From Pelagicoccus sp. (GTDB taxonomy: Bacteria; Verrucomicrobiota; Verrucomicrobiia; Opitutales; Opitutaceae): a stretch of 64,000 bases of DNA. Each line of letters starts with the position of its first letter. Within the stretch, counting starts at the first letter, position 1. Of this stretch, positions 1 to 64,000 are shown piece after piece. The stretch lies in contig JANQRJ010000018.1 in the NCBI GenBank assembly GCA_028284635.1, positions 1-64,000 on the forward strand, written 5' to 3'. Below the pieces are notes generated by a model. It had not been told where the DNA came from, did no database searches, and saw nothing but the letters and a program-made list of their open reading frames with translations. Position numbers and translations under genes: made by a program.

Positions 1-92
1 ATTTCTTTAAGTCGTGAAAACTGGATACATGGCACCGAAAAACTGGGTACGTGGTGCTTAGTTCTTTCGGTGCAGGATCCATTTCTATTTCT

Positions 93-153
93 TCACAACG
101 CCAAGCTGTCACGACGCGGGCTTGCCCGCGTTGTGACAAGCGCTTTGTTCGAT
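93..153 (-). repeat. attC-like recombination site E
   Basis: Hairpin-forming site at the 3' end of the HIT-like cassette gene. Read on the minus strand it runs from a R''-like ATCGAAC to a R'-like GTTGTGA. Between them lies an inverted repeat (TGTCACAACGCGGGC with its partner CGTCGTGACA). It is about 61 bp, the same length as site B, and the reading frame of the upstream gene ends inside it, as is common in integron cassettes. The core heptamers are degenerate, so activity is uncertain. Confidence 0.6.
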
Positions 154-615
154 AATCATATTTCGTTTGTTCAATTCATTTCTGACTTCCTCCATCAATG
201 CCTTATCTCGATTGATATCGAACTCGACACTTGCTCTGTAGGATTTGTCATAGAACCAAGCAGGTCTATTTTTTACTTCTTTTGGTTCGTCTTCGTAGCG
301 TGGGAAAAGGTGAGCATGTAGCGCATGCTCTGCATTACCAAGGATCTCGTAGTTGATTAGTCGTGCTCCGGTGATGTGTAGCAGGATATCTCCAAGGACT
401 GACATTTCATAGAGGAAGCTTTTTCTTTCTTCTTCAGACAAAGAATTGAGGTCCTTAACTACTGGATCAGATAATAGCAGACAGTAACCTCTTAGAAACT
501 GGACGTCCCCAATCACCACCCATCCTGAGGAAAGGCGACAGATGGATTTTGGATTCTTCCCTTCGCGGCATTGTGCCACTCGTTCGTGGATTAGAGTTGG
601 AAAGCCTGTATTCAT
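109..615 (-). CDS. HIT-like nucleotide hydrolase/transferase (integron cassette gene)
   Basis: 168 residues from an ATG at 615. The open frame extends further upstream, but that extension is the translation of attC hairpins and was discarded. The middle of the protein carries EHALHAHLFPRYEDEP, a histidine cluster followed by L-F-P-R that matches the HIT-family active-site pattern (H-x-H-x-H). HIT proteins hydrolyse or transfer nucleoside phosphates, for example diadenosine polyphosphates; the substrate here is unknown. The C-terminal residues ACHNAGKPAS are encoded by the attC hairpin, so the natural C-terminus was probably extended when the cassette formed. AT-richer than the chromosomal genes after 4.8 kb, consistent with acquisition. 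Confidence 0.7.
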   Translation of the reverse strand: MNTGFPTLIHERVAQCREGKNPKSICRLSSGWVVIGDVQFLRGYCLLLSDPVVKDLNSLSEEERKSFLYEMSVLGDILLHITGARLINYEILGNAEHALHAHLFPRYEDEPKEVKNRPAWFYDKSYRASVEFDINRDKALMEEVRNELNKRNMIIEQSACHNAGKPAS

Positions 616-659
616 ATTTTCATCGAATGCGGCGCTGAGCCGCGTAGGGGTTGGATCGT

Positions 660-715
660 AGCGAACTTGTTCGCGAAGAGGCAAGCCCGGAGACGGATCT
701 AGCGTTTTGTTCCGG
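660..715 (-). repeat. attC-like recombination site D
   Basis: Second hairpin site in the array. On the minus strand it begins CCGGAACAAAACGCTAG and ends at GTTCGCTACG, giving AAC and GTT cores about 45 bp apart, with a GAACAAGTTC dyad near the R' side. It starts 40-odd bases from site C, so the two sites bracket a segment too short to hold a gene. Confidence 0.5.
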
Positions 716-755
716 CGCAAGGCGCCGGGACAGGACGCTGGACGCAGTCGCGCGG

Positions 756-812
756 AATGCCGAGCACAGGCGGCGAGCGCTTGCGCTCGTTGCCTGCTGC
801 GTCTTGTTGGCA
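756..812 (-). repeat. attC-like recombination site C
   Basis: Nearly identical in its centre to site B: both contain GGCGGCGAGCGCTTGCGCTC and end in TTGTTGG. It abuts the stop codon of the tail-fibre-like gene (stop at 813-815). The inner core triplet that should read GTT on the minus strand is ATT here, while spacing to the hairpin is conserved, suggesting a mutated R' site. Confidence 0.6.
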
Positions 813-1523
813 CTAGTTTGACTTGAGTCTTTCGATCTCTTCCTGTTGAGCTTCGATTTTTGCTTGAAGGTCAGCAACCTGCTCGTCCTTCTCGATCATG
901 TAGAGTGTCAGCTCTTCGATTTTTTGCATCATGATCTTTTGAGTCTCTCCGACCGAAAGACCTTCTGATTCTACGACAGAGGCTGAAGGAACGTCTGGCA
1001 AATGCCCATGCTCTTCGATGTGGGCCTGAACCTCCTCTAAAGATCTTAACCTGTACGAATCTTCGAATACAAAATCCGACCAGTCGGTTTCAACAATCAC
1101 TTCTTCGGCACGAATAGTGCCTTTTACGTCAAGCTTGTTATCTGGTGTTGTTGTTCCTATTCCTACATAACCAGACGTATCGATAGTAAACTCAGCTTTA
1201 GCGTTGTTTGTCTGCTTAATTGAAAATTTGCCTGAGTCGATCAAGGGATCGTTGTCCAATCCAATTTTCCATCGTAGACTTAGATCAGAATCCATGATAT
1301 TCACTGACCTCTCGGATCCAGATGTTCCAACTATCTCAATAATCGAGTGGTCATTCCCTTCGAATCTCGCTAACTCATTCAAGACAGAATTAATGTGCAG
1401 CGTTGTACTTGGCGACGTTGTTCCAATGCCGACATTTCCCGAAGTCGGGAAGGCATTCGTTTGGGCATCGCAAATATTTGCAAATGCTATTGAGGCGAAA
1501 GTTAAGACTGTTCTTATTTTCAT
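813..1523 (-). CDS. Tail-fibre/adhesin-like protein with GIGTT repeats (cassette gene)
   Basis: 236 residues from ATG at 1523, which follows attC site B directly. It has an N-terminal signal peptide (MKIRTVLTFASIAFANICDA). Two repeats of the VGIGTTSP/LHINS type (residues about 33-46 and 115-130) are familiar from phage tail-fibre and adhesin shafts. A conserved C-terminal block around HGHLPDVPSASVVESEG resembles the region preceding coiled coils in trimeric surface proteins. It ends in a predicted coiled coil rich in E, Q and I, which probably trimerises. A secreted or surface adhesin is likely, but the target is unknown. The stop codon abuts attC site C. Confidence 0.7.
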   Translation of the reverse strand: MKIRTVLTFASIAFANICDAQTNAFPTSGNVGIGTTSPSTTLHINSVLNELARFEGNDHSIIEIVGTSGSERSVNIMDSDLSLRWKIGLDNDPLIDSGKFSIKQTNNAKAEFTIDTSGYVGIGTTTPDNKLDVKGTIRAEEVIVETDWSDFVFEDSYRLRSLEEVQAHIEEHGHLPDVPSASVVESEGLSVGETQKIMMQKIEELTLYMIEKDEQVADLQAKIEAQQEEIERLKSN

Positions 1524-1532
1524 AAATTCTTT

Positions 1533-1593
1533 AGCCAACGACAAGCTCAGGCGGCGAGCGCTTGCGCTCGTTGCCTGCAGCGTTTTGTTGGAC
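1533..1593 (-). repeat. attC recombination site B (best preserved)
   Basis: 61 bp. On the minus strand it opens with GTCCAAC, which fits RYYYAAC exactly, and closes with GTTGGCT, close to GTTRRRY. The centre is a long near-perfect stem, GCAACGAGCGCAAGCGCTCG. The stop codon of the upstream cassette gene lies at 1594-1596, immediately beside it. This is the clearest attC in the array. Confidence 0.78.
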
Positions 1594-2316
1594 CTATTGT
1601 CCAGATAGTAATTCAAGTGTTTTTGTGCTGATTTTATAGGTGGTGTCAGCGGAGGAAATCATCGTGTTTATTTTAGATAGAATGTCCCAAAATTTCATAA
1701 CGCTTGGTTTCTCTGATTCGGTTTTTACTATTTCATGGTCTAAGGAAAGTCTCCCGAATGATTCAGCTAGGATTTTCTTTAAACCCTCGACTCCACTTAA
1801 TTTGTAATCGGATATGCTTCTTCTTATTCCTTCAGTTAGGTCTGTAATAATACCTTTTACCTTCGGGTCTACATCTGAGTCTATGATTTCTGAATCAAGC
1901 GAGTTGACCTCTTCCACTAGGGCTTTTAGTTTCGTTTCTTGAATTTCGGTTTCTTGAAAGTACGTATCCAAGAGATCGGCGCCAATTTCAAGTAAGCCTA
2001 GGTCAGACTCAGAGATGCCATTCAGCTGTGTCTGCCATGGCGAATCAATGTGTAGGCTCTTTAGATGATTTTTTATGGGTATAAAACAGAGTAATACTTT
2101 GTCTCTATATGGGTCTTCTATACTCTTTATCTTCCTCTCGGATTCGGATATTAGTGTGTAAAATTTTGAAAATTTCGAGTAGACCTCCTCGTTTTCACCC
2201 TGGTTGATTGAAAAATAGCTAGCGATGACTTGGCGGCCTGCGGTGCTTGGATTTGGCTTCTTTTTCATGTGTCGCATGATATCGAGGAGCCTTCTCGCTG
2301 GGTTAGTTTTGTTCAT
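1594..2316 (-). CDS. Hypothetical protein, integron cassette gene
   Basis: 240 residues from ATG at 2316. I do not recognise a family. The protein is soluble and largely helical by composition, with E/K/L/I-rich stretches such as the segment from TEIQETKLKALVEEVNSL onward and a C-terminal Ser/Thr/Lys region. There is no signal peptide, transmembrane segment or cysteine motif. It is markedly AT-rich compared with genes beyond 4.8 kb and ends exactly at attC site B, which marks it as a mobile cassette gene. No function is proposed. Confidence 0.65.
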   Translation of the reverse strand: MNKTNPARRLLDIMRHMKKKPNPSTAGRQVIASYFSINQGENEEVYSKFSKFYTLISESERKIKSIEDPYRDKVLLCFIPIKNHLKSLHIDSPWQTQLNGISESDLGLLEIGADLLDTYFQETEIQETKLKALVEEVNSLDSEIIDSDVDPKVKGIITDLTEGIRRSISDYKLSGVEGLKKILAESFGRLSLDHEIVKTESEKPSVMKFWDILSKINTMISSADTTYKISTKTLELLSGQ

Positions 2317-2395
2317 CGTTTATTGTCCAATGTCGAGGTGAGGAACGCCTCACGTTATAGGTTGAATTAGAGCGGAAGTGTTTTGCCAAGACAAG

Positions 2396-2448
2396 GCTCG
2401 AACGTCGGCGCGATTGTAAGGCGTTTCTCTCCACCGACTGGTTCGAAT
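2396..2448 (-). repeat. attC-like recombination site A
   Basis: On the minus strand ATTCGAAC...GTCGG pairs with CCGAC...GTTCGAGC, giving R''/L''/L'/R' boxes over 53 bp. It lies three bases after the stop of the ribbon-helix-helix gene. The cores are TTCGAAC and GTTCGAG rather than the strict consensus. A further small hairpin (GTGAGG-AACG-CCTCAC, about 2337-2352) lies between it and the next gene. Confidence 0.5.
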
Positions 2449-2450
2449 GG

Positions 2451-2624
2451 TCATTTCTTCCTCTTGGGTTTGATGAGTTTTCTGGCTTCGAGTGCTTCCA
2501 CGATCAACTTACGAAGCACAAAGGAAATCGTTCGTTCATCTTCATCTGCCAGCTTCTGAATTACCGTGGCGATCTGCGATTCCACTCTGACCGTGTAAGG
2601 TACGTCCTTCTTCTCGGTTGTCAT
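2451..2624 (-). CDS. Small ribbon-helix-helix-type DNA-binding protein
   Basis: 57 residues if translation begins at the ATG at 2624. The open frame continues upstream to 2687 but would read through the shared promoter region. The core (residues about 8-52: VPYTVRVESQIATVIQKL followed by DERTISFVLRKLIVEALEAR) has the beta strand plus two helices expected of MetJ/Arc-type repressors, with a basic tail KLIKPKRKK. Such proteins bind DNA as dimers, often to tandem repeats. It is divergent from the gene at 2686, with repeated TGTNNACA boxes between them, so autoregulation is likely. It could be an antitoxin, but no toxin partner was recognised. Confidence 0.55.
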   Translation of the reverse strand: MTTEKKDVPYTVRVESQIATVIQKLADEDERTISFVLRKLIVEALEARKLIKPKRKK

Positions 2625-2690
2625 GATTGTAGACAATGTGGACATCGTAGTTGACATCAATGTCTCTAATGTATACAAACGAGACATGAA
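2625..2690. promoter_or_regulatory. Divergent promoter/operator with repeated TGTNNACA boxes
   Basis: Between the divergent small genes lie TGTAGACA (2628), TGTGGACA (2637), AGTTGACA (2649), TGTCTCTA (2661) and TGTATACA (2670). The start-to-start spacings are 9, 12, 12 and 9, a symmetric arrangement. TTGACA at 2651-2656 with TACAAA at 2674-2679 (17-bp spacer) is a plausible rightward promoter inside the array. Box arrays of this kind suit a ribbon-helix-helix repressor; the link to the adjacent gene is inference. Confidence 0.45.
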
Positions 2691-2976
2691 TCTTAAAGGA
2701 ATGGACTCTGAAACGATACGTCGCTACGCGGAAGCAAGGAAGAAGATCGACCAGAATGTCGACATGATCTGCAACATCTCTTCAATTTTTTCTGTATTCG
2801 AGGACTGGGGAGATGATCGTATTGCTCTTTGCCCTTTCGCGTTAGGCAAACTCAATGACGAGATGAATCGGAATGCTTGCCGTGTTATCTCAGCTTTGGA
2901 GGATTTCGCTTCCGTGCGGGATGCCGAGGATTTTGTGGAAAAACTAGAAGAAGGCGAGGGTGGCGAGAATTCTTAG
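2686..2976 (+). CDS. Hypothetical small protein beside intI
   Basis: 96 residues from ATG at 2686; an ATG at 2701 is the alternative. The longer frame from 2623 would include the promoter boxes and was not used. The protein is acidic, with Glu-rich C-terminal residues (EKLEEGEGGE) and three cysteines; no family was recognised. It reads in the same direction as intI, opposite to the cassettes. A -10-like TACAAA 7 bases upstream of the ATG would put the transcript start close to the start codon, so it may be leaderless. It could be the second gene of a two-gene module with the divergent RHH protein. Confidence 0.45.
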   Translation: MNLKGMDSETIRRYAEARKKIDQNVDMICNISSIFSVFEDWGDDRIALCPFALGKLNDEMNRNACRVISALEDFASVRDAEDFVEKLEEGEGGENS

Positions 2977-3096
2977 TTTTGCGGAACAAGTTATTACAAG
3001 ATTTCTCGATATCATTCCAATGGGCGTTGGGATTTCAAGCTTGAAAACCAAAAAAATACTTATTTCCAATCCAATAACGTTCCGAAAGGACGATTC

Positions 3097-3144
3097 ATGA
3101 GAAAGTTCGATATCCTACCATGCAAGCCATCGCACCCCAACTGA
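3097..3144 (+). CDS. Possible 15-codon leader peptide overlapping intI start
   Basis: ATG at 3097 is preceded by a good ribosome site (GAAAGGA, 3084-3090). It reads MRKFDILPCKPSHPN before stopping at 3142-3144, overlapping the first codons of intI in another frame. The intI ATG at 3120 has no comparable ribosome site of its own. Translational coupling through this leader is possible; coding is unproven. Confidence 0.25.
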   Translation: MRKFDILPCKPSHPN

Positions 3145-4427
3145 GAGGAGAGTTTGAAGCGGAGCTCAAGAGAAGAGCGATTCCTGCTCCAAAAAGATCT
3201 CACTACACGAAATGGCTGCTGTACTACATGGATTTTTGCCGGAAGTACTATCATGCCCCAGATGATAGCGAGTCTTGCGACGCCTTCATGATAAAGCTCG
3301 GAGAGAAGGGCCAATCGAGCGAGAGGCAGCGGCAAGCGGCGGCGGCGATCGCCCTGTATTGGGAGCTGAAACGCAAGGAAAACGGGAAGTCTGCGGACAA
3401 TGAGAATCTCGCCATTGGTCCTTCGGAATCATGGGAAGTCGCATTTCGGAGACTGAAGGACTGTATATTGACGCGTCACTATTCGAAGAACACCTTAGCC
3501 ACCTACACCAAGTGGGCACGCCAGTTTTGTCAGTTCCTAGGCGAGGTCTCATTGGAGGATGTCAAAGCCAAGGACGCAGCAGATTTCTTCACATTTCTGG
3601 CGACCCGCAAGAAGGTCGCCGCCTCTACGCAAAACCAGGCTTTCAATGCCCTTCTCTTCTTCTTCAAGCATGTTCTTGATCGCGAATTCGAGGGATTCGA
3701 GGGCGTAGTCAGGGCCAAGCGATCCAACTATATACCTGTGGTGCTCTCTCGCGAAGAGGTGGATCACGTGCTGGAGCGACTCACCTACCCCTACGATCTA
3801 ATCGTAAAGCTGCTCTACGGCTGCGGACTGAGGCTTTTCGAAGCGGTAAATCTAAGAACGGGCTGCTTCAATTTCGATGCAGGCGTACTGACCATACATG
3901 ACGGCAAAGGGAAAAAGGACCGGACCGTTCCCTTGCCCGGCAGCTTGGAAGCGGAACTGCGCAGACACATGAGACGCGTGGGCTTCCTGCATGACAAAGA
4001 CCTGGCCGAAGACTTCGATGGAGCGTTCATGCCAAGCGCCCTAGGACGGAAATACAGGAACGCGGCGAAGGAATTTCCGTGGCAATGGTTTTTTCCGGCG
4101 CGCAATCTGACCTATGTCGCGGAAACAGGAGAAAAGCGGAGGTATCACCAGCACGAAACCCATGTTCGCAAGGCAATCAAGACGGCGGTCGCTAAAGCGA
4201 AGCTGACCAAGAGGGCTACCGCGCACACGTTCCGACACAGCTTCGCCAGCCATTTGCTGCAGAACGGCTATGATATAAGAACCATACAGGAACTGCTCGG
4301 ACACAGCAGCGTCAAAACGACGATGATATACACCCATACCGTGAAGACGAAGACGATCAAGGAAGCGAAGAGTCCCTTGGATTTCGAAGGGCGAGGTGTA
4401 AATTCCATCGCGGACGACGCGAGCTGA
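3120..4427 (+). CDS. intI: Integron-type integrase (tyrosine recombinase, IntI family)
   Basis: 435 residues. The catalytic domain shows R238 (GCGLRLFE), K263 region (DGKGKKDR), H369-x-x-R372 (HTFRHSFASHLL), H395 (LLGHSS) and Y404 (MIYTH). Between the Lys and the HxxR box sits the IntI-specific insertion (FPWQWFFPARNLTY to HETHVRKAIKTAVAKA, about 319-360), which distinguishes integron integrases from XerC/D. It is about 100 residues longer than usual IntI: an extra SAM-like helical segment (about 20-82) precedes the ordinary core-binding domain (about 105-200). It integrates and excises cassettes at attI/attC; here it is divergent from the cassette array at 1-2624, the classical layout. No clear attI was identified; it should lie at 2977-3119 or near 2690. 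Confidence 0.88.
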   Translation: MQAIAPQLRGEFEAELKRRAIPAPKRSHYTKWLLYYMDFCRKYYHAPDDSESCDAFMIKLGEKGQSSERQRQAAAAIALYWELKRKENGKSADNENLAIGPSESWEVAFRRLKDCILTRHYSKNTLATYTKWARQFCQFLGEVSLEDVKAKDAADFFTFLATRKKVAASTQNQAFNALLFFFKHVLDREFEGFEGVVRAKRSNYIPVVLSREEVDHVLERLTYPYDLIVKLLYGCGLRLFEAVNLRTGCFNFDAGVLTIHDGKGKKDRTVPLPGSLEAELRRHMRRVGFLHDKDLAEDFDGAFMPSALGRKYRNAAKEFPWQWFFPARNLTYVAETGEKRRYHQHETHVRKAIKTAVAKAKLTKRATAHTFRHSFASHLLQNGYDIRTIQELLGHSSVKTTMIYTHTVKTKTIKEAKSPLDFEGRGVNSIADDAS

Positions 4428-4831
4428 AGCTCCGAATTACCGAAAACGGGGATACGACAAACTTAGCCCAGATGTTCCATAATTCCTCTCCAGAGAACGG
4501 AGAGATGAGCATGCATCATCTGTTTTCAAATCGACTATTTATTTGGCCGCAAAGAGACGCAAAAGATCGGGTTGCTACCGCCCTATAGGGCTCTTGAAGC
4601 TCACGAATCTGCTAAACTTCCTTCGTTATAACGAAGGCCACGAAGCTTATTATATTCTGCGCTTCTTTGCGGCTAAAACCTAACCTATCAGAGCCAAATA
4701 GGCGTCTAGTCTGTCCTTCGACGGGCTCAGGATCTGCGATAGGCGTTTAGCTTTTTTGGAAGCTACAGACAAAACAGCTACGGACTAAAAGGCTCTCCTT
4801 GGATGGGATTGCGTGAAGAAAAATCAGTCCT
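4428..4831. other. Intergenic region between intI and the respiratory operon
   Basis: No gene is seen. It contains a perfect 18-bp palindrome, CCTTCGTTATAACGAAGG at 4620-4637. Around it is a longer imperfect inverted repeat: TTTGGCCGCAAAGAGACGCA near 4549 is mirrored by TCTGCGCTTCTTTGCGGC near 4656. This could act as a boundary or terminator between the converging intI and ccoP genes, but there is no T-tract. Confidence 0.5.
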
Positions 4832-5497
4832 CTACTCGAAGTACTCGGAGAGTTCGGCGGCGGTCCAGGGGCTGCGGGAGCCGGTGTCGGCGCGAATGGC
4901 GGCGACTTCTTCTGGGGCCACTTCGCTGGCTTCGTTGCCCCAGGAGGTGCGGATGTAGTTGACGACGGCAGCGATCTCGGCGTCGTTCCATACGGAGCCA
5001 AAGGCGGGCATAGCGCCGTTGTAGGTGTTGCCCTTGACTACGATTTCGCCGCTGAGGCCTGAGAGTAGAACCTTGATGGGGAGATTGGGGTCGCCTGTCA
5101 CCCATTCCGAGCCAACGAGGGGCGGGAAGGCTCCGGCCAGGCCTTGGCCGGTGGCTTGGTGGCAGGCCACGCATTGCTGGGCGTAGAGAGCGGCTCCATC
5201 GACGACAACAGGGCCTGGATCCTCTTTCGGGCGATTGATGTAGGCCTGCATGGCAGCGAGCTCCTCGCGGCTGGAGAGAACGCCTTGAGAGTCCATGTCG
5301 CCCACGTAGCGACGTACGTAGAACCAGGCGAAGACGAATACCACGATCAATGCCAAGGAGGTGAAAAACGTCACGGGCGAGGCGGCCACGGGAGTGCGGC
5401 GGATCCGGGCATGCGTGCGGATCAGGCTTTCGTCGTTGGCATGGCCCTGGTCGATCGCGGGAAGCTGGGGGGAGTCTTGCTGATCGTCTTGCATCAC
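4832..5497 (-). CDS. CcoP-like membrane-anchored monohaem cytochrome c
   Basis: 221 residues with an N-terminal cytosolic stretch of about 40 residues and one transmembrane helix (FFTSLALIVVFVFAWFYV, about 45-62). A single class-I cytochrome c domain follows, with haem motif CVACH, and an axial Met probably in GAMPAFGSVW. Canonical CcoP of cbb3 oxidases has two haems c; this protein has one. It overlaps the upstream ccoO-like gene by four bases and is last in the operon. It probably transfers electrons in the periplasm as part of the ACIII/cbb3-like assembly. The electron acceptor is not evident here. Confidence 0.8.
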   Translation of the reverse strand: MMQDDQQDSPQLPAIDQGHANDESLIRTHARIRRTPVAASPVTFFTSLALIVVFVFAWFYVRRYVGDMDSQGVLSSREELAAMQAYINRPKEDPGPVVVDGAALYAQQCVACHQATGQGLAGAFPPLVGSEWVTGDPNLPIKVLLSGLSGEIVVKGNTYNGAMPAFGSVWNDAEIAAVVNYIRTSWGNEASEVAPEEVAAIRADTGSRSPWTAAELSEYFE

Positions 5498-6120
5498 TTG
5501 AGGGAAAGCTTTTCGGGGCTGGGGGCCTCTTCGATGTCGTACTGGATCTTCAGGCTTAGCATGTAGGCCGCCAGGGCTTCGGCCTTGCGGGTCGGCACCA
5601 CTTCGTAGCCTTCCTGGACCGCAAACCCCTCGGGCAAGTCGAGAGCGCGGCTGGAACCTTCGCCGACGATGGGGCGCTTCTCGAAGAGCTGCGGATAGGC
5701 GGGCATGTTGGAGCCGGGCGAGGCGATCTGCGGATTATAGAAGTGGAGCAGATGCCAAGCGGCATCGTCGCGGCGGGCGCCGACATTGGTGAGGTCAGGT
5801 CCGATGCGGAACGCGCCGGTGAAGACGGGGCTCTGGTCGATGTAGTCGAGCGGGAGGGTCTGCCGGTCGCCCCAGCCTCGAGCGATGTCGTTTCCGGCTG
5901 CAAAGCGTACTTGCTGGGTATGGCAAACGACGCATCCGAGTTCCTGATACGTTTCTCGGCCGAGGGCGGCTCCGCCGGTCATGACAGTGGGCACGCGGGC
6001 ATCGCCGGATCCTACGGGCCGGAGCTGACCGCCTTCGGAAATGGGCTTCACCAGGGTCAGAGCCCAGGAGAGGGAGACGATGACGAACACGCCCAGAAAG
6101 ATGAAAGGACCTCGGTTCAT
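5494..6120 (-). CDS. ccoO: CcoO-like monohaem cytochrome c subunit
   Basis: 208 residues: one N-terminal transmembrane anchor (about 5-25), then a monohaem domain with CVVCHTQQVR. The characteristic CcoO blocks follow: ARGWGDRQTLPLDY, FRIGPDLTNVG and the PGSNMPAYPQLF segment that supplies the axial methionine. In cbb3 oxidases CcoO accepts electrons from CcoP and feeds the CcoN haems. It overlaps the CcoN-like gene and the next cytochrome gene by four bases each, so the three proteins are likely made together. CcoO itself appears intact even though its CcoN partner lacks cofactor ligands. Confidence 0.88.
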   Translation of the reverse strand: MNRGPFIFLGVFVIVSLSWALTLVKPISEGGQLRPVGSGDARVPTVMTGGAALGRETYQELGCVVCHTQQVRFAAGNDIARGWGDRQTLPLDYIDQSPVFTGAFRIGPDLTNVGARRDDAAWHLLHFYNPQIASPGSNMPAYPQLFEKRPIVGEGSSRALDLPEGFAVQEGYEVVPTRKAEALAAYMLSLKIQYDIEEAPSPEKLSLK

Positions 6121-7598
6121 GAAGGCGTGTACTCCAATTCGGGGGCGGACTTGAGCAGTTCGGCGGACTTCTCCTTTTCGCTGCGCGAGGAAAGAAGCAT
6201 CCAGAAAAAGGATACGGCATACATCAGGCTGCCGCTGAGAAAGAAGACGAAGCCGAGCGTGGCGATGAAGAAGTAGGGCTGGACGCTGGCGAGAGCCTGC
6301 ACGGTATCGACCTCGCTGCCGTTCAGCAAGGCGCCGTGGGCGGAACCGGCGGAAATCAGGCTCGCCGCGATGACGAAGATGCCGAGGCCTTGTATCCAGA
6401 ATTGGACGTCAATGAGTCCCGAGCTGGGCAGTTCCTTGTTCAGCAGGCGCGGCAGGATGAAGTAGCTGCCGCCCATGAAGGCCATGCCGCCGAAGCCAGC
6501 TAGGAAGAGGAAGCGCAGGCCGTTTTCGAACTGGGTGAACTGCAGCGTCTCCTGGGGGCCGCGCAGCGATCCGAAGACGATCAGCAGGCTGGCGACTAGA
6601 AAGGCGACCACGCTGTAGGCGACGAAACGGGCGGAGAGCGAGTCCCAGATCTTGGAGAAGCTGGAGAGCAGGCTAGAGACGAACTGCATCCCGAAAATGG
6701 ATACCGGCAAGAAGAGAGCGAAGCTGGCGATGACGCCGACGGAGGCTACCCAGGCGGGAAACGGTCCATTGACCAGAGCGGCCAGGCCGCTGCAGCTGCT
6801 GGCGGCGAGCCAGGTCCAAAAGGCGATGCCGGACTGGCGGTAGCCGACGATGTGCTGGCCCAGCGTTTTGGGGATGAGATAGTAGAGAGTGGCGAAGGCG
6901 AGCGGAGCGATCACCAGGCCGGAGAGATTGCCGAAAAACCATGAGGCGACCACGCTCTGGAACACTCCCTGCGCGGGAACGAGAAAGATCATGACCTGGG
7001 CGATCATGTAGATCCAGACGAAGGAGAAGACCGCCGCCAGGACATACCATTGAGAAACGAAGGTGGAGCGGTAGGCCCGAGCCTTGAAGGCGAGCAGTAT
7101 CCAGATCCCCATGCCGAGGAAGGAGACGAAGAGAAGCGGAGCCGCGTAGCTGGGAAACTCCAGCAGGCGGAAGGGACGCTGGTCGCCGACCAGAATTCCG
7201 ACCAGACCGACGATAACGGCGAAATTCCAGGCGCCGCCGGCGATGGTCAGCAGATAGGAGTTTCCGATGGGGCGACCTGCCAGGCGCGCCGAGATCCAGC
7301 AAACGCAGGCCAGGCCCGCGTTGAAAAGCCAGCCATAGACCAGGACGTTCCAAAACGCGGGGTAGACCTTGCCGTAGCTCAGGCAGGAAAACTCGGCGAG
7401 GTAGCTCGGCGAGTGCAGCTTGATCGAGCTGATCAGGCCGAGCAGGGAGGCAACGAGAAGCCAGAAAACGGAGGCCTTGATGGTGCCGAGCGTGGCGAAG
7501 CGGGTCGATGCGTCGATGCCGAGCTCCCGTTCGCGCTGCGATCCGCCGCCTTCCAGGCTTGGGAAAAGCGACGAACAAAGGTTGCAGATGAATCTCAT
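6117..7598 (-). CDS. CcoN-like haem-copper oxidase subunit I homologue lacking all cofactor ligands
   Basis: 493 residues, about 12 transmembrane helices, similar along its length to cbb3 subunit I (compare WFFGNLSG...LIPK with the usual WFYGHNAV...VPK). The protein has only three histidines (62, 249, 421), none at a ligand position. By eye the low-spin haem His becomes F82 (KVYPAFWN), the first CuB His becomes N224, the CuB His pair becomes A273-A274, and the two His of the haem-ligating helix become L361 and F363. It therefore cannot bind the usual haems or CuB and should not reduce oxygen. The frame is intact and translationally coupled to ccoO, so it is a conserved gene rather than a pseudogene. 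It may be a structural scaffold joining CcoO/CcoP to ACIII. Confidence 0.85.
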   Translation of the reverse strand: MRFICNLCSSLFPSLEGGGSQRERELGIDASTRFATLGTIKASVFWLLVASLLGLISSIKLHSPSYLAEFSCLSYGKVYPAFWNVLVYGWLFNAGLACVCWISARLAGRPIGNSYLLTIAGGAWNFAVIVGLVGILVGDQRPFRLLEFPSYAAPLLFVSFLGMGIWILLAFKARAYRSTFVSQWYVLAAVFSFVWIYMIAQVMIFLVPAQGVFQSVVASWFFGNLSGLVIAPLAFATLYYLIPKTLGQHIVGYRQSGIAFWTWLAASSCSGLAALVNGPFPAWVASVGVIASFALFLPVSIFGMQFVSSLLSSFSKIWDSLSARFVAYSVVAFLVASLLIVFGSLRGPQETLQFTQFENGLRFLFLAGFGGMAFMGGSYFILPRLLNKELPSSGLIDVQFWIQGLGIFVIAASLISAGSAHGALLNGSEVDTVQALASVQPYFFIATLGFVFFLSGSLMYAVSFFWMLLSSRSEKEKSAELLKSAPELEYTPS

Positions 7599-7641
7599 AG
7601 CGTGGCTCTTGAAGAGTCGTGGGCAGGCTGGCCGCGACGGA

Positions 7642-7920
7642 CTAGCGGGCGTTCTCCGCGATCACCAGCTCCTTGGCCCGATCGATAGGCAGGCGAACCT
7701 TGCCAGCGGCAGGGTCGATGACCTTGTAGTTGTTCAAGAGGTCTTCCGCCTCGCCGCGATGCTCGGCGAGCGAGGGGCGATCCACAGGCACGGGCGCCTC
7801 GACGGCATCCTGAGTGACGTAGACCTTGCTGAGCAAGTACCAGAAGAGCAGCAGAATGACGACGGCGGCGAGAACCGCCGGGAACGAACTTCGAGAGGGC
7901 GTGTGGGCTTGGGCGCTCAT
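7642..7920 (-). CDS. Small single-pass membrane protein of the ACIII operon
   Basis: 92 residues, with one transmembrane helix near the N-terminus (FPAVLAAVVILLLFWYLLSKVYV, about 13-35) and a hydrophilic C-terminal half with no cysteine or haem motif. It lies 9 bases after actF and 43 before the CcoN-like gene, so it is cotranscribed. I do not recognise a named family. By position it could be an accessory subunit linking ACIII and the cbb3-like module. Its topology probably puts the tail in the periplasm, facing the cytochromes. Confidence 0.65.
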   Translation of the reverse strand: MSAQAHTPSRSSFPAVLAAVVILLLFWYLLSKVYVTQDAVEAPVPVDRPSLAEHRGEAEDLLNNYKVIDPAAGKVRLPIDRAKELVIAENAR

Positions 7921-7929
7921 GACGTGAAA

Positions 7930-9198
7930 CTAGTGATTGTGGTTCAGGCATTCGCCGATCCGAGGGTCGCGGACCGGGATGACCTTCACCTTGTTGAAGC
8001 TGCTCCAGTAGGCCCACAGGAGGACGCCGATCCCCGCCAGAATGGCGCCGGCCAACCAAAGGACGTTAAGCGGGCTGGAGAAGAGCTGCGCGGCGTAGCC
8101 GTTCTCGTCCTTGAGAGCGGGCAGAACGTTGAAGATGATGTCGAAGAGCTGCATGAAGAGGATCCAGCATGCCATGAACACCATGGAGGGGTACTTCGTC
8201 TTGAGCGGGTACTGCAGCAGGAAGAGGAAGGGGAAGAGGAAATGGCCGAATATCAGGAACATGGATACGCCGTACCACATGCCTTGCTCGCGGTAGTTGT
8301 ACCAGAAGGTTTCCTCCGGGATATTCGCGTTCCAGATGAGGAAGTACTGCGAGAAGCTGATGTAGGCCCAGAACACGGTGAAGGCGAAGCACAGGGTGCT
8401 CAGATCGTGCAGGTGCTTGGTATTGAAGATCCCCTTGAGCGGACCCTTGGCGACCAGGAAGGCGGCGGTCAGCACGAGTACGGCGAGGGCTGCTCGCATC
8501 GCGTTGGAGAAGATCCAGACGCCGAACATGGTGGAAAACCAGTGGTACTCCAGACCCATAATCCAGTCGAAGCCGGCCATCGACCAGGTCAGGGCGACCG
8601 CGATCAAGCCGATCGCCGCGAGCTTGCGGCTCGAGTAGGTGTGTTCGGCCGAGCCGTCCTTGTCCTGCGAGAAGGAGTTGCGACGGAAACAGCGGGCGAA
8701 GTAGATCCAGACTCCAAAACAAAGAACGGCGCGAGCCCAGAAACCGAATGGGCCGAACTCGTTGAGCCACCAGGTCTTCTTCAGGTAGAGCACGTCGGTG
8801 CCGACGGTGCCGTGGCCGGGCAGCGCATGGCTGGGGTCCATCCAGATCCAGACCACGCCTTGGTCGCCGCCAAGGTAGGTCAGCAGAAAGATCGGAATGA
8901 AAAGGACTCCCATCCAAGGCATGGCGGCGAGGAAGTTCTCGGCTTGACGGCGGATAATGGTCGACCAGTAGGCGTCGAAAATGTGGTGGATCATCACCAG
9001 GAAGAGCATGCCGATGGTGATCGAGGTCGCGAAGAGCAGACCGATCAAGTAGCAGAAGGCCGCCATGCGCGTGTCGACGGCGAAGCCGATGCAGCATACG
9101 ATCAGGCCGACTGCGCCGAGGACCAGCCACTTCTTGGGATTGGGCAGCGAATCGTCGGGGATCGCGGCCTGCGAGAGGGTTGCGGCTTCAGCACTCAT
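7930..9198 (-). CDS. actF: Alternative complex III subunit ActF (integral membrane)
   Basis: 422 residues with about 10 transmembrane helices. Recognisable blocks include TRMAAFCYLIGLLFATSI, the MIHHIFDAYWSTIIRRQAE segment and GFDWIMGLEYHWFSTMFG, typical of the quinol:electron-acceptor oxidoreductase subunit ActF (a partner of the NrfD-like ActC). ActF is an integral subunit of the quinol-oxidising ACIII core. It overlaps actE by four bases and is followed closely by a small membrane-protein gene. Confidence 0.9.
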   Translation of the reverse strand: MSAEAATLSQAAIPDDSLPNPKKWLVLGAVGLIVCCIGFAVDTRMAAFCYLIGLLFATSITIGMLFLVMIHHIFDAYWSTIIRRQAENFLAAMPWMGVLFIPIFLLTYLGGDQGVVWIWMDPSHALPGHGTVGTDVLYLKKTWWLNEFGPFGFWARAVLCFGVWIYFARCFRRNSFSQDKDGSAEHTYSSRKLAAIGLIAVALTWSMAGFDWIMGLEYHWFSTMFGVWIFSNAMRAALAVLVLTAAFLVAKGPLKGIFNTKHLHDLSTLCFAFTVFWAYISFSQYFLIWNANIPEETFWYNYREQGMWYGVSMFLIFGHFLFPFLFLLQYPLKTKYPSMVFMACWILFMQLFDIIFNVLPALKDENGYAAQLFSSPLNVLWLAGAILAGIGVLLWAYWSSFNKVKVIPVRDPRIGECLNHNH

Positions 9199-9809
9199 AG
9201 TCCTAGTTCCTCCTTCACCGCAGGGGTTAGATCAGCGGAGCTGCCGTTGGCCGCCCGCTGCAGGGCCCGCAAGTAGAGCACCACATTCCAGCGGTCTTCC
9301 ACGGAGAGCTTGTCCTTGTAGGGATACATCCGGCCGCTGCGGCTGCCGTTCACGATATAGTGGTAAAGCTCGCCTTCGGGCATGTCCAGGTAGGGGGGAG
9401 CAACGAGGTTGGAGATCGCGGTCATGCCGTAGCTGGCGGTGCGGCCTTGCCCGTCGCCGGCGGCGCCGTGGCAAACGGTGCAGTAGATGTTGTAGCGTTC
9501 CTCTCCGCGAGCCATGGCTTGCTCGTCGACCTCGATAGGGAAGCCGGAGCCGAAGGAATCGCCCTTCTTGCCGGTGGCCATGTACTCGTCCTCGAAGAAG
9601 GTCCCACGAGCGACGGTGCCTGGCACCGGCAGGCGGTCGGTACGGCTATCGGAGAAGAAGGCGCTTTCCGCCTGCGGGTGGTACTTCGGCATGCGGTCCA
9701 TGTCGTCGAAGACCTCGATGGGCGGCTTGGTGAATTTCGAGCCTCGGAAGCCGAGCACGGAAATCGCCGCGACCACCACGAAAAAGAAGATCAGGTATAC
9801 GTAGCGCAT
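9195..9809 (-). CDS. actE: Alternative complex III subunit ActE (monohaem cytochrome c)
   Basis: 204 residues. An N-terminal hydrophobic anchor is followed by the ActE signature PPIEVFDDMDRMPKYHPQ (about 31-48) and a cytochrome c domain with CTVCHGAAGDG. A methionine ligand probably lies in GRMYPYKDKL. It is the monohaem periplasmic subunit that accepts electrons from the pentahaem ActA and passes them to an oxidase or soluble carrier. It sits 4 bases after actD and overlaps actF. Confidence 0.9.
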   Translation of the reverse strand: MRYVYLIFFFVVVAAISVLGFRGSKFTKPPIEVFDDMDRMPKYHPQAESAFFSDSRTDRLPVPGTVARGTFFEDEYMATGKKGDSFGSGFPIEVDEQAMARGEERYNIYCTVCHGAAGDGQGRTASYGMTAISNLVAPPYLDMPEGELYHYIVNGSRSGRMYPYKDKLSVEDRWNVVLYLRALQRAANGSSADLTPAVKEELGL

Positions 9810-9813
9810 CGGA

Positions 9814-10371
9814 TTATTCCTCGAGATCGGACACCTTGACCGGGTGCAGGCTTTGCACGAACTCCGCCGTCTTCGCGTCGTCGAACTGCGGGTCCTGTTT
9901 CTCTATATAAAGGAAGAACTTGTCGTCCGAAGAGTCCGCCACGTCGTCCATCTTGAGGACTGGATGGTAGTGCATCGGAAGCTTGTTGAGGATGAACATG
10001 CCCGCGATCGAAGCAAAGGCGGAGAAGAGAATCGTCAGTTCGTAGGAAACCGGAAAAGCAAAGTGCGGGCTGAAGAACGGCTTGCCGCCCACGATGAGCT
10101 CGTAGCCGCTGCTCAGGATCCCGAGGTCCAGATCCGTGGCGCTGGTGAAGAAGATCATGCTCATGCCGGTGAGAAAGCCGGCCGTGCCACCCAATATCGT
10201 GAAGCGCGGCACCCAGGAGCGCTTGAGGCCCATGGCCGCGTCCATGCCGTGGATGGGAAACGGAGTGATCACGTCCCAACACTTGTAGCCGGCGTCGCGC
10301 ACCTTCTCCGCCGCATGCATGATGTCGGCCGGGGAATCGAATTTTGCGATTATTCCAAATTTGTCCGCCAT
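9814..10371 (-). CDS. actD: Alternative complex III subunit ActD (DUF3341)
   Basis: 185 residues with two transmembrane helices (about 57-77 and 105-127) and the family pattern FDSPADIMHAAEKVRDAGY near the N-terminus plus CWDVITPFPIHGMD. ActD is a conserved integral subunit of ACIII without cofactors. It falls between actC (30-base gap) and actE (4-base gap), in the standard ActA-F order. Length is normal for the family. Confidence 0.9.
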   Translation of the reverse strand: MADKFGIIAKFDSPADIMHAAEKVRDAGYKCWDVITPFPIHGMDAAMGLKRSWVPRFTILGGTAGFLTGMSMIFFTSATDLDLGILSSGYELIVGGKPFFSPHFAFPVSYELTILFSAFASIAGMFILNKLPMHYHPVLKMDDVADSSDDKFFLYIEKQDPQFDDAKTAEFVQSLHPVKVSDLEE

Positions 10372-10400
10372 TTTTGAGAAGAGGAGTCGAGGCTAGCGAA

Positions 10401-11821
<1,421 letters not shown>

Positions 11822-11822
<1 letters not shown>

Positions 11823-14800
11823 CAGTGGCGCCCTCCTTCTTTGGCGTGAGCTTCCCCGTGACCGGGAGCGTCATGCGCTGTAGTGCCGTAGGGGCTCTTA
11901 GGAGCCTTGGCTTTGTACTCCACTTTGGAAAGCGGCTGGTCGAAATAGTCCGGCATCTTCGGGTTGGGATTGCGAATTCGGGCCATGAAAGTGGTGCGCG
12001 GACGTGTGTTCAGGTATCCAAGCACCGAATACGAGCGCTCGTTGTCGCGCAGGACGGACACTCGGCTGTCGGAGTCCTTCAGGTCGCCGAAGACGATCGC
12101 ATCGGTCGGGCAGGCTTGCTCGCAGGCCATCTGAATCACGCCGTCGGGAACGCGAACGTCCGATCCATCCTTGGCTTTCGAGAGCTGGTCGATCTTGGCC
12201 TGGTTGATGCGCTGCACGCAGAAGGTGCATTTCTCCATCACGCCACGCATGCGGATGGACACGTCCGGATTCTGAGCCATCTTGACGAGCTCGGGCATGC
12301 CCTTGGGAGCGAGCGGGCCGAGGTAGAGCTTGTCGAGCTGGCGCTCCTGGTAATCGAAGAAATTGAAGCGGCGGACCTTGTACGGACAGTTGTTGGCGCA
12401 GTAACGCGTGCCGATGCAGCGATTGTAGGCCATGGCATTGAGGCCCTCCTCGTCGTGCACCGTGGCGTTGACCGGGCAGACCGTTTCGCAGGGCGCCGTC
12501 TCGCAATGCATGCAGGCGACTGGCTGGAGCGAAACCTGCGGATCTTCGGGAATCTCGTCGTTGGCCAGACCGGAAGAGAAGTAGCGGTCTAGGCGGATCC
12601 AGTGCATCTCGCGCCCGCGACGCACCTGGTCGCGACCGACGATGGGGATGTTGTTCTCGCTCTGACAGGCGATCACGCAAGCGTTGCAGCCGGTGCAGAC
12701 ATTGAGGTCGATGCTCATGCCCCACTGGTGGACGCCAGTGAAATTCGGATGCTCGTAGATCGAACCGCCACGTGGCGTTTCCGTGATCTTCTCCTGAGTA
12801 GAGAACTTGTCGCCCTTCTTGCCGTAGATCGGCGGAGAGTGAGACTCCATACCCACACTGGAAACGAAATCGGGATCGGCCGCGTAGTCGTCGAGGTTGA
12901 CCTCGCGCACGATGGCCCGGCCTTCCATCGACCAGTGCTCCTGGGTGTTGGCAAGCTGGTAGGTCTCGCCGGTAAGACCGATGCTCGCTCCAGAGGCGAA
13001 TGCGGTCGCATCCAAAGAACGGATACCGTAGGCGCTGAAACCGGAATTCGCGCCAATGCGGCCGGTCTTGCTGCGGCCATAGCCGAGCGGAAGGATAACC
13101 GTGTAATTGTCTAGACCGGGCTGGATGTGGATGGCGCCGGTGATCTCGCGACCGCCTACCTTGATGGTAGCGACTTTGGCGAACTGGCGACCGTCGCGAA
13201 CCTTGTTGGGGTTCTTGCGGGCGACCTGGATCATCGAATTTGGAGCGACGATACCGAGATCCTTAGCCAGGCGGGGGCTGATGACGATGGCGTTGTCCCA
13301 AGTGAGCTTGGTCATGGGATCGGGACACTCCTGCAGCCAGCCGTTGTTGGCGTAGCGACCGTCGTCCACTGTCGCGTCGTTGAGGAAGCGGACTTCCAGA
13401 CTCTCCTTGCCGCTTGGGGCAGCCGGAGCGGAGAAGCCGCCGAGCCAATCAGCCAAGGCCACGCCGGAAATGTTGGAACGGCTCTTGCGGTAGCCGCTGG
13501 CCACGAATCCCTCGTTGAGGAACTTGTCGAAGGCGCGCTTGCCGGGGTTGCCATTGCCGCTCTGGAAGGTGGCGTAGACCAGGCTGTAGCCATCCGAATC
13601 GGTTTCGCCAAGCAGACCTCCGAGTAGTTCGATTTCGGATACACCGTCGAAAAGCGGCAAAATCATGGGTTGCTGGGCGACCACATCCCCATCGTAGGTA
13701 CGGCCATCGCCCCAAGCTTCCAGGAAGTGGGCTTCGCAAAGATGGTAGGTGGAAGCTTCGGAAGTCTCGTCGGCATAGTAGCCGAGTCGAACTACCGTAT
13801 CCACTTTTTGGAGCAAGCCTGCGAAATCGAGGTCCGCCGGAGCGTTGTAGACCGGATTGCCGCCAGAGATGACGAGCTTGGAAATCGCGCCGGAATCGAT
13901 AGCGGCTGCGAGGTCGGCGAGCGACGAGGAATCGCCGGAATCGACTTCGACCAGGGAAACGGTCTTGCCGAGGCCGCCGAGCTTCTCGTTGACGAGCAGG
14001 CCGAGGGCCTGCGTCTCGGGCGGAAGGTGCTGGCCAGTAAAAACGACGCTACGGCCCTTGTGGGAGGCAAGGTCTTCAGCGCACTGGGCGACCCACTCGC
14101 GGGTGTCGGCATCGAGCTTGGCCGCGAGAGGCTCCAGGATGGGACGGAGGCGGTTGCCTTCGACGCCGAGTTCGAGCTCGAGAGCGAAAGCGGCGAGGAA
14201 TGCGGTCATCTGACTGCTGGCCAGACGCTTGCGGTGGTCGGCCATACCACCGGTGATCGAGAAGTTGCTCTCCACGGAGTAGAGACGGCTCATGTCGTCC
14301 TTGCTGGAACGCACTCGGCGACCGGAAGCAAACTGCTTGGAGAACTTCACCGAGCCCTGCTCCTCGTCGAGGAAGTCCGCATCCACGGAAAGGATACGGG
14401 AGGCATGCGAGAGATCGTATTTCGGTTGAAGGTTCGCGCTGGACGCTACCTTGGCTGCGGCTGCGGCGGCGTTGGAAACGCTGACCGCGTCATACTCGAC
14501 CCAAAGGGCTTTCGGGTAGGCGGCTTGAAAGGCTTTCTTGAGGCGCAGGCGAGTCGGCGAGGAGGAGCTCTCCATCAATACGGCGGCGCCAGCACCATCG
14601 TTGGCGGCAAAATCGTCCTTCAACGAGGCGAGCAGATCGGAAACCTCTGCATTGCTAATCTTGCTGCCGTTCTTGGTGTGGGCGGTTGCGCGATCGGGAT
14701 CGTAGAGATCGAGGACGGCCGCCTGGGCCTTGCGGGTGGTGCCACCTTTGTAGCCGGGATGATCGGCGTTGCCTTCGATCTTGGTGGGGCGGCCGGTGTG

Positions 14801-15145
14801 GGTCTCGACCAGCAGCGGAAGGGTTTCGCCACGCAGGGAGAAACCTGTCGCATAGTAGAGCGGCTCGCCGGGAACTTGATGCTCGGGCGCTTTGGAGTGC
14901 GGCAGGATGTGCGACTCGGGACGGCGACAGCCGGCGAAGCCAATGCCTCCGAGAGCGAAGGACGCGGCCATGATCTTGAAGAAGTGGCGGCGGTCCACTT
15001 CATTCATTTCCGAGGCTTCCGGGCCGAACTCGCGCTCTACTTGTGAAAGGAATTCGGGAGTCTGAGCCAGGTCGTCGAGGCTACGCCAATAGCGGGGACC
15101 AGACAGTTCCGAGGAGGAAGGATGAGGATGGGGAGCGCGTTTCAT
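11822..15145 (-). CDS. actB: Alternative complex III subunit ActB (fused molybdopterin-like and Fe-S)
   Basis: 1107 residues from ATG at 15145; this start gives an ATGA overlap with actA, and the longer open frame lies inside actA. A Tat-type signal is present ([17 protein letters not shown]) followed by a possible lipobox cysteine (GFAGC). The N-terminal two thirds resemble a molybdopterin oxidoreductase fold, which in ACIII carries no Mo cofactor. The C-terminal third binds Fe-S clusters: [39 protein letters not shown] and ACEQACP. It carries electrons from ActC to ActA. Length is slightly above typical. Confidence 0.93.
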
Positions 15146-15798
15146 CGGTGGCAGCCTGTGCAGCTTTGAGGAGGTGTGATGTTGCGTTCTTCGATCGCTT
15201 GCAGGCCGTATTCGATCTGGCCTTTCTTGCCGCCGGGATGCTCCCAGCCGAGATTGTAGACTTCGTCGATGGGGCGAAGGACTTCCTCCGGATGACGGTG
15301 GCAGTCCAGACACCAGCCCATGCTGTGGGACTCGGCATGCTTGACTACCGGCATCTCGTCGACGCGACCGTGACAATCGACGCAGGATACGCCGCGGTTC
15401 ACATGGGCCTCGTGGCTGAAGTAGACGTAGTCGGGCACCTGGTGCACGCGGTTCCAGGCGACGGGCTCGCCGCTGGCGTAGCTTTCGCGAATCGGCTCGA
15501 GCAACGGGCTGTCCGTCTTGACCATGCTATGGCAGTTCATGCAGGTCGAGGCGGAGGGGATGTTCGCTACGGGCGATTCATCGACCTTGTCGTGGCAATA
15601 GCGACAGTCCAAGCCGAGTTCGCTGACGTGGAACTCGTGGTCGTAAGGCACCGGCTGGGACGGCTCGTAGCCGACACGAGTGTACTTGGGAGTCACATAG
15701 TAAGTGATGCCGGCAAGCAAAGTCGTCACGGATACAAACGCGAATACGATGACCTTGAGCGGCAGCGTGTTTGACCACTTTGGAAACACTTTCGACAT
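15142..15798 (-). CDS. actA: Alternative complex III subunit ActA (pentahaem cytochrome c)
   Basis: 218 residues: an N-terminal membrane anchor (LKVIVFAFVSVTTLLAGITY, about 14-33), then five CxxCH haem sites (CRYCH, CMNCH, CVDCH, CLDCH, CTGCH). Additional His residues (for example DHEFH and SHEAHVNRG) are suited to bis-His ligation. This is the pentahaem subunit heading the standard actABCDEF order. It is preceded at 36 bases by a small membrane-protein gene. Confidence 0.93.
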   Translation of the reverse strand: MSKVFPKWSNTLPLKVIVFAFVSVTTLLAGITYYVTPKYTRVGYEPSQPVPYDHEFHVSELGLDCRYCHDKVDESPVANIPSASTCMNCHSMVKTDSPLLEPIRESYASGEPVAWNRVHQVPDYVYFSHEAHVNRGVSCVDCHGRVDEMPVVKHAESHSMGWCLDCHRHPEEVLRPIDEVYNLGWEHPGGKKGQIEYGLQAIEERNITPPQSCTGCHR

Positions 15799-15834
15799 AG
15801 CAAGATTGGGTTGGCCGGTTCCGAGGAAGCGAGC

Positions 15835-16020
15835 TTAAGCGAAACGCGAATCCTCTCGGTTCACCGCTCGCGGGTCGTGCCGCAGACCGAAGGAGGAGGA
15901 AGAGGATGGCTGGGCGGATCTAACGCCTTTGCGCCGGAGCAATTTGGGCAAAACAATCACCGAAGCGACGACGGCAGCCAGGACGAAGAAGAAGGATTTG
16001 CGGGAATTTTCGGAACTCAC
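15835..16020 (-). CDS. Putative small membrane protein upstream of actA
   Basis: 61 residues from a GTG at 16020, with one transmembrane helix (SFFFVLAAVVASVIVLPKLL) and a basic, serine-rich tail. It reads in the operon direction and stops 36 bases before actA. A 74-residue frame on the other strand is shorter of structure and looks like a shadow. No Shine-Dalgarno sequence is visible and the family is unknown, so it is plausible but unproven. Confidence 0.45.
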   Translation of the reverse strand: MSSENSRKSFFFVLAAVVASVIVLPKLLRRKGVRSAQPSSSSSFGLRHDPRAVNREDSRFA

Positions 16021-16179
16021 TCAGAGGAGGATTAGGCGTTGAAAGATCCCGCAGTGAACGAGCACACACCCGAAAAGCAAATAAAAATTAGGAACCCGCG
16101 CAATCGAATCGCCGCCATATTAGCTGAGCTAGAGGGAAATAGTGAAGTCGCTAATAACCAGCAACTTAAATCACGTAAT

Positions 16180-16866
16180 TCAGTTCACGAAACAACCATC
16201 CTCCATTCGCAGGACGCGATCGCACTTGGCTGCCAGGTCCGTATTGTGCGTCACAATAAGGACCGCCTGCTCCTGCTCCCGGGCGAGACAGGCGAGCAGG
16301 TCGAAGACCATTTCGGAGTTTCTCACGTCGAGATTTCCCGTGGGTTCGTCCGCCAGCAGGATGCTGGGGCTATTCGCCAAAGAACGGGCAACCGCCACGC
16401 GCTGCTGCTCCCCGCCGGAAAGCTGCGAAGGACGGCGTTCGAGTTTTTGCCCCAGTCCCACCTGTTCCAGCAGTTCCCTCCCCCGCTCCGCCATCTCTTC
16501 CTCGCTCAGGACGCCGAGCTTGCGCATCGGCAACTGGACGTTCTCCAAAGCGCTGAATTCAGGCAGCAGAAAGTGGAACTGAAAGACGAAGCCGATGTGC
16601 TCGCAACGCAGCCGGGTATGCTGTCCATCCCTATCCAAAGGCACCGCAGCGCCGTCGATGATGATTTCGCCCGCATCCTGCCGGTCCAACAATCCTAGTA
16701 GATAGAGCAGCGTGCTCTTGCCGCAACCCGAAGGCCCAACGACCGCCGAGACCTCGCCGCGCCGCAGATCCAAGTCCACGCCGCGCAAGGCATGAGTCCG
16801 GCCCACGCCCTCCCCCAAATACTTCTGCAAGCCACGGCACTGCAGGATGGCTTTGGTCATCTTCAT
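16180..16866 (-). CDS. lolD: LolD/MacB-type ABC transporter ATPase
   Basis: 228 residues from ATG at 16866, chosen because GGAGGAGG lies 7 bases upstream; an extension to 16905 has no such site. Walker A is VGPSGCGKSTLL, the signature is LSGGEQQRVAVARSL, and Walker B is ILLADEPTGNLD, with the switch His in IVTHN. This family powers lipoprotein release (LolCDE) or MacAB-like export. The likely permease partner is at 17589-18842 on the same strand, but a hicBA pair lies between them. Lipoprotein sorting is inference from family and partner. Confidence 0.85.
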   Translation of the reverse strand: MKMTKAILQCRGLQKYLGEGVGRTHALRGVDLDLRRGEVSAVVGPSGCGKSTLLYLLGLLDRQDAGEIIIDGAAVPLDRDGQHTRLRCEHIGFVFQFHFLLPEFSALENVQLPMRKLGVLSEEEMAERGRELLEQVGLGQKLERRPSQLSGGEQQRVAVARSLANSPSILLADEPTGNLDVRNSEMVFDLLACLAREQEQAVLIVTHNTDLAAKCDRVLRMEDGCFVN

Positions 16867-16978
16867 CTTCCCGCCTCCTCCAAAACTCCCGCAATAGGCG
16901 CACAATGGGCCTTATGAAGCAACCAGGAGGCCGCCCTATCAAAAAGGAGCAATCCAACTTCGGTCATACCTGAAACTC

Positions 16979-17188
16979 CTATAACTTAAACTGCGAACGC
17001 GAGAGACCGGACTGGCGTATGATCGAACTAAGCGTGCCGCGCGGAATCTCCTTTCGACCGGCAGGAACTATCACAGTACGACCTGCTTGATCGCGATATT
17101 TCTGATGACTGCCACGCTGCGAAATGAACTCGAAACCATTGGAAATCAATACGGCAACCACCTCCGCAGAGCTTAGTAAATTAGCCAT
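16979..17188 (-). CDS. hicA: HicA-type toxin (mRNA interferase)
   Basis: 69 residues with the double-stranded RNA-binding-like fold of HicA: SSAEVVAVLISNGFEFI, then QRGSHQKYRD with the catalytic His in G-S-H, then TVIVPAGRKEIPRGTLSSII. HicA cleaves mRNA and is neutralised by HicB. It overlaps hicB by 8 bases, downstream of it. Length is at the usual 60-80 residues. Confidence 0.88.
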   Translation of the reverse strand: MANLLSSAEVVAVLISNGFEFISQRGSHQKYRDQAGRTVIVPAGRKEIPRGTLSSIIRQSGLSRSQFKL

Positions 17189-17393
17189 TCACCACACCCT
17201 CGCCGATCAAAGCCTCGCCAACCTCATGGTATTCCGAGGCATCAGCATCTTCAAAATAGAGCTCGACGGCCTCCTTGAGATTATCCACGGCTTCCTCGAT
17301 ACTGTCGCCGAAACTGGACACGTCGACGTTTAAGCACTGGGCGACATAGTGGGGAGATTCTCGATAAACGCAGTATTTGATTGAGCGGCTCAT
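17181..17393 (-). CDS. hicB: HicB-type antitoxin
   Basis: 70 residues from ATG at 17393; an upstream TTG at 17423 would add ten residues. The RNase H-like HicB core is visible: IKYCVYRESPHYVAQCLNVD followed by SSFGDSIEEAVDNLKEAVEL. It lacks an obvious C-terminal DNA-binding domain, so it is the short HicB type. The upstream-antitoxin order is common for this type. The pair sits inside what otherwise looks like a Lol permease/ATPase operon. Confidence 0.85.
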   Translation of the reverse strand: MSRSIKYCVYRESPHYVAQCLNVDVSSFGDSIEEAVDNLKEAVELYFEDADASEYHEVGEALIGEGVVNG

Positions 17394-17524
17394 TTCGACG
17401 TTGGGATCTGCCCAAGGAATCAAACCGATTTCGCTCTCAACGCAATCCAGACTTTGCCCTATATTCTTTCAGAAACACGAGTCCCAGACAGCGGCATGCT
17501 ATATTCCTAGATCATCCAATCTCC

Positions 17525-17560
17525 ATAAATTAAGTATGTAACGTTGCATGCTTAATTTAC
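17525..17560. repeat. AACGTT-centred 36-bp palindrome, copy 1
   Basis: Near-palindrome with centre AACGTT at 17540-17545 and 15-base arms ATAAATTAAGTATGT and GCATGCTTAATTTAC (3 mismatches). It lies between the permease stop and hicB. Copies 2 and 3 are at 31025-31060 and 44501-44536. Confidence 0.8.
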
Positions 17561-17588
17561 AAAGACGGCTTGCGCCTTCACTACAAGC

Positions 17589-18842
17589 TCAAGAAGCCGT
17601 CCCCCGAATCACTTCGCCCGGCACCAGTCGGGCAGCTCGGCGAGCGGGGGCCAAGCTGGCGAAAGCTACGATGATCGCAGCTGTGACAGCCGCCCAGATG
17701 TAGTGCGACAGCGACCAATCGACTACATAGTTGTCCGTCGAGAAAATCCCCCGCACCCGCAACGGCAAAGCGGAAACGCTGTACGTCACCGCAGCTCCCA
17801 GGACGAAGCCCAGAATCACACCCAAAAGCAGCACGATCCCGCCCTGCCACAAAAACACCGCAGAGATATCCGTCCGGCTGTAGCCCATGGAGCGCAGGAT
17901 CGAGATCTCCCGCGTCTTCTCCATGACGATCATCACCAGGGTATTGAACATCCCTAACCCCGAAATCAGGATAATCGTCGAAACAGTGATGGCCGCCGAA
18001 ACCTGCAAGGCCTGAAACACGTCGAGCCAAACCTTCTCCCGCTCCTGCCAGGGCGAAGCCGAATGCTGCGTCATGCTCTCGATCACCGCCGCGTCGTAGG
18101 GCGCGCTCTCTCGGTCGAAAAGCGATACCTGCAGGAAACTCACCCCATGCGGGCGGGCAAGCAGCGAACGAGCCTGATCGAGATGAACAAAGAGACGCAC
18201 CCGATCGATATCGGAAACGCCCGTCTCGTAGATGGCCGACACCCGGAAACGCCCCTGCCGACCGCGACCTTCCAAGATGATAGAGTCGTCTACTTGGACT
18301 TGCAGACGATCCGCCAGCTTGCGACCGATCAGCAAGCCGGTGGGTGTCTCGCGAAACGTATCGATGCTGCCAAACAGGATCTGATCCTCCAGATCCGAAA
18401 CGGCAAGGTGCTCGTTCAGCGTAATCCCGAAAACCTGCCCGGTATCCGCCCGCAAGGGGCTTTGCACGGAAACGGATCCCTTGAGCACCGCCGAAGTCGC
18501 AGCCACGTTGGAGAGCTGCCGAAGCGACTCCACTACCGCATCCGGAAACTCGACGCCTTCCACATAGCGGCGACTCGAACGGTCCGCCACGAAAAAGCTA
18601 GTCGAATCCGTTTCGCTAGAAGCGGCTTCCAGCTGAGCGAGCGTCGGCTGAAACCTATCCTCGATGCGGATGGCCCCATTCGTGCCGAGGATCGTCTTGA
18701 TGAAAAACTCCTCGAAACCGCCCACCTGCGCCTGGGTCACGATGAAAAAGCCGACGCCAAAAGCGATGCCGCCCAGGCTCATCAGCATGGACCGCTTCTT
18801 CGCAAGCAGAAAACGTAGGGCTATGCGGATGGTGGGAGACAT
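17589..18842 (-). CDS. LolC/E-type ABC transporter permease
   Basis: 417 residues from ATG at 18842; the longer frame reads into heptamer repeats and is discarded. An N-terminal transmembrane helix (MLMSLGGIAFGVGFFIVTQA) is followed by a large periplasmic domain (about 45-270). Three C-terminal helices follow, with the FtsX-type segment VSAAITVSTIILISGLGMFN and the cytoplasmic coupling region MEKTREISILRSMGYSRTDI. This is the MacB/LolC/LolE architecture. It probably works with the ATPase at 16180. Whether it is a homodimeric LolF-like sorter or a drug/peptide exporter cannot be told. Confidence 0.8.
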   Translation of the reverse strand: MSPTIRIALRFLLAKKRSMLMSLGGIAFGVGFFIVTQAQVGGFEEFFIKTILGTNGAIRIEDRFQPTLAQLEAASSETDSTSFFVADRSSRRYVEGVEFPDAVVESLRQLSNVAATSAVLKGSVSVQSPLRADTGQVFGITLNEHLAVSDLEDQILFGSIDTFRETPTGLLIGRKLADRLQVQVDDSIILEGRGRQGRFRVSAIYETGVSDIDRVRLFVHLDQARSLLARPHGVSFLQVSLFDRESAPYDAAVIESMTQHSASPWQEREKVWLDVFQALQVSAAITVSTIILISGLGMFNTLVMIVMEKTREISILRSMGYSRTDISAVFLWQGGIVLLLGVILGFVLGAAVTYSVSALPLRVRGIFSTDNYVVDWSLSHYIWAAVTAAIIVAFASLAPARRAARLVPGEVIRGTAS

Positions 18843-18847
18843 GGGGA

Positions 18848-18932
18848 GATTAAAAATTGAAGATTGAAAATTGAGAATTGAGGGAAACCGGAAGAGGCGA
18901 ATCTTCAATTTTCAATCCGCAATCTTCAATCT
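18848..18932. repeat. Heptamer repeat tracts (TCAATTT type), inverted pair
   Basis: Two tracts of seven-base units on opposite strands. On the minus strand the gene-proximal tract reads TCAATTC, TCAATTT, TCAATCT, TCAATTT, TTAATCT, then CCCCATG at the permease start. The mirror copy lies at about 18899-18932. It is followed by an 8-bp stem (CTCTAGCC/GGCTAGAG, 18931-18951) spanning the gspF stop. Confidence 0.7.
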
Positions 18933-20192
18933 CTAGCCTGAAAGGCTAGAGCTCAGCTGGAATACGGCGGAGATGATGCCCATCGCTACCAGTCCTACGA
19001 AAACGAATACGAAGAGCAGCACGCCAATCGAAACCACTCCGAGGAACGCCTTGATCGCCGCATCCACCCGCTCGCCGTACTGGCGAGACAGCTGTTTGAG
19101 TCCCGGCACTATGTTGCCAGTGTTCTCTCCCACGGTGAAGATGTCCAAGGCCATGCCATCGAAATAGCTCGTAGCCTTGAAGGCGCTGGAGAGAGCGCTG
19201 CCCTCCGTGACCTTCGAGCGAGCCTCCGCGAAGCGTTCGCGCATCGCCATGTTCGTTAGCGAGCGCTCTGTCATAGCCAGCGACTGCACCATCGTTATGC
19301 CGTTTTCCAAAAGGAGCGTGAGCACCTGCGAGAGCCGCAGGACTTGCAAGTCGCGCAGGAAAGGACCAAGCCCCGGAAGCTTGAGAATGAACTCGTCGAA
19401 AGACCTGCGCCCGTGAGTGGACTTTCGCCAGGAGATCAGCGAAACGATCCCGAACACTACGGCGATCGCCACAATCCAGCCATAGGACAGGGTCCAATTC
19501 GCCGAGCCGATCAGCAGTTTGGTCGACCAAGGCAGATTGCTCCCCAGGCTGGAAAGCAGGCCTTCGATGCGCGGCAGCAAAAAGAACAGGAAGAGCAGCA
19601 CCAGCCCGATCGCGATCAGCATCAAAAACATCGGGTAAGCCAAGGCGGAAAACAACTTAGCCTTGATCGCCTTGCTGTCTTCCAGACTGGCGACCAGGCG
19701 AACAAGCACGTTGCTCAAGCTGCCTGTAGCCTCGCCCGCCTCGATCAAGCTCACCATGCTGTCGTCGAAGACCTTGTCCTGCTTGCGAAACGCTTCCGAA
19801 AGCGAACGCCCCTGGCGCACGTCCTCCCAAAGGCGCATGGCCAGATACTTCTGGGCGGGATCGTTCAGCCGAGTCGCCATGAGCTGCAAGGCATCGCCCG
19901 CCTGGATGCCGCACGCCACCAGCTCCTTCAAAGCGCTCATGAAGGGCAAAGCCACCGAGCGAGAGAGCTGGACCTTGTCGCGTCCCCGCAAGGTCGAGAT
20001 CCACTGGGCCGCGCTGCGCTTCTTGCGCGATTCCTGATCGGCAGCGCCTTCCACCAAAGCCTCGCTCACCGATATCGGCCGCAGACGCTTAGCCGCCAGC
20101 TTGCGTAGGGCGATCTTGCGGCTAGGCGCCTCAAGCTCCCCGCGCACGGCAAGCCCAGTCGCATCCTTAGCGTTGTATTTGAAGGCAGGCAC
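18933..20192 (-). CDS. gspF: Type II secretion inner-membrane platform protein GspF
   Basis: 419 residues from a GTG at 20192. The N-terminal MPAFKYNAKDATGLAVRGEL motif is typical of GspF/PilC, followed by two GspF domains (about 85-205 and 285-405). Each ends in transmembrane helices (ALAYPMFLMLIAIGLVLLFL; GVVSIGVLLFVFVFVGLVAM). It anchors the GspE ATPase in the secretion platform. It is last in the T2SS operon, separated from gspE by 154 bases of heptamer repeats. Confidence 0.93.
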   Translation of the reverse strand: MPAFKYNAKDATGLAVRGELEAPSRKIALRKLAAKRLRPISVSEALVEGAADQESRKKRSAAQWISTLRGRDKVQLSRSVALPFMSALKELVACGIQAGDALQLMATRLNDPAQKYLAMRLWEDVRQGRSLSEAFRKQDKVFDDSMVSLIEAGEATGSLSNVLVRLVASLEDSKAIKAKLFSALAYPMFLMLIAIGLVLLFLFFLLPRIEGLLSSLGSNLPWSTKLLIGSANWTLSYGWIVAIAVVFGIVSLISWRKSTHGRRSFDEFILKLPGLGPFLRDLQVLRLSQVLTLLLENGITMVQSLAMTERSLTNMAMRERFAEARSKVTEGSALSSAFKATSYFDGMALDIFTVGENTGNIVPGLKQLSRQYGERVDAAIKAFLGVVSIGVLLFVFVFVGLVAMGIISAVFQLSSSLSG

Positions 20193-20196
20193 GGGA

Positions 20197-20342
20197 TTAA
20201 GTTAAGAGTGAAGAGTTAAGAGTGAAAAGTACCGCAGGCGACTTGTCCGCGTCTCTCGTAGGCTGCTCCAACCGCGCCGGACGACTGAACGCGATCCCAG
20301 GATTCTCACAAACTCTTCGTTTTTCACTCTTCACTCTTCACT
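20197..20342. repeat. Heptamer repeats between gspE and gspF, inverted pair
   Basis: The minus strand approaching gspF reads TTTTCACTCTTAACTCTTCA and so on, in seven-base units (20197-20230). The mirror tract on the plus strand is at about 20309-20342. The two could pair into a long RNA hairpin between gspE and gspF. Confidence 0.7.
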
Positions 20343-20346
20343 GACC

Positions 20347-22074
20347 TCACCCTTCCTTCACGGAGATGGTGCGTACGACTTCCTCTAGGGTGGTGAGATT
20401 CTTGAGCACCAGGTTCCAGCCGGATTGGCCGAGAGTCACCATGCCAGCCTTCAGGCCGATGTCGCGAATCACTGGAGCGGCCTCGCGCTTCACGATCGGC
20501 TCGTGCATCTTTTCGGTCACGCGCAGGATTTCATAGATCCCGATACGGCCTTTGTATCCAATTCCTCGACACGATTCGCAACCGGGCGACTCCGGTAGAT
20601 CGACCACCCCATCGGCAAGGTTCGCCGGCAGATCGAGCACGCGAAGGGCGTCATGCAGCTCTTCCGGTTCGGCGGAGCGAGCTCGCACGCACTTCGGACA
20701 AAGACGGCGAAGCAGTCGCTGGGCGATGACCATCTCCACGGAGGATGCGATGAGGAAGGGCTCGATCCCCATGTCGGTCAAGCGGGTGATCGCCCCGGCG
20801 GAGTCGTTGGTATGCAGCGTGGAGAAAACCAGGTGACCGGTAAGCGAGGCGCGCACCGCTATGTCGGCCGTCTCTCCGTCGCGGATTTCCCCTACCATGA
20901 TAACGTTGGGATCCTGGCGCAGCACGTGGCGCAGCGCTTCGGGAAAGCCAAAGCCGATGTCGGGCTTGACCTGGATCTGGTTCACTCCCGGCACCTCGTA
21001 CTCGATAGGATCCTCGACAGTGATGATGCGACGGTCGTCCGAGTTGATTGAGCGGATGAAGGCGTTGAGCGAAGTCGACTTGCCCGAACCCGTCGGCCCA
21101 GTGACTAGAATTATGCCATGGGGAAGGTTGAGAACCCGGTGGACGATACTCTCGTCTCGCTCCGACATGCCGAGCTGAGCGAGGGAGAGCGGGCTGCTTT
21201 TCTTGTTCAGCAGACGCAAGCTGATGCTCTCTCCATACATGATAGGCATGGTGGAGAGACGGATGTCCAATGTAGTGTCGCCGACCCGATGATTGATGCG
21301 ACCGTCTTGCGGCAGGCGGCGCTCCGAGATGTTGAGCTTGGCCATAATCTTCAGGCGCGAGACGATGGCGTCTTGGAAACGTCTCAGGTTTTCGGGTACA
21401 GGCACCGGTACCAGCAGGCCGTCGATGCGGTAGCGGATGCGCAGATGGTCCTCCATCGGCTCGAAGTGGATGTCGGTGGCTCCGCCTGCGATGGCTTGGT
21501 TGAACACCTCGTTGACGAAGCGGATGATCGCCGCGTCCTCGTCTTCTTCCTCCTCCTCGGGAACGGTCGCAAGTTCGGCCTCCAAATCGAAGGAGTCGTC
21601 CAGACTTTCCGCTCCTACCCCGAGGTTTTGCGTAATGAAATTCGAAATACGCTCGGGATGGGCGATCACCCAGGTGGGACGCTTGCCGCAGGCAGCGTAG
21701 ACCCAGTCGTCGATGGTATCGTCCAGGGGCCAGCTCGTCGCCAGGACAAAGGGCATATCCTCAGCGGCTGGCAACGCCTGAGCTGATTCGTCAGCCGCCT
21801 CCTCTTCGGAAAACTCGGGCCTCACCGGCACGCAATGGAACTCGTGCAGGATGCGCAGCGGGACGCTTTGCAACGACTTGAGATCGAAGCGCGTCGGATC
21901 GACCAGCTCGAGCTGGAGAAAGCCGGCAAGCTGGGATACCAGCTCGTTGAGGCTTTCGCCTTTCAGACGACCGAGCAGCTCGAGGCGCTCCGAACGACGG
22001 GCTGCTCCGACCTCGGCGAGCTCTTCCTCGCTCAAGTCGAAGCGATCCAAAAATTCCGTATCGGCGGTCAGCAT
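20347..22074 (-). CDS. gspE: Type II secretion ATPase GspE
   Basis: 575 residues. An N-terminal GspE/PilB-type domain (about 1-150) is followed by the ATPase: Walker A GPTGSGKSTSLNAF, Walker B GEIRDGETADIA, His box LVFSTLHTNDSAGAITRL, and a zinc tetracysteine pair CPKC...CESC near the C-terminus. It drives pseudopilus assembly at the inner membrane with GspF, GspL and GspM. It follows the GspC-like gene after a 136-base gap that holds a hairpin repeat. Confidence 0.95.
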   Translation of the reverse strand: MLTADTEFLDRFDLSEEELAEVGAARRSERLELLGRLKGESLNELVSQLAGFLQLELVDPTRFDLKSLQSVPLRILHEFHCVPVRPEFSEEEAADESAQALPAAEDMPFVLATSWPLDDTIDDWVYAACGKRPTWVIAHPERISNFITQNLGVGAESLDDSFDLEAELATVPEEEEEDEDAAIIRFVNEVFNQAIAGGATDIHFEPMEDHLRIRYRIDGLLVPVPVPENLRRFQDAIVSRLKIMAKLNISERRLPQDGRINHRVGDTTLDIRLSTMPIMYGESISLRLLNKKSSPLSLAQLGMSERDESIVHRVLNLPHGIILVTGPTGSGKSTSLNAFIRSINSDDRRIITVEDPIEYEVPGVNQIQVKPDIGFGFPEALRHVLRQDPNVIMVGEIRDGETADIAVRASLTGHLVFSTLHTNDSAGAITRLTDMGIEPFLIASSVEMVIAQRLLRRLCPKCVRARSAEPEELHDALRVLDLPANLADGVVDLPESPGCESCRGIGYKGRIGIYEILRVTEKMHEPIVKREAAPVIRDIGLKAGMVTLGQSGWNLVLKNLTTLEEVVRTISVKEG

Positions 22075-22101
22075 GCGGGGTTAAGAAGGAGCGGAGCTGG
22101 G

Positions 22102-22167
22102 AGGTAGCCAAAGTCGAAAGACTTTGGTTCGGGACACGTGGGCCAAAGTCTTTCGACTTCGGCTACC
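22102..22167. repeat. Inverted pair of GTAGCC/GNRA hairpin repeats, copy 1
   Basis: Left arm 22102-22127 contains GGTAGCC and an internal stem AAAGTC-GAAA-GACTTT. The right arm 22143-22167 is its inverted copy (AAGTCTTTCGACTTCGGCTA). It lies between the GspC-like gene and gspE. Related copies are at 31119-31175 and 59806-59871. Confidence 0.75.
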
Positions 22168-22210
22168 GGGAGTGAGCTGGGCCATGCTTGCATCAAAGTG
22201 GAATCCACAG

Positions 22211-22777
22211 TCAGTTGTTTCGATTCTGCTGCTGTTGCTGCTGGATACGCTGGCGACGCTCGGCTCGACGACGGCGGATCTCCTCCGCCACGGTCTGCAT
22301 GCGGCGCCGCACTTGCTCGTCGGTTTCCGCAGTCGCTCCAGCAACGCTAGAGACAGCGGCAGCCGGAGACGGCGCGGGGGCGTTGTTCTGCACGACCCGG
22401 ATCGCGTCGATCTGGGCCTTCTTCAAGGTCAGCTTCTTGGTCATGGTGCCGCGGGCGATGACTGCGATCTCGTCATCGGCATCGTAGTGCCGTAATTCGA
22501 GGCCGGACTCGTGACGCTCGCCATCGACGATCCAATAGTTCTTTCCCTCATTCGTATCGAAGACGCTGATACGTAACTCCCCATCCATCTTGATAAGGCC
22601 GTTGAACTCGAAGCTGTCCAGTGGCGAGACGACTTCATTGGGCGGCGGAGCCACCGGAGCGGCCCTAGGCGACTGAAACGGCGACTCCATTTGCTCGGCT
22701 TGCCCTGAAGCGAACTGCGCTCCGGCAAGAAGAAGCGCAAAGAAGGATACTTTGGATATCGCCAACTTCCGTTTCAC
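22211..22777 (-). CDS. GspC-like periplasmic T2SS component
   Basis: 188 residues: an N-terminal signal or anchor (about 5-25), a Pro-rich linker, then a compact beta-rich domain (about 55-125: FEFNGLIKMDGELRISVFDT...WIVDGERH). This domain resembles the homology region of GspC that docks on the GspD N0 domain. There is no PDZ domain; instead the tail is charged and ends in a Gln run (RIQQQQQQNRNN). It overlaps gspD by four bases. GspC function is inferred from fold and position. Confidence 0.6.
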   Translation of the reverse strand: MKRKLAISKVSFFALLLAGAQFASGQAEQMESPFQSPRAAPVAPPPNEVVSPLDSFEFNGLIKMDGELRISVFDTNEGKNYWIVDGERHESGLELRHYDADDEIAVIARGTMTKKLTLKKAQIDAIRVVQNNAPAPSPAAAVSSVAGATAETDEQVRRRMQTVAEEIRRRRAERRQRIQQQQQQNRNN

Positions 22778-25002
22778 TTGCGAGGTCCTTTCGGGAGCTT
22801 TTTGGACTTATCTTGGTCTTCGTCGGGGTCTCCGTTGATCTCGAGCTCGCCAGTCTCCATGAAATGCTCGATACTTTCCCCTGCTTCGATCCGGTCCATG
22901 ATGGCATCGGCATCGTCGTTCACGTCATCGGTGCTGCGCACCACGAGAGGGCGGATGAAGACGAGCAGCTCGGACTTCACCTGGTCCTTGCCACGGCGGT
23001 TGAAGAGACCTCCGATAATCGGGATCTCGCCGAAAAACGCGCCTTTCGATTTTCCTCTAGTGACGCGATTGCGCTGCAGGCCTCCCAACACGACAAGCTC
23101 GCCATTGGAAACGCTGACGTAGGATACCGCTTGGCGGCGGCCGATAACCGGCTGCTCGTTGCTGTCGATCGTAACGGTATCGACCACATCGTCGATGGTC
23201 TGATCGATCTCCAGCTGGATGACGTCGTTGGGCCCGATAAGCGGCGTAACCGTCAGTTCGATACCGATGTCCTGATACTGCACGGTAGAGCGCACATTGT
23301 CGCTGATGGAGGAAGTCTGGGAACCTGTAACGATAGGGCGGGCCTCGCCGACCGAGATGGAGGCTTCCTTGTTGTGGGTCGTGGTCAAGGTAGGCACGGA
23401 AAGCAGGGTCACGTTCGAATCCGAACGCGCCGTGTTGAAAACCGCATCCAAGGTTAGAACACTGAAGGATCCGTCATTGTAGTTAAACGTGCCTCCAAGA
23501 CCGAGACCGAGAAAGTTGAAACCCGGTCCGCCTTCAATCGGCGTCGTAATGGTGGTCGTGTCGTCTTCGTTTCGGACGAAGGCCGCCGAAAAGGCATCCA
23601 TACCCCGAGTGATCCCTTCGTCCTCGGTTAGATTGACCTCCGCAATGATTACCTCGATACGCACCTGAGGCAGCAGTACGTCTATCTTCTCGACCAGCAC
23701 GGTCATCAAATCGAGGTCGCTGCGCGTGCCGGAGATGACTAGGGAATTGCTACGCTCGTCGGCAATGATGGTCATGAAGGAGCTGAACTGGCTGTCGCGA
23801 TCGTCGGATCCGGCAGAGGGGGAAGCGGTGGAGACCGTTTCGCGGGCAGGTGGCTGCTGGGGTCCCGAGTCCCCAAAGGTCACGCGGCGGTTGAAACGGC
23901 TGGCCGGGCTGTCTCCTTCGCGGCGGTTGTTCTGAGCCCGGTCGTTCGCATTCGAGTCGTTGCCGCCGGAGACGAATTGGCTGAGCAGGGAGGCGACTTC
24001 CTCGGCATTGGCATGCTTGAGGGGAATGACCTCGATACGCGTCGAGGGGTCGGCCTTGATATCCAGCTTCTGGATAATGCCCTCGAAGAACGCGAGGTTG
24101 GAAGGCTCCGTCATGATGATGATCTGATTGGTGCGATCGTCGGACGAAATGGCAGTGCTGGAGCCGAAGAGAATCTGGGTGATGCCACCGCCCTCGCCTT
24201 CAGAGGCGGATTCCGGGCTGGGGCGCTCTCCGCCTTGGATTCGGGGGCCACCTCCCTGCTGGGCATTGGGGTTTCCGAAGCGATTGCGGGCATCGTCGAT
24301 CATGCCCTGGATCTGCTGGGCGACTTCGCTTGCCTGGGCGTACTGGAGGGTGAAGAAGACCGGGGAGATGTTCAGCCGGGAGGGTTTGTCCACCTCGCTT
24401 ACCACATACTCGAGGCGTTGCAGGTTGCTCACGGTATCGGTCACGATCACCGCGTTGGAGTTCTGGAAGGGGATGATCGAGCTGAAGGTGGGGCTGAGAA
24501 AGGGCTGAATCTGCTGCTGGAAGGTCTGGGAATCGAGGTGCTCGAAGCGGAAGAGCTTGCTCACCACCTTGCCGCTGGGAGCGCGGTCGGCCAGGCTTCC
24601 GGTGACCAACTCGGGGGCTTGGGTGCGGATCTCGCCGAGCTGCACGATCTTGAGGAAGCGATCGCCCAGCGGGGAGACTCCGATCTGGTTCAAGCTGAGC
24701 AGGCTCTCGATAGCGAGAATCAGCTCGGCTCGCGTGATCGGGCCTCGGCTGTCGAAGGTGATCTGAGGCGTGGGCAGCTGCTGGGGGCGCAGAATGGAGC
24801 GGCCCGTCAGATCGGAGAGGATCTCCAGAACGCCCTCTAGCGGCTGATCGACAACCTGATAGTCTTCGATGATGCCATTGGGATCGGGGTAGGTTATGGT
24901 GCTAAGCGACTCCTCGTCTTGGGCAAGAGAGCTGCCGGCCAAGAGGCCTCCGAGCAAGGAAACGGCGACAGCCGACTTGAGGTTGCGTATCCAAATTCTC
25001 AT
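22774..25002 (-). CDS. gspD: Type II secretion secretin GspD
   Basis: 742 residues with a signal peptide (VAVSLLGGLLAGSSLAQ). N-terminal N0-N3 domains (about 40-400) include a long disordered insertion around FVSGGNDSNANDRAQNNRRE. The secretin domain (about 430-670) has VPTLTTTHNKEASISVGEARPIV and SVSNGELVVLGGLQRNR. The C-terminal region is acidic (SIEHFMETGELEINGDPDED). It forms the outer-membrane gate. It overlaps gspM by four bases. No pilotin-type lipoprotein was seen nearby. Confidence 0.95.
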   Translation of the reverse strand: MRIWIRNLKSAVAVSLLGGLLAGSSLAQDEESLSTITYPDPNGIIEDYQVVDQPLEGVLEILSDLTGRSILRPQQLPTPQITFDSRGPITRAELILAIESLLSLNQIGVSPLGDRFLKIVQLGEIRTQAPELVTGSLADRAPSGKVVSKLFRFEHLDSQTFQQQIQPFLSPTFSSIIPFQNSNAVIVTDTVSNLQRLEYVVSEVDKPSRLNISPVFFTLQYAQASEVAQQIQGMIDDARNRFGNPNAQQGGGPRIQGGERPSPESASEGEGGGITQILFGSSTAISSDDRTNQIIIMTEPSNLAFFEGIIQKLDIKADPSTRIEVIPLKHANAEEVASLLSQFVSGGNDSNANDRAQNNRREGDSPASRFNRRVTFGDSGPQQPPARETVSTASPSAGSDDRDSQFSSFMTIIADERSNSLVISGTRSDLDLMTVLVEKIDVLLPQVRIEVIIAEVNLTEDEGITRGMDAFSAAFVRNEDDTTTITTPIEGGPGFNFLGLGLGGTFNYNDGSFSVLTLDAVFNTARSDSNVTLLSVPTLTTTHNKEASISVGEARPIVTGSQTSSISDNVRSTVQYQDIGIELTVTPLIGPNDVIQLEIDQTIDDVVDTVTIDSNEQPVIGRRQAVSYVSVSNGELVVLGGLQRNRVTRGKSKGAFFGEIPIIGGLFNRRGKDQVKSELLVFIRPLVVRSTDDVNDDADAIMDRIEAGESIEHFMETGELEINGDPDEDQDKSKKLPKGPRK

Positions 25003-25565
25003 TTCGCGTATTCTAGGGACTTCAAAACGTAGCGCGTATCGACGAACTGATCGTCGCGGGCCTGGGCCTGGATGACGATGCGTTCAAGACTGACGTAGGG
25101 CAGCTCCGACTTCAGAGACGCTGTAAAGCTCTTGATCTGGGGGTAGGTCGCTTTTTGCACCGACAGCTGAAAGGTGTGAAAGTTAAGCCCAGTGCCTTCC
25201 TCGGTACGAGCCTGGCCGAGGTCGAATGCCGTGAAGCCAGCGCGGCGCACCAACGCGTCGATCTGGCCGGCTACCTCGTCCTTGGTGGGCAGCTCTTCCA
25301 AGTTGATCTCCGAGATGAGCTCTTCGTAGCTCACCCGTACGCCCTCTTCGTAGCTGAGCATGTTCTTCTGCTCCGCGTCCAGGCGATGGGCGGCAGCGAT
25401 CGAACCTTGCGTCGCCGCATGGCGGTCGAACTGCCAGCTGAACCAGACGAAAACGAGGGCGAAGGCAAACAACAGGAGCAGAACCTTCTCCCGCATGTTC
25501 ATCTTGAAGAAATGCCGACGGGCCTGCACGGACCAGACGCCAAGCTTGGCTGCGGCGCTACTCAT
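24999..25565 (-). CDS. gspM: Type II secretion protein GspM-like
   Basis: 188 residues from ATG at 25565; the longer frame overlaps gspL and is not needed. A short cytosolic N-terminus is followed by one transmembrane helix (VLLLLFAFALVFVWFSW, about 28-44) and a periplasmic alpha-beta domain. This is the layout of GspM/PilO proteins, which pair with GspL. It overlaps gspL by 8 bases and gspD by 4. Sequence similarity in this family is weak, so the call rests on architecture and gene order. Confidence 0.7.
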   Translation of the reverse strand: MSSAAAKLGVWSVQARRHFFKMNMREKVLLLLFAFALVFVWFSWQFDRHAATQGSIAAAHRLDAEQKNMLSYEEGVRVSYEELISEINLEELPTKDEVAGQIDALVRRAGFTAFDLGQARTEEGTGLNFHTFQLSVQKATYPQIKSFTASLKSELPYVSLERIVIQAQARDDQFVDTRYVLKSLEYAK

Positions 25566-26742
25566 TGCTCGCCACCTCCGGAGCGGGTAGGAAAACGCCG
25601 GGAACGAAGCGAATCGTAGTGGTAAAAGAAGAGCCGGACGGGTTGTTCTGCTGATTGGAGAGCGCAACGGAGGAAACCATCTCGGAACGCTCCAGGCGTT
25701 TCTTGAATTCGTTGACTTCGGTGAAGTTCGAGGCCCGGGCGTCGATCACCAGCACGTCGGGACCATCGGTCTCGAACTTCCGGTAGATGACCTTCGGCCA
25801 GCTCTGATAAGGGAGGAGCGTCTCGATCATCTGAAATGGCGTGAGATTGGACTCTCGGAAGTTCTGCAAGGTGTTGGTCGTGGTCTGCAGGGAGTCGAAC
25901 GCTCGCACCGCCGGCTCCCGGTCGGAGTTCATGCCGCGACGCAAAGCGAGGTAGCCCGCGCTGCCACCCCAGACGATCTCGCTGACGAGCAGCAACGCCA
26001 CGGCAGCAGCGATTCCGAGAACCCCTTTCCAGAGAATTCCATTCTGCCGTTCGTCCTTCTTGGCCTGCTCGACCATCTCGGGATCGCGTAGATCGACCTT
26101 CCAGATCTCCGCCCGAGTAAAGGAGACCTTCGCAGCCAGAGCCCCCTGAGGGTCTTCCGCCTCCAGCCAAGCCGTTTGGCCCAGCCATTTCGGATTTGTA
26201 TTCACAAACCAGATGCGTGGATTGTCCTTGACGATCGCGGTTTTGGCCCGATCGCAAAAGGCAGCCACATCCGAGACAAGATCGAAGGCCTCGTCTTCCT
26301 CGGGAGCCGGACGAGCCTCCGCGTAGAAAGAAGCAGGCAAACTCGAAAGTTTATCGTATCTAAAAATCGAATACGAATGCTCGCTCACCAGCACCAAAGG
26401 CTCTTCAGAGCAGGCATCGGCGTGCAGCCCTATAAGAAAGTCGGGAAGCGCGGCATCCAGACGACGCCAACCTGCGATGTCAGCCCCTTCGAAGCGACGC
26501 TTGTAGGCGGCGAAGACGAAAGCGTAGCGACGGGTCGCATCGAGCTGGTAGCCGTAGTGCAAGTGATCGAGTGGAAAGGGCGAGAGCGCCTCGAGCTCCA
26601 AAAGAACGAATCCCTCCTCTTCCCCACTCTCCAAGTCCTGCGGAATCTCGATGCGACGACAGAAAAACCAATCGCCTGGAGCCAGGAAGGCATCCAGATC
26701 GTAGGCTTGGGGCTTGGGTTTGAATTTGCTAAGGAGAGACAC
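25558..26742 (-). CDS. gspL: Type II secretion protein GspL-like
   Basis: 394 residues: a cytoplasmic domain (about 1-235), one transmembrane helix (GILWKGVLGIAAAVALLLVSEIVWG, about 236-260) and a periplasmic domain with a ferredoxin-like C-terminal region. This is the GspL (PilM/PilN-like) plan that links GspE to GspM. It lies between gspK (27-base gap) and gspM (overlap). The cytoplasmic domain is poorly conserved. Identification is mainly by architecture and position. Confidence 0.72.
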   Translation of the reverse strand: MSLLSKFKPKPQAYDLDAFLAPGDWFFCRRIEIPQDLESGEEEGFVLLELEALSPFPLDHLHYGYQLDATRRYAFVFAAYKRRFEGADIAGWRRLDAALPDFLIGLHADACSEEPLVLVSEHSYSIFRYDKLSSLPASFYAEARPAPEEDEAFDLVSDVAAFCDRAKTAIVKDNPRIWFVNTNPKWLGQTAWLEAEDPQGALAAKVSFTRAEIWKVDLRDPEMVEQAKKDERQNGILWKGVLGIAAAVALLLVSEIVWGGSAGYLALRRGMNSDREPAVRAFDSLQTTTNTLQNFRESNLTPFQMIETLLPYQSWPKVIYRKFETDGPDVLVIDARASNFTEVNEFKKRLERSEMVSSVALSNQQNNPSGSSFTTTIRFVPGVFLPAPEVASNE

Positions 26743-26769
26743 GTTCGGGCGCTGTTTTCGCTACTATCA

Positions 26770-27798
26770 TTATAGGGGTCGAGCATTATTAGCTCCGGGT
26801 TCCTCCCGCAGCTCAAGGAAAAGGAAAGGATAGTTTAGGTTCCCCTCCGCCCCTTCCAAAGACGGAGCCTCCGCAGTGAGATTCATAGTGCCTATCAAAG
26901 CGAAGCTGTAGCCGCCATCGCTCACCACGACCTTGGTCGTAAGCACCGAAATCTGGCTGCCCAACGGAGCGCCGGCCGGAATGTCTCCAAGCGCTTCGAG
27001 AATCTCGTCGCGACTGGAAAAGTAGTTGTCGTCCCCGGTACCGAGTTCGCCGTCCAGTCCGCTGCGAAACTGATCGATGGCCAGCTTGTCCAGGTCGTCC
27101 AGATCCGCCAAAGCCCGCAGGGCGAGAGCGGAAGCGGAATTCACGTTGAGCTGCCCCACGTCCCGCGTCGTCACCGCCTCCGAAAGCTGCTGAAACACTG
27201 GTAGCGGTTGGCCCTTCTCGTCGAAGAACAGGTCCCTGAAAGCGAAGAGATAGCGCAACTCTTCAAGCGAACGCAGCGGCTGGTTCGCCGGCGAGGCATC
27301 CAATTCCAGCGAGCTGTACTCCCGGGATTCCGCCCCGTCGATGCGCGTCTCGTCATCCTCGTCGATCCAATCGAGCAACACGTTCGCCAACCGCAAGCCC
27401 ACATCGAGATCGAAGCCGAGCTCGTCGAACAGCAGCAGAAGCGAATCCTCGGCCAGGTCATTGATGTTCGCCTTGCCACTCTCGTCTATGAATTCGAAAG
27501 AAACCTCAATCCCCTCCGGCGGGACCACGTCCGCGTACTCGAGCGGATCGCTCCAGCCTTGGTTGGGCGCGAAAAGCCCACTGTCGATCGCCTTCACGTC
27601 GGCCAACGTAGCCACCGCCACTTCCATCATCGACCATGCGTGCAGCCGCAACGCGGCCCGCTTCGTGTAATAGCCTTCACTCTGGATCTCCACCTGGGCT
27701 CGCTCAATGAAAATCGTCAAAGCGAAGGACACCACCACCACGAGTACAAGCACCAGCAAGAGTATGGAGCCACGCTTCTGTAAAGCGAGGGGATGCAT
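26770..27798 (-). CDS. gspK: Minor pseudopilin GspK
   Basis: 342 residues from ATG at 27798; the upstream 48 codons of open frame are translation of a hairpin repeat. The prepilin signal KRG-SILLLVLVLVVVV lacks the usual Glu at +5, as is characteristic of GspK. Next comes the helical domain with SGKANINDLAEDSLLLLFDELG and LLDWIDEDDETRIDGAE, followed by GQLNVNSASALALRALADL. GspK caps the pseudopilus tip with GspI and GspJ. An acidic Ca-binding-like segment (DGELGTGDDN) is visible. Confidence 0.9.
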   Translation of the reverse strand: MHPLALQKRGSILLLVLVLVVVVSFALTIFIERAQVEIQSEGYYTKRAALRLHAWSMMEVAVATLADVKAIDSGLFAPNQGWSDPLEYADVVPPEGIEVSFEFIDESGKANINDLAEDSLLLLFDELGFDLDVGLRLANVLLDWIDEDDETRIDGAESREYSSLELDASPANQPLRSLEELRYLFAFRDLFFDEKGQPLPVFQQLSEAVTTRDVGQLNVNSASALALRALADLDDLDKLAIDQFRSGLDGELGTGDDNYFSSRDEILEALGDIPAGAPLGSQISVLTTKVVVSDGGYSFALIGTMNLTAEAPSLEGAEGNLNYPFLFLELREEPGANNARPL

Positions 27799-27806
27799 TT
27801 CGCTTC

Positions 27807-27917
27807 GGGGAGCGCACGCGTCTCGCGTGCAGTCTTGAGCGTCTCGCCCAAGACATCTGGCACCGAAAACGCTTGGGCGAGACGCCCAAGCGAGCACGCG
27901 AGACGCGTGCGCTCCCC
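27807..27917. repeat. Nested inverted repeat with four hairpins between gspJ and gspK
   Basis: Perfect 24-base arms at 27807-27830 and 27894-27917 (GGGGAGCGCACGCG... mirrored). Each arm is itself a hairpin (CACGCG-TCT-CGCGTG). Inside are two more hairpins at 27834-27852 and 27872-27890 (CTTGGGCG-AGA-CGCCCAAG). Confidence 0.85.
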
Positions 27918-27942
27918 AACGACTCTCTACTCCCTCCTTCAT

Positions 27943-28617
27943 CTACAAAATAGGAGTCCCCGACATTGGTCCCGGCAAAATGAGCTGCCGCGCGACCCGC
28001 TCTCCATCGAATACGAAAACCAGCTCGATGCGCTGCGGTATCCAATAGCCCGAATCCTCATCCTCGACCGGAGTCGAGGTGATCTCCCACTGCGGATACT
28101 CATCCTCGTAGTCTATATAGTGATAGCGCACCTCCCGAACGAAGGGCGAGACGAGCGTGCGTCGAGGCGGCTGCTCCTCGAAGTCCTCCTCCAGCCGGGA
28201 ACGCCAAAGCAAGAACAGCCCATCCCGCATAGAAAACTCAAGCGAGCAAATCACATGCGGCATCGGCTCCTCTGGCCAGATCAAGGCGCCCGGACTCTGC
28301 TCGAGCTCGAAAGTCAAAAGCGGCTCGGTACGGGAGTCGTCTCCCTCCCACTCGAACCAGTGGACCGGAGACTCCTCCTCCTCGCCCGGATAGCGAGAAC
28401 TCGCCACCCGAAAAGATTCCTCCAGAAATCGAGTCACTCCCCGGGCGTGCTTCTGAAACAGACGTTCGTTCGACCCATGCCCCCAAAGCTCCGCCAGGCT
28501 CATCAGAAAAGCCGTCGAAGCCGTCACCACCAGAGCTCCCAAGGCCACCGCCATTAGCACCTCGAGCAAGGTAAAGCCACTACAGCCCGACCGCGATTCC
28601 GAAAAACCGCCCTTCAT
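27943..28617 (-). CDS. gspJ: Minor pseudopilin GspJ
   Basis: 224 residues with the prepilin signal CSG-FTLLEVLMAVALGALVV (cleavage after Gly, Glu at +5) and a long globular C-terminal domain rich in Trp, Glu and Tyr. Position after gspI (4-base overlap) and length fit GspJ of the tip complex. There is no truncation. Sequence after the N-terminal helix is divergent, as usual in this family. Confidence 0.85.
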   Translation of the reverse strand: MKGGFSESRSGCSGFTLLEVLMAVALGALVVTASTAFLMSLAELWGHGSNERLFQKHARGVTRFLEESFRVASSRYPGEEEESPVHWFEWEGDDSRTEPLLTFELEQSPGALIWPEEPMPHVICSLEFSMRDGLFLLWRSRLEEDFEEQPPRRTLVSPFVREVRYHYIDYEDEYPQWEITSTPVEDEDSGYWIPQRIELVFVFDGERVARQLILPGPMSGTPIL

Positions 28618-29084
28618 AGCCTTCTGCCCTCGAGAAGCTGCTTCTCCGCCAGACGCTCCGCGCTGCGGGCCCGCAAGTCTTCGCGATCCAAAGGATCCGA
28701 CCAGCTTGGCCGCGTCAGATAGAACTGCTCCGTCGCCTCGGTCACCCCTTTCTCCTCGTCCACCGGATCCAGCTCAACGCTCAGCGTCACCCAAAACAAG
28801 TCGGCTATCCGAGTAGGCTCGTACTCGATCCGCCAGCGAGCTGCGCCGTGCTCGCCCGTCACCACTTCGCCGCCCTTTTCGATCTCCTCTACGTTGCTCT
28901 CCAACAGTGCCGCCCTGCGAATCGCGGCCATGTCCTGATCCAGGCTCTGGTTGACCTGCACCCGATCCATCAACTCCAAAGTGTTCACGTAGGCCGAAAC
29001 GAAAATAGGCACCGCAGCGAAGAAGATCGCCATCGCCACCAGCACCTCCAGCAAGGTGAAGCCCGCCTGCCGCTCAGATCCCAT
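28614..29084 (-). CDS. gspI: Minor pseudopilin GspI
   Basis: 156 residues with the prepilin signal QAG-FTLLEVLVAMAIFFAAV (Glu at +5), a short N-terminal leader (MGSERQAG) and an amphipathic helix continuing through LELMDRVQVNQSLDQDM. Length is slightly above typical GspI. It overlaps gspH by 11 bases and gspJ by 4, the usual H-I-J order. It nucleates pseudopilus assembly with GspJ and GspK. Confidence 0.83.
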   Translation of the reverse strand: MGSERQAGFTLLEVLVAMAIFFAAVPIFVSAYVNTLELMDRVQVNQSLDQDMAAIRRAALLESNVEEIEKGGEVVTGEHGAARWRIEYEPTRIADLFWVTLSVELDPVDEEKGVTEATEQFYLTRPSWSDPLDREDLRARSAERLAEKQLLEGRRL

Positions 29085-29601
29085 TTTCGTTCGGATCCAC
29101 CAACTGGGCGCCCGTCCAAGGATCCATTTGAAACTCCGTGAAAAACTCGCCGATCTTCATCGAAACCGTATACGGCGTGCACGTGCCGTCAGGGAAAAAG
29201 CCAACCGATACGATCTCCCGTTTCGCCACCAGCTCGCCCCGAATCAGCACGTAGCTGTTCTCCGGAGCGATCTCCTCGAAAAGCACCTCGATCTCCAAGT
29301 CCCCAAACTCGCTGGTGTCCACCGGAAAAGACTCCCGCTTCTCGCCGGAGCTGACCACGAAGCCCTGCTCGTCTTCGTCCCAATCGATGAAGTGAGGACT
29401 CCGCGTGAAGACGGCGTTCAGCCGGGCCGAGTCCACCGCCTTCCAGTAGGCGTTCTCCAAAGTCTCCAGCTCGCCGTTGCGCAACAGCGAAGCGATGTTC
29501 ACCACGAACATCGACGACATCAACGCCACCAACGATATCGTCAGCAGCAACTCGATCAGCGTAAAGCCGCCTCTGGCGCCAGGCGCGTCCCTTTTCATCA
29601 C
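29074..29601 (-). CDS. gspH: Minor pseudopilin GspH
   Basis: 175 residues with the prepilin signal RGG-FTLIELLLTISLVALM (Glu at +5). The downstream globular part contains FTRSPHFIDWDEDEQGFVV, consistent with the GspH/FimT beta domain. It is 36 bases after gspG and overlaps gspI. It would join the main pseudopilus to the tip complex. Confidence 0.83.
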   Translation of the reverse strand: MMKRDAPGARGGFTLIELLLTISLVALMSSMFVVNIASLLRNGELETLENAYWKAVDSARLNAVFTRSPHFIDWDEDEQGFVVSSGEKRESFPVDTSEFGDLEIEVLFEEIAPENSYVLIRGELVAKREIVSVGFFPDGTCTPYTVSMKIGEFFTEFQMDPWTGAQLVDPNENGI

Positions 29602-29637
29602 CGGGCGTTTTAGAGCAGGTTCAGCGACCGCCCCCTG

Positions 29638-30069
29638 TTACCAGTTGCGAATGTCGTCCTCCGACTCGACTCCATCCGGTCCAAGCGAATACAGTTCGTA
29701 GCCGCCTGGATTCACCGTGCTCGGAAAACGATACTTGAACTCGTTGCCCCACGCGTCGACCAGCTTCTCCTCGCTCTCGACATAAGGACCTCTCCAACGA
29801 CCGCGGTCTCCGGCAGGCTTTTCCACCAAGGCCCTCAAGCCCTGCTCCGAACTCGGATAGCTCCCCACGTCCATACGGTAGGAAAACAAGACAGGCTTGA
29901 AGGTCTCCTTCACCGCCAGCTCCGTCATCTTCACCTGCTGATTGCCGAAGATCCCGCCAGCCCGAAAAATCGCCACTCCAGCCAGCAGAACGATCAAGCC
30001 GATCACCAAGATCATTTCGATAAGTGTGAAGCCAGACTTCTGACCGAGAAAACCGCGATTCCTATTCAT
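29638..30069 (-). CDS. gspG: Major pseudopilin GspG
   Basis: 143 residues from ATG at 30069; the alternative TTG at 30084 adds five residues. The prepilin signal KSG-FTLIEMILVIGLIVLL is followed by the GspG core: MDVGSYPSSEQGLRALVEKP, GRWRGPYVESEEKLVDAWG and the acidic Ca-binding tail GPDGVESEDDIRNW. It builds the pseudopilus and heads the operon. No prepilin peptidase gene (gspO) is present in the window, so it must be elsewhere. Confidence 0.93.
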   Translation of the reverse strand: MNRNRGFLGQKSGFTLIEMILVIGLIVLLAGVAIFRAGGIFGNQQVKMTELAVKETFKPVLFSYRMDVGSYPSSEQGLRALVEKPAGDRGRWRGPYVESEEKLVDAWGNEFKYRFPSTVNPGGYELYSLGPDGVESEDDIRNW

Positions 30070-30296
30070 TGTAATGTGGGGCAACTAAATTCCGTACGAG
30101 GCTCCTGCAAATTGCCAAGAGCAAAGCGAGAGTCTGTAAAGAGCCAATAGATACGCAAGCCGCCAAGAAGGTTTCACGGAAAACCGCGAGCTCCTTCATT
30201 TCCAGGGGCAAGGACTCCAGCGGATGTCAGGGGAAAGAGTCCCCGGTTCAGCGCCTTGCCAAACGCCACGCGGCGCATCAAACCCATCCGAAAACC

Positions 30297-30995
30297 ATGA
30301 GCCAAGAAAGCCAACTCCCCCATCCGCCACTTTCCCTGGTCGAAGCCCGCGTGCTCGGCTGCCTCATCGAAAAGGAAGCCACCACTCCCGACAGCTATCC
30401 CCTTACCCTCAACGCCCTCGTCAATGCCTGCAACCAGAAGTCGAATCGGCACCCAGTACTCGAGCTCGACGAAGGCGCCGTCGCCACCGCTCTCGAATCT
30501 CTGCGACGCCACCACCTCGCCATGCGCGTCTCCCAAGCCGAGGCCCGCGTAGCGAAATTCAAGCACAGCCTGGAAAACGTCTACCCCATCCCCGAACCCC
30601 AACAAGCCATCCTAGCCGAACTCCTGCTCCGCGGCGCCCAGACCGCCGGCGAGCTGCGAGCCCGCAGCGAACGTATTTGCCCCATCGATACCCTCGAAGC
30701 CGTCCGCGAAGAACTGGGGCAAATGACCGACTCCGCCATTCCCCTAGCCCTAGAACTGCCCCGCCAACCCGGCAAAAAAGACGCCCGCTACGCTCACCTC
30801 CTCTCCGGTACACCCGAGATTTCCAACCCGACGCCTGCTGTCGGCAGCGAGCCTCTCAAAGTCGCCGTCGCCATGACTCTGCCCCCCGAAGCAGAAGAAC
30901 GCATCGGCGCTCTCGAGGCTACCGTTGCCTCGCAAGCCCAAGCTCTGGAAACCCTCCGCTCCGAATTCGCCGAATTCCGAGCTCAGTTCGAGTAG
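30297..30995 (+). CDS. YceH family protein (DUF480)
   Basis: 232 residues. It begins with the family pattern LSLVEARVLGCLIEKEATTP and YPLTLNALVNACNQKSNRHP, a winged-helix repeat. A second repeat starts around AILAELLLRGAQTAGELRAR. The C-terminal 60 residues form a predicted coiled coil (EERIGALEATVASQAQALE). The function of YceH proteins is not established; the winged helices suggest DNA or protein binding. It is divergent from the T2SS operon. Confidence 0.9.
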   Translation: MSQESQLPHPPLSLVEARVLGCLIEKEATTPDSYPLTLNALVNACNQKSNRHPVLELDEGAVATALESLRRHHLAMRVSQAEARVAKFKHSLENVYPIPEPQQAILAELLLRGAQTAGELRARSERICPIDTLEAVREELGQMTDSAIPLALELPRQPGKKDARYAHLLSGTPEISNPTPAVGSEPLKVAVAMTLPPEAEERIGALEATVASQAQALETLRSEFAEFRAQFE

Positions 30996-31024
30996 CCAAG
31001 CCGGCATGCCCTCTCGCACCTTCG

Positions 31025-31060
31025 GTGGATTGAGAACGCAACGTTACTTGCTTAGTTTAC
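31025..31060. repeat. AACGTT-centred palindrome, copy 2
   Basis: Centre AACGTT at 31040-31045. The right arm ACTTGCTTAGTTTAC is well conserved with copies 1 and 3. The left arm (GTGGATTGAGAACGC) is more diverged, matching the expected arm at 10 of 15 positions. It begins 30 bases after the YceH stop. Confidence 0.7.
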
Positions 31061-31078
31061 GAAAGACAGCCCCTCCCT

Positions 31079-31213
31079 CGTAGCGCGAGGCTTCAGCCCG
31101 CGACCGCATTGCAGGATCGTAGCCGAAGTCGAAAGACTTCGTTCCTCTCAATCAAAGTCTTTCGACTTCGGCTACAAACGGAGACGGACCGCGGGCTGAA
31201 GCCCCGCGCCACG
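31079..31213. repeat. Nested inverted repeats including GTAGCC/GNRA hairpins, copy 2
   Basis: Outer arms 31079-31102 and 31190-31213 (GGCTTCAGCCCGCG mirrored by CGCGGGCTGAAGCC). Inner arms 31119-31140 and 31155-31175 contain GTAGCC plus stem GAAGTC-GAAA-GACTTC. The 31000-31440 gap holds only repeats and a terminator-like hairpin; no gene is seen. Confidence 0.8.
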
Positions 31214-31303
31214 AAGGCGACAGTCCGGACTAACCAATGCCTCAGGCCGCGCCCATCAAGTCCCTCGGCGCCTAAGAGCCGATAGAAAAAACGACCTAGG
31301 CAA

Positions 31304-31337
31304 AAAGGGCCCAGCTTGCGGATACAACGGGCCCTTT
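31304..31337 (+). terminator. Terminator-like hairpin after the repeat cluster
   Basis: AAAGGGCCC (31304-31312) pairs perfectly with GGGCCCTTT (31329-31337) across a 16-base loop. It is flanked by an A-run and a short T-run, so it could work in either direction. It separates the YceH gene from the actin operon. Confidence 0.5.
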
Positions 31338-31444
31338 CTGCCGCCCACGCACAGGACCGATTTTTTCTAAAATTTCATATCTTTGAATATCAGCAACTTA
31401 AGAAAGTTGGCATGCCAGAGGCTTAGTTTGCCGCCGATACAACT

Positions 31445-32053
31445 ATGATCGCATCGATGAAAGTGACTGAACGAGCGCAGCAACGCTGGGACGCCATCGT
31501 AGAACGTTTCCGCCATGCCTGCATACTCCACCGAAACGGCCAGGAGTGGGAATCCCGTCGCATCATCAAGGAAGAGCTCCCACCCATCATCCGGCAATGG
31601 ATGCAGATGTTGCCCGCAGGTCTGAAGGACGACGCCAAGGCCGACCTGCGCGACATGTTCACCCGCGAGCAAAGCATCGTGGACCAAGGCCACAAGCTGC
31701 AAAGCCTTTTCAAGGAAACCCTCGTCAAGCGGCTCATCCCGCAAGTCGAGTCCCGCATCGCCTCCAAGTACCGCGCCCTTTACGCAGGAAAGCTCGACGA
31801 GCGCCGCAAGCGAAAGGAAGAACAGCTCAGAGGCTCCTGGGTCAACCCTGACTACAGCAAATCCGAAGGCAAAGCCGCCACGAGCTTCGGCGCGGGAGCC
31901 GAAAACGTCCGCATCGACGACGTCAGCGGCATGATCGACGCCCTTCAGCAAAACGACCACGAGGGCCTCGCTGACTCCATCCTCTCCTTAGAAGACATCG
32001 TCAAGGGCATGAACGACGCCCAAGTCGATCCCATCCTAAGCCTCAACGACTAA
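31445..32053 (+). CDS. Hypothetical protein, partner of the MamK-like actin
   Basis: 202 residues from ATG at 31445 (or the inner ATG at 31457). I do not recognise a family. It is hydrophilic and helical, rich in Arg, Lys and Glu (RIIKEELPPIIRQWMQML; SRIASKYRALYAGKLDERRK), with a more acidic C-terminal quarter ending ILSLEDIVKGMNDAQVD. There is no signal peptide or membrane helix. It lies 53 bases before the actin gene on the same strand, after a terminator-like hairpin, so the two probably form one operon. A role as adaptor or regulator of the filament is inference from position only. Confidence 0.7.
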   Translation: MIASMKVTERAQQRWDAIVERFRHACILHRNGQEWESRRIIKEELPPIIRQWMQMLPAGLKDDAKADLRDMFTREQSIVDQGHKLQSLFKETLVKRLIPQVESRIASKYRALYAGKLDERRKRKEEQLRGSWVNPDYSKSEGKAATSFGAGAENVRIDDVSGMIDALQQNDHEGLADSILSLEDIVKGMNDAQVDPILSLND

Positions 32054-32106
32054 CCCGCTACGGCAACCCAATGATCTCCCTAAAGAGACCTCTAAAACAC
32101 CACAAG

Positions 32107-33225
32107 ATGAGTACCACCAAAACAACCACTGCATCCAAAGTCATCAAGCGCAAGCAGGTCTCCAGCGAGCTGCTGCTCGTCGGGCTCGACCTCGGCACCA
32201 ACACCACCTGCATCCAGGTCGCGAAGCCCAACAACGGCAAGATCGAGACCTGCGAGCTCGTCCCCTCCATCGTAGGCTACACCACCGAAGGCATCCTGCC
32301 GGGCATCATCCCAGGCGACGCCACCACTCTTTTCGGCAGCCTCGCCCTCAAGTACAAGCTGCACCTCGATCTCGTGCAGCCCCTGCGCGACGGCATCATC
32401 GCGGACATGGACGCCGCCCGCGACTTCCTCACCCACATCAAGGAAGTCTCCGGCATCTCTCCCAACGCGGAAGTGCGGGCCGTAATCGGCATGCCAGCCA
32501 ACTCCGACGCCGAAGCCCGCGAAAACACTCGCCTCGCCGTCACCAACATTTTCGACAAGGTGATCCTCATCCCCGAGCCCTTCCTTGCCGCTCTCGGCAG
32601 CCGCGAGGAAACCCAGCTCCTCAAGGACAACTACGTCGACCCTGTCTGCAACTCCCTCTTCGTCGACATCGGCGCCGGCTCCACCGACGTCTGCCTCATC
32701 CAAGGCTACTATCCGTCCGCCGAAGACCAGATCTCCTTCCCGTTCGCCGGCGACGCCGTCGACGAGATGATCCAAGAGGCTCTGATCAACAAGTACCCAG
32801 ACAGCCAGATCTCCATAGCCAAGTGCCGCGAGATCAAGGAGAAGCACTCTTTCGTGCAAGGCGCCACCAAGGAGGCCAACCATCCCGTCATGATCAGCGG
32901 CAAGGTCCGGCAGCTCGAGGTATCCGACGCCGTCGGAGCCGCTTGCGACACCCTGCTCGGCAAGATTCTCGAAGCCGTGCGCACGCTCATCGTGAAGGCC
33001 GACCCCGACAGCGTGCCAGACCTTCTCAAGAACATCATCATCACCGGCGGCGGCAGCATGATCAAGGGCCTCGACAAGGCTCTGCAAAAGCTGCTCTCCG
33101 AGGAAGGCTTCGACGGCTGCAAAGTCGTGAGCGTCGGCGAGGACTACAAGACTCGCGTAGCCGGAGGCGCCGTCAAGGCCGCCTTCCAAGCCAAGGAACG
33201 CCAATGGCAGAACCTCCTCAGCTAG
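32107..33225 (+). CDS. MamK-like bacterial actin
   Basis: 372 residues from ATG at 32107; an in-frame ATG at 32071 adds 12 residues, and neither has a clear ribosome site. All actin-fold nucleotide motifs are present: phosphate 1 GLDLGTNTTCIQVA, connect 1 EVRAVIGMPANS, phosphate 2 VDIGAGSTDVCLI, adenosine IIITGGGSMIKGLD. The order LHLDLVQPLRDGII and CREIKEKHSFVQG matches MamK of magnetotactic bacteria better than MreB or ParM as I recall those sequences. The N-terminal 22 residues are basic. It should form filaments; the cargo is unknown, as no magnetosome genes are visible. A strong terminator follows. Confidence 0.82.
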   Translation: MSTTKTTTASKVIKRKQVSSELLLVGLDLGTNTTCIQVAKPNNGKIETCELVPSIVGYTTEGILPGIIPGDATTLFGSLALKYKLHLDLVQPLRDGIIADMDAARDFLTHIKEVSGISPNAEVRAVIGMPANSDAEARENTRLAVTNIFDKVILIPEPFLAALGSREETQLLKDNYVDPVCNSLFVDIGAGSTDVCLIQGYYPSAEDQISFPFAGDAVDEMIQEALINKYPDSQISIAKCREIKEKHSFVQGATKEANHPVMISGKVRQLEVSDAVGAACDTLLGKILEAVRTLIVKADPDSVPDLLKNIIITGGGSMIKGLDKALQKLLSEEGFDGCKVVSVGEDYKTRVAGGAVKAAFQAKERQWQNLLS

Positions 33226-33289
33226 AGATTTTCAATCAGGTAGTAGTATAGAACAAGACACCCATTTTTGTGGTGCAGGAATAGGATGG

Positions 33290-33321
33290 CGGGTCCCGGG
33301 AAACCGGGGCCCGTCTTTTTT
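33290..33321 (+). terminator. Rho-independent terminator after the actin gene
   Basis: A GC-rich stem CGGGTCCCGG / CCGGGGCCCG with a short GAAA-type loop is followed by TCTTTTTT at 33314-33321. It is placed 65 bases after the actin stop codon. Confidence 0.88.
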
Positions 33322-33460
33322 ATACCCTATAGACTACCCAGGCAACAGGCGCTGCCCCGGCAGGGAGAACAGCCTAGAGCGTGGTAGATACTGCGCAATG
33401 CCGCTTAAGAATTCGATCCCCGGTCCGTAACTCAAGGGAGCAACAGGAAAATTCTTAATA

Positions 33461-34099
33461 ATGAAAAGCGTCGTAATCATAGAAGATCAAACCGCAGTCC
33501 GAGAGATGGTGTCCGAGTTCATCTCGATGCTACCCGGATACGAGATCGTCGGATCCTTCGGGACGGGCGAAGACGGACTGCAAGGATGCATCAAGCTCAA
33601 ACCTGAAATCGTCGTCCTCGATGTAGGTCTCCCCGAGCTCAGCGGCACGGAGGTCCTCCGCGGACTCACCCTGCACGTACCCGGGGTCAAGGTCCTCGTC
33701 TTCTCCGGAAGAGCCAGCTCCGCCAACATCCGCGAACTGCTTTCCGCCGGAGCCCAGGGATACGTCGACAAGATGGACGGTTTCGACGAATTCAAGAAGG
33801 CCCTCGATATCATTTCCGGCGGCGGCACCTTCATTGGTCCAAAGATGGCCAGCGTGATGCGTTCCCTCATTCTCAATCCCGACTCCGCCTCCAGCGAGAT
33901 CCCTCTCTCCGACCGCGAAAAACAGATTCTCCAGCTGGTTGCCGAATCCTTCTCTACCAAGGAAATCGCCGCTCGACTGAGCATCTCCGTGCGCACCGTG
34001 GACAACCACCGCACCAACATCATGCGCAAGCTCAACCTCCACGACGTAGCCGCCCTCACCCGCTACGCCATCAAGAACGAGCTCATTTCCCTCTCCTAG
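33461..34099 (+). CDS. NarL/FixJ-type response regulator
   Basis: 212 residues. The receiver domain (1-120) has acidic residues E8 and D9, phosphoacceptor D54 (VVLDVGLPELSG) and a switch region followed by K104-type GYVDKMDGF. A LuxR-type DNA-binding domain (about 148-210) follows: LSDREKQILQLVAESFSTKE and RTVDNHRTNIMRKLNLHD. It is a DNA-binding transcription factor controlled by phosphorylation. It lies 200 bases ahead of a hybrid histidine kinase on the same strand, a possible cognate. Confidence 0.92.
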   Translation: MKSVVIIEDQTAVREMVSEFISMLPGYEIVGSFGTGEDGLQGCIKLKPEIVVLDVGLPELSGTEVLRGLTLHVPGVKVLVFSGRASSANIRELLSAGAQGYVDKMDGFDEFKKALDIISGGGTFIGPKMASVMRSLILNPDSASSEIPLSDREKQILQLVAESFSTKEIAARLSISVRTVDNHRTNIMRKLNLHDVAALTRYAIKNELISLS

Positions 34100-34301
34100 G
34101 CCCTTTCTCGAATCCCTGAAACGGAGCCGATTCCTCTCGCAAACCAACAGCAGATCGCCCCGCGCCCCACCGCGACGATCTCGCCACCCACACTTTTTCA
34201 AAGACCGCGTTAGGGCCTAAAAACCCAACGCGGCTCTGAGCTGAAAGGACTCGGCTCGGAAAACAGGCGACACTCTCTTTCGAACCCACGGATGGAAATC
34301 G

Positions 34302-36686
<2,385 letters not shown>

Positions 36687-36784
36687 GAGCCCTGCGGGCA
36701 GGGGTTTACGACAAGCTCGGGATGCTACGCATAGGTTTTTAGGCCGTAGGAAGATGCTGGGATCGCGGACGGCTCGCCCGCGCG

Positions 36785-36822
36785 CTCTCAAACTCTTCAC
36801 TCTTCGCTCTTAATTCTTAACT
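36785..36822. repeat. Heptamer repeat tract (ACTCTTC type)
   Basis: The plus strand reads AACTCTTCACTCTTCGCTCT and continues TAATTCTTAAC, seven-base units, in the gap between the convergent kinase and uracil-DNA glycosylase genes. This is the only tract not placed in front of a start codon. Confidence 0.65.
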
Positions 36823-37735
36823 ACAAAAAATACCTTCTCTGCTTCTCGCTGATTGGCAGGCCCGCCTTCTCCATCACCTTCAGCAAGTCCTCCCAAGACG
36901 CCCGCTTCTCCCGTTTCGAGCTATTGTGCAGCAGGTAGGACGGATGGTAGGTCGGCAGCACCGGAATCCCTTCGAACTCTTTCCACTGCCCCTTCACCTG
37001 CCGCAAGCTGCGAAACGAGTTCGGTCCCAGCAGCCCCTTGGTCGCCGTCGCGCCCAGAGCCACGATCAGCTTCGGCTGCACCACCGCCACCTGGGCCTTC
37101 AAGTACGGCAGACAGAAGTTCAGCTCCTCCTCGGTCGGCGGACGGTTGCCTCGCGACGTCGGCATCTCCGGTCGCCAGTTCATAATGTTGCCAATATAGA
37201 CCTCCTCGCGACTCAAGCCCATCGCCCCGATCATCTTGGTCAGCAACTGGCCAGCCGGCCCCACGAAAGGCTCCCCCTTCACCTCCTCGTCCGCGCCCGG
37301 AGCCTCTCCGCAGAAAAAGATGTCCGCATCCAAATTTCCAATACCGAAGACAACCTTCTTCCCGGGTTTCACGTGCTCGTTGCAAACCGGACAGCCCAGC
37401 ACGATTTCACGCAACGCCTCCCAGCGAGCCGCCTTGTCGCCCTCCGGCAGAGCCACCACCGGCGGTTTCGGAAGCTTGCCAGTCGCCAGAGCAGCCTTGC
37501 CCACCTTCGGAGCGTTGGAAGCCGCCAAAGCCTTGTCCAGATCCGCCGCATTCGCCGAGCGCACTTGGGCGGGAATAGACTCCAGCACTTCGGCCCGGGT
37601 GGAAGCAGCAACGCTGGGAGCCGGCACCCGTTTCTTCAGCTCCTGTATCGAGGCATCCGATACCGATACCCGCGTTACGCCCTCCTTGCGCAAACGCTTC
37701 AGCTCGTCGACCAATGCCAGCAGCTCGGCTTTCAT
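36821..37735 (-). CDS. Uracil-DNA glycosylase, family 4-like
   Basis: 304 residues. About 100 residues of N-terminal extension (Lys/Ala/Pro-rich) precede the core. Family-4 motifs: GCPVC, FCGEAPGADEEVKGEPFVGP, GNRPPTEEEL, LGATATKGLLG and TYHPSYLL. It removes uracil from DNA. The Fe-S cluster normally uses four Cys; here the third position, usually in a KCRP context, reads NWRP (NIMNWRPEMP), leaving three candidate Cys. The insertion EMPTS before RGNRPP is also unusual. The cluster may be incomplete or use another ligand. Confidence 0.85.
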   Translation of the reverse strand: MKAELLALVDELKRLRKEGVTRVSVSDASIQELKKRVPAPSVAASTRAEVLESIPAQVRSANAADLDKALAASNAPKVGKAALATGKLPKPPVVALPEGDKAARWEALREIVLGCPVCNEHVKPGKKVVFGIGNLDADIFFCGEAPGADEEVKGEPFVGPAGQLLTKMIGAMGLSREEVYIGNIMNWRPEMPTSRGNRPPTEEELNFCLPYLKAQVAVVQPKLIVALGATATKGLLGPNSFRSLRQVKGQWKEFEGIPVLPTYHPSYLLHNSSKREKRASWEDLLKVMEKAGLPISEKQRRYFL

Positions 37736-37813
37736 GCGGAGCAGCGGAGCTGCTCCGCGAGGGGTTTAGGAGTTAGGTTTTTAGGCTGTAGGCAAAAATC
37801 AATCACACCAAAA

Positions 37814-37844
37814 GATCTGCGGTCATCTGCGTCCATCTGCGGGC
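37814..37844. repeat. Decamer repeat (ATCTGCGGTC type)
   Basis: Three ten-base units read ATCTGCGGTC, ATCTGCGTCC, ATCTGCGGGC in the 117-base gap between the riboflavin synthase and glycosylase genes. They are the same period as the ATTCGCGGNN repeats at 42989-43634 but a different unit sequence. Confidence 0.6.
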
Positions 37845-37852
37845 AAAAAAAC

Positions 37853-38446
37853 TCAATCCCGAGCTTCCAGCAGTCTCTCCGTATACTTGGCGATCAGATC
37901 GAACTCCAAATTCACCCGATCGCCAACCGAACGATCCCCGATCGTCGTCACCTCCAAGGTATGCGGTATCAGCCAAATGGTGACTACATTGCCCTTCACC
38001 TCAGCTACCGTGAGCGACATCCCATCGATAGCTATACAGCCCTTGTAGACCACGTAACGCTCGAAGCCGTCCGGCAGCTCGATCTCCAGCAAGACGTCCT
38101 TGCCCTCTGGGCGTAGCGTCTTGATCACCCCCACGCCATCCACGTGCCCAGTCACAAAATGACCGCCCACGCGCCCGTCGAATCGCAAGCTGCGCTCCAG
38201 ATTGACGCCCGAGCCTTGAGCAATGTCGCCCAAGTTGGTCAACCGACGCGACTCCGCCAGCACGTCGAACTCCAGTTGCTTCGGCGACATCCCTACCACC
38301 GTCAAGCAGCAGCCATTCACCGCCACACTGTCACCCAGGGCCACGCCCTCGCCAACTTGCTTCACCTCAATCGAGTAGCGCCAAGAACTCTCCTGCTCTC
38401 GACACTCCAGCACTCGACCTTTCTCTTCGACAATTCCCGCAAACAT
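37853..38446 (-). CDS. ribE: Riboflavin synthase, alpha chain
   Basis: 197 residues from ATG at 38446, which gives the canonical N-terminus MFAGIVEEKG; the longer frame reads into repeats. Two lumazine-binding repeats are visible: GDSVAVNGCCLTVV with SLRFDGRVGGHFVTGHVDG in the first, and GCIAIDGMSLTV in the second. It dismutates two dimethyl-ribityllumazine molecules to riboflavin. There is no other rib gene nearby and no FMN riboswitch in the upstream 220 bases. Confidence 0.95.
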   Translation of the reverse strand: MFAGIVEEKGRVLECREQESSWRYSIEVKQVGEGVALGDSVAVNGCCLTVVGMSPKQLEFDVLAESRRLTNLGDIAQGSGVNLERSLRFDGRVGGHFVTGHVDGVGVIKTLRPEGKDVLLEIELPDGFERYVVYKGCIAIDGMSLTVAEVKGNVVTIWLIPHTLEVTTIGDRSVGDRVNLEFDLIAKYTERLLEARD

Positions 38447-38487
38447 AAGACGCCCCCGAAAATGCAAAGCCGTCAAGTCCTGTCCAC

Positions 38488-38529
38488 AAAGAAGAAAGTA
38501 AGAACGAAGAAGGCAAAATGCAGAAGTCA
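38488..38529. repeat. Heptamer repeat tract upstream of riboflavin synthase
   Basis: The minus strand reads ACTTCTG, CATTTTG, CCTTCTT, CGTTCTT, ACTTTCT, a degenerate seven-base periodicity ending about 40 bases before the ribE start. Confidence 0.55.
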
Positions 38530-38630
38530 CCCACCCGCCGGCCAGCGCCCTTGCCAACCCCCATCAAAACCCCCTAAAACCCGCACTCGCCGCCATCCTC
38601 AATTCCCCCTCGTCATTCATCCACCCCCAC

Positions 38631-38660
38631 CTCTTAACTCTTCATTCTTAACTCTTAACT
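38631..38660. repeat. Heptamer repeat tract upstream of the DUF3307 gene
   Basis: The plus strand reads CTTAACTCTTCATTCTTAAC and continues TCTTAACTTCCCCCC, seven-base units running directly into the ATG at 38668. There is no purine-rich ribosome site; the pyrimidine tract takes its place. Confidence 0.7.
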
Positions 38661-38667
38661 TCCCCCC

Positions 38668-39405
38668 ATGCCCACCTTCGACCTCGGCCTCCTCATTCCT
38701 CTCCTCGCGGCCCACTTCGTCACCGACTTCGTCCTGCAAAGCGACCGCCAAGTCGCCAACAAAGGCCGCCCCGGAGTGTTCCTGCTGCACATCCTTATTA
38801 CCGGAGTCTGCGCCTACCTCCTAATCGGCGACTTCCAAGAGTGGCGCATCCCACTCCTGCTCGCCGCCAGCCACGGCCTCATCGACCTTCTGAAGCTCCG
38901 CCTCGTCAGTTCCGGATCCCTGAAAGAACCCACCGCCTTTGCCGCCGACCAGCTCGCCCACCTCCTCGTCATGCTCAGTCTCAGCGCCATCGACTGGAAC
39001 CGCGTCGGACTGCTAGAGCCCTGGTGGCAAGACCGCAATCCTGCCAGCTACCTAACCGCCCTGCTCTACCTCGCCGGCCTCATCGCCACCACCCAAGGAG
39101 CTGGACTCTACATCGCCAAGCTCCTACCCGCCCTGCTCGACACCGACACCGGCAAACTCAGCTCCGAAACCGGTTTCGCTCGAGCCGGGCGCTACATCGG
39201 CTACCTCGAGCGCCTGCTCCTCTTCATCTTCGTCATGGCCGACCAGCTTCCCGCCGTCGGCTTCCTCATCGCCGCCAAATCAATCTTCCGCTTCCAAAAA
39301 GCCCAAGAGGAGCGCAAGCAAACCGAGTACGTCCTCCTTGGCACCCTGCTCAGCTTCACCGCCGGCATCGCCCTCTCCTTCGCCACCCGAGCCCTCCTGC
39401 CATGA
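38668..39405 (+). CDS. DUF3307 membrane protein
   Basis: 245 residues, about seven transmembrane helices. The N-terminal DUF3307 pattern is clear: LIPLLAAHFVTDFVLQSDRQ, the HILITGVCAYLLIG helix, and ASHGLIDLLKLRL with a His-x4-Asp pair in the membrane. The second half adds further helices ending in TLLSFTAGIALSFATRALL. The function of the family is unknown. The start follows a pyrimidine heptamer tract. Confidence 0.85.
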   Translation: MPTFDLGLLIPLLAAHFVTDFVLQSDRQVANKGRPGVFLLHILITGVCAYLLIGDFQEWRIPLLLAASHGLIDLLKLRLVSSGSLKEPTAFAADQLAHLLVMLSLSAIDWNRVGLLEPWWQDRNPASYLTALLYLAGLIATTQGAGLYIAKLLPALLDTDTGKLSSETGFARAGRYIGYLERLLLFIFVMADQLPAVGFLIAAKSIFRFQKAQEERKQTEYVLLGTLLSFTAGIALSFATRALLP

Positions 39406-39479
39406 AGCGCTATTCATGTATCCGGTCGCAACGCGGATCCCGCAGAGCGGAACCGCGCGACAGATAGTAGAGCATATTT

Positions 39480-39701
39480 ATGATAGAAACGATCTCATCC
39501 TTCGAACTGGGTGACACAACCTTGGCGTATCAGAAAGACAAGGACACCAATCAAGTGGGCTTTGTCTTCTACCCGACTAAAACCGCTCCCTTGCTGGCAA
39601 AATGTCGAGAAGAAGTCGACGACTACGAAATCCAGTACTTCGTCGAAAGCTGGCTGCCAATGAAGGCTTGGCAGCTTGAAGAGCGAAGCCCACGATCGTA
39701 G
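39480..39701 (+). CDS. Hypothetical small protein, possible gene fragment
   Basis: 73 residues from ATG at 39480. No family was recognised, and no signal peptide or membrane helix is present. The composition is ordinary for a folded domain (SFELGDTTLAYQKDKDTNQV; EIQYFVESWLPMKAWQLEER). It ends just before an attC-like hairpin on the opposite strand. It could be the truncated front of a larger enzyme, broken by the insertion that brought the toxin-antitoxin relic. Confidence 0.35.
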   Translation: MIETISSFELGDTTLAYQKDKDTNQVGFVFYPTKTAPLLAKCREEVDDYEIQYFVESWLPMKAWQLEERSPRS

Positions 39702-39723
39702 ATTAGATAATATCATCTTCGCA

Positions 39724-39779
39724 GAACACCAAGCTCGGACGACGCGCCCAGCGCTCGTCGTCTGCAACGTCTGCTAGCC
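39724..39779 (-). repeat. Orphan attC-like hairpin after the ParE relic
   Basis: The plus strand reads AACACCAAGCTCGGACGACG, then AGCGCTCGTCGTCTGC and ACGTCTGCTAGCC, aligning box by box with attC site B (AACGACAAGCTCAGGCGGCG...). Stem GACGACGCG/CGCTCGTCGTC. It sits just after the 3' end of the toxin relic, the position expected of an attC, 35 kb from intI. The outer core (GGCTAGC) is degenerate. Confidence 0.5.
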
Positions 39780-39790
39780 TTTTCTTTCCT

Positions 39791-39922
39791 TCAGGATCGC
39801 TTAATGCTTTTGGGGTTCTGTCGCATGTCTAGAACCGCAACGACTCGAGCTTCATTCCCAATCTTTTCATAGTATACAGCGAATGGGAAACGCTTGAGCA
39901 GCGTGACAGCGAATCGACTCAT
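39791..39922 (-). pseudogene. Truncated RelE/ParE-family toxin
   Basis: 43 codons, below usual ORF cut-offs. The residues KRFPFAVYYEKIGNEARVVA and LDMRQNP are the C-terminal half of a RelE/ParE toxin, but the first 50 or so residues of the family are missing. The ATG overlaps the antitoxin stop (ATGA), so the deletion removed codons just after the start. It is probably inactive. The gene then runs into an attC-like hairpin. Confidence 0.75.
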
Positions 39923-40125
39923 TCTTGAACTCTACGCTTAGCTTCTTCGATGGAAACGAATCTAGCCTCTCCCGAGTCAATTTTCCGCCGGCGTTCGGCT
40001 AGCACATCAGAGTGCCATTGGGGCGATTCGGGTTCCGACTTTTCGTGGCAAAGCGCATCCCAAAGTGCCTCCATCGTTCTAAGTCTTTCTGACGTAGTCA
40101 TTTTTTCAATTTCGGCAATGCCCAT
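39919..40125 (-). CDS. Addiction-module antitoxin component (RelB/ParD-like)
   Basis: 68 residues from ATG at 40125 (MGIAEIEKMTTSERL); the longer frame to 40161 lacks support. The family pattern is clear: EKMTTSERLRTMEALWDALC, SPQWHSDVLAERRRKIDSGE, FVSIEEAKRR. Such antitoxins precede and neutralise a RelE/ParE toxin. Here the toxin is truncated, so the antitoxin may persist as a solitary regulator. The attC-like site beyond suggests arrival as a cassette. Confidence 0.82.
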   Translation of the reverse strand: MGIAEIEKMTTSERLRTMEALWDALCHEKSEPESPQWHSDVLAERRRKIDSGEARFVSIEEAKRRVQE

Positions 40126-40355
40126 GATTTCAAACGGTAGGAATTCTTGCGGCCTTCTCAAACCCTTCTTTTTCTGGCCAAAGTAGAGAGACCGGCGGAG
40201 TCAGTCGAAGTTGTATGGGCTGCCTAGTTCGGAATGTTTCGTACTACAACTCTAGCTCCTCCATTTCCCAAGAGCGTGTTGAATATGCCACTTTCGAGCT
40301 GTTGAAGTCAGATTGAGTAGCGAGGACGAGTTTCGAATAATAGACCGCACCCCGA

Positions 40356-40396
40356 TTTTTCATTCTTCACTTTTCGCTCTTCGCTCTCAACTTCTC
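40356..40396. repeat. Heptamer repeat tract upstream of leuS
   Basis: The plus strand reads TTTTTCATTCTTCACTTTTC, GCTCTTCGCTCTCAACTTCT, in seven-base units ending 6 bases before the leuS ATG. As with the DUF3307 gene, a pyrimidine tract replaces a Shine-Dalgarno sequence. Confidence 0.7.
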
Positions 40397-40402
40397 CCTC
40401 CT

Positions 40403-42976
40403 ATGGCCAACAAAAGCCCAGAGTACAATTTCAGAGAAATCGAGCCCGCCTGGCAGAACTATTGGGACGAGAACAAGACCTTCGCCGCGTCCAACGACTC
40501 GGACAAGGACAAGTACTACGTCCTCGACATGTTTCCCTACCCCTCCGGAGCCGGGCTGCACATCGGCCACCCGCTAGGCTACACCGGTTCCGATATCCTC
40601 GCCCGCTACCAGCGAGCCAAAGGCAAGAACGTGCTCCACCCCATCGGCTGGGACGCCTTCGGCTTGCCGACCGAACAGTACGCCATCAAGACCGGCAAGC
40701 ACCCGCGCGAGACTTCCACCGAGCGCATCGCCCATTTCCGCAAGCAGCTCAAGTCAGTCGGCTTCTCTTTCGACTACGACCGGGAAGTCGACACCACCGA
40801 TCCGAAGTACTACCGCTGGACACAGTGGATCTTCCTCCAGCTCTTCAAGCGCGGACTGGCCTACGTCGACAAGCGTCCCGTCTGGTGGTGCGAGGAGCTC
40901 GCCACCGTGCTGGCCAACGAGGAGGTCATCGACGGCAAGTCCGAGCGCGGAAACCACCCTGTAGTTAAAAAAAACCTACGCCAGTGGGTGCTCAGGATCA
41001 CCGCCTATGCCGACCGCCTGCTCGACGATCTCAAGGACGTCGACTGGCCTGCCTCTACCAAGAAGATGCAGACCGAGTGGATCGGCAAGTCGACAGGTGC
41101 TACCGCCCGCTTTGCCCTCGAAGGCTTGGACGAAGCCCTCGAAATCTACACCACTCGTCCCGATACCCTGATGGGCGTCACCTACATGGTGCTCTCCCCC
41201 GAGCACCCGCTGGTCGAGAAGCTCACCGCAGCCGAAAAGAAGGAAGAAGTCGATCGCTACATCGCCAACGCCGCGGCCAAATCCGACCTCGAACGTACCG
41301 ACCTTGCCAAGGAAAAATCCGGCGTCTTCACCGGGTCCTACGCACTGCATCCAATTACTGGAGACAAGATTCCAATCTGGATCGCCGACTACGTGCTCAT
41401 CTCCTATGGCACCGGAGCCATCATGGCCGTGCCCGCCCACGACACGCGCGACTTCGAGTTCGCCGAGCAATTCGGCCTGCCCATCGTCCCCGTCATCCAA
41501 GGCGACGACCCGGATGCGCCGCTCCCCTACACTGGCGACGGCGCTCTGATCAACTCCGGCGAATTCGACGGCCTCCCCTGGCAGGAAGCGAAGCGGAAGA
41601 TCACCGCCAAACTAAAAGCGGCCGGCACGGGCGAGGAAAGCACCCAATACAAGCTGCGCGACTGGCTTTTCTCCCGCCAGCGCTACTGGGGCGAACCCTT
41701 CCCCATAGCCTGGGTCAGTCAAGCCGACTACGAAGCGGCAGCAGCCAGCGGCATCCTGGACGAATGGCTCCCCCCCGAACCCGTCTCCTATACCGACGAG
41801 ACCGGTACCCTCTACGCCCTGCCCGCGCCGCCCTCCTCCCTTCCGCTCAAGCTGCCCGAGGTCAAGTCCTACCAGCCCGCCGCCACCGGCGAGAGCCCGC
41901 TCAAGAAGGCCCAGCACTGGATGGAGATCTGGTACGACTACGCCACTGGCGACTACATCTCCGCAGCCAGAGACAAGCCGGCCGGCAATAGATGGGTGCG
42001 CGCCTCCCGCGAAACCAATACCATGCCCCAATGGGCCGGCTCCTGCTGGTACTATCTCCGCTACATGGACCCGAAAAACGAGGAAGCCCTCGCCTCGCCC
42101 GAAGCCCTCGCATATTGGAAAACTTCCGACATGTACATCGGCGGCGCGGAGCACGCCGTGCTCCACCTCCTCTACGCCCGCTTCTGGCACAAGGTGCTCT
42201 ACGACGCAGACGTCGTGCCCAACAAGGAGCCCTTCCGCAAGCTCTTCCACCAAGGCATGCTCCTCGGCGAGGACGGCAAGAAGATCTCCAAGTCCGCCGG
42301 CAACGGAGTCGATCCCGTCTCCGTGGTGGACGAATACGGAGCCGACACCCTCCGGCTCTACCTCATGTTCCTCGGCCCACTCGAAGCCCGCAAGCCCTGG
42401 AACTCCAAGGGCATTGGAGGCATCAGCCGCTTCCTCAGCAAAATCTGGCGCGAGATCGTGGGCAAAGACGGCGAACTGTCTCCAAAAATCAAGGACGGCC
42501 ACCAAGACACGAAAGAAACCGAAACCCTCCTCCACCAGACGATCCAGAAGGTCAGCGACGACCTCGAAGCTCTCAGCTTCAACACCGCCATCTCGCAGCT
42601 GATGATCCTCGTCAACCACCTGCAAGGCTGCGAAGCCTTCAGCCTGGCCGCCGCCAAAAGCCTCGTGCAAATGCTCGCTCCCATGGCTCCGCATATCGGC
42701 GAGGAACTCTGGAGCCGGCTCGGCGAAACCCAGTCGGTCAGCCAAGGCCCCTGGCCCGTCGCCGACAAGTCCAAGCTCGTCAGCGACGAGGTCAACATCG
42801 TGTTCCAGGTCAACGGCAAGATGCGCGGCAAGGCCACCGTATCCAAAAACGCCACACAGGAAGAGGTCCTAGCCCAAGCCAAGTCCGACCAGAAAGTCAC
42901 CGCCCACCTCGAAGGCAAGACCATCCGCAAAGTCATCCACGTCCCCGGCAAGATCCTCAACATCGTAGCGAACTAA
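40403..42976 (+). CDS. leuS: Leucyl-tRNA synthetase
   Basis: 857 residues from ATG at 40403; the longer frame to 40313 reads through the heptamer tract. Class I motifs: HIGH ([18 protein letters not shown]) and KMSKS as [13 protein letters not shown]. The CP1 editing domain (about 225-420) contains the threonine-rich region [19 protein letters not shown] and the conserved Asp in [11 protein letters not shown]. The C-terminal anticodon-binding and Leu-specific domains are complete. It charges tRNA-Leu. Bacterial length and domain order are normal. Confidence 0.96.
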
Positions 42977-42988
42977 GAAGATACTTCC

Positions 42989-43635
42989 AACCGCGAATGA
43001 CCGCCAATAAACGCGAATATTTGAGATTGATAAGAGAACGCAAAGCCTAAGAGCAACCCTCTCTCTGGAGTCATCAGACTTGCCCCAACTCCTTAAAATA
43101 TTCGCGCAAACCGGCGGCCATTCGCAGTGAGAAACGCAAAACCAACCAGTCTTTTATGCTCAACTTATGGATGAAGAATTATATCTAAAAGAGGAGGTCT
43201 TTCAGGTAGTCGGAGCGGCCATGGAAGTCTCGAACGAACTCGGAAACGGCCTCAAAGAAAAACCATACGAAAATGCTCTCGTCGTGGAGTTCAACCTTCG
43301 GAGCATTCCATTTCTGCAGCAGCCAAGATACCCTATAGATTACAAAGGTACGAACGTAGGAGAGTACGTTCCAGACCTGATCACGCACAATGCGCTCGTC
43401 GTTGACGCCAAAGTGATTGAAAGCATTGGAGACAACGAACTTTCCCAAATGCTCACCTATCTAGCGATCACTAATCTCGAAGTCGGCCTCATCCTGAATT
43501 TCAAGTATTCGAAACTAGAATGGAAGCGAGTCGTCCGAACCCGAAAGCTTCCATAGCAAACAGCTTCCCAGCGTCATCAGACGCGTCCACTTCTCCAAAG
43601 AAATTCGCGCTCATTCGCGGCTATTCGCGGTTAAG
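42989..43635. mobile_element. Candidate GxxExxY element bounded by decamer terminal inverted repeats
   Basis: The left end (42990 on) reads AACCGCGAATGACCGCCAAT followed by AAACGCGAAT. The right end (ending 43634) is the inverse, ATTCGCGCTCATTCGCGGCT followed by ATTCGCGGTT, about 25 of 30 positions matching. A third copy in the right-end orientation lies at 43097-43128. Between them is one gene, a GxxExxY protein. Mobility is inference; no target duplication was recognised. Confidence 0.45.
43167..43556 (+). CDS. GxxExxY protein (PD-(D/E)XK-like)
   Basis: 129 residues. The name motif is present in GNGLKEKPYENAL. Nuclease-fold residues follow: GEYVPDLITHNALVVDAKV, with D and the D-x-K pair, then LSQMLTYLAITNLEVGLILN and the closing NFKYSKLEWKRVVR. 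The family belongs to the PD-(D/E)XK superfamily, but its biological role is unknown. It is very common in verrucomicrobial and planctomycete genomes. It lies alone between leuS and lpxI, framed by decamer repeats. Confidence 0.9.
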   Translation: MDEELYLKEEVFQVVGAAMEVSNELGNGLKEKPYENALVVEFNLRSIPFLQQPRYPIDYKGTNVGEYVPDLITHNALVVDAKVIESIGDNELSQMLTYLAITNLEVGLILNFKYSKLEWKRVVRTRKLP

Positions 43636-43645
43636 TCTCTCCCCA

Positions 43646-44485
43646 ATGCCTTCCCAATACCTCCCGCCAGATTTCGATCTCTCGAAACCCATCGGCCTCA
43701 TCGCCGGACGCGGAGCGTACCCCAAGCTCATTGCAGACAAAGCCCGCGACACGGGCGCCCAGATTCGCCTCATCGCCTTCGAGGACGAGGCCACGGACGA
43801 GCTCTACGATTCCTTCCCGGAAGATCAGCGAGCCCGCATCAACGTCGGGCAGATCGGCAAATGGCTCAAAGCGTTGCGCAACTTCGACTGCCGACACACC
43901 ATCGCCGCCGGCCAGGTGAAGCCCGGCAAGCTCTTCCGCGGCCTCAAGCCTGACATCAAGGCCACCACCCTGCTCTTCAAGCTCAAGCGCAAGAACGCCC
44001 ACACCATCTTCGGAGCCATCGCCGACGAGCTGGCGGCGAACGGCCAGACCGCCCTCGACGCCAGAGCTTTTCTCGACGACCAGATGGCAACGGAGGGCCT
44101 CATGACAAAGCCTTCCGAAAAGATCGAGGACGGCTATATCCAGCACGGCATCGAGATCGCCACCGAAATGGCTCGCCTCGACGTCGGCCAAGGCGTGGTC
44201 GTGCGCAAGGGCACCGTGCTCGCGGTGGAAGCCTTCGAGGGCACCGACCCCATGCTCAAGCGGGCCGGCGGCTTCAAGACCGACCAGCTCGTCTTCGTCA
44301 AGACCGTCAAGCGGGAGCAGGACTACCGCTTCGACGTACCCATTTTCGGACTGCGCACGCTCGAGGTCATGGCCGAGAGCCACATCCGCACCGCAGTCCT
44401 CAAAGCCGGCAGCGTCATCATGGTCGAGAAGGAGAAGATCCTCGCCGAAGCCGCGAAAGCCAAGATCCAGCTCATCGGCTTCTGA
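43646..44485 (+). CDS. lpxI: UDP-2,3-diacylglucosamine diphosphatase LpxI (DUF1009)
   Basis: 279 residues from ATG at 43646; the longer frame includes decamer repeats. Family blocks: PIGLIAGRGAYPKLIADKAR, VGQIGKWLKALRNFDCRHTI, GQVKP, DGYIQHGIEIATEMARLDVG and VVRKGTVLAVEAFEGTDPML. LpxI cleaves UDP-2,3-diacylglucosamine to lipid X in lipid A synthesis, replacing LpxH. Its presence argues for a lipopolysaccharide-bearing outer membrane. Confidence 0.92.
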   Translation: MPSQYLPPDFDLSKPIGLIAGRGAYPKLIADKARDTGAQIRLIAFEDEATDELYDSFPEDQRARINVGQIGKWLKALRNFDCRHTIAAGQVKPGKLFRGLKPDIKATTLLFKLKRKNAHTIFGAIADELAANGQTALDARAFLDDQMATEGLMTKPSEKIEDGYIQHGIEIATEMARLDVGQGVVVRKGTVLAVEAFEGTDPMLKRAGGFKTDQLVFVKTVKREQDYRFDVPIFGLRTLEVMAESHIRTAVLKAGSVIMVEKEKILAEAAKAKIQLIGF

Positions 44486-44500
44486 CGACGCGGCGAGCCC

Positions 44501-44536
44501 GTAAATCAAGCATGCAACGTTACATGCTTAATTTAC
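44501..44536. repeat. AACGTT-centred palindrome, copy 3 (best preserved)
   Basis: Arms GTAAATCAAGCATGC and ACATGCTTAATTTAC surround AACGTT at 44516-44521; only two arm positions mismatch. It starts 16 bases after the lpxI stop. Confidence 0.85.
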
Positions 44537-44957
44537 GAGAGTCTCGAAGCTGCATTCCACTGTCCCGACAGATCGGAACGCAGCGGATTAGAACTACCCC
44601 GGACAGAAGCGCTATCCGCTGTCTAAAGACGTGGAGGTGATCCCGCTGAGCGATCTATCGCTGCGACTCTTCACGCGAGAGATCCGAAGCCAGCCGATTT
44701 CCCTCCAGCCACTCCGATTTGCCGATATGCACATTCCTGACTGAGGGCACTTCCCCAGGTCCTGTTAGGCGATTTGGAGCGCGTATGTAAACGGTGGATA
44801 AAAGCGCTTCGGACGCCGTGAAGTAGCTCTTCAGCGGAAAACGATTCTACCGAATGGCAAGGGCTCACCTCCGCTTGGAGTCGCCTGGTCTCCTTCTGGC
44901 GATTCCTCCTCAAGCGAAAACACATCTCCGAACGCGCCAAGGCAGACCGCAGATTCT
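44537..44957. other. Intergenic region before the giant Ig-repeat gene
   Basis: About 420 bases with no convincing gene. A minus-strand frame at 44671-44940 encodes a composition unlike real proteins and has no ribosome site. No strong promoter or riboswitch was recognised. It may contain remnants of a lost gene and the promoter of the Ig-repeat operon. Confidence 0.4.
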
Positions 44958-47900
44958 ATGATCAAAACGCCCCTCTCCTCGCTACTCTCGAAATCCACCT
45001 GGCTAAGCGTCGCCCTGCTGATCGGCGCCACGGCCACCAAAGCTCAAGACCCCGCCACTGGGCCTGAAGAGCATCCTGGAGAAAGCAGCTTCTTTCTGAC
45101 CGTCGGCACCGAATTCGAACTGGAGCTGCCGCTCGACGTGGGCCAGACCGCCACGCTGCCGAGCAGCTTCGATGGCGAGACCTTCGCTTTGCCTCCAGGC
45201 CTCAGCTACGATTCCAGCTCCCTTTTGCTGGGCGGCTCCCCTACTGAGTCCGGCATCTACGAGACGCTCGTTTTGGTGAACGAAATCAGTCCGACAGGCG
45301 TTTTAGAGGAAAATCCGCATCTCATCGTCTTTCTCGTCAGCGACGATCCCAGCACGGGGGCGCCAAAGCTATCCCGCATCTCGGAGGTGGAATTCACCGC
45401 CGGCACAACATTCACCTATGGGATTCTCGCTTCAGGCGATCCGACCACCTACGGCGCAGAGGACCTGCCGCCTGAGCTCGCTCTAAATCCGGACACAGGT
45501 GAAATCTCCGGCCTGATCGGCGGAGAGAGGGAGTTCTTCTTCATCGTACAAGCCGGAAACGCTTCCGGCAACGCCTACGGTATTCAGATTCTGGACATCT
45601 ACCAACCCGGGACAGCAGAAGACGATCCTGATTCCACGACCGGCCCCAAAGAAGACTACGAGCCTTTCTTCGGTCGCGTTGGCGTGCCCTTCGAGCTTCG
45701 AGCTCCTGACGACTACGTCGACGCGACCTTCGCTCTCGCTGCCGGCCAATCCTTTCCCGGCGGCCTCGACTTCGATTCCGAAGAAAACGGAGTCATCTCC
45801 GGCACCCCGACCGCGGAAGGTCTTTTCCGCACCGAACTGCAGATCACCCGCGGGAGCGACATCGAGAATGTCGGCCTGCGCTTCTTCATCACCGATAGCG
45901 ACGCGGCTCCCCAATTCGCCAGCGAACGACACGTCCATGTGACTCCGGGCGAGCCCTTCGATATCGAACTCATCTACGCCAACGGCCCGGCGACGCTTAG
46001 CCTGGAGTCGGAGATCCCGGGAACGAGCTTCGACCCGACAGAGGGCGTTCTGGAGGGAACGATCGACGAGCCGGGCAGATACGACGCGCTCGTACTCGCG
46101 TCTTCGGAAAACGGATACGGCATCCATCACGTCGAAATAGATGTGTTCGAAGGCGGCTCCGGAGGTCCGGGCGGACCAGGCGGACCGGCTCACATCGTGG
46201 GCAAGGTTGGCGAGAGCCTTTTCTTCCAGATGCCTTTCAGCCTGAGCGGCGTCGGCGTGGACTTCGGCACGAATCCGGACGGCACGCCCTCCCTGCCTCC
46301 GCCAGGCATCGACTTCAACGCTACCGAAGGCGCTTTCATAGGCGTGCCTCAGGTTCCAGGCTTCTTTCACTTCACGCTGCTGATTTCAGAAGGGGGTGAC
46401 ATCCGCGAGGAGCACTTCCAATTCGACATCTTCGATCCCTTCATCGGCGAGGGGCCTCCACCGATCAACGTGTTTGGCGACGTCGGCATTCCGATGGAAA
46501 TGCCAATCTTTCTGCCAGACGACATTGTAGGGCCCGTCATCGAGTCCTTGCCTGAGGGCCTCTCCTTCGTGGCGGACACGCTGACGATCGTCGGCACACC
46601 CGTGACGCCTGGCTTCTTCGAAGCGACCCTCGTCGCCCAACAGGATGGCGACCCGATCAACATCCCAGTGTTCGTCGAAATCTTTGGCGACTTCGGACCC
46701 GGCGGCCCCGGAGGCCCGGGCGAGGAGTTCAAGATCCACGGTTGGGTTGGCGAATTTCTGACCTTCCCGCTGCCCTACGATCCCGCCACAACCGTCGTTT
46801 CGATCCCTATCGGGCCGACAGGTCTTCCCCCTGTCCTGCCTACCGGCGTGGAATTCGACGCCACGCATCTCTCTTTCGTGGGTTTCCCACAAGACGCCGG
46901 CTTCTTCGAATTCGCGCTGGCCCTCACCGAAGGCGGCGAAACGCGAACCGTTCCCGTCTTTTTCGATATCCAGTTCCATGACTTCGGTGGTGGAGACCCC
47001 GGCAGTCCGCACCCCGAATTCCACAATCAGGAAGCATCGCTCTTCCTGGAAGTCGGCACGCGCTTCTCTCTGAAGCTCGACCTGAAGGAAACCGACTCCA
47101 TCGAATTCCCAGAGGAACTCGACGGGCAAAGCTTCGCCTTGCCAACCGGACTGACCTTCAACTCCGAAACCAACGCGATCGTCGGTACGCCCACCACATC
47201 GGGCATCTTCGAGTCGCTCGCCTTCGTCGAAAAAACGACTGGAGTGCAGGAGTACCGACTTCTCTTCCTCGTCAGCGACGACGACGAGGATGGCGCCCCT
47301 CGTCTCTCTTTCTACTCGGAGGCCGAATACGTGCCGGGAACGGCTTTCGACGTCCAGATACTCGCCGCCGGCGATCCCACTTCCTTTGCCGTGGAAGACC
47401 TGCCGGACGGCGCTTCAGTCGACGCGGGAACCGGCGTCATATCCGGTCAACTCGATTTCCCCGAAGAATTCGATCTCATAGTCAGCGCCACCAACGCAAA
47501 CGGCACTGCGTACGGTATCCTGTTTCTGGATGCGGAATTCGACGACGGACACGACGGTCCGGGCGGAACGGGCGATCCGACTGGAGCCAGCGGTCCAGGC
47601 GATCCTGCCGGACCTGGCTCGGAAGAAGACGAGGTCGAAGAGAGTCCGGAGCCGATCTTCGGGCGCGTTGGAGTGCCTTTCGGTCTGAACGCTCCAGCAG
47701 AGTTCGCCTCCGCCACCTTCGAGCTGGCCGACGGCGAAGCGTTTCCAGCTGGCATCTCCTTCGACAGCTCCAGCACGTTCACGATCTCAGGCACGCCGAC
47801 CGAAGAAGGCCTTTTCAAAACCGTCATACGCGTCATCCAGGAAGGGGAGTCGCGCGAGGTCGCTCTAAGTTTCTTCATAGCCGACAGCGTCGCGGCTCCG

Positions 47901-50900
47901 CAGTTCGTGTCGCGCGACTACCTCCGCGTACTGCCTGGCGAACCCATCGAACTCCCCGTCCGCATCGCCAACGGGCCTGCCACCATCACGCTCGGCCACG
48001 ACGTCCCCGGCCTGAACTACGATGCGGACGCGAAGGTCTTGCGAGGCATCCTGACGGAATTCGGGTTCCGTACAGTCACGCTTCTCGCGTCGTCGGACAA
48101 TGGATACGGCGTGCATATCCTAGACATTGATGTCTTCGACGACGGTTCCGGCTTCCCAGGCGACGAGCCGCCACCGCCGATGAACGTATTCGGCGTGGTA
48201 GGACAGCCAATCGACTTCCCGCTTCCCGCAGATCCGCTGCGCAGCGAGATCGTTTTCGGCGCGGGCGAAGACGGCACGCCATCGCAGATCCCGCCCGGAC
48301 TGGAATTCGTGAGCGACTTCGCGATCATCCGCGGCATACCGGAAGTTGACGGCTTCTTCGACGTGTTCCTCGAGATCACAGAATTCGGCTTCACTCGCCG
48401 CGAGCATGTCATCTTCGAAATCTACAAGGAGAACGACCTGCCGGACGACTTCCCGACTGACCCTGGCGTCGAGGAGCCGGACGACGGCCACGTCGAGCCG
48501 ATCCTCGGCAAGGTCGGCGAACGCCTCTACTTCGAGGCTCCGATCAGCGGAGAAGGCGTGAGCTTCGAGCTCGTAACCGGACCGGACGGCGAAGACTCCG
48601 AGCTGCCTCCAGGCATTTCTTTCGACGCCGAACTGGGCATCATTTCTGGCGTCCCCACGCTCAGCGGCATCTATCCGGTATGGGTCAAGGTCGACGAATT
48701 CGGCCACGTCCGCACCCACTTCGCTCCGATCATCGTGAGCGGTCCCGTCGGATCGCCTGAAATCGTCAGCCTGGACTTCATTTCGACCTTCCCCGGAGAG
48801 CACTTCAGCCATCTCGTCGAGGTCACCAACGATCCCTCGACCGTGTCCGTCGACTTCTTCGACGTGCCGGGTATCCTGAACTTCGATCCGGAGACCCTCA
48901 TCCTGGAAGGAAAGTTCGACTTCGGCGGCTTCTTTACCCTGCTCATCAAGGCGGAGAACGACACCGGAGTCGGCTACGGACTACTGCATATCGACGTCCT
49001 CGGCCTTGGCGACGGAGGCGACGGCACACTCCCGCCGGCCGAGATACCGCTCTTCATCAACGGCACAGCCGGCGAGGAACTCGATTGGGAACTGCCTAGC
49101 TTCATTCGCGGATCTTCCTTCGTCATCTCCGAAGATCCCGGCGGCTTCGAGACCCGTCTACCAGAGGGGCTCAGCATGTCGGAAGTGAACGGCCGCATCA
49201 CCGGCACGCCCGTTCATCCAGGCTTCAGCTTCGTATTCGTCAAGGTAGACGATGGCGAATTGCCTAGCCTCGCCCTGAACATCGGCGTCGCGCCAGGACT
49301 CCCGACTCCGATCGTCATCAGCCCGAACTTCTGGGTCGGACATCAAGAAAGGCCTTTCGAATATTGGATACACGCTACTGACTTCCCGTTTGCATTCTCC
49401 GCCACCGGACTGCCCGACGGCCTAATAATCGACACAAGGTCCGGCCGTATCAGCGGTACACCTACAGTTTCCGGCGAGTTCGAGGTCGAGCTCAGAGCGG
49501 AGAACGAAGCCGGGCAAGGCGAAGCTATGACACTCTTCCTCTTCATCGAGGAGCAGCCCCGTTTCCCTGTCGTATCCGCTCCATTCTATACCGAAGGCGA
49601 AGTCGGCTCCGCGCTTGAAATCCAAGTAAACGCCACGGAGAACCCAGATAGCTTCCACGCCACCGGCTTGCCCTTCGGCTTGGAGATCCATCCGGTAACC
49701 GGACTCATCTCCGGCACGCCACTCGTTCCCGGTTACTTCCCGGTCAGAGTCGAGGCCTTCAACGCTTCCGGACACGGATCCGCTAGCCTGGCCATCCTCG
49801 TCAAGCGCGCCGCAGCCGCTCCCGTTTACGTCGGTCCGAGCTCCATCGGCGGCAAGGTAGGCGAAGCGTTCTCCTTCCACCTGCCATTCAACAACGAGGT
49901 GACCTCCATCTCCTTCCACGAAGCTTCGCCAAACCCGATGCCAGCAGGGCTGCTCATCAATCCCTCTACCGGCGAAATCTCCGGCGTGCCCACTGAAACG
50001 TTCTTCGGCCAAGTCCAGTTCGTAGCTTCCGGACCAGGCGGCACCACGAACGCCTACCTCTACATCAGGATCGTACCAGCGCTCAACGCTCCCGTGGTCA
50101 ACAGCACTCCATTCGCCTCCGGCACCACCGGCCAAGGCTTCGAGTACCAGATCACCGCCAGCAACGATCCGGTCGAATTCGAGGCTGATAACCTGCCAGA
50201 CGGACTGGGCGTCGACACCTCCACCGGCCTCATCTCCGGCACGCCAATCGAAGCCGGATACGCCGACGTCTATCTCCGCGCTCGCAACGCCTCTGGCTGG
50301 AGCAAGGCGCGGCTCGTCATCTTCGACATCCTGCCCGGACTCGAGGCGCCCACCATCGTCAGCGCCCCTTACGCTCGAGGACAGGTTGGACAGTCCTTTA
50401 GCTTCCAGGTCGAAGCCACCAACAATCCGACGCAGTACGTCTCCTCACGCGACCTTCCCGGCGGCCTCACGCTCGATCCCAACACGGGAGCGATCACCGG
50501 CACGCCCACGGAGGCTGGGCTGACCGAAACTATCCTGAGCGCTGCAAACGCCTCCGGCTTCGGCAACGGCATGGTATTCTTCATCTCCATCAAGCCCTCG
50601 CTCGAGATGCCCAGAATCATCTCCAGCGGCACCGCTTTCGGCAAGGTAGGCGAGCCATTCCTCTACCAGATCAAGGCCACAGCCGAGCCCACCTCCTATA
50701 AGGCAGAGAACCTGCCAGCCGGACTCTCGCTCAATGCCACCACAGGCTTCATCACCGGCACGCCCACCGAGCCCACGGACGAGCCCGTCATCCTAGTCGT
50801 CTCCGCAAGCAACGCCTCCGGCTCCAGTCTCCCGCGCGCTGTCTTCCTGGAGATCCTGCCCTCCGCCCAGGCGCCTGAGATCCTCGGCGGCAGCTTCCTC

Positions 50901-52208
50901 CTCGGCAAGGTAGGCGAGAACTTCGAGTTCCAGGTCTTCGCCACGAACGAGCCCACCAACTACTTCAGCCCGAACCTCCCGCAAGGCCTCTCGATCAACA
51001 GCAGCACCGGCCTGATAAGCGGCGAGCCTGAAGTGGCAGGCGAGTTCATCGTCGAGCTCCAAGCCTCCAACGAAGCAGGAACCGGCGATCCCGCCGTCAT
51101 CATCATCTTCGTGCTCCCCGGAGCCAACATGCCGCGCGTCACCAGTGCCCCCTACGCCAAGGGCAAGGTCGGAGACGAGTTCTCCTACCAGATCCTCGCC
51201 TCCGAGGACGACGTGACCTTCGGCGTCGATGGCAATCTCCCCCGCGGTCTCGATTTCGACCCGACCACCGGCATCATCGGCGGCACCCCCGTCGAGCCTA
51301 GCCTCGTAAGCGTGTACCTCACCGCGACCAACGACGCTGGCACTAGCCTGCCGCAGCCTCTGACTATCAAGATCGAACCCTCCCTCGAAGCCCCCGTCAT
51401 CGTATCCAGCTTGCGAGTACGCGGAATGGTCGGCGAGGATTTCGAGTACCAGATCGACGCCACCAACATGCCAGACGAGCGGCCTCTGCCGCCGTCAGCC
51501 GAGTTCGACGCCATCGGTCTGCCTAGCGGCCTCGGCGTCAACAACGCCACCGGCATCATCAGCGGCACGCCAGAGGAGGCAGGCATCTTCGTCGTCACCC
51601 TGGCCGCCAGCAATGCCTCGGGCGACGGACAGAGCAAGTTCCTGCTCATGAGCATCGATCCCGCGCTCGACGCTCCCGTCGTCTTCGGAGCCACCCGCGT
51701 ATCAGCCCAGGTCGGCAAGTCCTTCGACTACCGTATCCGAGCTACCAATACGCCTACCTCCTACGATGCGGAACACGCCATCTCCTGGCTCTCCGTCAAC
51801 ACCAGCACTGGCGATCTCACCGGTACGCCCGACGAGCCAGGCGAGCACACCGTAGGCCTCTTCGCCACGAACGATTCCGGCACCAGTGACCCCGGGCCCC
51901 TCGTGATCGTAGTCTACCCCGCCGCCGATACGCCTAAGATCGTCAGCGAACGCTCGGCCACCGGCAAAATCGGCGAGGTCTTCAGCTATGCCATCGAAGC
52001 TACGAACACGCCCACCTCCTACAAGGTAAGCGGCCTGCCAGCCGGACTGTCCCTCAACAGCTCCACTGGCTTGATCTCAGGCACTCCGACCGCATCCGGC
52101 ACCTTCGAAATCAGCATGGTCGCCTCCAACGCCAACGGCGAAGGCGCCCAAACGGAACTCGTCCTCGTGATCAGCCCCCGACAGGAGATCACGATCATCG
52201 TCCCATAG
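44958..52208 (+). CDS. Giant secreted putative-Ig (He_PIG) repeat protein
   Basis: 2416 residues with a signal peptide (TWLSVALLIGATATKA). The first 1350 or so residues are two diverged copies of a large block, each opening with SFFLTVGTEFELELPLD- or SLFLEVGTRFSLKLDLK-type sequence and containing FGRVGVPFELRAP / FGRVGVPFGLNAP. Gly/Pro linkers such as GGSGGPGGPGGP separate modules. The last 1000 residues are tandem domains of about 85-90 residues with the unit GKVGExFxYQIxATNxPTSY, LPxGLSxNxxTGxISGTP. These are putative Ig (He_PIG) domains. No catalytic domain, dockerin or sorting signal was seen. A surface or matrix adhesin is likely; T2SS export is inference. Confidence 0.88.
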   Translation: MIKTPLSSLLSKSTWLSVALLIGATATKAQDPATGPEEHPGESSFFLTVGTEFELELPLDVGQTATLPSSFDGETFALPPGLSYDSSSLLLGGSPTESGIYETLVLVNEISPTGVLEENPHLIVFLVSDDPSTGAPKLSRISEVEFTAGTTFTYGILASGDPTTYGAEDLPPELALNPDTGEISGLIGGEREFFFIVQAGNASGNAYGIQILDIYQPGTAEDDPDSTTGPKEDYEPFFGRVGVPFELRAPDDYVDATFALAAGQSFPGGLDFDSEENGVISGTPTAEGLFRTELQITRGSDIENVGLRFFITDSDAAPQFASERHVHVTPGEPFDIELIYANGPATLSLESEIPGTSFDPTEGVLEGTIDEPGRYDALVLASSENGYGIHHVEIDVFEGGSGGPGGPGGPAHIVGKVGESLFFQMPFSLSGVGVDFGTNPDGTPSLPPPGIDFNATEGAFIGVPQVPGFFHFTLLISEGGDIREEHFQFDIFDPFIGEGPPPINVFGDVGIPMEMPIFLPDDIVGPVIESLPEGLSFVADTLTIVGTPVTPGFFEATLVAQQDGDPINIPVFVEIFGDFGPGGPGGPGEEFKIHGWVGEFLTFPLPYDPATTVVSIPIGPTGLPPVLPTGVEFDATHLSFVGFPQDAGFFEFALALTEGGETRTVPVFFDIQFHDFGGGDPGSPHPEFHNQEASLFLEVGTRFSLKLDLKETDSIEFPEELDGQSFALPTGLTFNSETNAIVGTPTTSGIFESLAFVEKTTGVQEYRLLFLVSDDDEDGAPRLSFYSEAEYVPGTAFDVQILAAGDPTSFAVEDLPDGASVDAGTGVISGQLDFPEEFDLIVSATNANGTAYGILFLDAEFDDGHDGPGGTGDPTGASGPGDPAGPGSEEDEVEESPEPIFGRVGVPFGLNAPAEFASATFELADGEAFPAGISFDSSSTFTISGTPTEEGLFKTVIRVIQEGESREVALSFFIADSVAAPQFVSRDYLRVLPGEPIELPVRIANGPATITLGHDVPGLNYDADAKVLRGILTEFGFRTVTLLASSDNGYGVHILDIDVFDDGSGFPGDEPPPPMNVFGVVGQPIDFPLPADPLRSEIVFGAGEDGTPSQIPPGLEFVSDFAIIRGIPEVDGFFDVFLEITEFGFTRREHVIFEIYKENDLPDDFPTDPGVEEPDDGHVEPILGKVGERLYFEAPISGEGVSFELVTGPDGEDSELPPGISFDAELGIISGVPTLSGIYPVWVKVDEFGHVRTHFAPIIVSGPVGSPEIVSLDFISTFPGEHFSHLVEVTNDPSTVSVDFFDVPGILNFDPETLILEGKFDFGGFFTLLIKAENDTGVGYGLLHIDVLGLGDGGDGTLPPAEIPLFINGTAGEELDWELPSFIRGSSFVISEDPGGFETRLPEGLSMSEVNGRITGTPVHPGFSFVFVKVDDGELPSLALNIGVAPGLPTPIVISPNFWVGHQERPFEYWIHATDFPFAFSATGLPDGLIIDTRSGRISGTPTVSGEFEVELRAENEAGQGEAMTLFLFIEEQPRFPVVSAPFYTEGEVGSALEIQVNATENPDSFHATGLPFGLEIHPVTGLISGTPLVPGYFPVRVEAFNASGHGSASLAILVKRAAAAPVYVGPSSIGGKVGEAFSFHLPFNNEVTSISFHEASPNPMPAGLLINPSTGEISGVPTETFFGQVQFVASGPGGTTNAYLYIRIVPALNAPVVNSTPFASGTTGQGFEYQITASNDPVEFEADNLPDGLGVDTSTGLISGTPIEAGYADVYLRARNASGWSKARLVIFDILPGLEAPTIVSAPYARGQVGQSFSFQVEATNNPTQYVSSRDLPGGLTLDPNTGAITGTPTEAGLTETILSAANASGFGNGMVFFISIKPSLEMPRIISSGTAFGKVGEPFLYQIKATAEPTSYKAENLPAGLSLNATTGFITGTPTEPTDEPVILVVSASNASGSSLPRAVFLEILPSAQAPEILGGSFLLGKVGENFEFQVFATNEPTNYFSPNLPQGLSINSSTGLISGEPEVAGEFIVELQASNEAGTGDPAVIIIFVLPGANMPRVTSAPYAKGKVGDEFSYQILASEDDVTFGVDGNLPRGLDFDPTTGIIGGTPVEPSLVSVYLTATNDAGTSLPQPLTIKIEPSLEAPVIVSSLRVRGMVGEDFEYQIDATNMPDERPLPPSAEFDAIGLPSGLGVNNATGIISGTPEEAGIFVVTLAASNASGDGQSKFLLMSIDPALDAPVVFGATRVSAQVGKSFDYRIRATNTPTSYDAEHAISWLSVNTSTGDLTGTPDEPGEHTVGLFATNDSGTSDPGPLVIVVYPAADTPKIVSERSATGKIGEVFSYAIEATNTPTSYKVSGLPAGLSLNSSTGLISGTPTASGTFEISMVASNANGEGAQTELVLVISPRQEITIIVP

Positions 52209-52271
52209 AGAAAGAGCATCCCCTCCCCCAAACGAGATAGCGACAACAGAACTAAGCAACGTCCCACACTC

Positions 52272-53657
52272 ATGAAACCAAAGCTCGTCACCATCACCCT
52301 CGCCCTCCTCGCGAGCGCCTTCCTTGGAGGGCAGTCGCTCTTCGCCGACCCTACTGAGCTTCCCAAAGGCAAGGTAGGCGAGGCATACTCGTATGTCTTC
52401 ACCATCAACCCAACCCCCGCGGATGGAACCGTTTTCTCCGCAACCGGGCTGCCAAACGGGCTCTCCATCAACGCATCGACGGGCGAGATCAGCGGCACTC
52501 CCACCACCGCCAACACCTTCCTCGGCACCATAACCCTCTCCTTCAACGGAGAGGCCAACAACCTGGATGTCTCCATACTGATCGAAGCGGCAGCCGGAAC
52601 ACCCAACATCACCAGCTCCACTACCGCCTCCGGTACCGTCGGCCAGGCGTTTTCCTACACCATCGTCGCTGACAACTCGCCCACCAGCTACAATGTCGAC
52701 GGCGACCTCCCCGCCGGAGTCACCGACACAGGCAGCTCCATATCCGGCACTCCAACGAGCCCTGGAACCTTCCCCGTCCAGCTCAGCGCCAACAACGGAT
52801 CAGGCGAAGGCCCAGCCACCACGCTCACCATCACCATAGAACCAGCAGGCGAAGTCCCCGTAATCACAAGCTCCGCCACCCTCTCAGGCGACGCCGACGA
52901 ACTGCTTAGCTATCAAATTGTGGCCTCCAACACGCCAACCTCGTACAACGCCTCCGGCCTCCCCCTCGGCGTCACCGTCAACACCGATACTGGCTTTGTC
53001 AGCGGCACCCCGACGATCGAAGGCACCTACACCGCCACCCTCACCGCCACCAACGAATTCGGCTCCAGCAGCAACTTCACTCTCACCATCGTAATCGGCA
53101 ATGTGCCCCAAATCAGTTCGAATCTCGCCGTCGAGCTCGATTCCGAGGAGGCCATGGACTACACCGTCACCGCTTCAAACTCTCCCACTTCCTTCACCGT
53201 ATCCAACCTGCCAAACGGCCTCAGCTTCAACACCGAGACCCGCAAGATCGCCGGTACACCCTCCTCCTCCGGGACCTACAACGTCACCCTCTCCGCTAGC
53301 AACGCCGTCGGCGACGGGCCCGAAGCGACCCTCGTTATCACCGTAGCCGAAGGAGCCTCCGATCTCGACGAAAACCTCAGCAAGCCAATCTTCGGCCTCA
53401 AGTCTCTCACCGCAGGGAACTACCTCACCCTTACCTTCACCCGTTCCAAGCCAGCGGTAATCGGCATATCCTACCACGTCGAAACCAGCGAAGACCTCGC
53501 TGAATGGACCGATTTCGACCTCGCGAACTCGAACCTCGAGATCACGGCAGTCGACAACCAAAACGGCACCGAAACCATCACCGTACTGTATCCGGAACCC
53601 AACGACGGCACTACCGAGCAATTCATTCGCTACAAGCTCGTCTCAGACTCGCCGTAA
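52272..53657 (+). CDS. Secreted putative-Ig repeat protein, shorter paralogue
   Basis: 461 residues with a signal peptide (ITLALLASAFLGGQSLFA). Four He_PIG domains (about 28-365) share the unit of the giant protein (LPNGLSINASTGEISGTP). The C-terminal domain of about 95 residues contains GISYHVETSEDLAEWTDFDL, a beta domain I have seen recurring at the ends of verrucomicrobial secreted proteins. It lies 63 bases downstream of the giant gene and is probably cotranscribed. It may cap or anchor the larger protein; this is inference. Confidence 0.87.
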   Translation: MKPKLVTITLALLASAFLGGQSLFADPTELPKGKVGEAYSYVFTINPTPADGTVFSATGLPNGLSINASTGEISGTPTTANTFLGTITLSFNGEANNLDVSILIEAAAGTPNITSSTTASGTVGQAFSYTIVADNSPTSYNVDGDLPAGVTDTGSSISGTPTSPGTFPVQLSANNGSGEGPATTLTITIEPAGEVPVITSSATLSGDADELLSYQIVASNTPTSYNASGLPLGVTVNTDTGFVSGTPTIEGTYTATLTATNEFGSSSNFTLTIVIGNVPQISSNLAVELDSEEAMDYTVTASNSPTSFTVSNLPNGLSFNTETRKIAGTPSSSGTYNVTLSASNAVGDGPEATLVITVAEGASDLDENLSKPIFGLKSLTAGNYLTLTFTRSKPAVIGISYHVETSEDLAEWTDFDLANSNLEITAVDNQNGTETITVLYPEPNDGTTEQFIRYKLVSDSP

Positions 53658-53678
53658 ACCCTCGCCCTTCTCAGCAAC

Positions 53679-53710
53679 GGTGGGTCGGCTTCTCCGAAGA
53701 CGACCCTACC
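53679..53710. repeat. Hairpin repeat (GGTCGGCTTCTCCGAAGACGACC type), copy 1
   Basis: GGTGGGTCGGCTTC and GAAGACGACCCTACC pair around TCC, 22 bases after the Ig-paralogue stop. A related pair lies at 58958-59007. Confidence 0.7.
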
Positions 53711-53834
53711 AGCTCGCTAGTGTCGGCAACCGAACCCCTCACAGACCTCGCTGCGAAGGTAAGGGGTTCCGACTGAAAGCCGCTTCGACGACGAAGCTCG
53801 CCAAGCGGAGCCAATGCGCGCTTATAGAAGCGCC

Positions 53835-54749
53835 ATGGTCGTCCTGGAAAGCATCGTACCCGTCCTGATACTCATCGGCTTCGGAAAAGTTCTATCGAGA
53901 GCCAAGTTCTTCTCGGAAGGATTCTTCCGCGAACTCAACCGCCTCACCTACTTCTTCGGCCTGCCCAGCCTCCTGATCTACAAGGTCGCGGAGATCGACC
54001 TTACCAGTGAGGCAGGTATCGGGATTCTGTATACGCTCTTGATCGTAATCGGGGCATCCATCGTCCTGAGCTATCTTCTGGTCGCGTTCCTCAGAGTCCC
54101 AAGCAAGTCGATCGGCGCCTTCGTGCAAGGCAGCTACCGCGGCAATCTAGCCTTCGTCGGATTTCCCGTGGTATACTTCGCTCTTGGATCGGAAGGCCTA
54201 AGCCTCGGCATGTTCGCCAGCGGCATCTGCATCCTCGTCTACAACGTCTCAAGCGTGGCTATCCTTATCCTGCACGCCGAAGGGAAAAGCGAAAATCCCC
54301 TCAGCGCCGTCTGGCGACACGGGCTCCGCAACCCTCTGATCATCGCCTGCATCATCGGCTTCGCTCTGAATCTCGCCGACTGGTCCATCCCTCTCATGGT
54401 CCGGCGTTCCCTCGAGGCCGTCGGACAGCTAGCGCTTCCACTGGCGCTCATGGGGCTCGGAGCCGGACTCAAGTTCGACGAACTGAAGGGACGACTCGGT
54501 CTCTCCACCACGGCGGCCCTGGTCAACGTCGCTTTCAGCCCTCTTCTCGGCTACGTCGTGGGACGCTGGCTCGGCCTCGACGACACAAGCCTCAAGGTTG
54601 CGGTGATTTTCCTAGCCTGTCCCACAGCCGTCTTCTCCTATGTCCTGGCAGACATGCTCGGCAACGACAGCGGCACCGCCCGCAACATCGTGATCCTCAG
54701 CACTCTATTCTCAATAGTATCGCTGGTCCTAGCCATCGCCCTCGTCTAG
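53835..54749 (+). CDS. AEC-family (auxin efflux carrier-like) transporter
   Basis: 304 residues from ATG at 53835 (MVVLESIVPVLILIGFGKVL); an ATG at 53814 adds seven residues. Ten transmembrane helices in two halves, with the family patterns LNRLTYFFGLPSLLIYKV, GSYRGNLAFVGFPVVY, and in the second half ALPLALMGLGAGLKFDEL and ACPTAVFSYVLADML. AEC proteins export organic acids or amino acids; the substrate is unknown here. It stands alone between repeats. Confidence 0.9.
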   Translation: MVVLESIVPVLILIGFGKVLSRAKFFSEGFFRELNRLTYFFGLPSLLIYKVAEIDLTSEAGIGILYTLLIVIGASIVLSYLLVAFLRVPSKSIGAFVQGSYRGNLAFVGFPVVYFALGSEGLSLGMFASGICILVYNVSSVAILILHAEGKSENPLSAVWRHGLRNPLIIACIIGFALNLADWSIPLMVRRSLEAVGQLALPLALMGLGAGLKFDELKGRLGLSTTAALVNVAFSPLLGYVVGRWLGLDDTSLKVAVIFLACPTAVFSYVLADMLGNDSGTARNIVILSTLFSIVSLVLAIALV

Positions 54750-54914
54750 GAAGATGTTGAAAAGTCTAACGACAGCCACGATTTTGCAGCCGCATTCGTG
54801 AGTACCGAGTCTCGTTTGCGGGACGACAGCGAAGCGAACAACAAGCTCCCACGGCAGAAATCTTCTACTTGGTCAACGCGCTCCAAGAGAAGCCACGTTC
54901 TTTCTCCAACAACC

Positions 54915-55970
54915 TCAAGGAGCGCCCAGCAATTCGGCCGCCTCGATAGCTTCCAGGTTATCGATCCGTTTGCCCAAGCTCGGATGGGACGATATCAACT
55001 CCAGCATCTCGCCTCCTTCCGAACCGCGATGCAGCAGCACCAGTATCTCCTTCATCGCAGCCGCGCTTCGACCGCTCTCGATCAGCTGCCTCCCGGCAAA
55101 CGTGTCCGCCTCGATCTCGAAAGCCTGCGAATAGCGCGACTCCAGAGCCAAGGACGGCACTGAACTGAGCAGGCCTCCCATCGAAGACAGATCTCCCAAC
55201 GCTATCGAAAGAATCAGGAAGACTCCCGTATTCTGCAGCACCGAGCGAAGACCGTGCTGCTCCTCCACATGGGCGATCTCGTGCAAAAAAACCGCCATCA
55301 CCTGCTCCTCCGTTTCGCAAAGCTCCAGAAACTCCCGTGTCGCCACGATCGCTCCCGAAGGCAAGGCGAAAGCATTCGGCCCGATCGCCGGGGCCGCGTG
55401 TATATGCAGTTCGTAGTTATACTCCGGAGACAGATCGCCAGCAACCATAGCCAAAGCTTCCTCGAATGCCCGGCTGGCCAGCTCGAAGTCCTCGCCCTCC
55501 GTGATTTTCTCCCCCAGCACATTCATGCGCTGAAACGAATCCAGGCTCTCCTCGGAAATCCGCTCGCGAACAGCTTGGGGCACCTCGTGAGCCAAGTGAT
55601 TCGCAATTGCCGGCATGGCGTATTCCAGAAAGACGAAAACGAACAGAGCCATTCCGGCGATGCTCGCCACCGCCATCGGCCAACGATCCTCCATCCAGGA
55701 CACCAAACGAAGAAGCCCCCCGCCTTCACGACCGTTTTCCAGGGCACGGACGAGAGAAGAATCGCTCGTCTCAAGACGTCCGCCATCGCGAAACCGAAAC
55801 ACGCGGGGCAGATTGCCCAGTTTCGGCTCTATTTCGTATTCGTTTCTTGAATACGAGTAGCCCTCCTCTGAAACCCGCAGTCGAATCTCCCCATGTTCAT
55901 CTGCCGAGAGCCAAGCAGTAACGCATTCGGAACTCGCCGGAAGGTAATAGATCCCCTCCTGCTCATTCAT
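54915..55970 (-). CDS. M48-family metallopeptidase with N-terminal membrane anchor
   Basis: 351 residues from ATG at 55970, which overlaps the DUF898 stop (ATGA). A cytosolic N-terminal domain (about 1-100) of unknown fold is followed by one transmembrane helix (ASIAGMALFVFVFLEYAMP, about 102-120) and then the peptidase. The zinc motif is HEIAHVEEQH (230-239), with the third ligand Glu probably in FEIEADTFAGR. The ending SSHPSLGKRIDNLEAI is typical of M48B. It probably works with the membrane protein encoded upstream. Confidence 0.9.
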   Translation of the reverse strand: MNEQEGIYYLPASSECVTAWLSADEHGEIRLRVSEEGYSYSRNEYEIEPKLGNLPRVFRFRDGGRLETSDSSLVRALENGREGGGLLRLVSWMEDRWPMAVASIAGMALFVFVFLEYAMPAIANHLAHEVPQAVRERISEESLDSFQRMNVLGEKITEGEDFELASRAFEEALAMVAGDLSPEYNYELHIHAAPAIGPNAFALPSGAIVATREFLELCETEEQVMAVFLHEIAHVEEQHGLRSVLQNTGVFLILSIALGDLSSMGGLLSSVPSLALESRYSQAFEIEADTFAGRQLIESGRSAAAMKEILVLLHRGSEGGEMLELISSHPSLGKRIDNLEAIEAAELLGAP

Positions 55971-57124
55971 AGCCCAATCTCGAAGTCCATGAACTCCGCC
56001 GCCGACTCGCCGACGGCGCCTTCCTCGCCCACTCCGGCATCGACATGCGTACCCAAATCTCCGCCAGGAGCGAACACGTTCGTCGTCTCCAGCAAGTACC
56101 GGCGAGCCCGAATAGTCGCCCACGGAAGCAACAAACCAAGCGTCGCAATGGAAGCCAGCGCATTTGTAACCGAAATCCAGAGAAAGCGACCCAAGCGAAG
56201 ATCGGATTCAAAGGAAACCTCGCCGAACTTCAGCACGGAAAGATTATAGACGAAAAACTTCGCCCAAAGTCCCTTCTGCAAAACCACGCCCACTACTATC
56301 AGCAACGGATACAGAACTACCATCAATATCACTGCTACAATCTCCGGGGGGCCAGCCGTCCCCGCTTCTGCTTCCAAGCCCTCGAACATGCCGGTCGCCG
56401 CCAGGGCTCCAACGAACAAAGCCCCACCCACGACGTAGAGCCCCATCACAATGAGGCCGAATATTATGTAATAAGCGTAGTAGGTCCCTGCCATCGGCTT
56501 GAAGGAGAAATCCTTCTCGCCGAACTTCATGTTGTCCAACGCGTACTCCTTCTGCTTCATCACCCAATAGGGAGTGATCAAACCAAAGGTGAAAGGCACC
56601 AGCAACGCCCAACCCATAAACGCCGCGTAGGCGTTGCCCAGCGTCCCGTCGAAACCGAAACGAACGTTGCGATAAGCCGTGTTTCTCGTCCGAAAACGCA
56701 GCGCCTTGTACGCCAGCCAAGGAAACGCGAGCAGATATACAAGTACCACCGGAGCTACAAACAAAGGATTGAAAACCCCCGCCAATAGATAGAGTCCGAA
56801 AAACGCCACTACCACAAGGTACCCAATCAGCAGATTGACCGGCTTCGCCAGATAGTCGAAAGAGTGTCCGTCCAGGTAAGTGTTGGCATACAAGTAGCGG
56901 CGAGACCTGACCTGGGCCCAGGGAACGTAGATGCCTAACGTCACCACGGACAGCATCAGATTCACGATCCATATGCGAAAGTACTCCATCGTGTCGCCGC
57001 GAAATTCGAAGCCGACCGAAGCAATAGGAGCGGAAGATTCCAAAACGGCGCCATGCGACAGGCTAGAGGAGGAAGCGTTCGAAGCGCTATTCGGATTGGG
57101 ATTTTCTTGAGGGTCTTGAGACAT
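55967..57124 (-). CDS. YjgN/DUF898 membrane protein
   Basis: 385 residues, with a Ser/Asn-rich N-terminus, then about eight transmembrane helices. DUF898 patterns: FRGDTMEYFRIWIVNLMLSV, VTLGIYVPWAQVRSRRYLYA, TAYRNVRFGFDGTLGNAYAA, FGLITPYWVMKQKEYAL, and a repeated ATLGLLLPWATIRARRYLLE near the C-terminus. The function is unknown. Coupling to an M48 peptidase gene by a four-base overlap suggests a joint membrane quality-control role. Confidence 0.9.
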   Translation of the reverse strand: MSQDPQENPNPNSASNASSSSLSHGAVLESSAPIASVGFEFRGDTMEYFRIWIVNLMLSVVTLGIYVPWAQVRSRRYLYANTYLDGHSFDYLAKPVNLLIGYLVVVAFFGLYLLAGVFNPLFVAPVVLVYLLAFPWLAYKALRFRTRNTAYRNVRFGFDGTLGNAYAAFMGWALLVPFTFGLITPYWVMKQKEYALDNMKFGEKDFSFKPMAGTYYAYYIIFGLIVMGLYVVGGALFVGALAATGMFEGLEAEAGTAGPPEIVAVILMVVLYPLLIVVGVVLQKGLWAKFFVYNLSVLKFGEVSFESDLRLGRFLWISVTNALASIATLGLLLPWATIRARRYLLETTNVFAPGGDLGTHVDAGVGEEGAVGESAAEFMDFEIGL

Positions 57125-57219
57125 AGAGCAGGAGGGGGTTTTAGAGATGATGCTTAACGAAACTCCCTGAAACAGACCCTCTCAGCGAAGCAACTGCAAG
57201 GGAAAATATATAGACGCTG

Positions 57220-57639
57220 TCATCCCCAACGCCGCAATCCCGTATCCGTCAGATAGATACTGGCAAGCATCGCCGCACAGAACAGCGCCGCGTCCGCGCC
57301 CAGTCCGCCAAGCGATACCAGAGCCGGGCCAGGACATAGGCCAACCATGCCCCAACCGATCCCGAACATCGCCGAGCCGACGAAGAAGCGCGGCGTCAGC
57401 TTTTCCGGCTCCAGTTCCACGAAAGTCACTCCAGACGGCAGCCAGCCGGATCGCCGGGCCAGAACCACTGCCGGAATATACAAGCCCACCGCAACCGCCA
57501 GCACGATCAACAGCGTGGGATCCCAGGACCCGAAGAAATCCAGAAAGCCCTTCACTTTTTCCGGGCGCGTCATGCCCGATAAGCTCAAGCCGCCCGCAAA
57601 CAACGCTCCTGCCAAAAATGCCCAAACATGCTTCTTCAT
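57220..57639 (-). CDS. YeeE/YedE-type transporter half (DUF6691)
   Basis: 139 residues, four transmembrane helices, with the pattern [20 protein letters not shown] and [20 protein letters not shown]. This is the C-terminal half of a YeeE/YedE thiosulfate or sulfur-compound transporter encoded as a separate protein. The partner half is immediately upstream at 57667 (27-base gap). The conserved Cys in GLCPGPA is expected in the conduction path. Confidence 0.88.
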
Positions 57640-57666
57640 ATCTTGTCCTTGTTTTTCAAATACGAC

Positions 57667-58083
57667 TCACACGCCAAGCGCCAAAACCGTAGCCGCGCCT
57701 GAAGCGATGAAAATCGCCGTAGCCAGAATCGAATCCACATCGAAACGCCCCATCCCGCACAAGCTGTGGCCACTAGTGCACCCACCGGCGATCCGCGCCC
57801 CCGCGCCAACCAGGATCGCCGCCAGCAGGATCTCCCACCTCGCCTCTCCGAGTTCGGAAACCAAATAGCCAGACCGCATCGACCCCATGGCAAAGGCCAC
57901 GGCAAGCATCCCAACCAGGAAACTCAGACGCCACCCTGCTTTCCTCGGCCCTGCCAAAGCCTTGCTGAGAAATCCGGAAATTCCCACTGGATACCCCAGC
58001 GTGAAAAGCAGCAACACCGCTGCCCCTCCGATCATCAGACCACCCAAAACCGCTACGCCATACTGCTCAAACATACCGCTCAC
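57667..58083 (-). CDS. YeeE/YedE-type transporter half
   Basis: 138 residues, four transmembrane helices, with the diagnostic [20 protein letters not shown] (two Cys in the pore motif). With the downstream DUF6691 gene it forms a split sulfur-compound (thiosulfate-like) importer. It is divergent from the azurin gene with a 230-base shared upstream region. No sulfurtransferase or sulfur-regulator gene is adjacent, so the substrate is inferred from family only. Confidence 0.88.
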
Positions 58084-58313
58084 CCCTAGTCCTCAAGGCA
58101 ACCAAGGACAAGTTCAAGCTGACGCTGGAAGCGCTTGCAAAAGCCTCGTTTGCCCATCCCTTCAAACCAAACGCACGCCCTTCACTGCTTGCAATGCGAC
58201 CCATCCATTCGCAACGCTAATAACCGCCTGAAAAAAACTAATAAATCTGCTCGGGCAGCAATAAATCCCATCGCTAATCGTCCCTAAAACGAACACCAAC
58301 CCACAACGCCGAT

Positions 58314-58763
58314 ATGAAACAGCAACTGTACACCCTCGCCCTCATCGTCGCCATAGCCGCGGCTCCAGCTTCGTTCGCGGACTCCGTCTCCATAGAAGTC
58401 ACCTCTGACGACACCATGCGCTTCAACACCGCGGAATTGTCAGCCCCCGCCGGCCAGGAAGTCGTTCTTACCCTGAAGAATCTCGGCAAGCTGCCAAAGG
58501 AAGCTATGGGCCACAACCTGGTGATTCTGCAGCCAGGCTCCGACATAGCCGCCTTCGCCAACGCCGCGATTGCCGCTAAGGACAACGAATACATCCCTAC
58601 CGACGAAACGCATGGCGCGAAAATCGTAGCCTACACAAAGATGCTCGGTCCTGGAGAAGAGGATACGATCACAGTCACCTTCGAAAACCCAGGCAGCTAT
58701 CCATTCCTATGCTCCTTTCCAGGACACTGGGCGCTCATGAAAGGCGTCATCGAGGTCGAGTGA
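58314..58763 (+). CDS. azu: Azurin (type 1 blue copper protein)
   Basis: 149 residues with a cleavable signal peptide (LYTLALIVAIAAAPASFA). Copper ligands are all present: His in EAMGHNLVIL, then Cys, His and Met in FLCSFPGHWALMKGV (C-x4-H-x3-M). It is a small periplasmic electron carrier. In this genome it is a candidate acceptor for electrons leaving the ACIII/CcoO/CcoP assembly; no direct evidence links them. A perfect-stem terminator follows. Confidence 0.95.
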   Translation: MKQQLYTLALIVAIAAAPASFADSVSIEVTSDDTMRFNTAELSAPAGQEVVLTLKNLGKLPKEAMGHNLVILQPGSDIAAFANAAIAAKDNEYIPTDETHGAKIVAYTKMLGPGEEDTITVTFENPGSYPFLCSFPGHWALMKGVIEVE

Positions 58764-58789
58764 AGACCAATAGAACTTTAGGATGAAGG

Positions 58790-58819
58790 AAAAGGAGAAG
58801 CCTCAAGGCTTCTCCTTTT
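58790..58819 (+). terminator. Rho-independent terminator after azurin
   Basis: A 13-bp perfect stem (AAAAGGAGAAGCC with GGCTTCTCCTTTT) and a TCAA loop. It ends in TTTT and lies 26 bases after the azurin stop. Confidence 0.9.
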
Positions 58820-58869
58820 CGCTTTATTGAAAGCGACGCGGGATCAAAAAGTCGATTCGAGCCCCGCGA

Positions 58870-59050
58870 TTCCGTAGCCGCGATCGTGAGAACGCGGCTA
58901 CGCCTGAAAACAGGCTTTTTTCAACACCCTCCAAGGAGGCCGGGGTGTTAAGTAAAGGTGGGACGGCTTCTCCGAAGACGTCCAGATCGTCTTCTGAGAA
59001 GACGATCCACCAGTAAACGCGGCTACGCTTGAGAATCGTCCTTTTTCAAC
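58870..59050. repeat. Hairpin repeat cluster between azurin and ydbL
   Basis: It contains CCGTAGCCGCGATCGTGAGA with its mirrored CGCGGCTACGCC, and CAACACCCTCC mirrored by GGCCGGGGTGTT. Also present are two GGTGGGACGGCTTCTCCGAAGA-type hairpins (58958-58983 and 58985-59007). A diverged relative of the first motif lies near 54770-54800. No gene is seen in 58820-59074. Confidence 0.65.
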
Positions 59051-59074
59051 ACTCTCCGAGACGAAAGGCCGGAT

Positions 59075-59449
59075 CTATTTTCTATACCAGTCGCCACCTC
59101 GAGACTGCAGCCAGACACCGGAGGCCGACTTTTCGCGCAGGTCTTCCGCTCGACCCTGGCCCACCACTTTCACGGTCAAACCAAGACGCTCCGCGAGGAT
59201 GGCGTACAACGCCTTGCGGTCCGCGTTTTCCGCGCTCAACACCTTCGTCTGATCGGGTTTGAGCGGGCCACGCTGCTCTAGAAACCCGAGATTGTTTTCG
59301 CCAACCAGACCCGCAGTCTTCAAGGCGTCCACCGCATCCACCCGAGCGATGAGGCGCTGCTGGATTTCAGCCTGCTCGTCGGCCAAGGCCTCCACTTGAC
59401 CCACAAGGGCCAAGCCAACTGACAATACGAAAAAAAGGACGGTTTTCAT
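59075..59449 (-). CDS. ydbL: YdbL family protein (DUF1318)
   Basis: 124 residues with a signal peptide (VLFFVLSVGLALVGQVEALA). A DUF1318 region carries QQRLIARVDAVDALKTAGLV, GFLEQRG and NADRKALYAILAERLGLTV, with a C-terminal WLQSRGGDWYRK. In E. coli, YdbL is a periplasmic partner of the YdbH-YnbE lipid bridge. It lies 19 bases downstream of ynbE here, the same order as in enterobacteria. Confidence 0.88.
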   Translation of the reverse strand: MKTVLFFVLSVGLALVGQVEALADEQAEIQQRLIARVDAVDALKTAGLVGENNLGFLEQRGPLKPDQTKVLSAENADRKALYAILAERLGLTVKVVGQGRAEDLREKSASGVWLQSRGGDWYRK

Positions 59450-59468
59450 AAGAGCTAAAGGTTGCAGA

Positions 59469-59660
59469 CTATTTCCTGATCGTATCGGAAGCCGCGTCTA
59501 TCTCGCCAAAGACATCGGCTAGCTCCTTCTCCAGCTGCACCTTCAGGTTCACGTCGAGCGTCAGGTAAATCGGGTCGATCGTGCTATGCGTCTTGACGCT
59601 GATGCACCCCGGCAAGGCAAGCGAGAGAAAGAGGGCGGAAACGGACAGGGCAGCTTTCAT
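59469..59660 (-). CDS. ynbE: YnbE-type lipoprotein
   Basis: 63 residues with a lipobox (SLALPGC, Cys about residue 19). The short mature part has the family pattern IDPIYLTLDVNLKVQLEKEL. In E. coli, YnbE is an outer-membrane lipoprotein that stacks with the C-terminus of YdbH to form a bridge between membranes. It is encoded between ydbH and ydbL, although a 247-base gap with an inverted repeat separates it from ydbH. Confidence 0.88.
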   Translation of the reverse strand: MKAALSVSALFLSLALPGCISVKTHSTIDPIYLTLDVNLKVQLEKELADVFGEIDAASDTIRK

Positions 59661-59805
59661 GAAATCGGAAATCGCGATTGGGACGACTTTCAGACGTGAA
59701 CTATTCAGAACGAACTTCGAAGACTTCGTTCCCCTCCGTCAACACGCAAACCACACCGCCAAGCCAAAGAGCAGGCCCGCGCCTTCCGAGTCACGACGCT
59801 GTACC

Positions 59806-59871
59806 AACTCTCTCGAGTTCGGCTACCGAAGCAAGCTTTGCCCAGTCGAGGTAGCCGAACTCGAGAGAGTT
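59806..59871. repeat. Inverted pair of GTAGCC/GNRA hairpin repeats, copy 3
   Basis: Arms 59806-59827 and 59850-59871 are perfect 22-base mirrors (GGTAGCCGAACTCGAGAGAG). Each arm contains stem GAACTC-GAGA-GAGTTC. Compared with copy 2, both sides of the stem have changed together and the loop remains GNRA. Confidence 0.82.
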
Positions 59872-59907
59872 CGGTAAGCCCAGGCAACACTTCTGAAACA
59901 CACCCAG

Positions 59908-62784
59908 CTACAGCGAGCCTACTCGAAACAGAAAATCCAGCAACTCCTGCAGCGTGCCATTCACGTTGACGGTAATGTCCAGTGGCACCTGCACCTTTGC
60001 CGTGTCCGCCACTCCAACCACCCTCGCTCGAAGTGGCGTGCCGGGAAAGTCTCTGCTGAACAGATCCACTCGCAAGGTCTCCAACGGAAGATCGGCCAGC
60101 GATTCCTCGACCAGATTCTCCGGATTCAATCCAAGTCGATCCAAAATACGGGAGCCAAGCCCCTCCGAAGCGTCTCCCGGCTCCACCTTGCCCTCGAAAA
60201 GACCCTCAGCATCGTAGAGAAGCCGCCCGCCAGAGCCATCCACCAATTCGAGAAAGCCCTCTCCCACGGAAAAGCGACCGTCTACCAGCGACAGCGGAAG
60301 GAAGCCACTCAATCGACCCATCAGTACCCCGTCGAAAAACTCTATCATACGCATGACAGGCTCGGCAGAGAGCTCCTCGAACGATACCCGCAGATCCGCG
60401 TTCAGGTCGGCCAGGGAAAACGACGTCGGCTGCAAGTAGACTTGGCCCTCGAAAAGAGAGAGTTCTAGCTGCTCGACGCTGAAACGATCCACTCCCTCCA
60501 TCGCAAAGCGACCGACGAAATCCCGTCCCACCACATCTCCATAACGCAACTCCGTCGCCTCGATCGCTTCCGAAGTCCTCAGCTTCAATTCGCCAAGCGA
60601 CGCAAGCTCTAGAGTTCCACTCAGGCCTTTCACCTCCAAGTCGCTATCAGGGTAGACAACTCGACCCTCAGTCAATCGCAGCGCTCCCGCCATATCGCTC
60701 GCAACCGGGCTCCAGGAATACGAACCCTCGCCTTGCAACTCGCCGGAAAACGAGACTCCGGAAAACTCAGGGAAGTGCCTTTCCACCACATCCGATGCCC
60801 GTAGCCGAAAGGGCGCTACCTCGAAATCTCCTCGCAAAGCTTCCACTTCCTCCGCAAACGCAAGCTCGCCCGCCACCCTGGCCGCCACCTCTTCACTCTC
60901 CAAGGATCCCGACAGATCGACCGCGTAGTCGATTTTTCCCGACAACACCTCGAACGCTCCATCAATCGCTATTTGCTGCAACGTCTCCACGCCATACCGG
61001 ACGCTGCCCAAGTTCGCCTCTAGCGATCCCTTCACATCGCCACTCGCCTCCCCGCTGCGCAGAGAAAAACCGAACCACTTCGCCTCCGCTTCATCTCCAA
61101 ATTCAAGCTCATTTCCGTAACCGGAAACTTCATACACCAAAGCCGCTCCTAAAACGTCGATCAACTCGGCCACACCGCCATGCAGACTCTCCGATAGACG
61201 ATCGACTTCCAACCCCCGAGCCTCCAAGCCCGCCTCGAACTCCGCGCCCTCCAGTCGAGCCGACTCCCAGCTTCCACCCAAGCCCGAACCGCCAAGCTTC
61301 AAGTTCCCATCCAAGCTCTCCTCATCGGAACGATAGGCGCCGCCGAAGGAAAGCTCCCAAGTCCCAGACAGCTCGCCCCCCACAGCGTCCCGAGCAAACA
61401 CCCCCTGCTCATTGCGCCCCTCGCCCAGCCAGGAAAACTCCGTTTCCGTCGACAACGCCTCTCCTTGCAAAACCACTGGCGACAGACCATACTTCTCCCA
61501 GCAAGCGACACTCGACCAATAGATCGGCATCTCGTCCTCCAAAAGATCCGCAATCTCAAAGGACAGCCCCTCTAGATAGACGGATTCAAAGCCCTCAAGC
61601 GACAAACGCCCCGTCGCGCCGGCAAACCTCTGCAGCGAGCCAGCGGCCTCCAGTTCAAACGGCTGCAAATCATAGCCAGCAACCCTCTGCTCCTTCACTT
61701 CCGCCGCAAGCTCCCATTGGCTCGACTCCAGATCCTCTGCAAAAACGCCCTCAACCCGCACCGCAAGACTTCCATCCGTATCCTCGTCGTAGATCCAACG
61801 CATCTCTTCGGATCGCAAGGCAAACGTATCCAGATTCTCCCCACCCAGTTCGAAATCAAAGCTCGCAGGCATCAAAGCCGCCGATCCAAACTCCGCAGCC
61901 TCCAACCCTCCTGACCCTTCCACTCCAGTCAAAAAGCCGTCGCGAACTCCGAACTCGCCGCCCAGAGCTCCCACTGCGAGCGAAAAGCCATCCCCCGCCA
62001 CGCGACCTCCATTCAACCGAAACCCGCCCGTTGCCGAAGCCAGGTCCAATCCTTCCAACAAGCCAGACGCTTCCCACTGCAAGACACCCGAATTCGCTTC
62101 CAACCCTTCCAACTCATCCGGGCTCAGTACCTCAAGCCAACGAAGCGGTTCTCCCACCGTACCCGACCCTTCGATACGAACAACCCTATCAAGGGCGGAA
62201 AACTCCGACTCCAGCCCAAGATCGAAATCCAGGCTCGTCAGCGCCAACCGCAAAAACGCGGTCTCATCCGGACCGCGTTCCACTTCCAAGCTCCATGAGG
62301 CGGCAACCCTCTCGCCTGCAAAGCGCATCTCGATGAACGCTTCGTTCATCCGCACCGAATCGAAAGGGAGCGGAAAGAGCGCCTCCCAGACCCCATCGAT
62401 CGAAGACGGCCCAAGCTCGTCCGACTGCTCTCCATGAAACTCGTCAAGATCGACGGAAAAATGCGCATCGAAAATCTCGATACCGTCTACTCGCTTTTCG
62501 TTCCACGATTCCCAAGGATCGTAGCTCACCGTCGCTCGCCCCATCTCCACCGCCCAGCCCTTTCCCGCCAGTCGCGCGTCGCGCAACTCGATCTCTCGCC
62601 ACGAAATCCGCTGAATCGAAAACTCGGACTCCAAAAGCCCGCTATCTTCCAAGGCTTCCCGAGCCACCCACTCCACCAAGCCGATACGAAAAGCCCAAAA
62701 CGCCAGAGTCGCAGCCGTCATCGCCAACAGCGTTCCAAACCCAAACCGAAGCGCTTTCCGCCAAAACCTTCTACGCATACCCAT
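59908..62784 (-). CDS. ydbH: YdbH-type AsmA-like intermembrane transport protein
   Basis: 958 residues with one N-terminal transmembrane helix (GFGTLLAMTAATLAFWAFRI) followed by a long repetitive beta-rich periplasmic region. The C-terminal YdbH domain contains LSLFEGQVYLQPTSFSLADL, FDGVLMGRLSGFLPLSLVDG and DIPLDITVNVNGTLQELLDF-like sequence. AsmA-like YdbH bridges inner and outer membranes for phospholipid transport, working with YnbE and YdbL encoded just downstream. It is strongly acidic and Glu/Ser/Gly-rich, more so than the enterobacterial protein. Confidence 0.88.
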   Translation of the reverse strand: MGMRRRFWRKALRFGFGTLLAMTAATLAFWAFRIGLVEWVAREALEDSGLLESEFSIQRISWREIELRDARLAGKGWAVEMGRATVSYDPWESWNEKRVDGIEIFDAHFSVDLDEFHGEQSDELGPSSIDGVWEALFPLPFDSVRMNEAFIEMRFAGERVAASWSLEVERGPDETAFLRLALTSLDFDLGLESEFSALDRVVRIEGSGTVGEPLRWLEVLSPDELEGLEANSGVLQWEASGLLEGLDLASATGGFRLNGGRVAGDGFSLAVGALGGEFGVRDGFLTGVEGSGGLEAAEFGSAALMPASFDFELGGENLDTFALRSEEMRWIYDEDTDGSLAVRVEGVFAEDLESSQWELAAEVKEQRVAGYDLQPFELEAAGSLQRFAGATGRLSLEGFESVYLEGLSFEIADLLEDEMPIYWSSVACWEKYGLSPVVLQGEALSTETEFSWLGEGRNEQGVFARDAVGGELSGTWELSFGGAYRSDEESLDGNLKLGGSGLGGSWESARLEGAEFEAGLEARGLEVDRLSESLHGGVAELIDVLGAALVYEVSGYGNELEFGDEAEAKWFGFSLRSGEASGDVKGSLEANLGSVRYGVETLQQIAIDGAFEVLSGKIDYAVDLSGSLESEEVAARVAGELAFAEEVEALRGDFEVAPFRLRASDVVERHFPEFSGVSFSGELQGEGSYSWSPVASDMAGALRLTEGRVVYPDSDLEVKGLSGTLELASLGELKLRTSEAIEATELRYGDVVGRDFVGRFAMEGVDRFSVEQLELSLFEGQVYLQPTSFSLADLNADLRVSFEELSAEPVMRMIEFFDGVLMGRLSGFLPLSLVDGRFSVGEGFLELVDGSGGRLLYDAEGLFEGKVEPGDASEGLGSRILDRLGLNPENLVEESLADLPLETLRVDLFSRDFPGTPLRARVVGVADTAKVQVPLDITVNVNGTLQELLDFLFRVGSL

Positions 62785-62859
62785 ACTTACCCTAACAGTG
62801 CCGACATGCAGAAACGCAATCGATCTCCAAGTTCCGCAATCCCTTAAATGGGTTAACTA

Positions 62860-62884
62860 TAAAAAGTATTCGATCTGCGAATAC
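62860..62884 (-). terminator. Rho-independent terminator for the lipoprotein gene
   Basis: On the minus strand GTATTCG-CAGAT-CGAATAC is followed by TTTTTATAG, 6 bases after the lipoprotein stop codon. The stem is 7 bp. Confidence 0.75.
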
Positions 62885-62889
62885 GTTTC

Positions 62890-63555
62890 TCAGAGCGTTG
62901 GCTGGGCAAGAATCCTGGCCACAATCTCGCGACTCAACGCCACGAGATCCAAACCGGGATCAGCTACCTCACGACCCTGGTCCATCAAGCAAGCCGTATT
63001 GTTCTGCACCAGGGCGACATACGTGGGCTCCACTTCCGAATCGATAAAAACAGCCCCGAAATCGTAGTCCCCCACTCCCAGACTCGAACCGGAGTTGGGA
63101 CGTAGATCCAGAAAAGTCGCTATCTGCGAGGACGCGATCGCCATGCCAAGCAGCATCTCCTGAGCTTCCTCCACACTGGTCGTCGAGTGGCCCAGCTGAA
63201 GCCTAAGCGTGTAAAGCGCCCCGCCGTCAGCTCGGGAAAGCCGAATCTCTTCGATCATGCCCTTGCCCTCGTAGGGAAATCGATCCCGACTCTCCAATCG
63301 ATAGCCAGCCAGCCTAGGAAAGTCGGTCAGCTGGAAATCGTATTTCGCCAAAACGGCGCCACCCTTGCCCTGCCAGGTGTCGAAGGCCACGTTTTCCCGC
63401 GCCCGCGCGGTGAATTCCTCTTCAGTCACCACTCCCGACGCAGGAGGCGACTCCCCCTGCAAACGGCCGGGACCAGGTCGACACGAACAAAGGACCGCCG
63501 CGCTCAGTACAAGCAACGAAGTTTTCAGCAACTGCCTCACGCTTCTCAATTTCAT
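62890..63555 (-). CDS. Hypothetical lipoprotein
   Basis: 221 residues with a lipobox (LSAAVLCSC, Cys about residue 23). I do not recognise the family. The mature part is a mixed alpha/beta domain (VAFDTWQGKGGAVLAKYDFQ; LYTLRLQLGHSTTSVEEAQE; DYDFGAVFIDSEVEPTYVAL) with a single further Cys. Its start codon overlaps the stop of the gene upstream (ATGA), so they form an operon. A terminator follows directly. No function is proposed. Confidence 0.78.
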   Translation of the reverse strand: MKLRSVRQLLKTSLLVLSAAVLCSCRPGPGRLQGESPPASGVVTEEEFTARARENVAFDTWQGKGGAVLAKYDFQLTDFPRLAGYRLESRDRFPYEGKGMIEEIRLSRADGGALYTLRLQLGHSTTSVEEAQEMLLGMAIASSQIATFLDLRPNSGSSLGVGDYDFGAVFIDSEVEPTYVALVQNNTACLMDQGREVADPGLDLVALSREIVARILAQPTL

Positions 63556-64000
63556 CTTAGGGTAACCGCGAAAAATCCTTGGAGTCTCAGCCTGGTTGCC
63601 GCTCTCTCGGCAGCAGTCGACGTATCTATCGAAGCCCGGAGAAAAGGCCGAAAGCCCACGTTCTTGTTAGGTCCGAAGGTCCCCTCGTAAACCGCGTTTC
63701 CCGGCAGCAGCAGTACTGTGGAATGATAGGAGAAAGGAGTGCGATCAAGGTCCCCGTCCGCATCTGCATCCCTCGCCGTATCGTCAACACCTACCACCTT
63801 CCTTGGATCCACGACAGGAACTCCGGCAGGGTTGGGCATTGGCAGATTCGCCCCGAAAAACGGGTTGTTGCAAGCCCCGTGGCCAATCAAGGCGGCCTGA
63901 TTCATATACCCCCAGAGGTCGCGACGAAGCGGTCTGGAATTCCCGCCCATCAGGTTTATCATGGAGTGCATCGAGGCGGCGACATCGTCACAGTTTACCT
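63552..64000 (-). CDS. C-terminal part of a protein running off the right edge
   Basis: At least 148 residues. The frame is open to the window edge, so the annotated ATG at 63971 is probably internal. The visible part includes NLMGGNSRPLRRDLWGYMNQ, NPFFGANLPMPNPAGVPVVD and the acidic run DDTARDADADGDLDRTPF, which resembles a calcium-binding loop. It ends YEGTFGPNKNVGFRPFLRAS and so on. I do not recognise a family with confidence. It overlaps the lipoprotein gene and is likely secreted or surface-linked. Confidence 0.6.
   Translation of the reverse strand, partial: VNCDDVAASMHSMINLMGGNSRPLRRDLWGYMNQAALIGHGACNNPFFGANLPMPNPAGVPVVDPRKVVGVDDTARDADADGDLDRTPFSYHSTVLLLPGNAVYEGTFGPNKNVGFRPFLRASIDTSTAAERAATRLRLQGFFAVTLR

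Follow-up and report, generated by a model that had tools for sequence, protein, structure and literature searches.

Opitutaceae and verrucomicrobial methanotrophs have been described as carrying genes for a C-type oxidase linked to ACIII (available part of PMC8498564, citing Refojo et al., 2010). In Methylacidiphilum, the cbb3 oxidase adjacent to ACIII has been linked to high O2 affinity (PMC6688271, in extract), and cbb3 is counted among three oxidase types (PMC8498564 and PMC10205796, both in extract). ACIII forms supercomplexes with caa3 or aa3 oxidases in Rhodothermus marinus and Flavobacterium johnsoniae (PMC5928083, PMC8361435, PMC8552683, as extracted). One described isolate of the phylum has its ACIII genes beside a caa3 set (PMC13274419, in extract), so that not all ACIII need the cco trio.

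The window analysed here, the whole stretch of 64,000 nucleotides from a Pelagicoccus sp. contig (JANQRJ010000018.1), carries a complete ACIII cluster, actABCDEF in order, upstream of a ccoN-like gene designated ccoN* (Table 1). An earlier note had described an intact frame coupled by four bases to an intact ccoO, and this overlap (6117-6120) was recovered, along with a second one of the same length between ccoO and ccoP (5494-5497). From gene order and overlaps, CcoN*, CcoO and CcoP are predicted to be bound to ACIII. The 92-aa protein encoded between actF and ccoN*, perhaps a small linker subunit, has weak relatives at this position in many loci, though not in every one, whether intact or damaged. 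A scan for promoters and terminators performed no better than on shuffles. Just past the end of ccoP and facing it lies a tyrosine-recombinase gene (3120-4427, plus strand; Phage_integrase, 1.1e-33).

Table 1. Features of the ACIII-cco locus, with the codons at the former catalytic positions of CcoN*.
Feature	Position	Strand	Remarks
ccoP-like, 221 aa, one CXXCH	4832..5497	-	Cytochrome_CBB3 2.5e-14
ccoO, 208 aa, one CXXCH, Met in SNMPAY	5494..6120	-	FixO 1.5e-18
ccoN*, CcoN-fold protein without haem or CuB ligands	6117..7598	-	493 aa, ATG start, uninterrupted ORF
F363 codon	6510..6512	-	column of low-spin haem b ligand 2
L361 codon	6516..6518	-	column of high-spin haem b3 ligand
A273 and A274 codons	6777..6782	-	columns of CuB ligands 2 and 3
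S267 codon	6798..6800	-	column of active-site Tyr, which in canonical CcoN stands before the CuB His pair
G223 codon	6930..6932	-	column of CuB ligand 1
F82 codon	7353..7355	-	column of low-spin haem b ligand 1 (canonical CcoN: His)
92-aa protein, one hydrophobic stretch, between actF and ccoN*	7642..7920	-	no family match
actF	7930..9198	-	6f0k_F ActF 3.6e-55
actE, mono-haem cytochrome c	9195..9809	-	sequence
actD	9814..10371	-	Pfam ActD 1.8e-57
actC, NrfD family	10401..11822	-	NrfD 7.2e-21
actB, Fe-S protein	11822..15376	-	listed TTG start mechanical; true start likely further downstream
actA, five CXXCH	15142..15798	-	Cytochrome_C7 8.2e-15

The reading of CcoN* as a CcoN-like subunit I held: a profile search returned Pfam COX1 (E 1e-28), and the PDB matches, five in number, were without exception CcoN chains of cbb3 oxidases (9g6b_A the best, at 1.5e-16). 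Its fold is confidently predicted to be that of CcoN and spans 443 residues, and the haem-c subunit genes ccoO and ccoP adjoin it, as expected of a ccoN. It scores 93.5 bits against the NCBIfam equivalog ccoN TIGR00780, below the cut-off of 583.15, and it lacks the two His of low-spin haem b, the His of haem b3, the three CuB His and the Tyr, a functional residue of the canonical active site. The three His counted previously (62, 249 and 421) are indeed the only ones in the protein, and all lie off the ligand columns, which were taken from several alignments; they were rejected as ligands. Five of the six ligand positions that had been assigned by eye stand (F82, A273, A274, L361 and F363), and the sixth, N224, had to be moved to G223, since N224 aligns with the Asn just after the first CuB His of canonical CcoN. 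Misalignment of the columns was rejected because a second alignment gave the same patterns in 78 of 78 damaged loci. A NorB-like role was likewise rejected: NorB binds its haem and FeB through His ligands, which are absent here. Sequencing error and pseudogene status were rejected on open frames in relatives and dN/dS well below 1. By its sequence, CcoN* is a cbb3-type subunit I in which none of the six ligands of haem and CuB remains, and that this protein has lost its catalytic site is practically established.

CcoN* is not a lone freak, a possibility rejected on 112 homologues, only 6 of which read HHHHHH at the ligand columns, and on the loci of its relatives. All eight copies in the window's genus (own included) share the filling F-G-A-x-x-F/Y; spelled out, the columns hold F, G, A, A/S, L/V and F/Y, and the whole frame contains 3-5 His. 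Orthologues showing the same losses, which the earlier note had asked for, exist. Among 57 related genomes, 49 readable ACIII-linked loci (omitting L166, at a contig end, and L126, L164 and L165, which are not ACIII-linked) comprised 14 intact and 35 damaged ones. An even draw of 288 genomes across the phylum gave 91 with a match and 65 ACIII-linked loci, 21 intact and 44 damaged, where L193-L195 were counted on actE and actF alone and G096 was left out. Twelve loci are common to both sets. Five of the 25 more distant matches in the draw were read and left uncounted (L218-L220, L225, L226); all are HHHHHHY and lie outside the act-cco string. A further named set of 80 loci, 66 of them ACIII-linked and 6 of these 66 damaged, was drawn with a query alignment in which intact forms abound, and was not used for frequencies.

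After removal of identical CcoN sequences, and with the skewed named set included, 157 ACIII-linked loci remained, of which 79 are intact (HHHHHH plus Tyr; L225 among them, though its act genes are on the opposite strand from its CcoN) and 78 damaged, the window's own included. The number of ligand His kept was six in 79 loci, five in none, four in 2, three in 4, two in 6, one in 39 and zero in 27. With 78 loci lacking two or more of the six His and none keeping exactly five, the losses are not chance. The active-site Tyr survives in one damaged locus of the 78 (L160). Partly damaged patterns include HHARHH (L049), YHRHHH (L104) and THHHQQ. The earlier link to actF extends beyond the window: ACIII-linked damaged CcoNs recur across Verrucomicrobiota, and CcoN* is one of many, with a large intact set alongside. 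Several single observations belong here. The former ligand columns read QQRHQQ in L147, L149, L155, L158, L161, L213 and L214, where the genus of the window has an apolar filling instead. In Isosphaeraceae (Planctomycetota), one protein, P0098, reads HDGHLH and one record, L100, is intact. An intact act-ccoNOP locus in a record titled Candidatus Omnitrophota (L058) groups with Verrucomicrobiota, by transfer or as a mislabelled bin. In one genome (G020), a second CcoN-like sequence with all ligands (L126) sits in an open frame of 999 aa, with matches to aa3 and cytochrome b nearby.

How often the ligands were lost depends on the tree consulted, all trees being quick searches. On the ActB/C/F tree of 108 loci, the intact/damaged label needs 14 changes, 10 of them on starred branches. 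On the ACIII tree of 148 loci (the 9 of 157 without full ActC or ActF left out), the number rises to 21, of which starred branches force 16, with 22 all-damaged clades at midpoint rooting. The CcoO tree needs 9, only 2 on starred branches, and the CcoN tree, calculated with the ligand columns removed, needs 4. These four changes speak for one or a few ancient losses followed by horizontal transfer of a damaged ccoNOP into several act loci, and so do the 36 of 40 damaged rows that stand together on the CcoN tree. Moreover, QQRHQQ occurs in lineages that are separate on the ACIII tree (L147, L213/L214 and the main group), and for part of the QQRHQQ group and for L152 the likeness of CcoN and of ACIII to intact rows correlates near or below zero. 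Against transfer, the damaged rows as one clade are rejected on both ACIII (p 2.2e-5) and CcoN (p 0.0068), and the branches of the 36 are long. Identity to 19 outgroup rows is 0.374 for damaged and 0.547 for intact CcoN, compared with 0.514 and 0.510 for ACIII; damaged CcoNs evolve fast, and long-branch attraction is a likely cause of the 36-row grouping. Within that group, five of the six ligand columns retain a His in one member or another, so that most of the ligands must have been lost separately even there, barring some regains; regain of six His plus the Tyr is taken to be implausible. A comparison of nearest intact neighbours was mixed (median rank 13 of 68). I consider transfer a serious contender with a limited chance of being correct; the lower bound is four losses on either tree, and the best estimate is sixteen or more.

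Despite the loss of its active site, the gene is maintained, as the earlier note had proposed: frames are open in 8 of 8 genus copies and dN/dS is well below 1. Within the genus of the window, five pairs of damaged CcoN gave dN/dS of 0.045-0.168; four damaged pairs from elsewhere gave 0.104, 0.195, 0.202 and 0.354, and six intact pairs 0.035-0.176. These are simple NG86 values with dS often above 1 or undefined, to be read as orders of magnitude, and the pair L122/L123 gave none. For 156 columns with one residue in at least 90% of intact CcoN, that residue is shared by at least 80% of the damaged ones at 52 columns and by fewer than 20% at 20; the latter include the Tyr and three ligand His out of six. 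The haem-c sites of the partner subunits are largely retained. CXXCH is present in 77 of 77 CcoO and 75 of 76 CcoP sequences of damaged loci (one masked; L148 left out for want of a recognised CcoO, L049 and L162 of a recognised CcoP), and the axial Met of CcoP in 74 of 76. The CcoO Met is less constant, standing at its exact column in 58 of 77 damaged loci, and within six columns in 60 of 77, compared with 73 of 74 intact ones, where the remaining row is truncated (Fisher p 1.2e-6 with that row out and relatedness uncorrected). Replacements include Cys (9), Lys (3), His (3), Arg (2) and Ser (1); L198-L200, L205-L207 and L211 were flagged for them, with Cys in several. A Cys- or Lys-ligated haem c in CcoO would have a very different potential, and part of the CcoO/CcoP relay may be dispensable or retuned. 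Damaged CcoO also evolves faster (identity to outgroup rows 0.437 versus 0.508 in intact loci). In cbb3 oxidases, CcoO feeds haem b in CcoN, and CcoO may have been released from constraint once haem b was gone while CcoP stayed in use.

Alternative exits for electrons are common in these genomes. That of the window has a single ActC match (actC query), no cytochrome b match, an aa3 oxidase on contig C37, a fully liganded CcoNO on C104 and a bd oxidase on C4; ACIII thus appears to be its sole complex III, with other ways out for electrons, and the aa3 genes lie on a different contig from ccoN* (C88). All 35 genomes that carry a damaged copy contain a further COX1 match, as do 12 of the 14 that carry an intact one, a difference too small to show cause. 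Cytochrome b had no match in 24 of 35 and 10 of 14, respectively; ACIII need not be the only complex III in the 11 damaged-copy genomes that do have one. Among loci newly read in the phylum draw, with short flanks, aa3 COX1 or COX2 genes start just behind ccoP in 19 of 37 damaged and 1 of 16 intact ones. In 20 downstream regions, chosen partly for such genes, COX1 and COX2 follow ccoP in 14 (13 damaged, 1 intact), COX2 alone in one and neither in five. Most of these COX1 sequences have the ligand motifs, and the COX2 alignment shows the CuA set of Cys, His and Met. Damaged loci with aa3 neighbours fall outside the order of the window and are clustered in lineages, so they are not independent cases, and aa3 genes occur likewise at the intact loci L087, L099 and L183, in the first two no more than a few kilobases away. 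L227-L233 and L236-L240 have the act genes, ccoN*, ccoO, ccoP, COX1, COX3 and COX2 in one row.

A platform with a relay would account most simply for what has been retained (fold, place and haem c) and what has gone (ligands and Tyr). In the account I moderately favour, CcoN* is a cofactor-free membrane platform that holds CcoO and CcoP on ACIII, and these likely relay electrons to other oxidases. The ancestor would have been a functional ACIII-cbb3 unit like that of the intact relatives; in lineages whose O2 site was rendered superfluous by another oxidase, the ligands and the active-site Tyr would have been lost, and the N*OP trio would have stayed on ACIII because the electron exit or the assembly of ACIII depends on it. 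Electrons would pass from quinol through ActB, ActA and ActE to the haem c of CcoO and CcoP, bypassing CcoN*, and from there to a soluble cytochrome c or to CuA of an aa3 oxidase, with CcoN* neither reducing O2 nor pumping protons. The role as scaffold or conduit suggested in the earlier note is a hypothesis.

Among the rivals to this role, the strongest, though unlikely, is that CcoN* serves only the assembly or stability of ACIII, with CcoO and CcoP as passengers outside electron flow. Fold landmarks retained around a vanished active site are in keeping with this, as are the faster evolution of CcoO and its Met off the column in 19 of 77 damaged loci; passengers should nevertheless lose their haem sites, and CXXCH in both subunits and the CcoP Met are almost universally kept. 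A new task for the emptied haem pocket, whether as a route for ions or protons or as a binding site for quinone, is improbable: polar patterns do recur (QQRHQQ and HSQKF in 7 of 78 damaged loci each), yet the filling in the window's genus is apolar or small, and no set is common to all. It is more improbable still that haem or metal is held by other residues, as up to four His in L049 and L104 might allow, given the columns and the few His per frame of the window's genus. Least credible, and disfavoured, is a gene decaying towards loss: the low outgroup identity of damaged CcoN beside unchanged ACIII and the one pair at 0.354 point that way (ActF of that pair is at 0.328), against open genus frames with dN/dS well below 1, constant place and order in many lineages and an inner stop in 1 of 49 linked relatives (G033).

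The ligand loss bears on Methylacidiphilum. The ACIII-linked CcoN of Kam1 and of M. infernorum lacks five of six ligands and the Tyr. A second CcoN in a Methylacidiphilum genome (G197, probably Kam1) was rejected when its five COX1 matches were sorted: one is the damaged CcoN, two are aa3-like by motif, one is NorB (3o0r_B, 8.6e-89) and one is what I take to be ba3-like, its NCBIfam matches being below cut-off only. I would give an even chance to the full proposal that, in Verrucomicrobiota, ACIII-bound cbb3 oxidases turned into cofactor-free pseudo-oxidases at least 16 times, leaving a permanent N*OP module that passes electrons to aa3, and that the 'high-affinity cbb3 oxidase' of Methylacidiphilum is among these and cannot reduce O2.

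Of all parts of a haem-copper oxidase, subunit I is the one whose survival without metals would be least expected. Its metal-free form in many lineages, in one operon and beside intact relatives, amounts to a natural experiment that asks what keeps a III-IV supercomplex together after catalysis has been lost. Databases give the damaged genes names such as cbb3-type cytochrome c oxidase subunit I, and such genes are taken as evidence of high-affinity respiration; in Verrucomicrobiota, ligands should be checked before cbb3 is called. The ACIII-cbb3 gene neighbourhood was already known; ligand loss in CcoN is mentioned neither in the titles and beginnings of abstracts in the literature searched nor in the extracts cited here, and an earlier notice in Refojo et al. 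(2010) is possible.

Compared with cbb3 CcoN (3mk7, 8smr, 6xkw, 9g6b, 9g83), CcoN* shares the predicted fold over 443 residues and the ccoO and ccoP neighbours, and differs in lacking the six ligand His and the Tyr and in its score (93.5 versus 583.15 bits). It shares its gene neighbourhood with the ACIII-linked C-type oxidase of Refojo et al. (2010) and PMC8498564, whose intact form makes up 79 of 157 loci here; that system is described as an oxidase, and the available part of PMC8498564 does not mention ligand loss. As in the supercomplexes of R. marinus and F. johnsoniae, in the extracts cited above, ACIII is tied to an oxidase, physically as well as genetically there and by gene order here; the tied oxidase is active there, whereas here the tied core is ligand-free, with an aa3 set behind it in some lineages. 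In its predicted role, CcoN* resembles the NrfD-like ActC and ActF (PMC8076601, in extract), cofactor-free membrane subunits that support peripheral redox proteins, and differs from them in belonging to another family, derived from a haem-copper enzyme.
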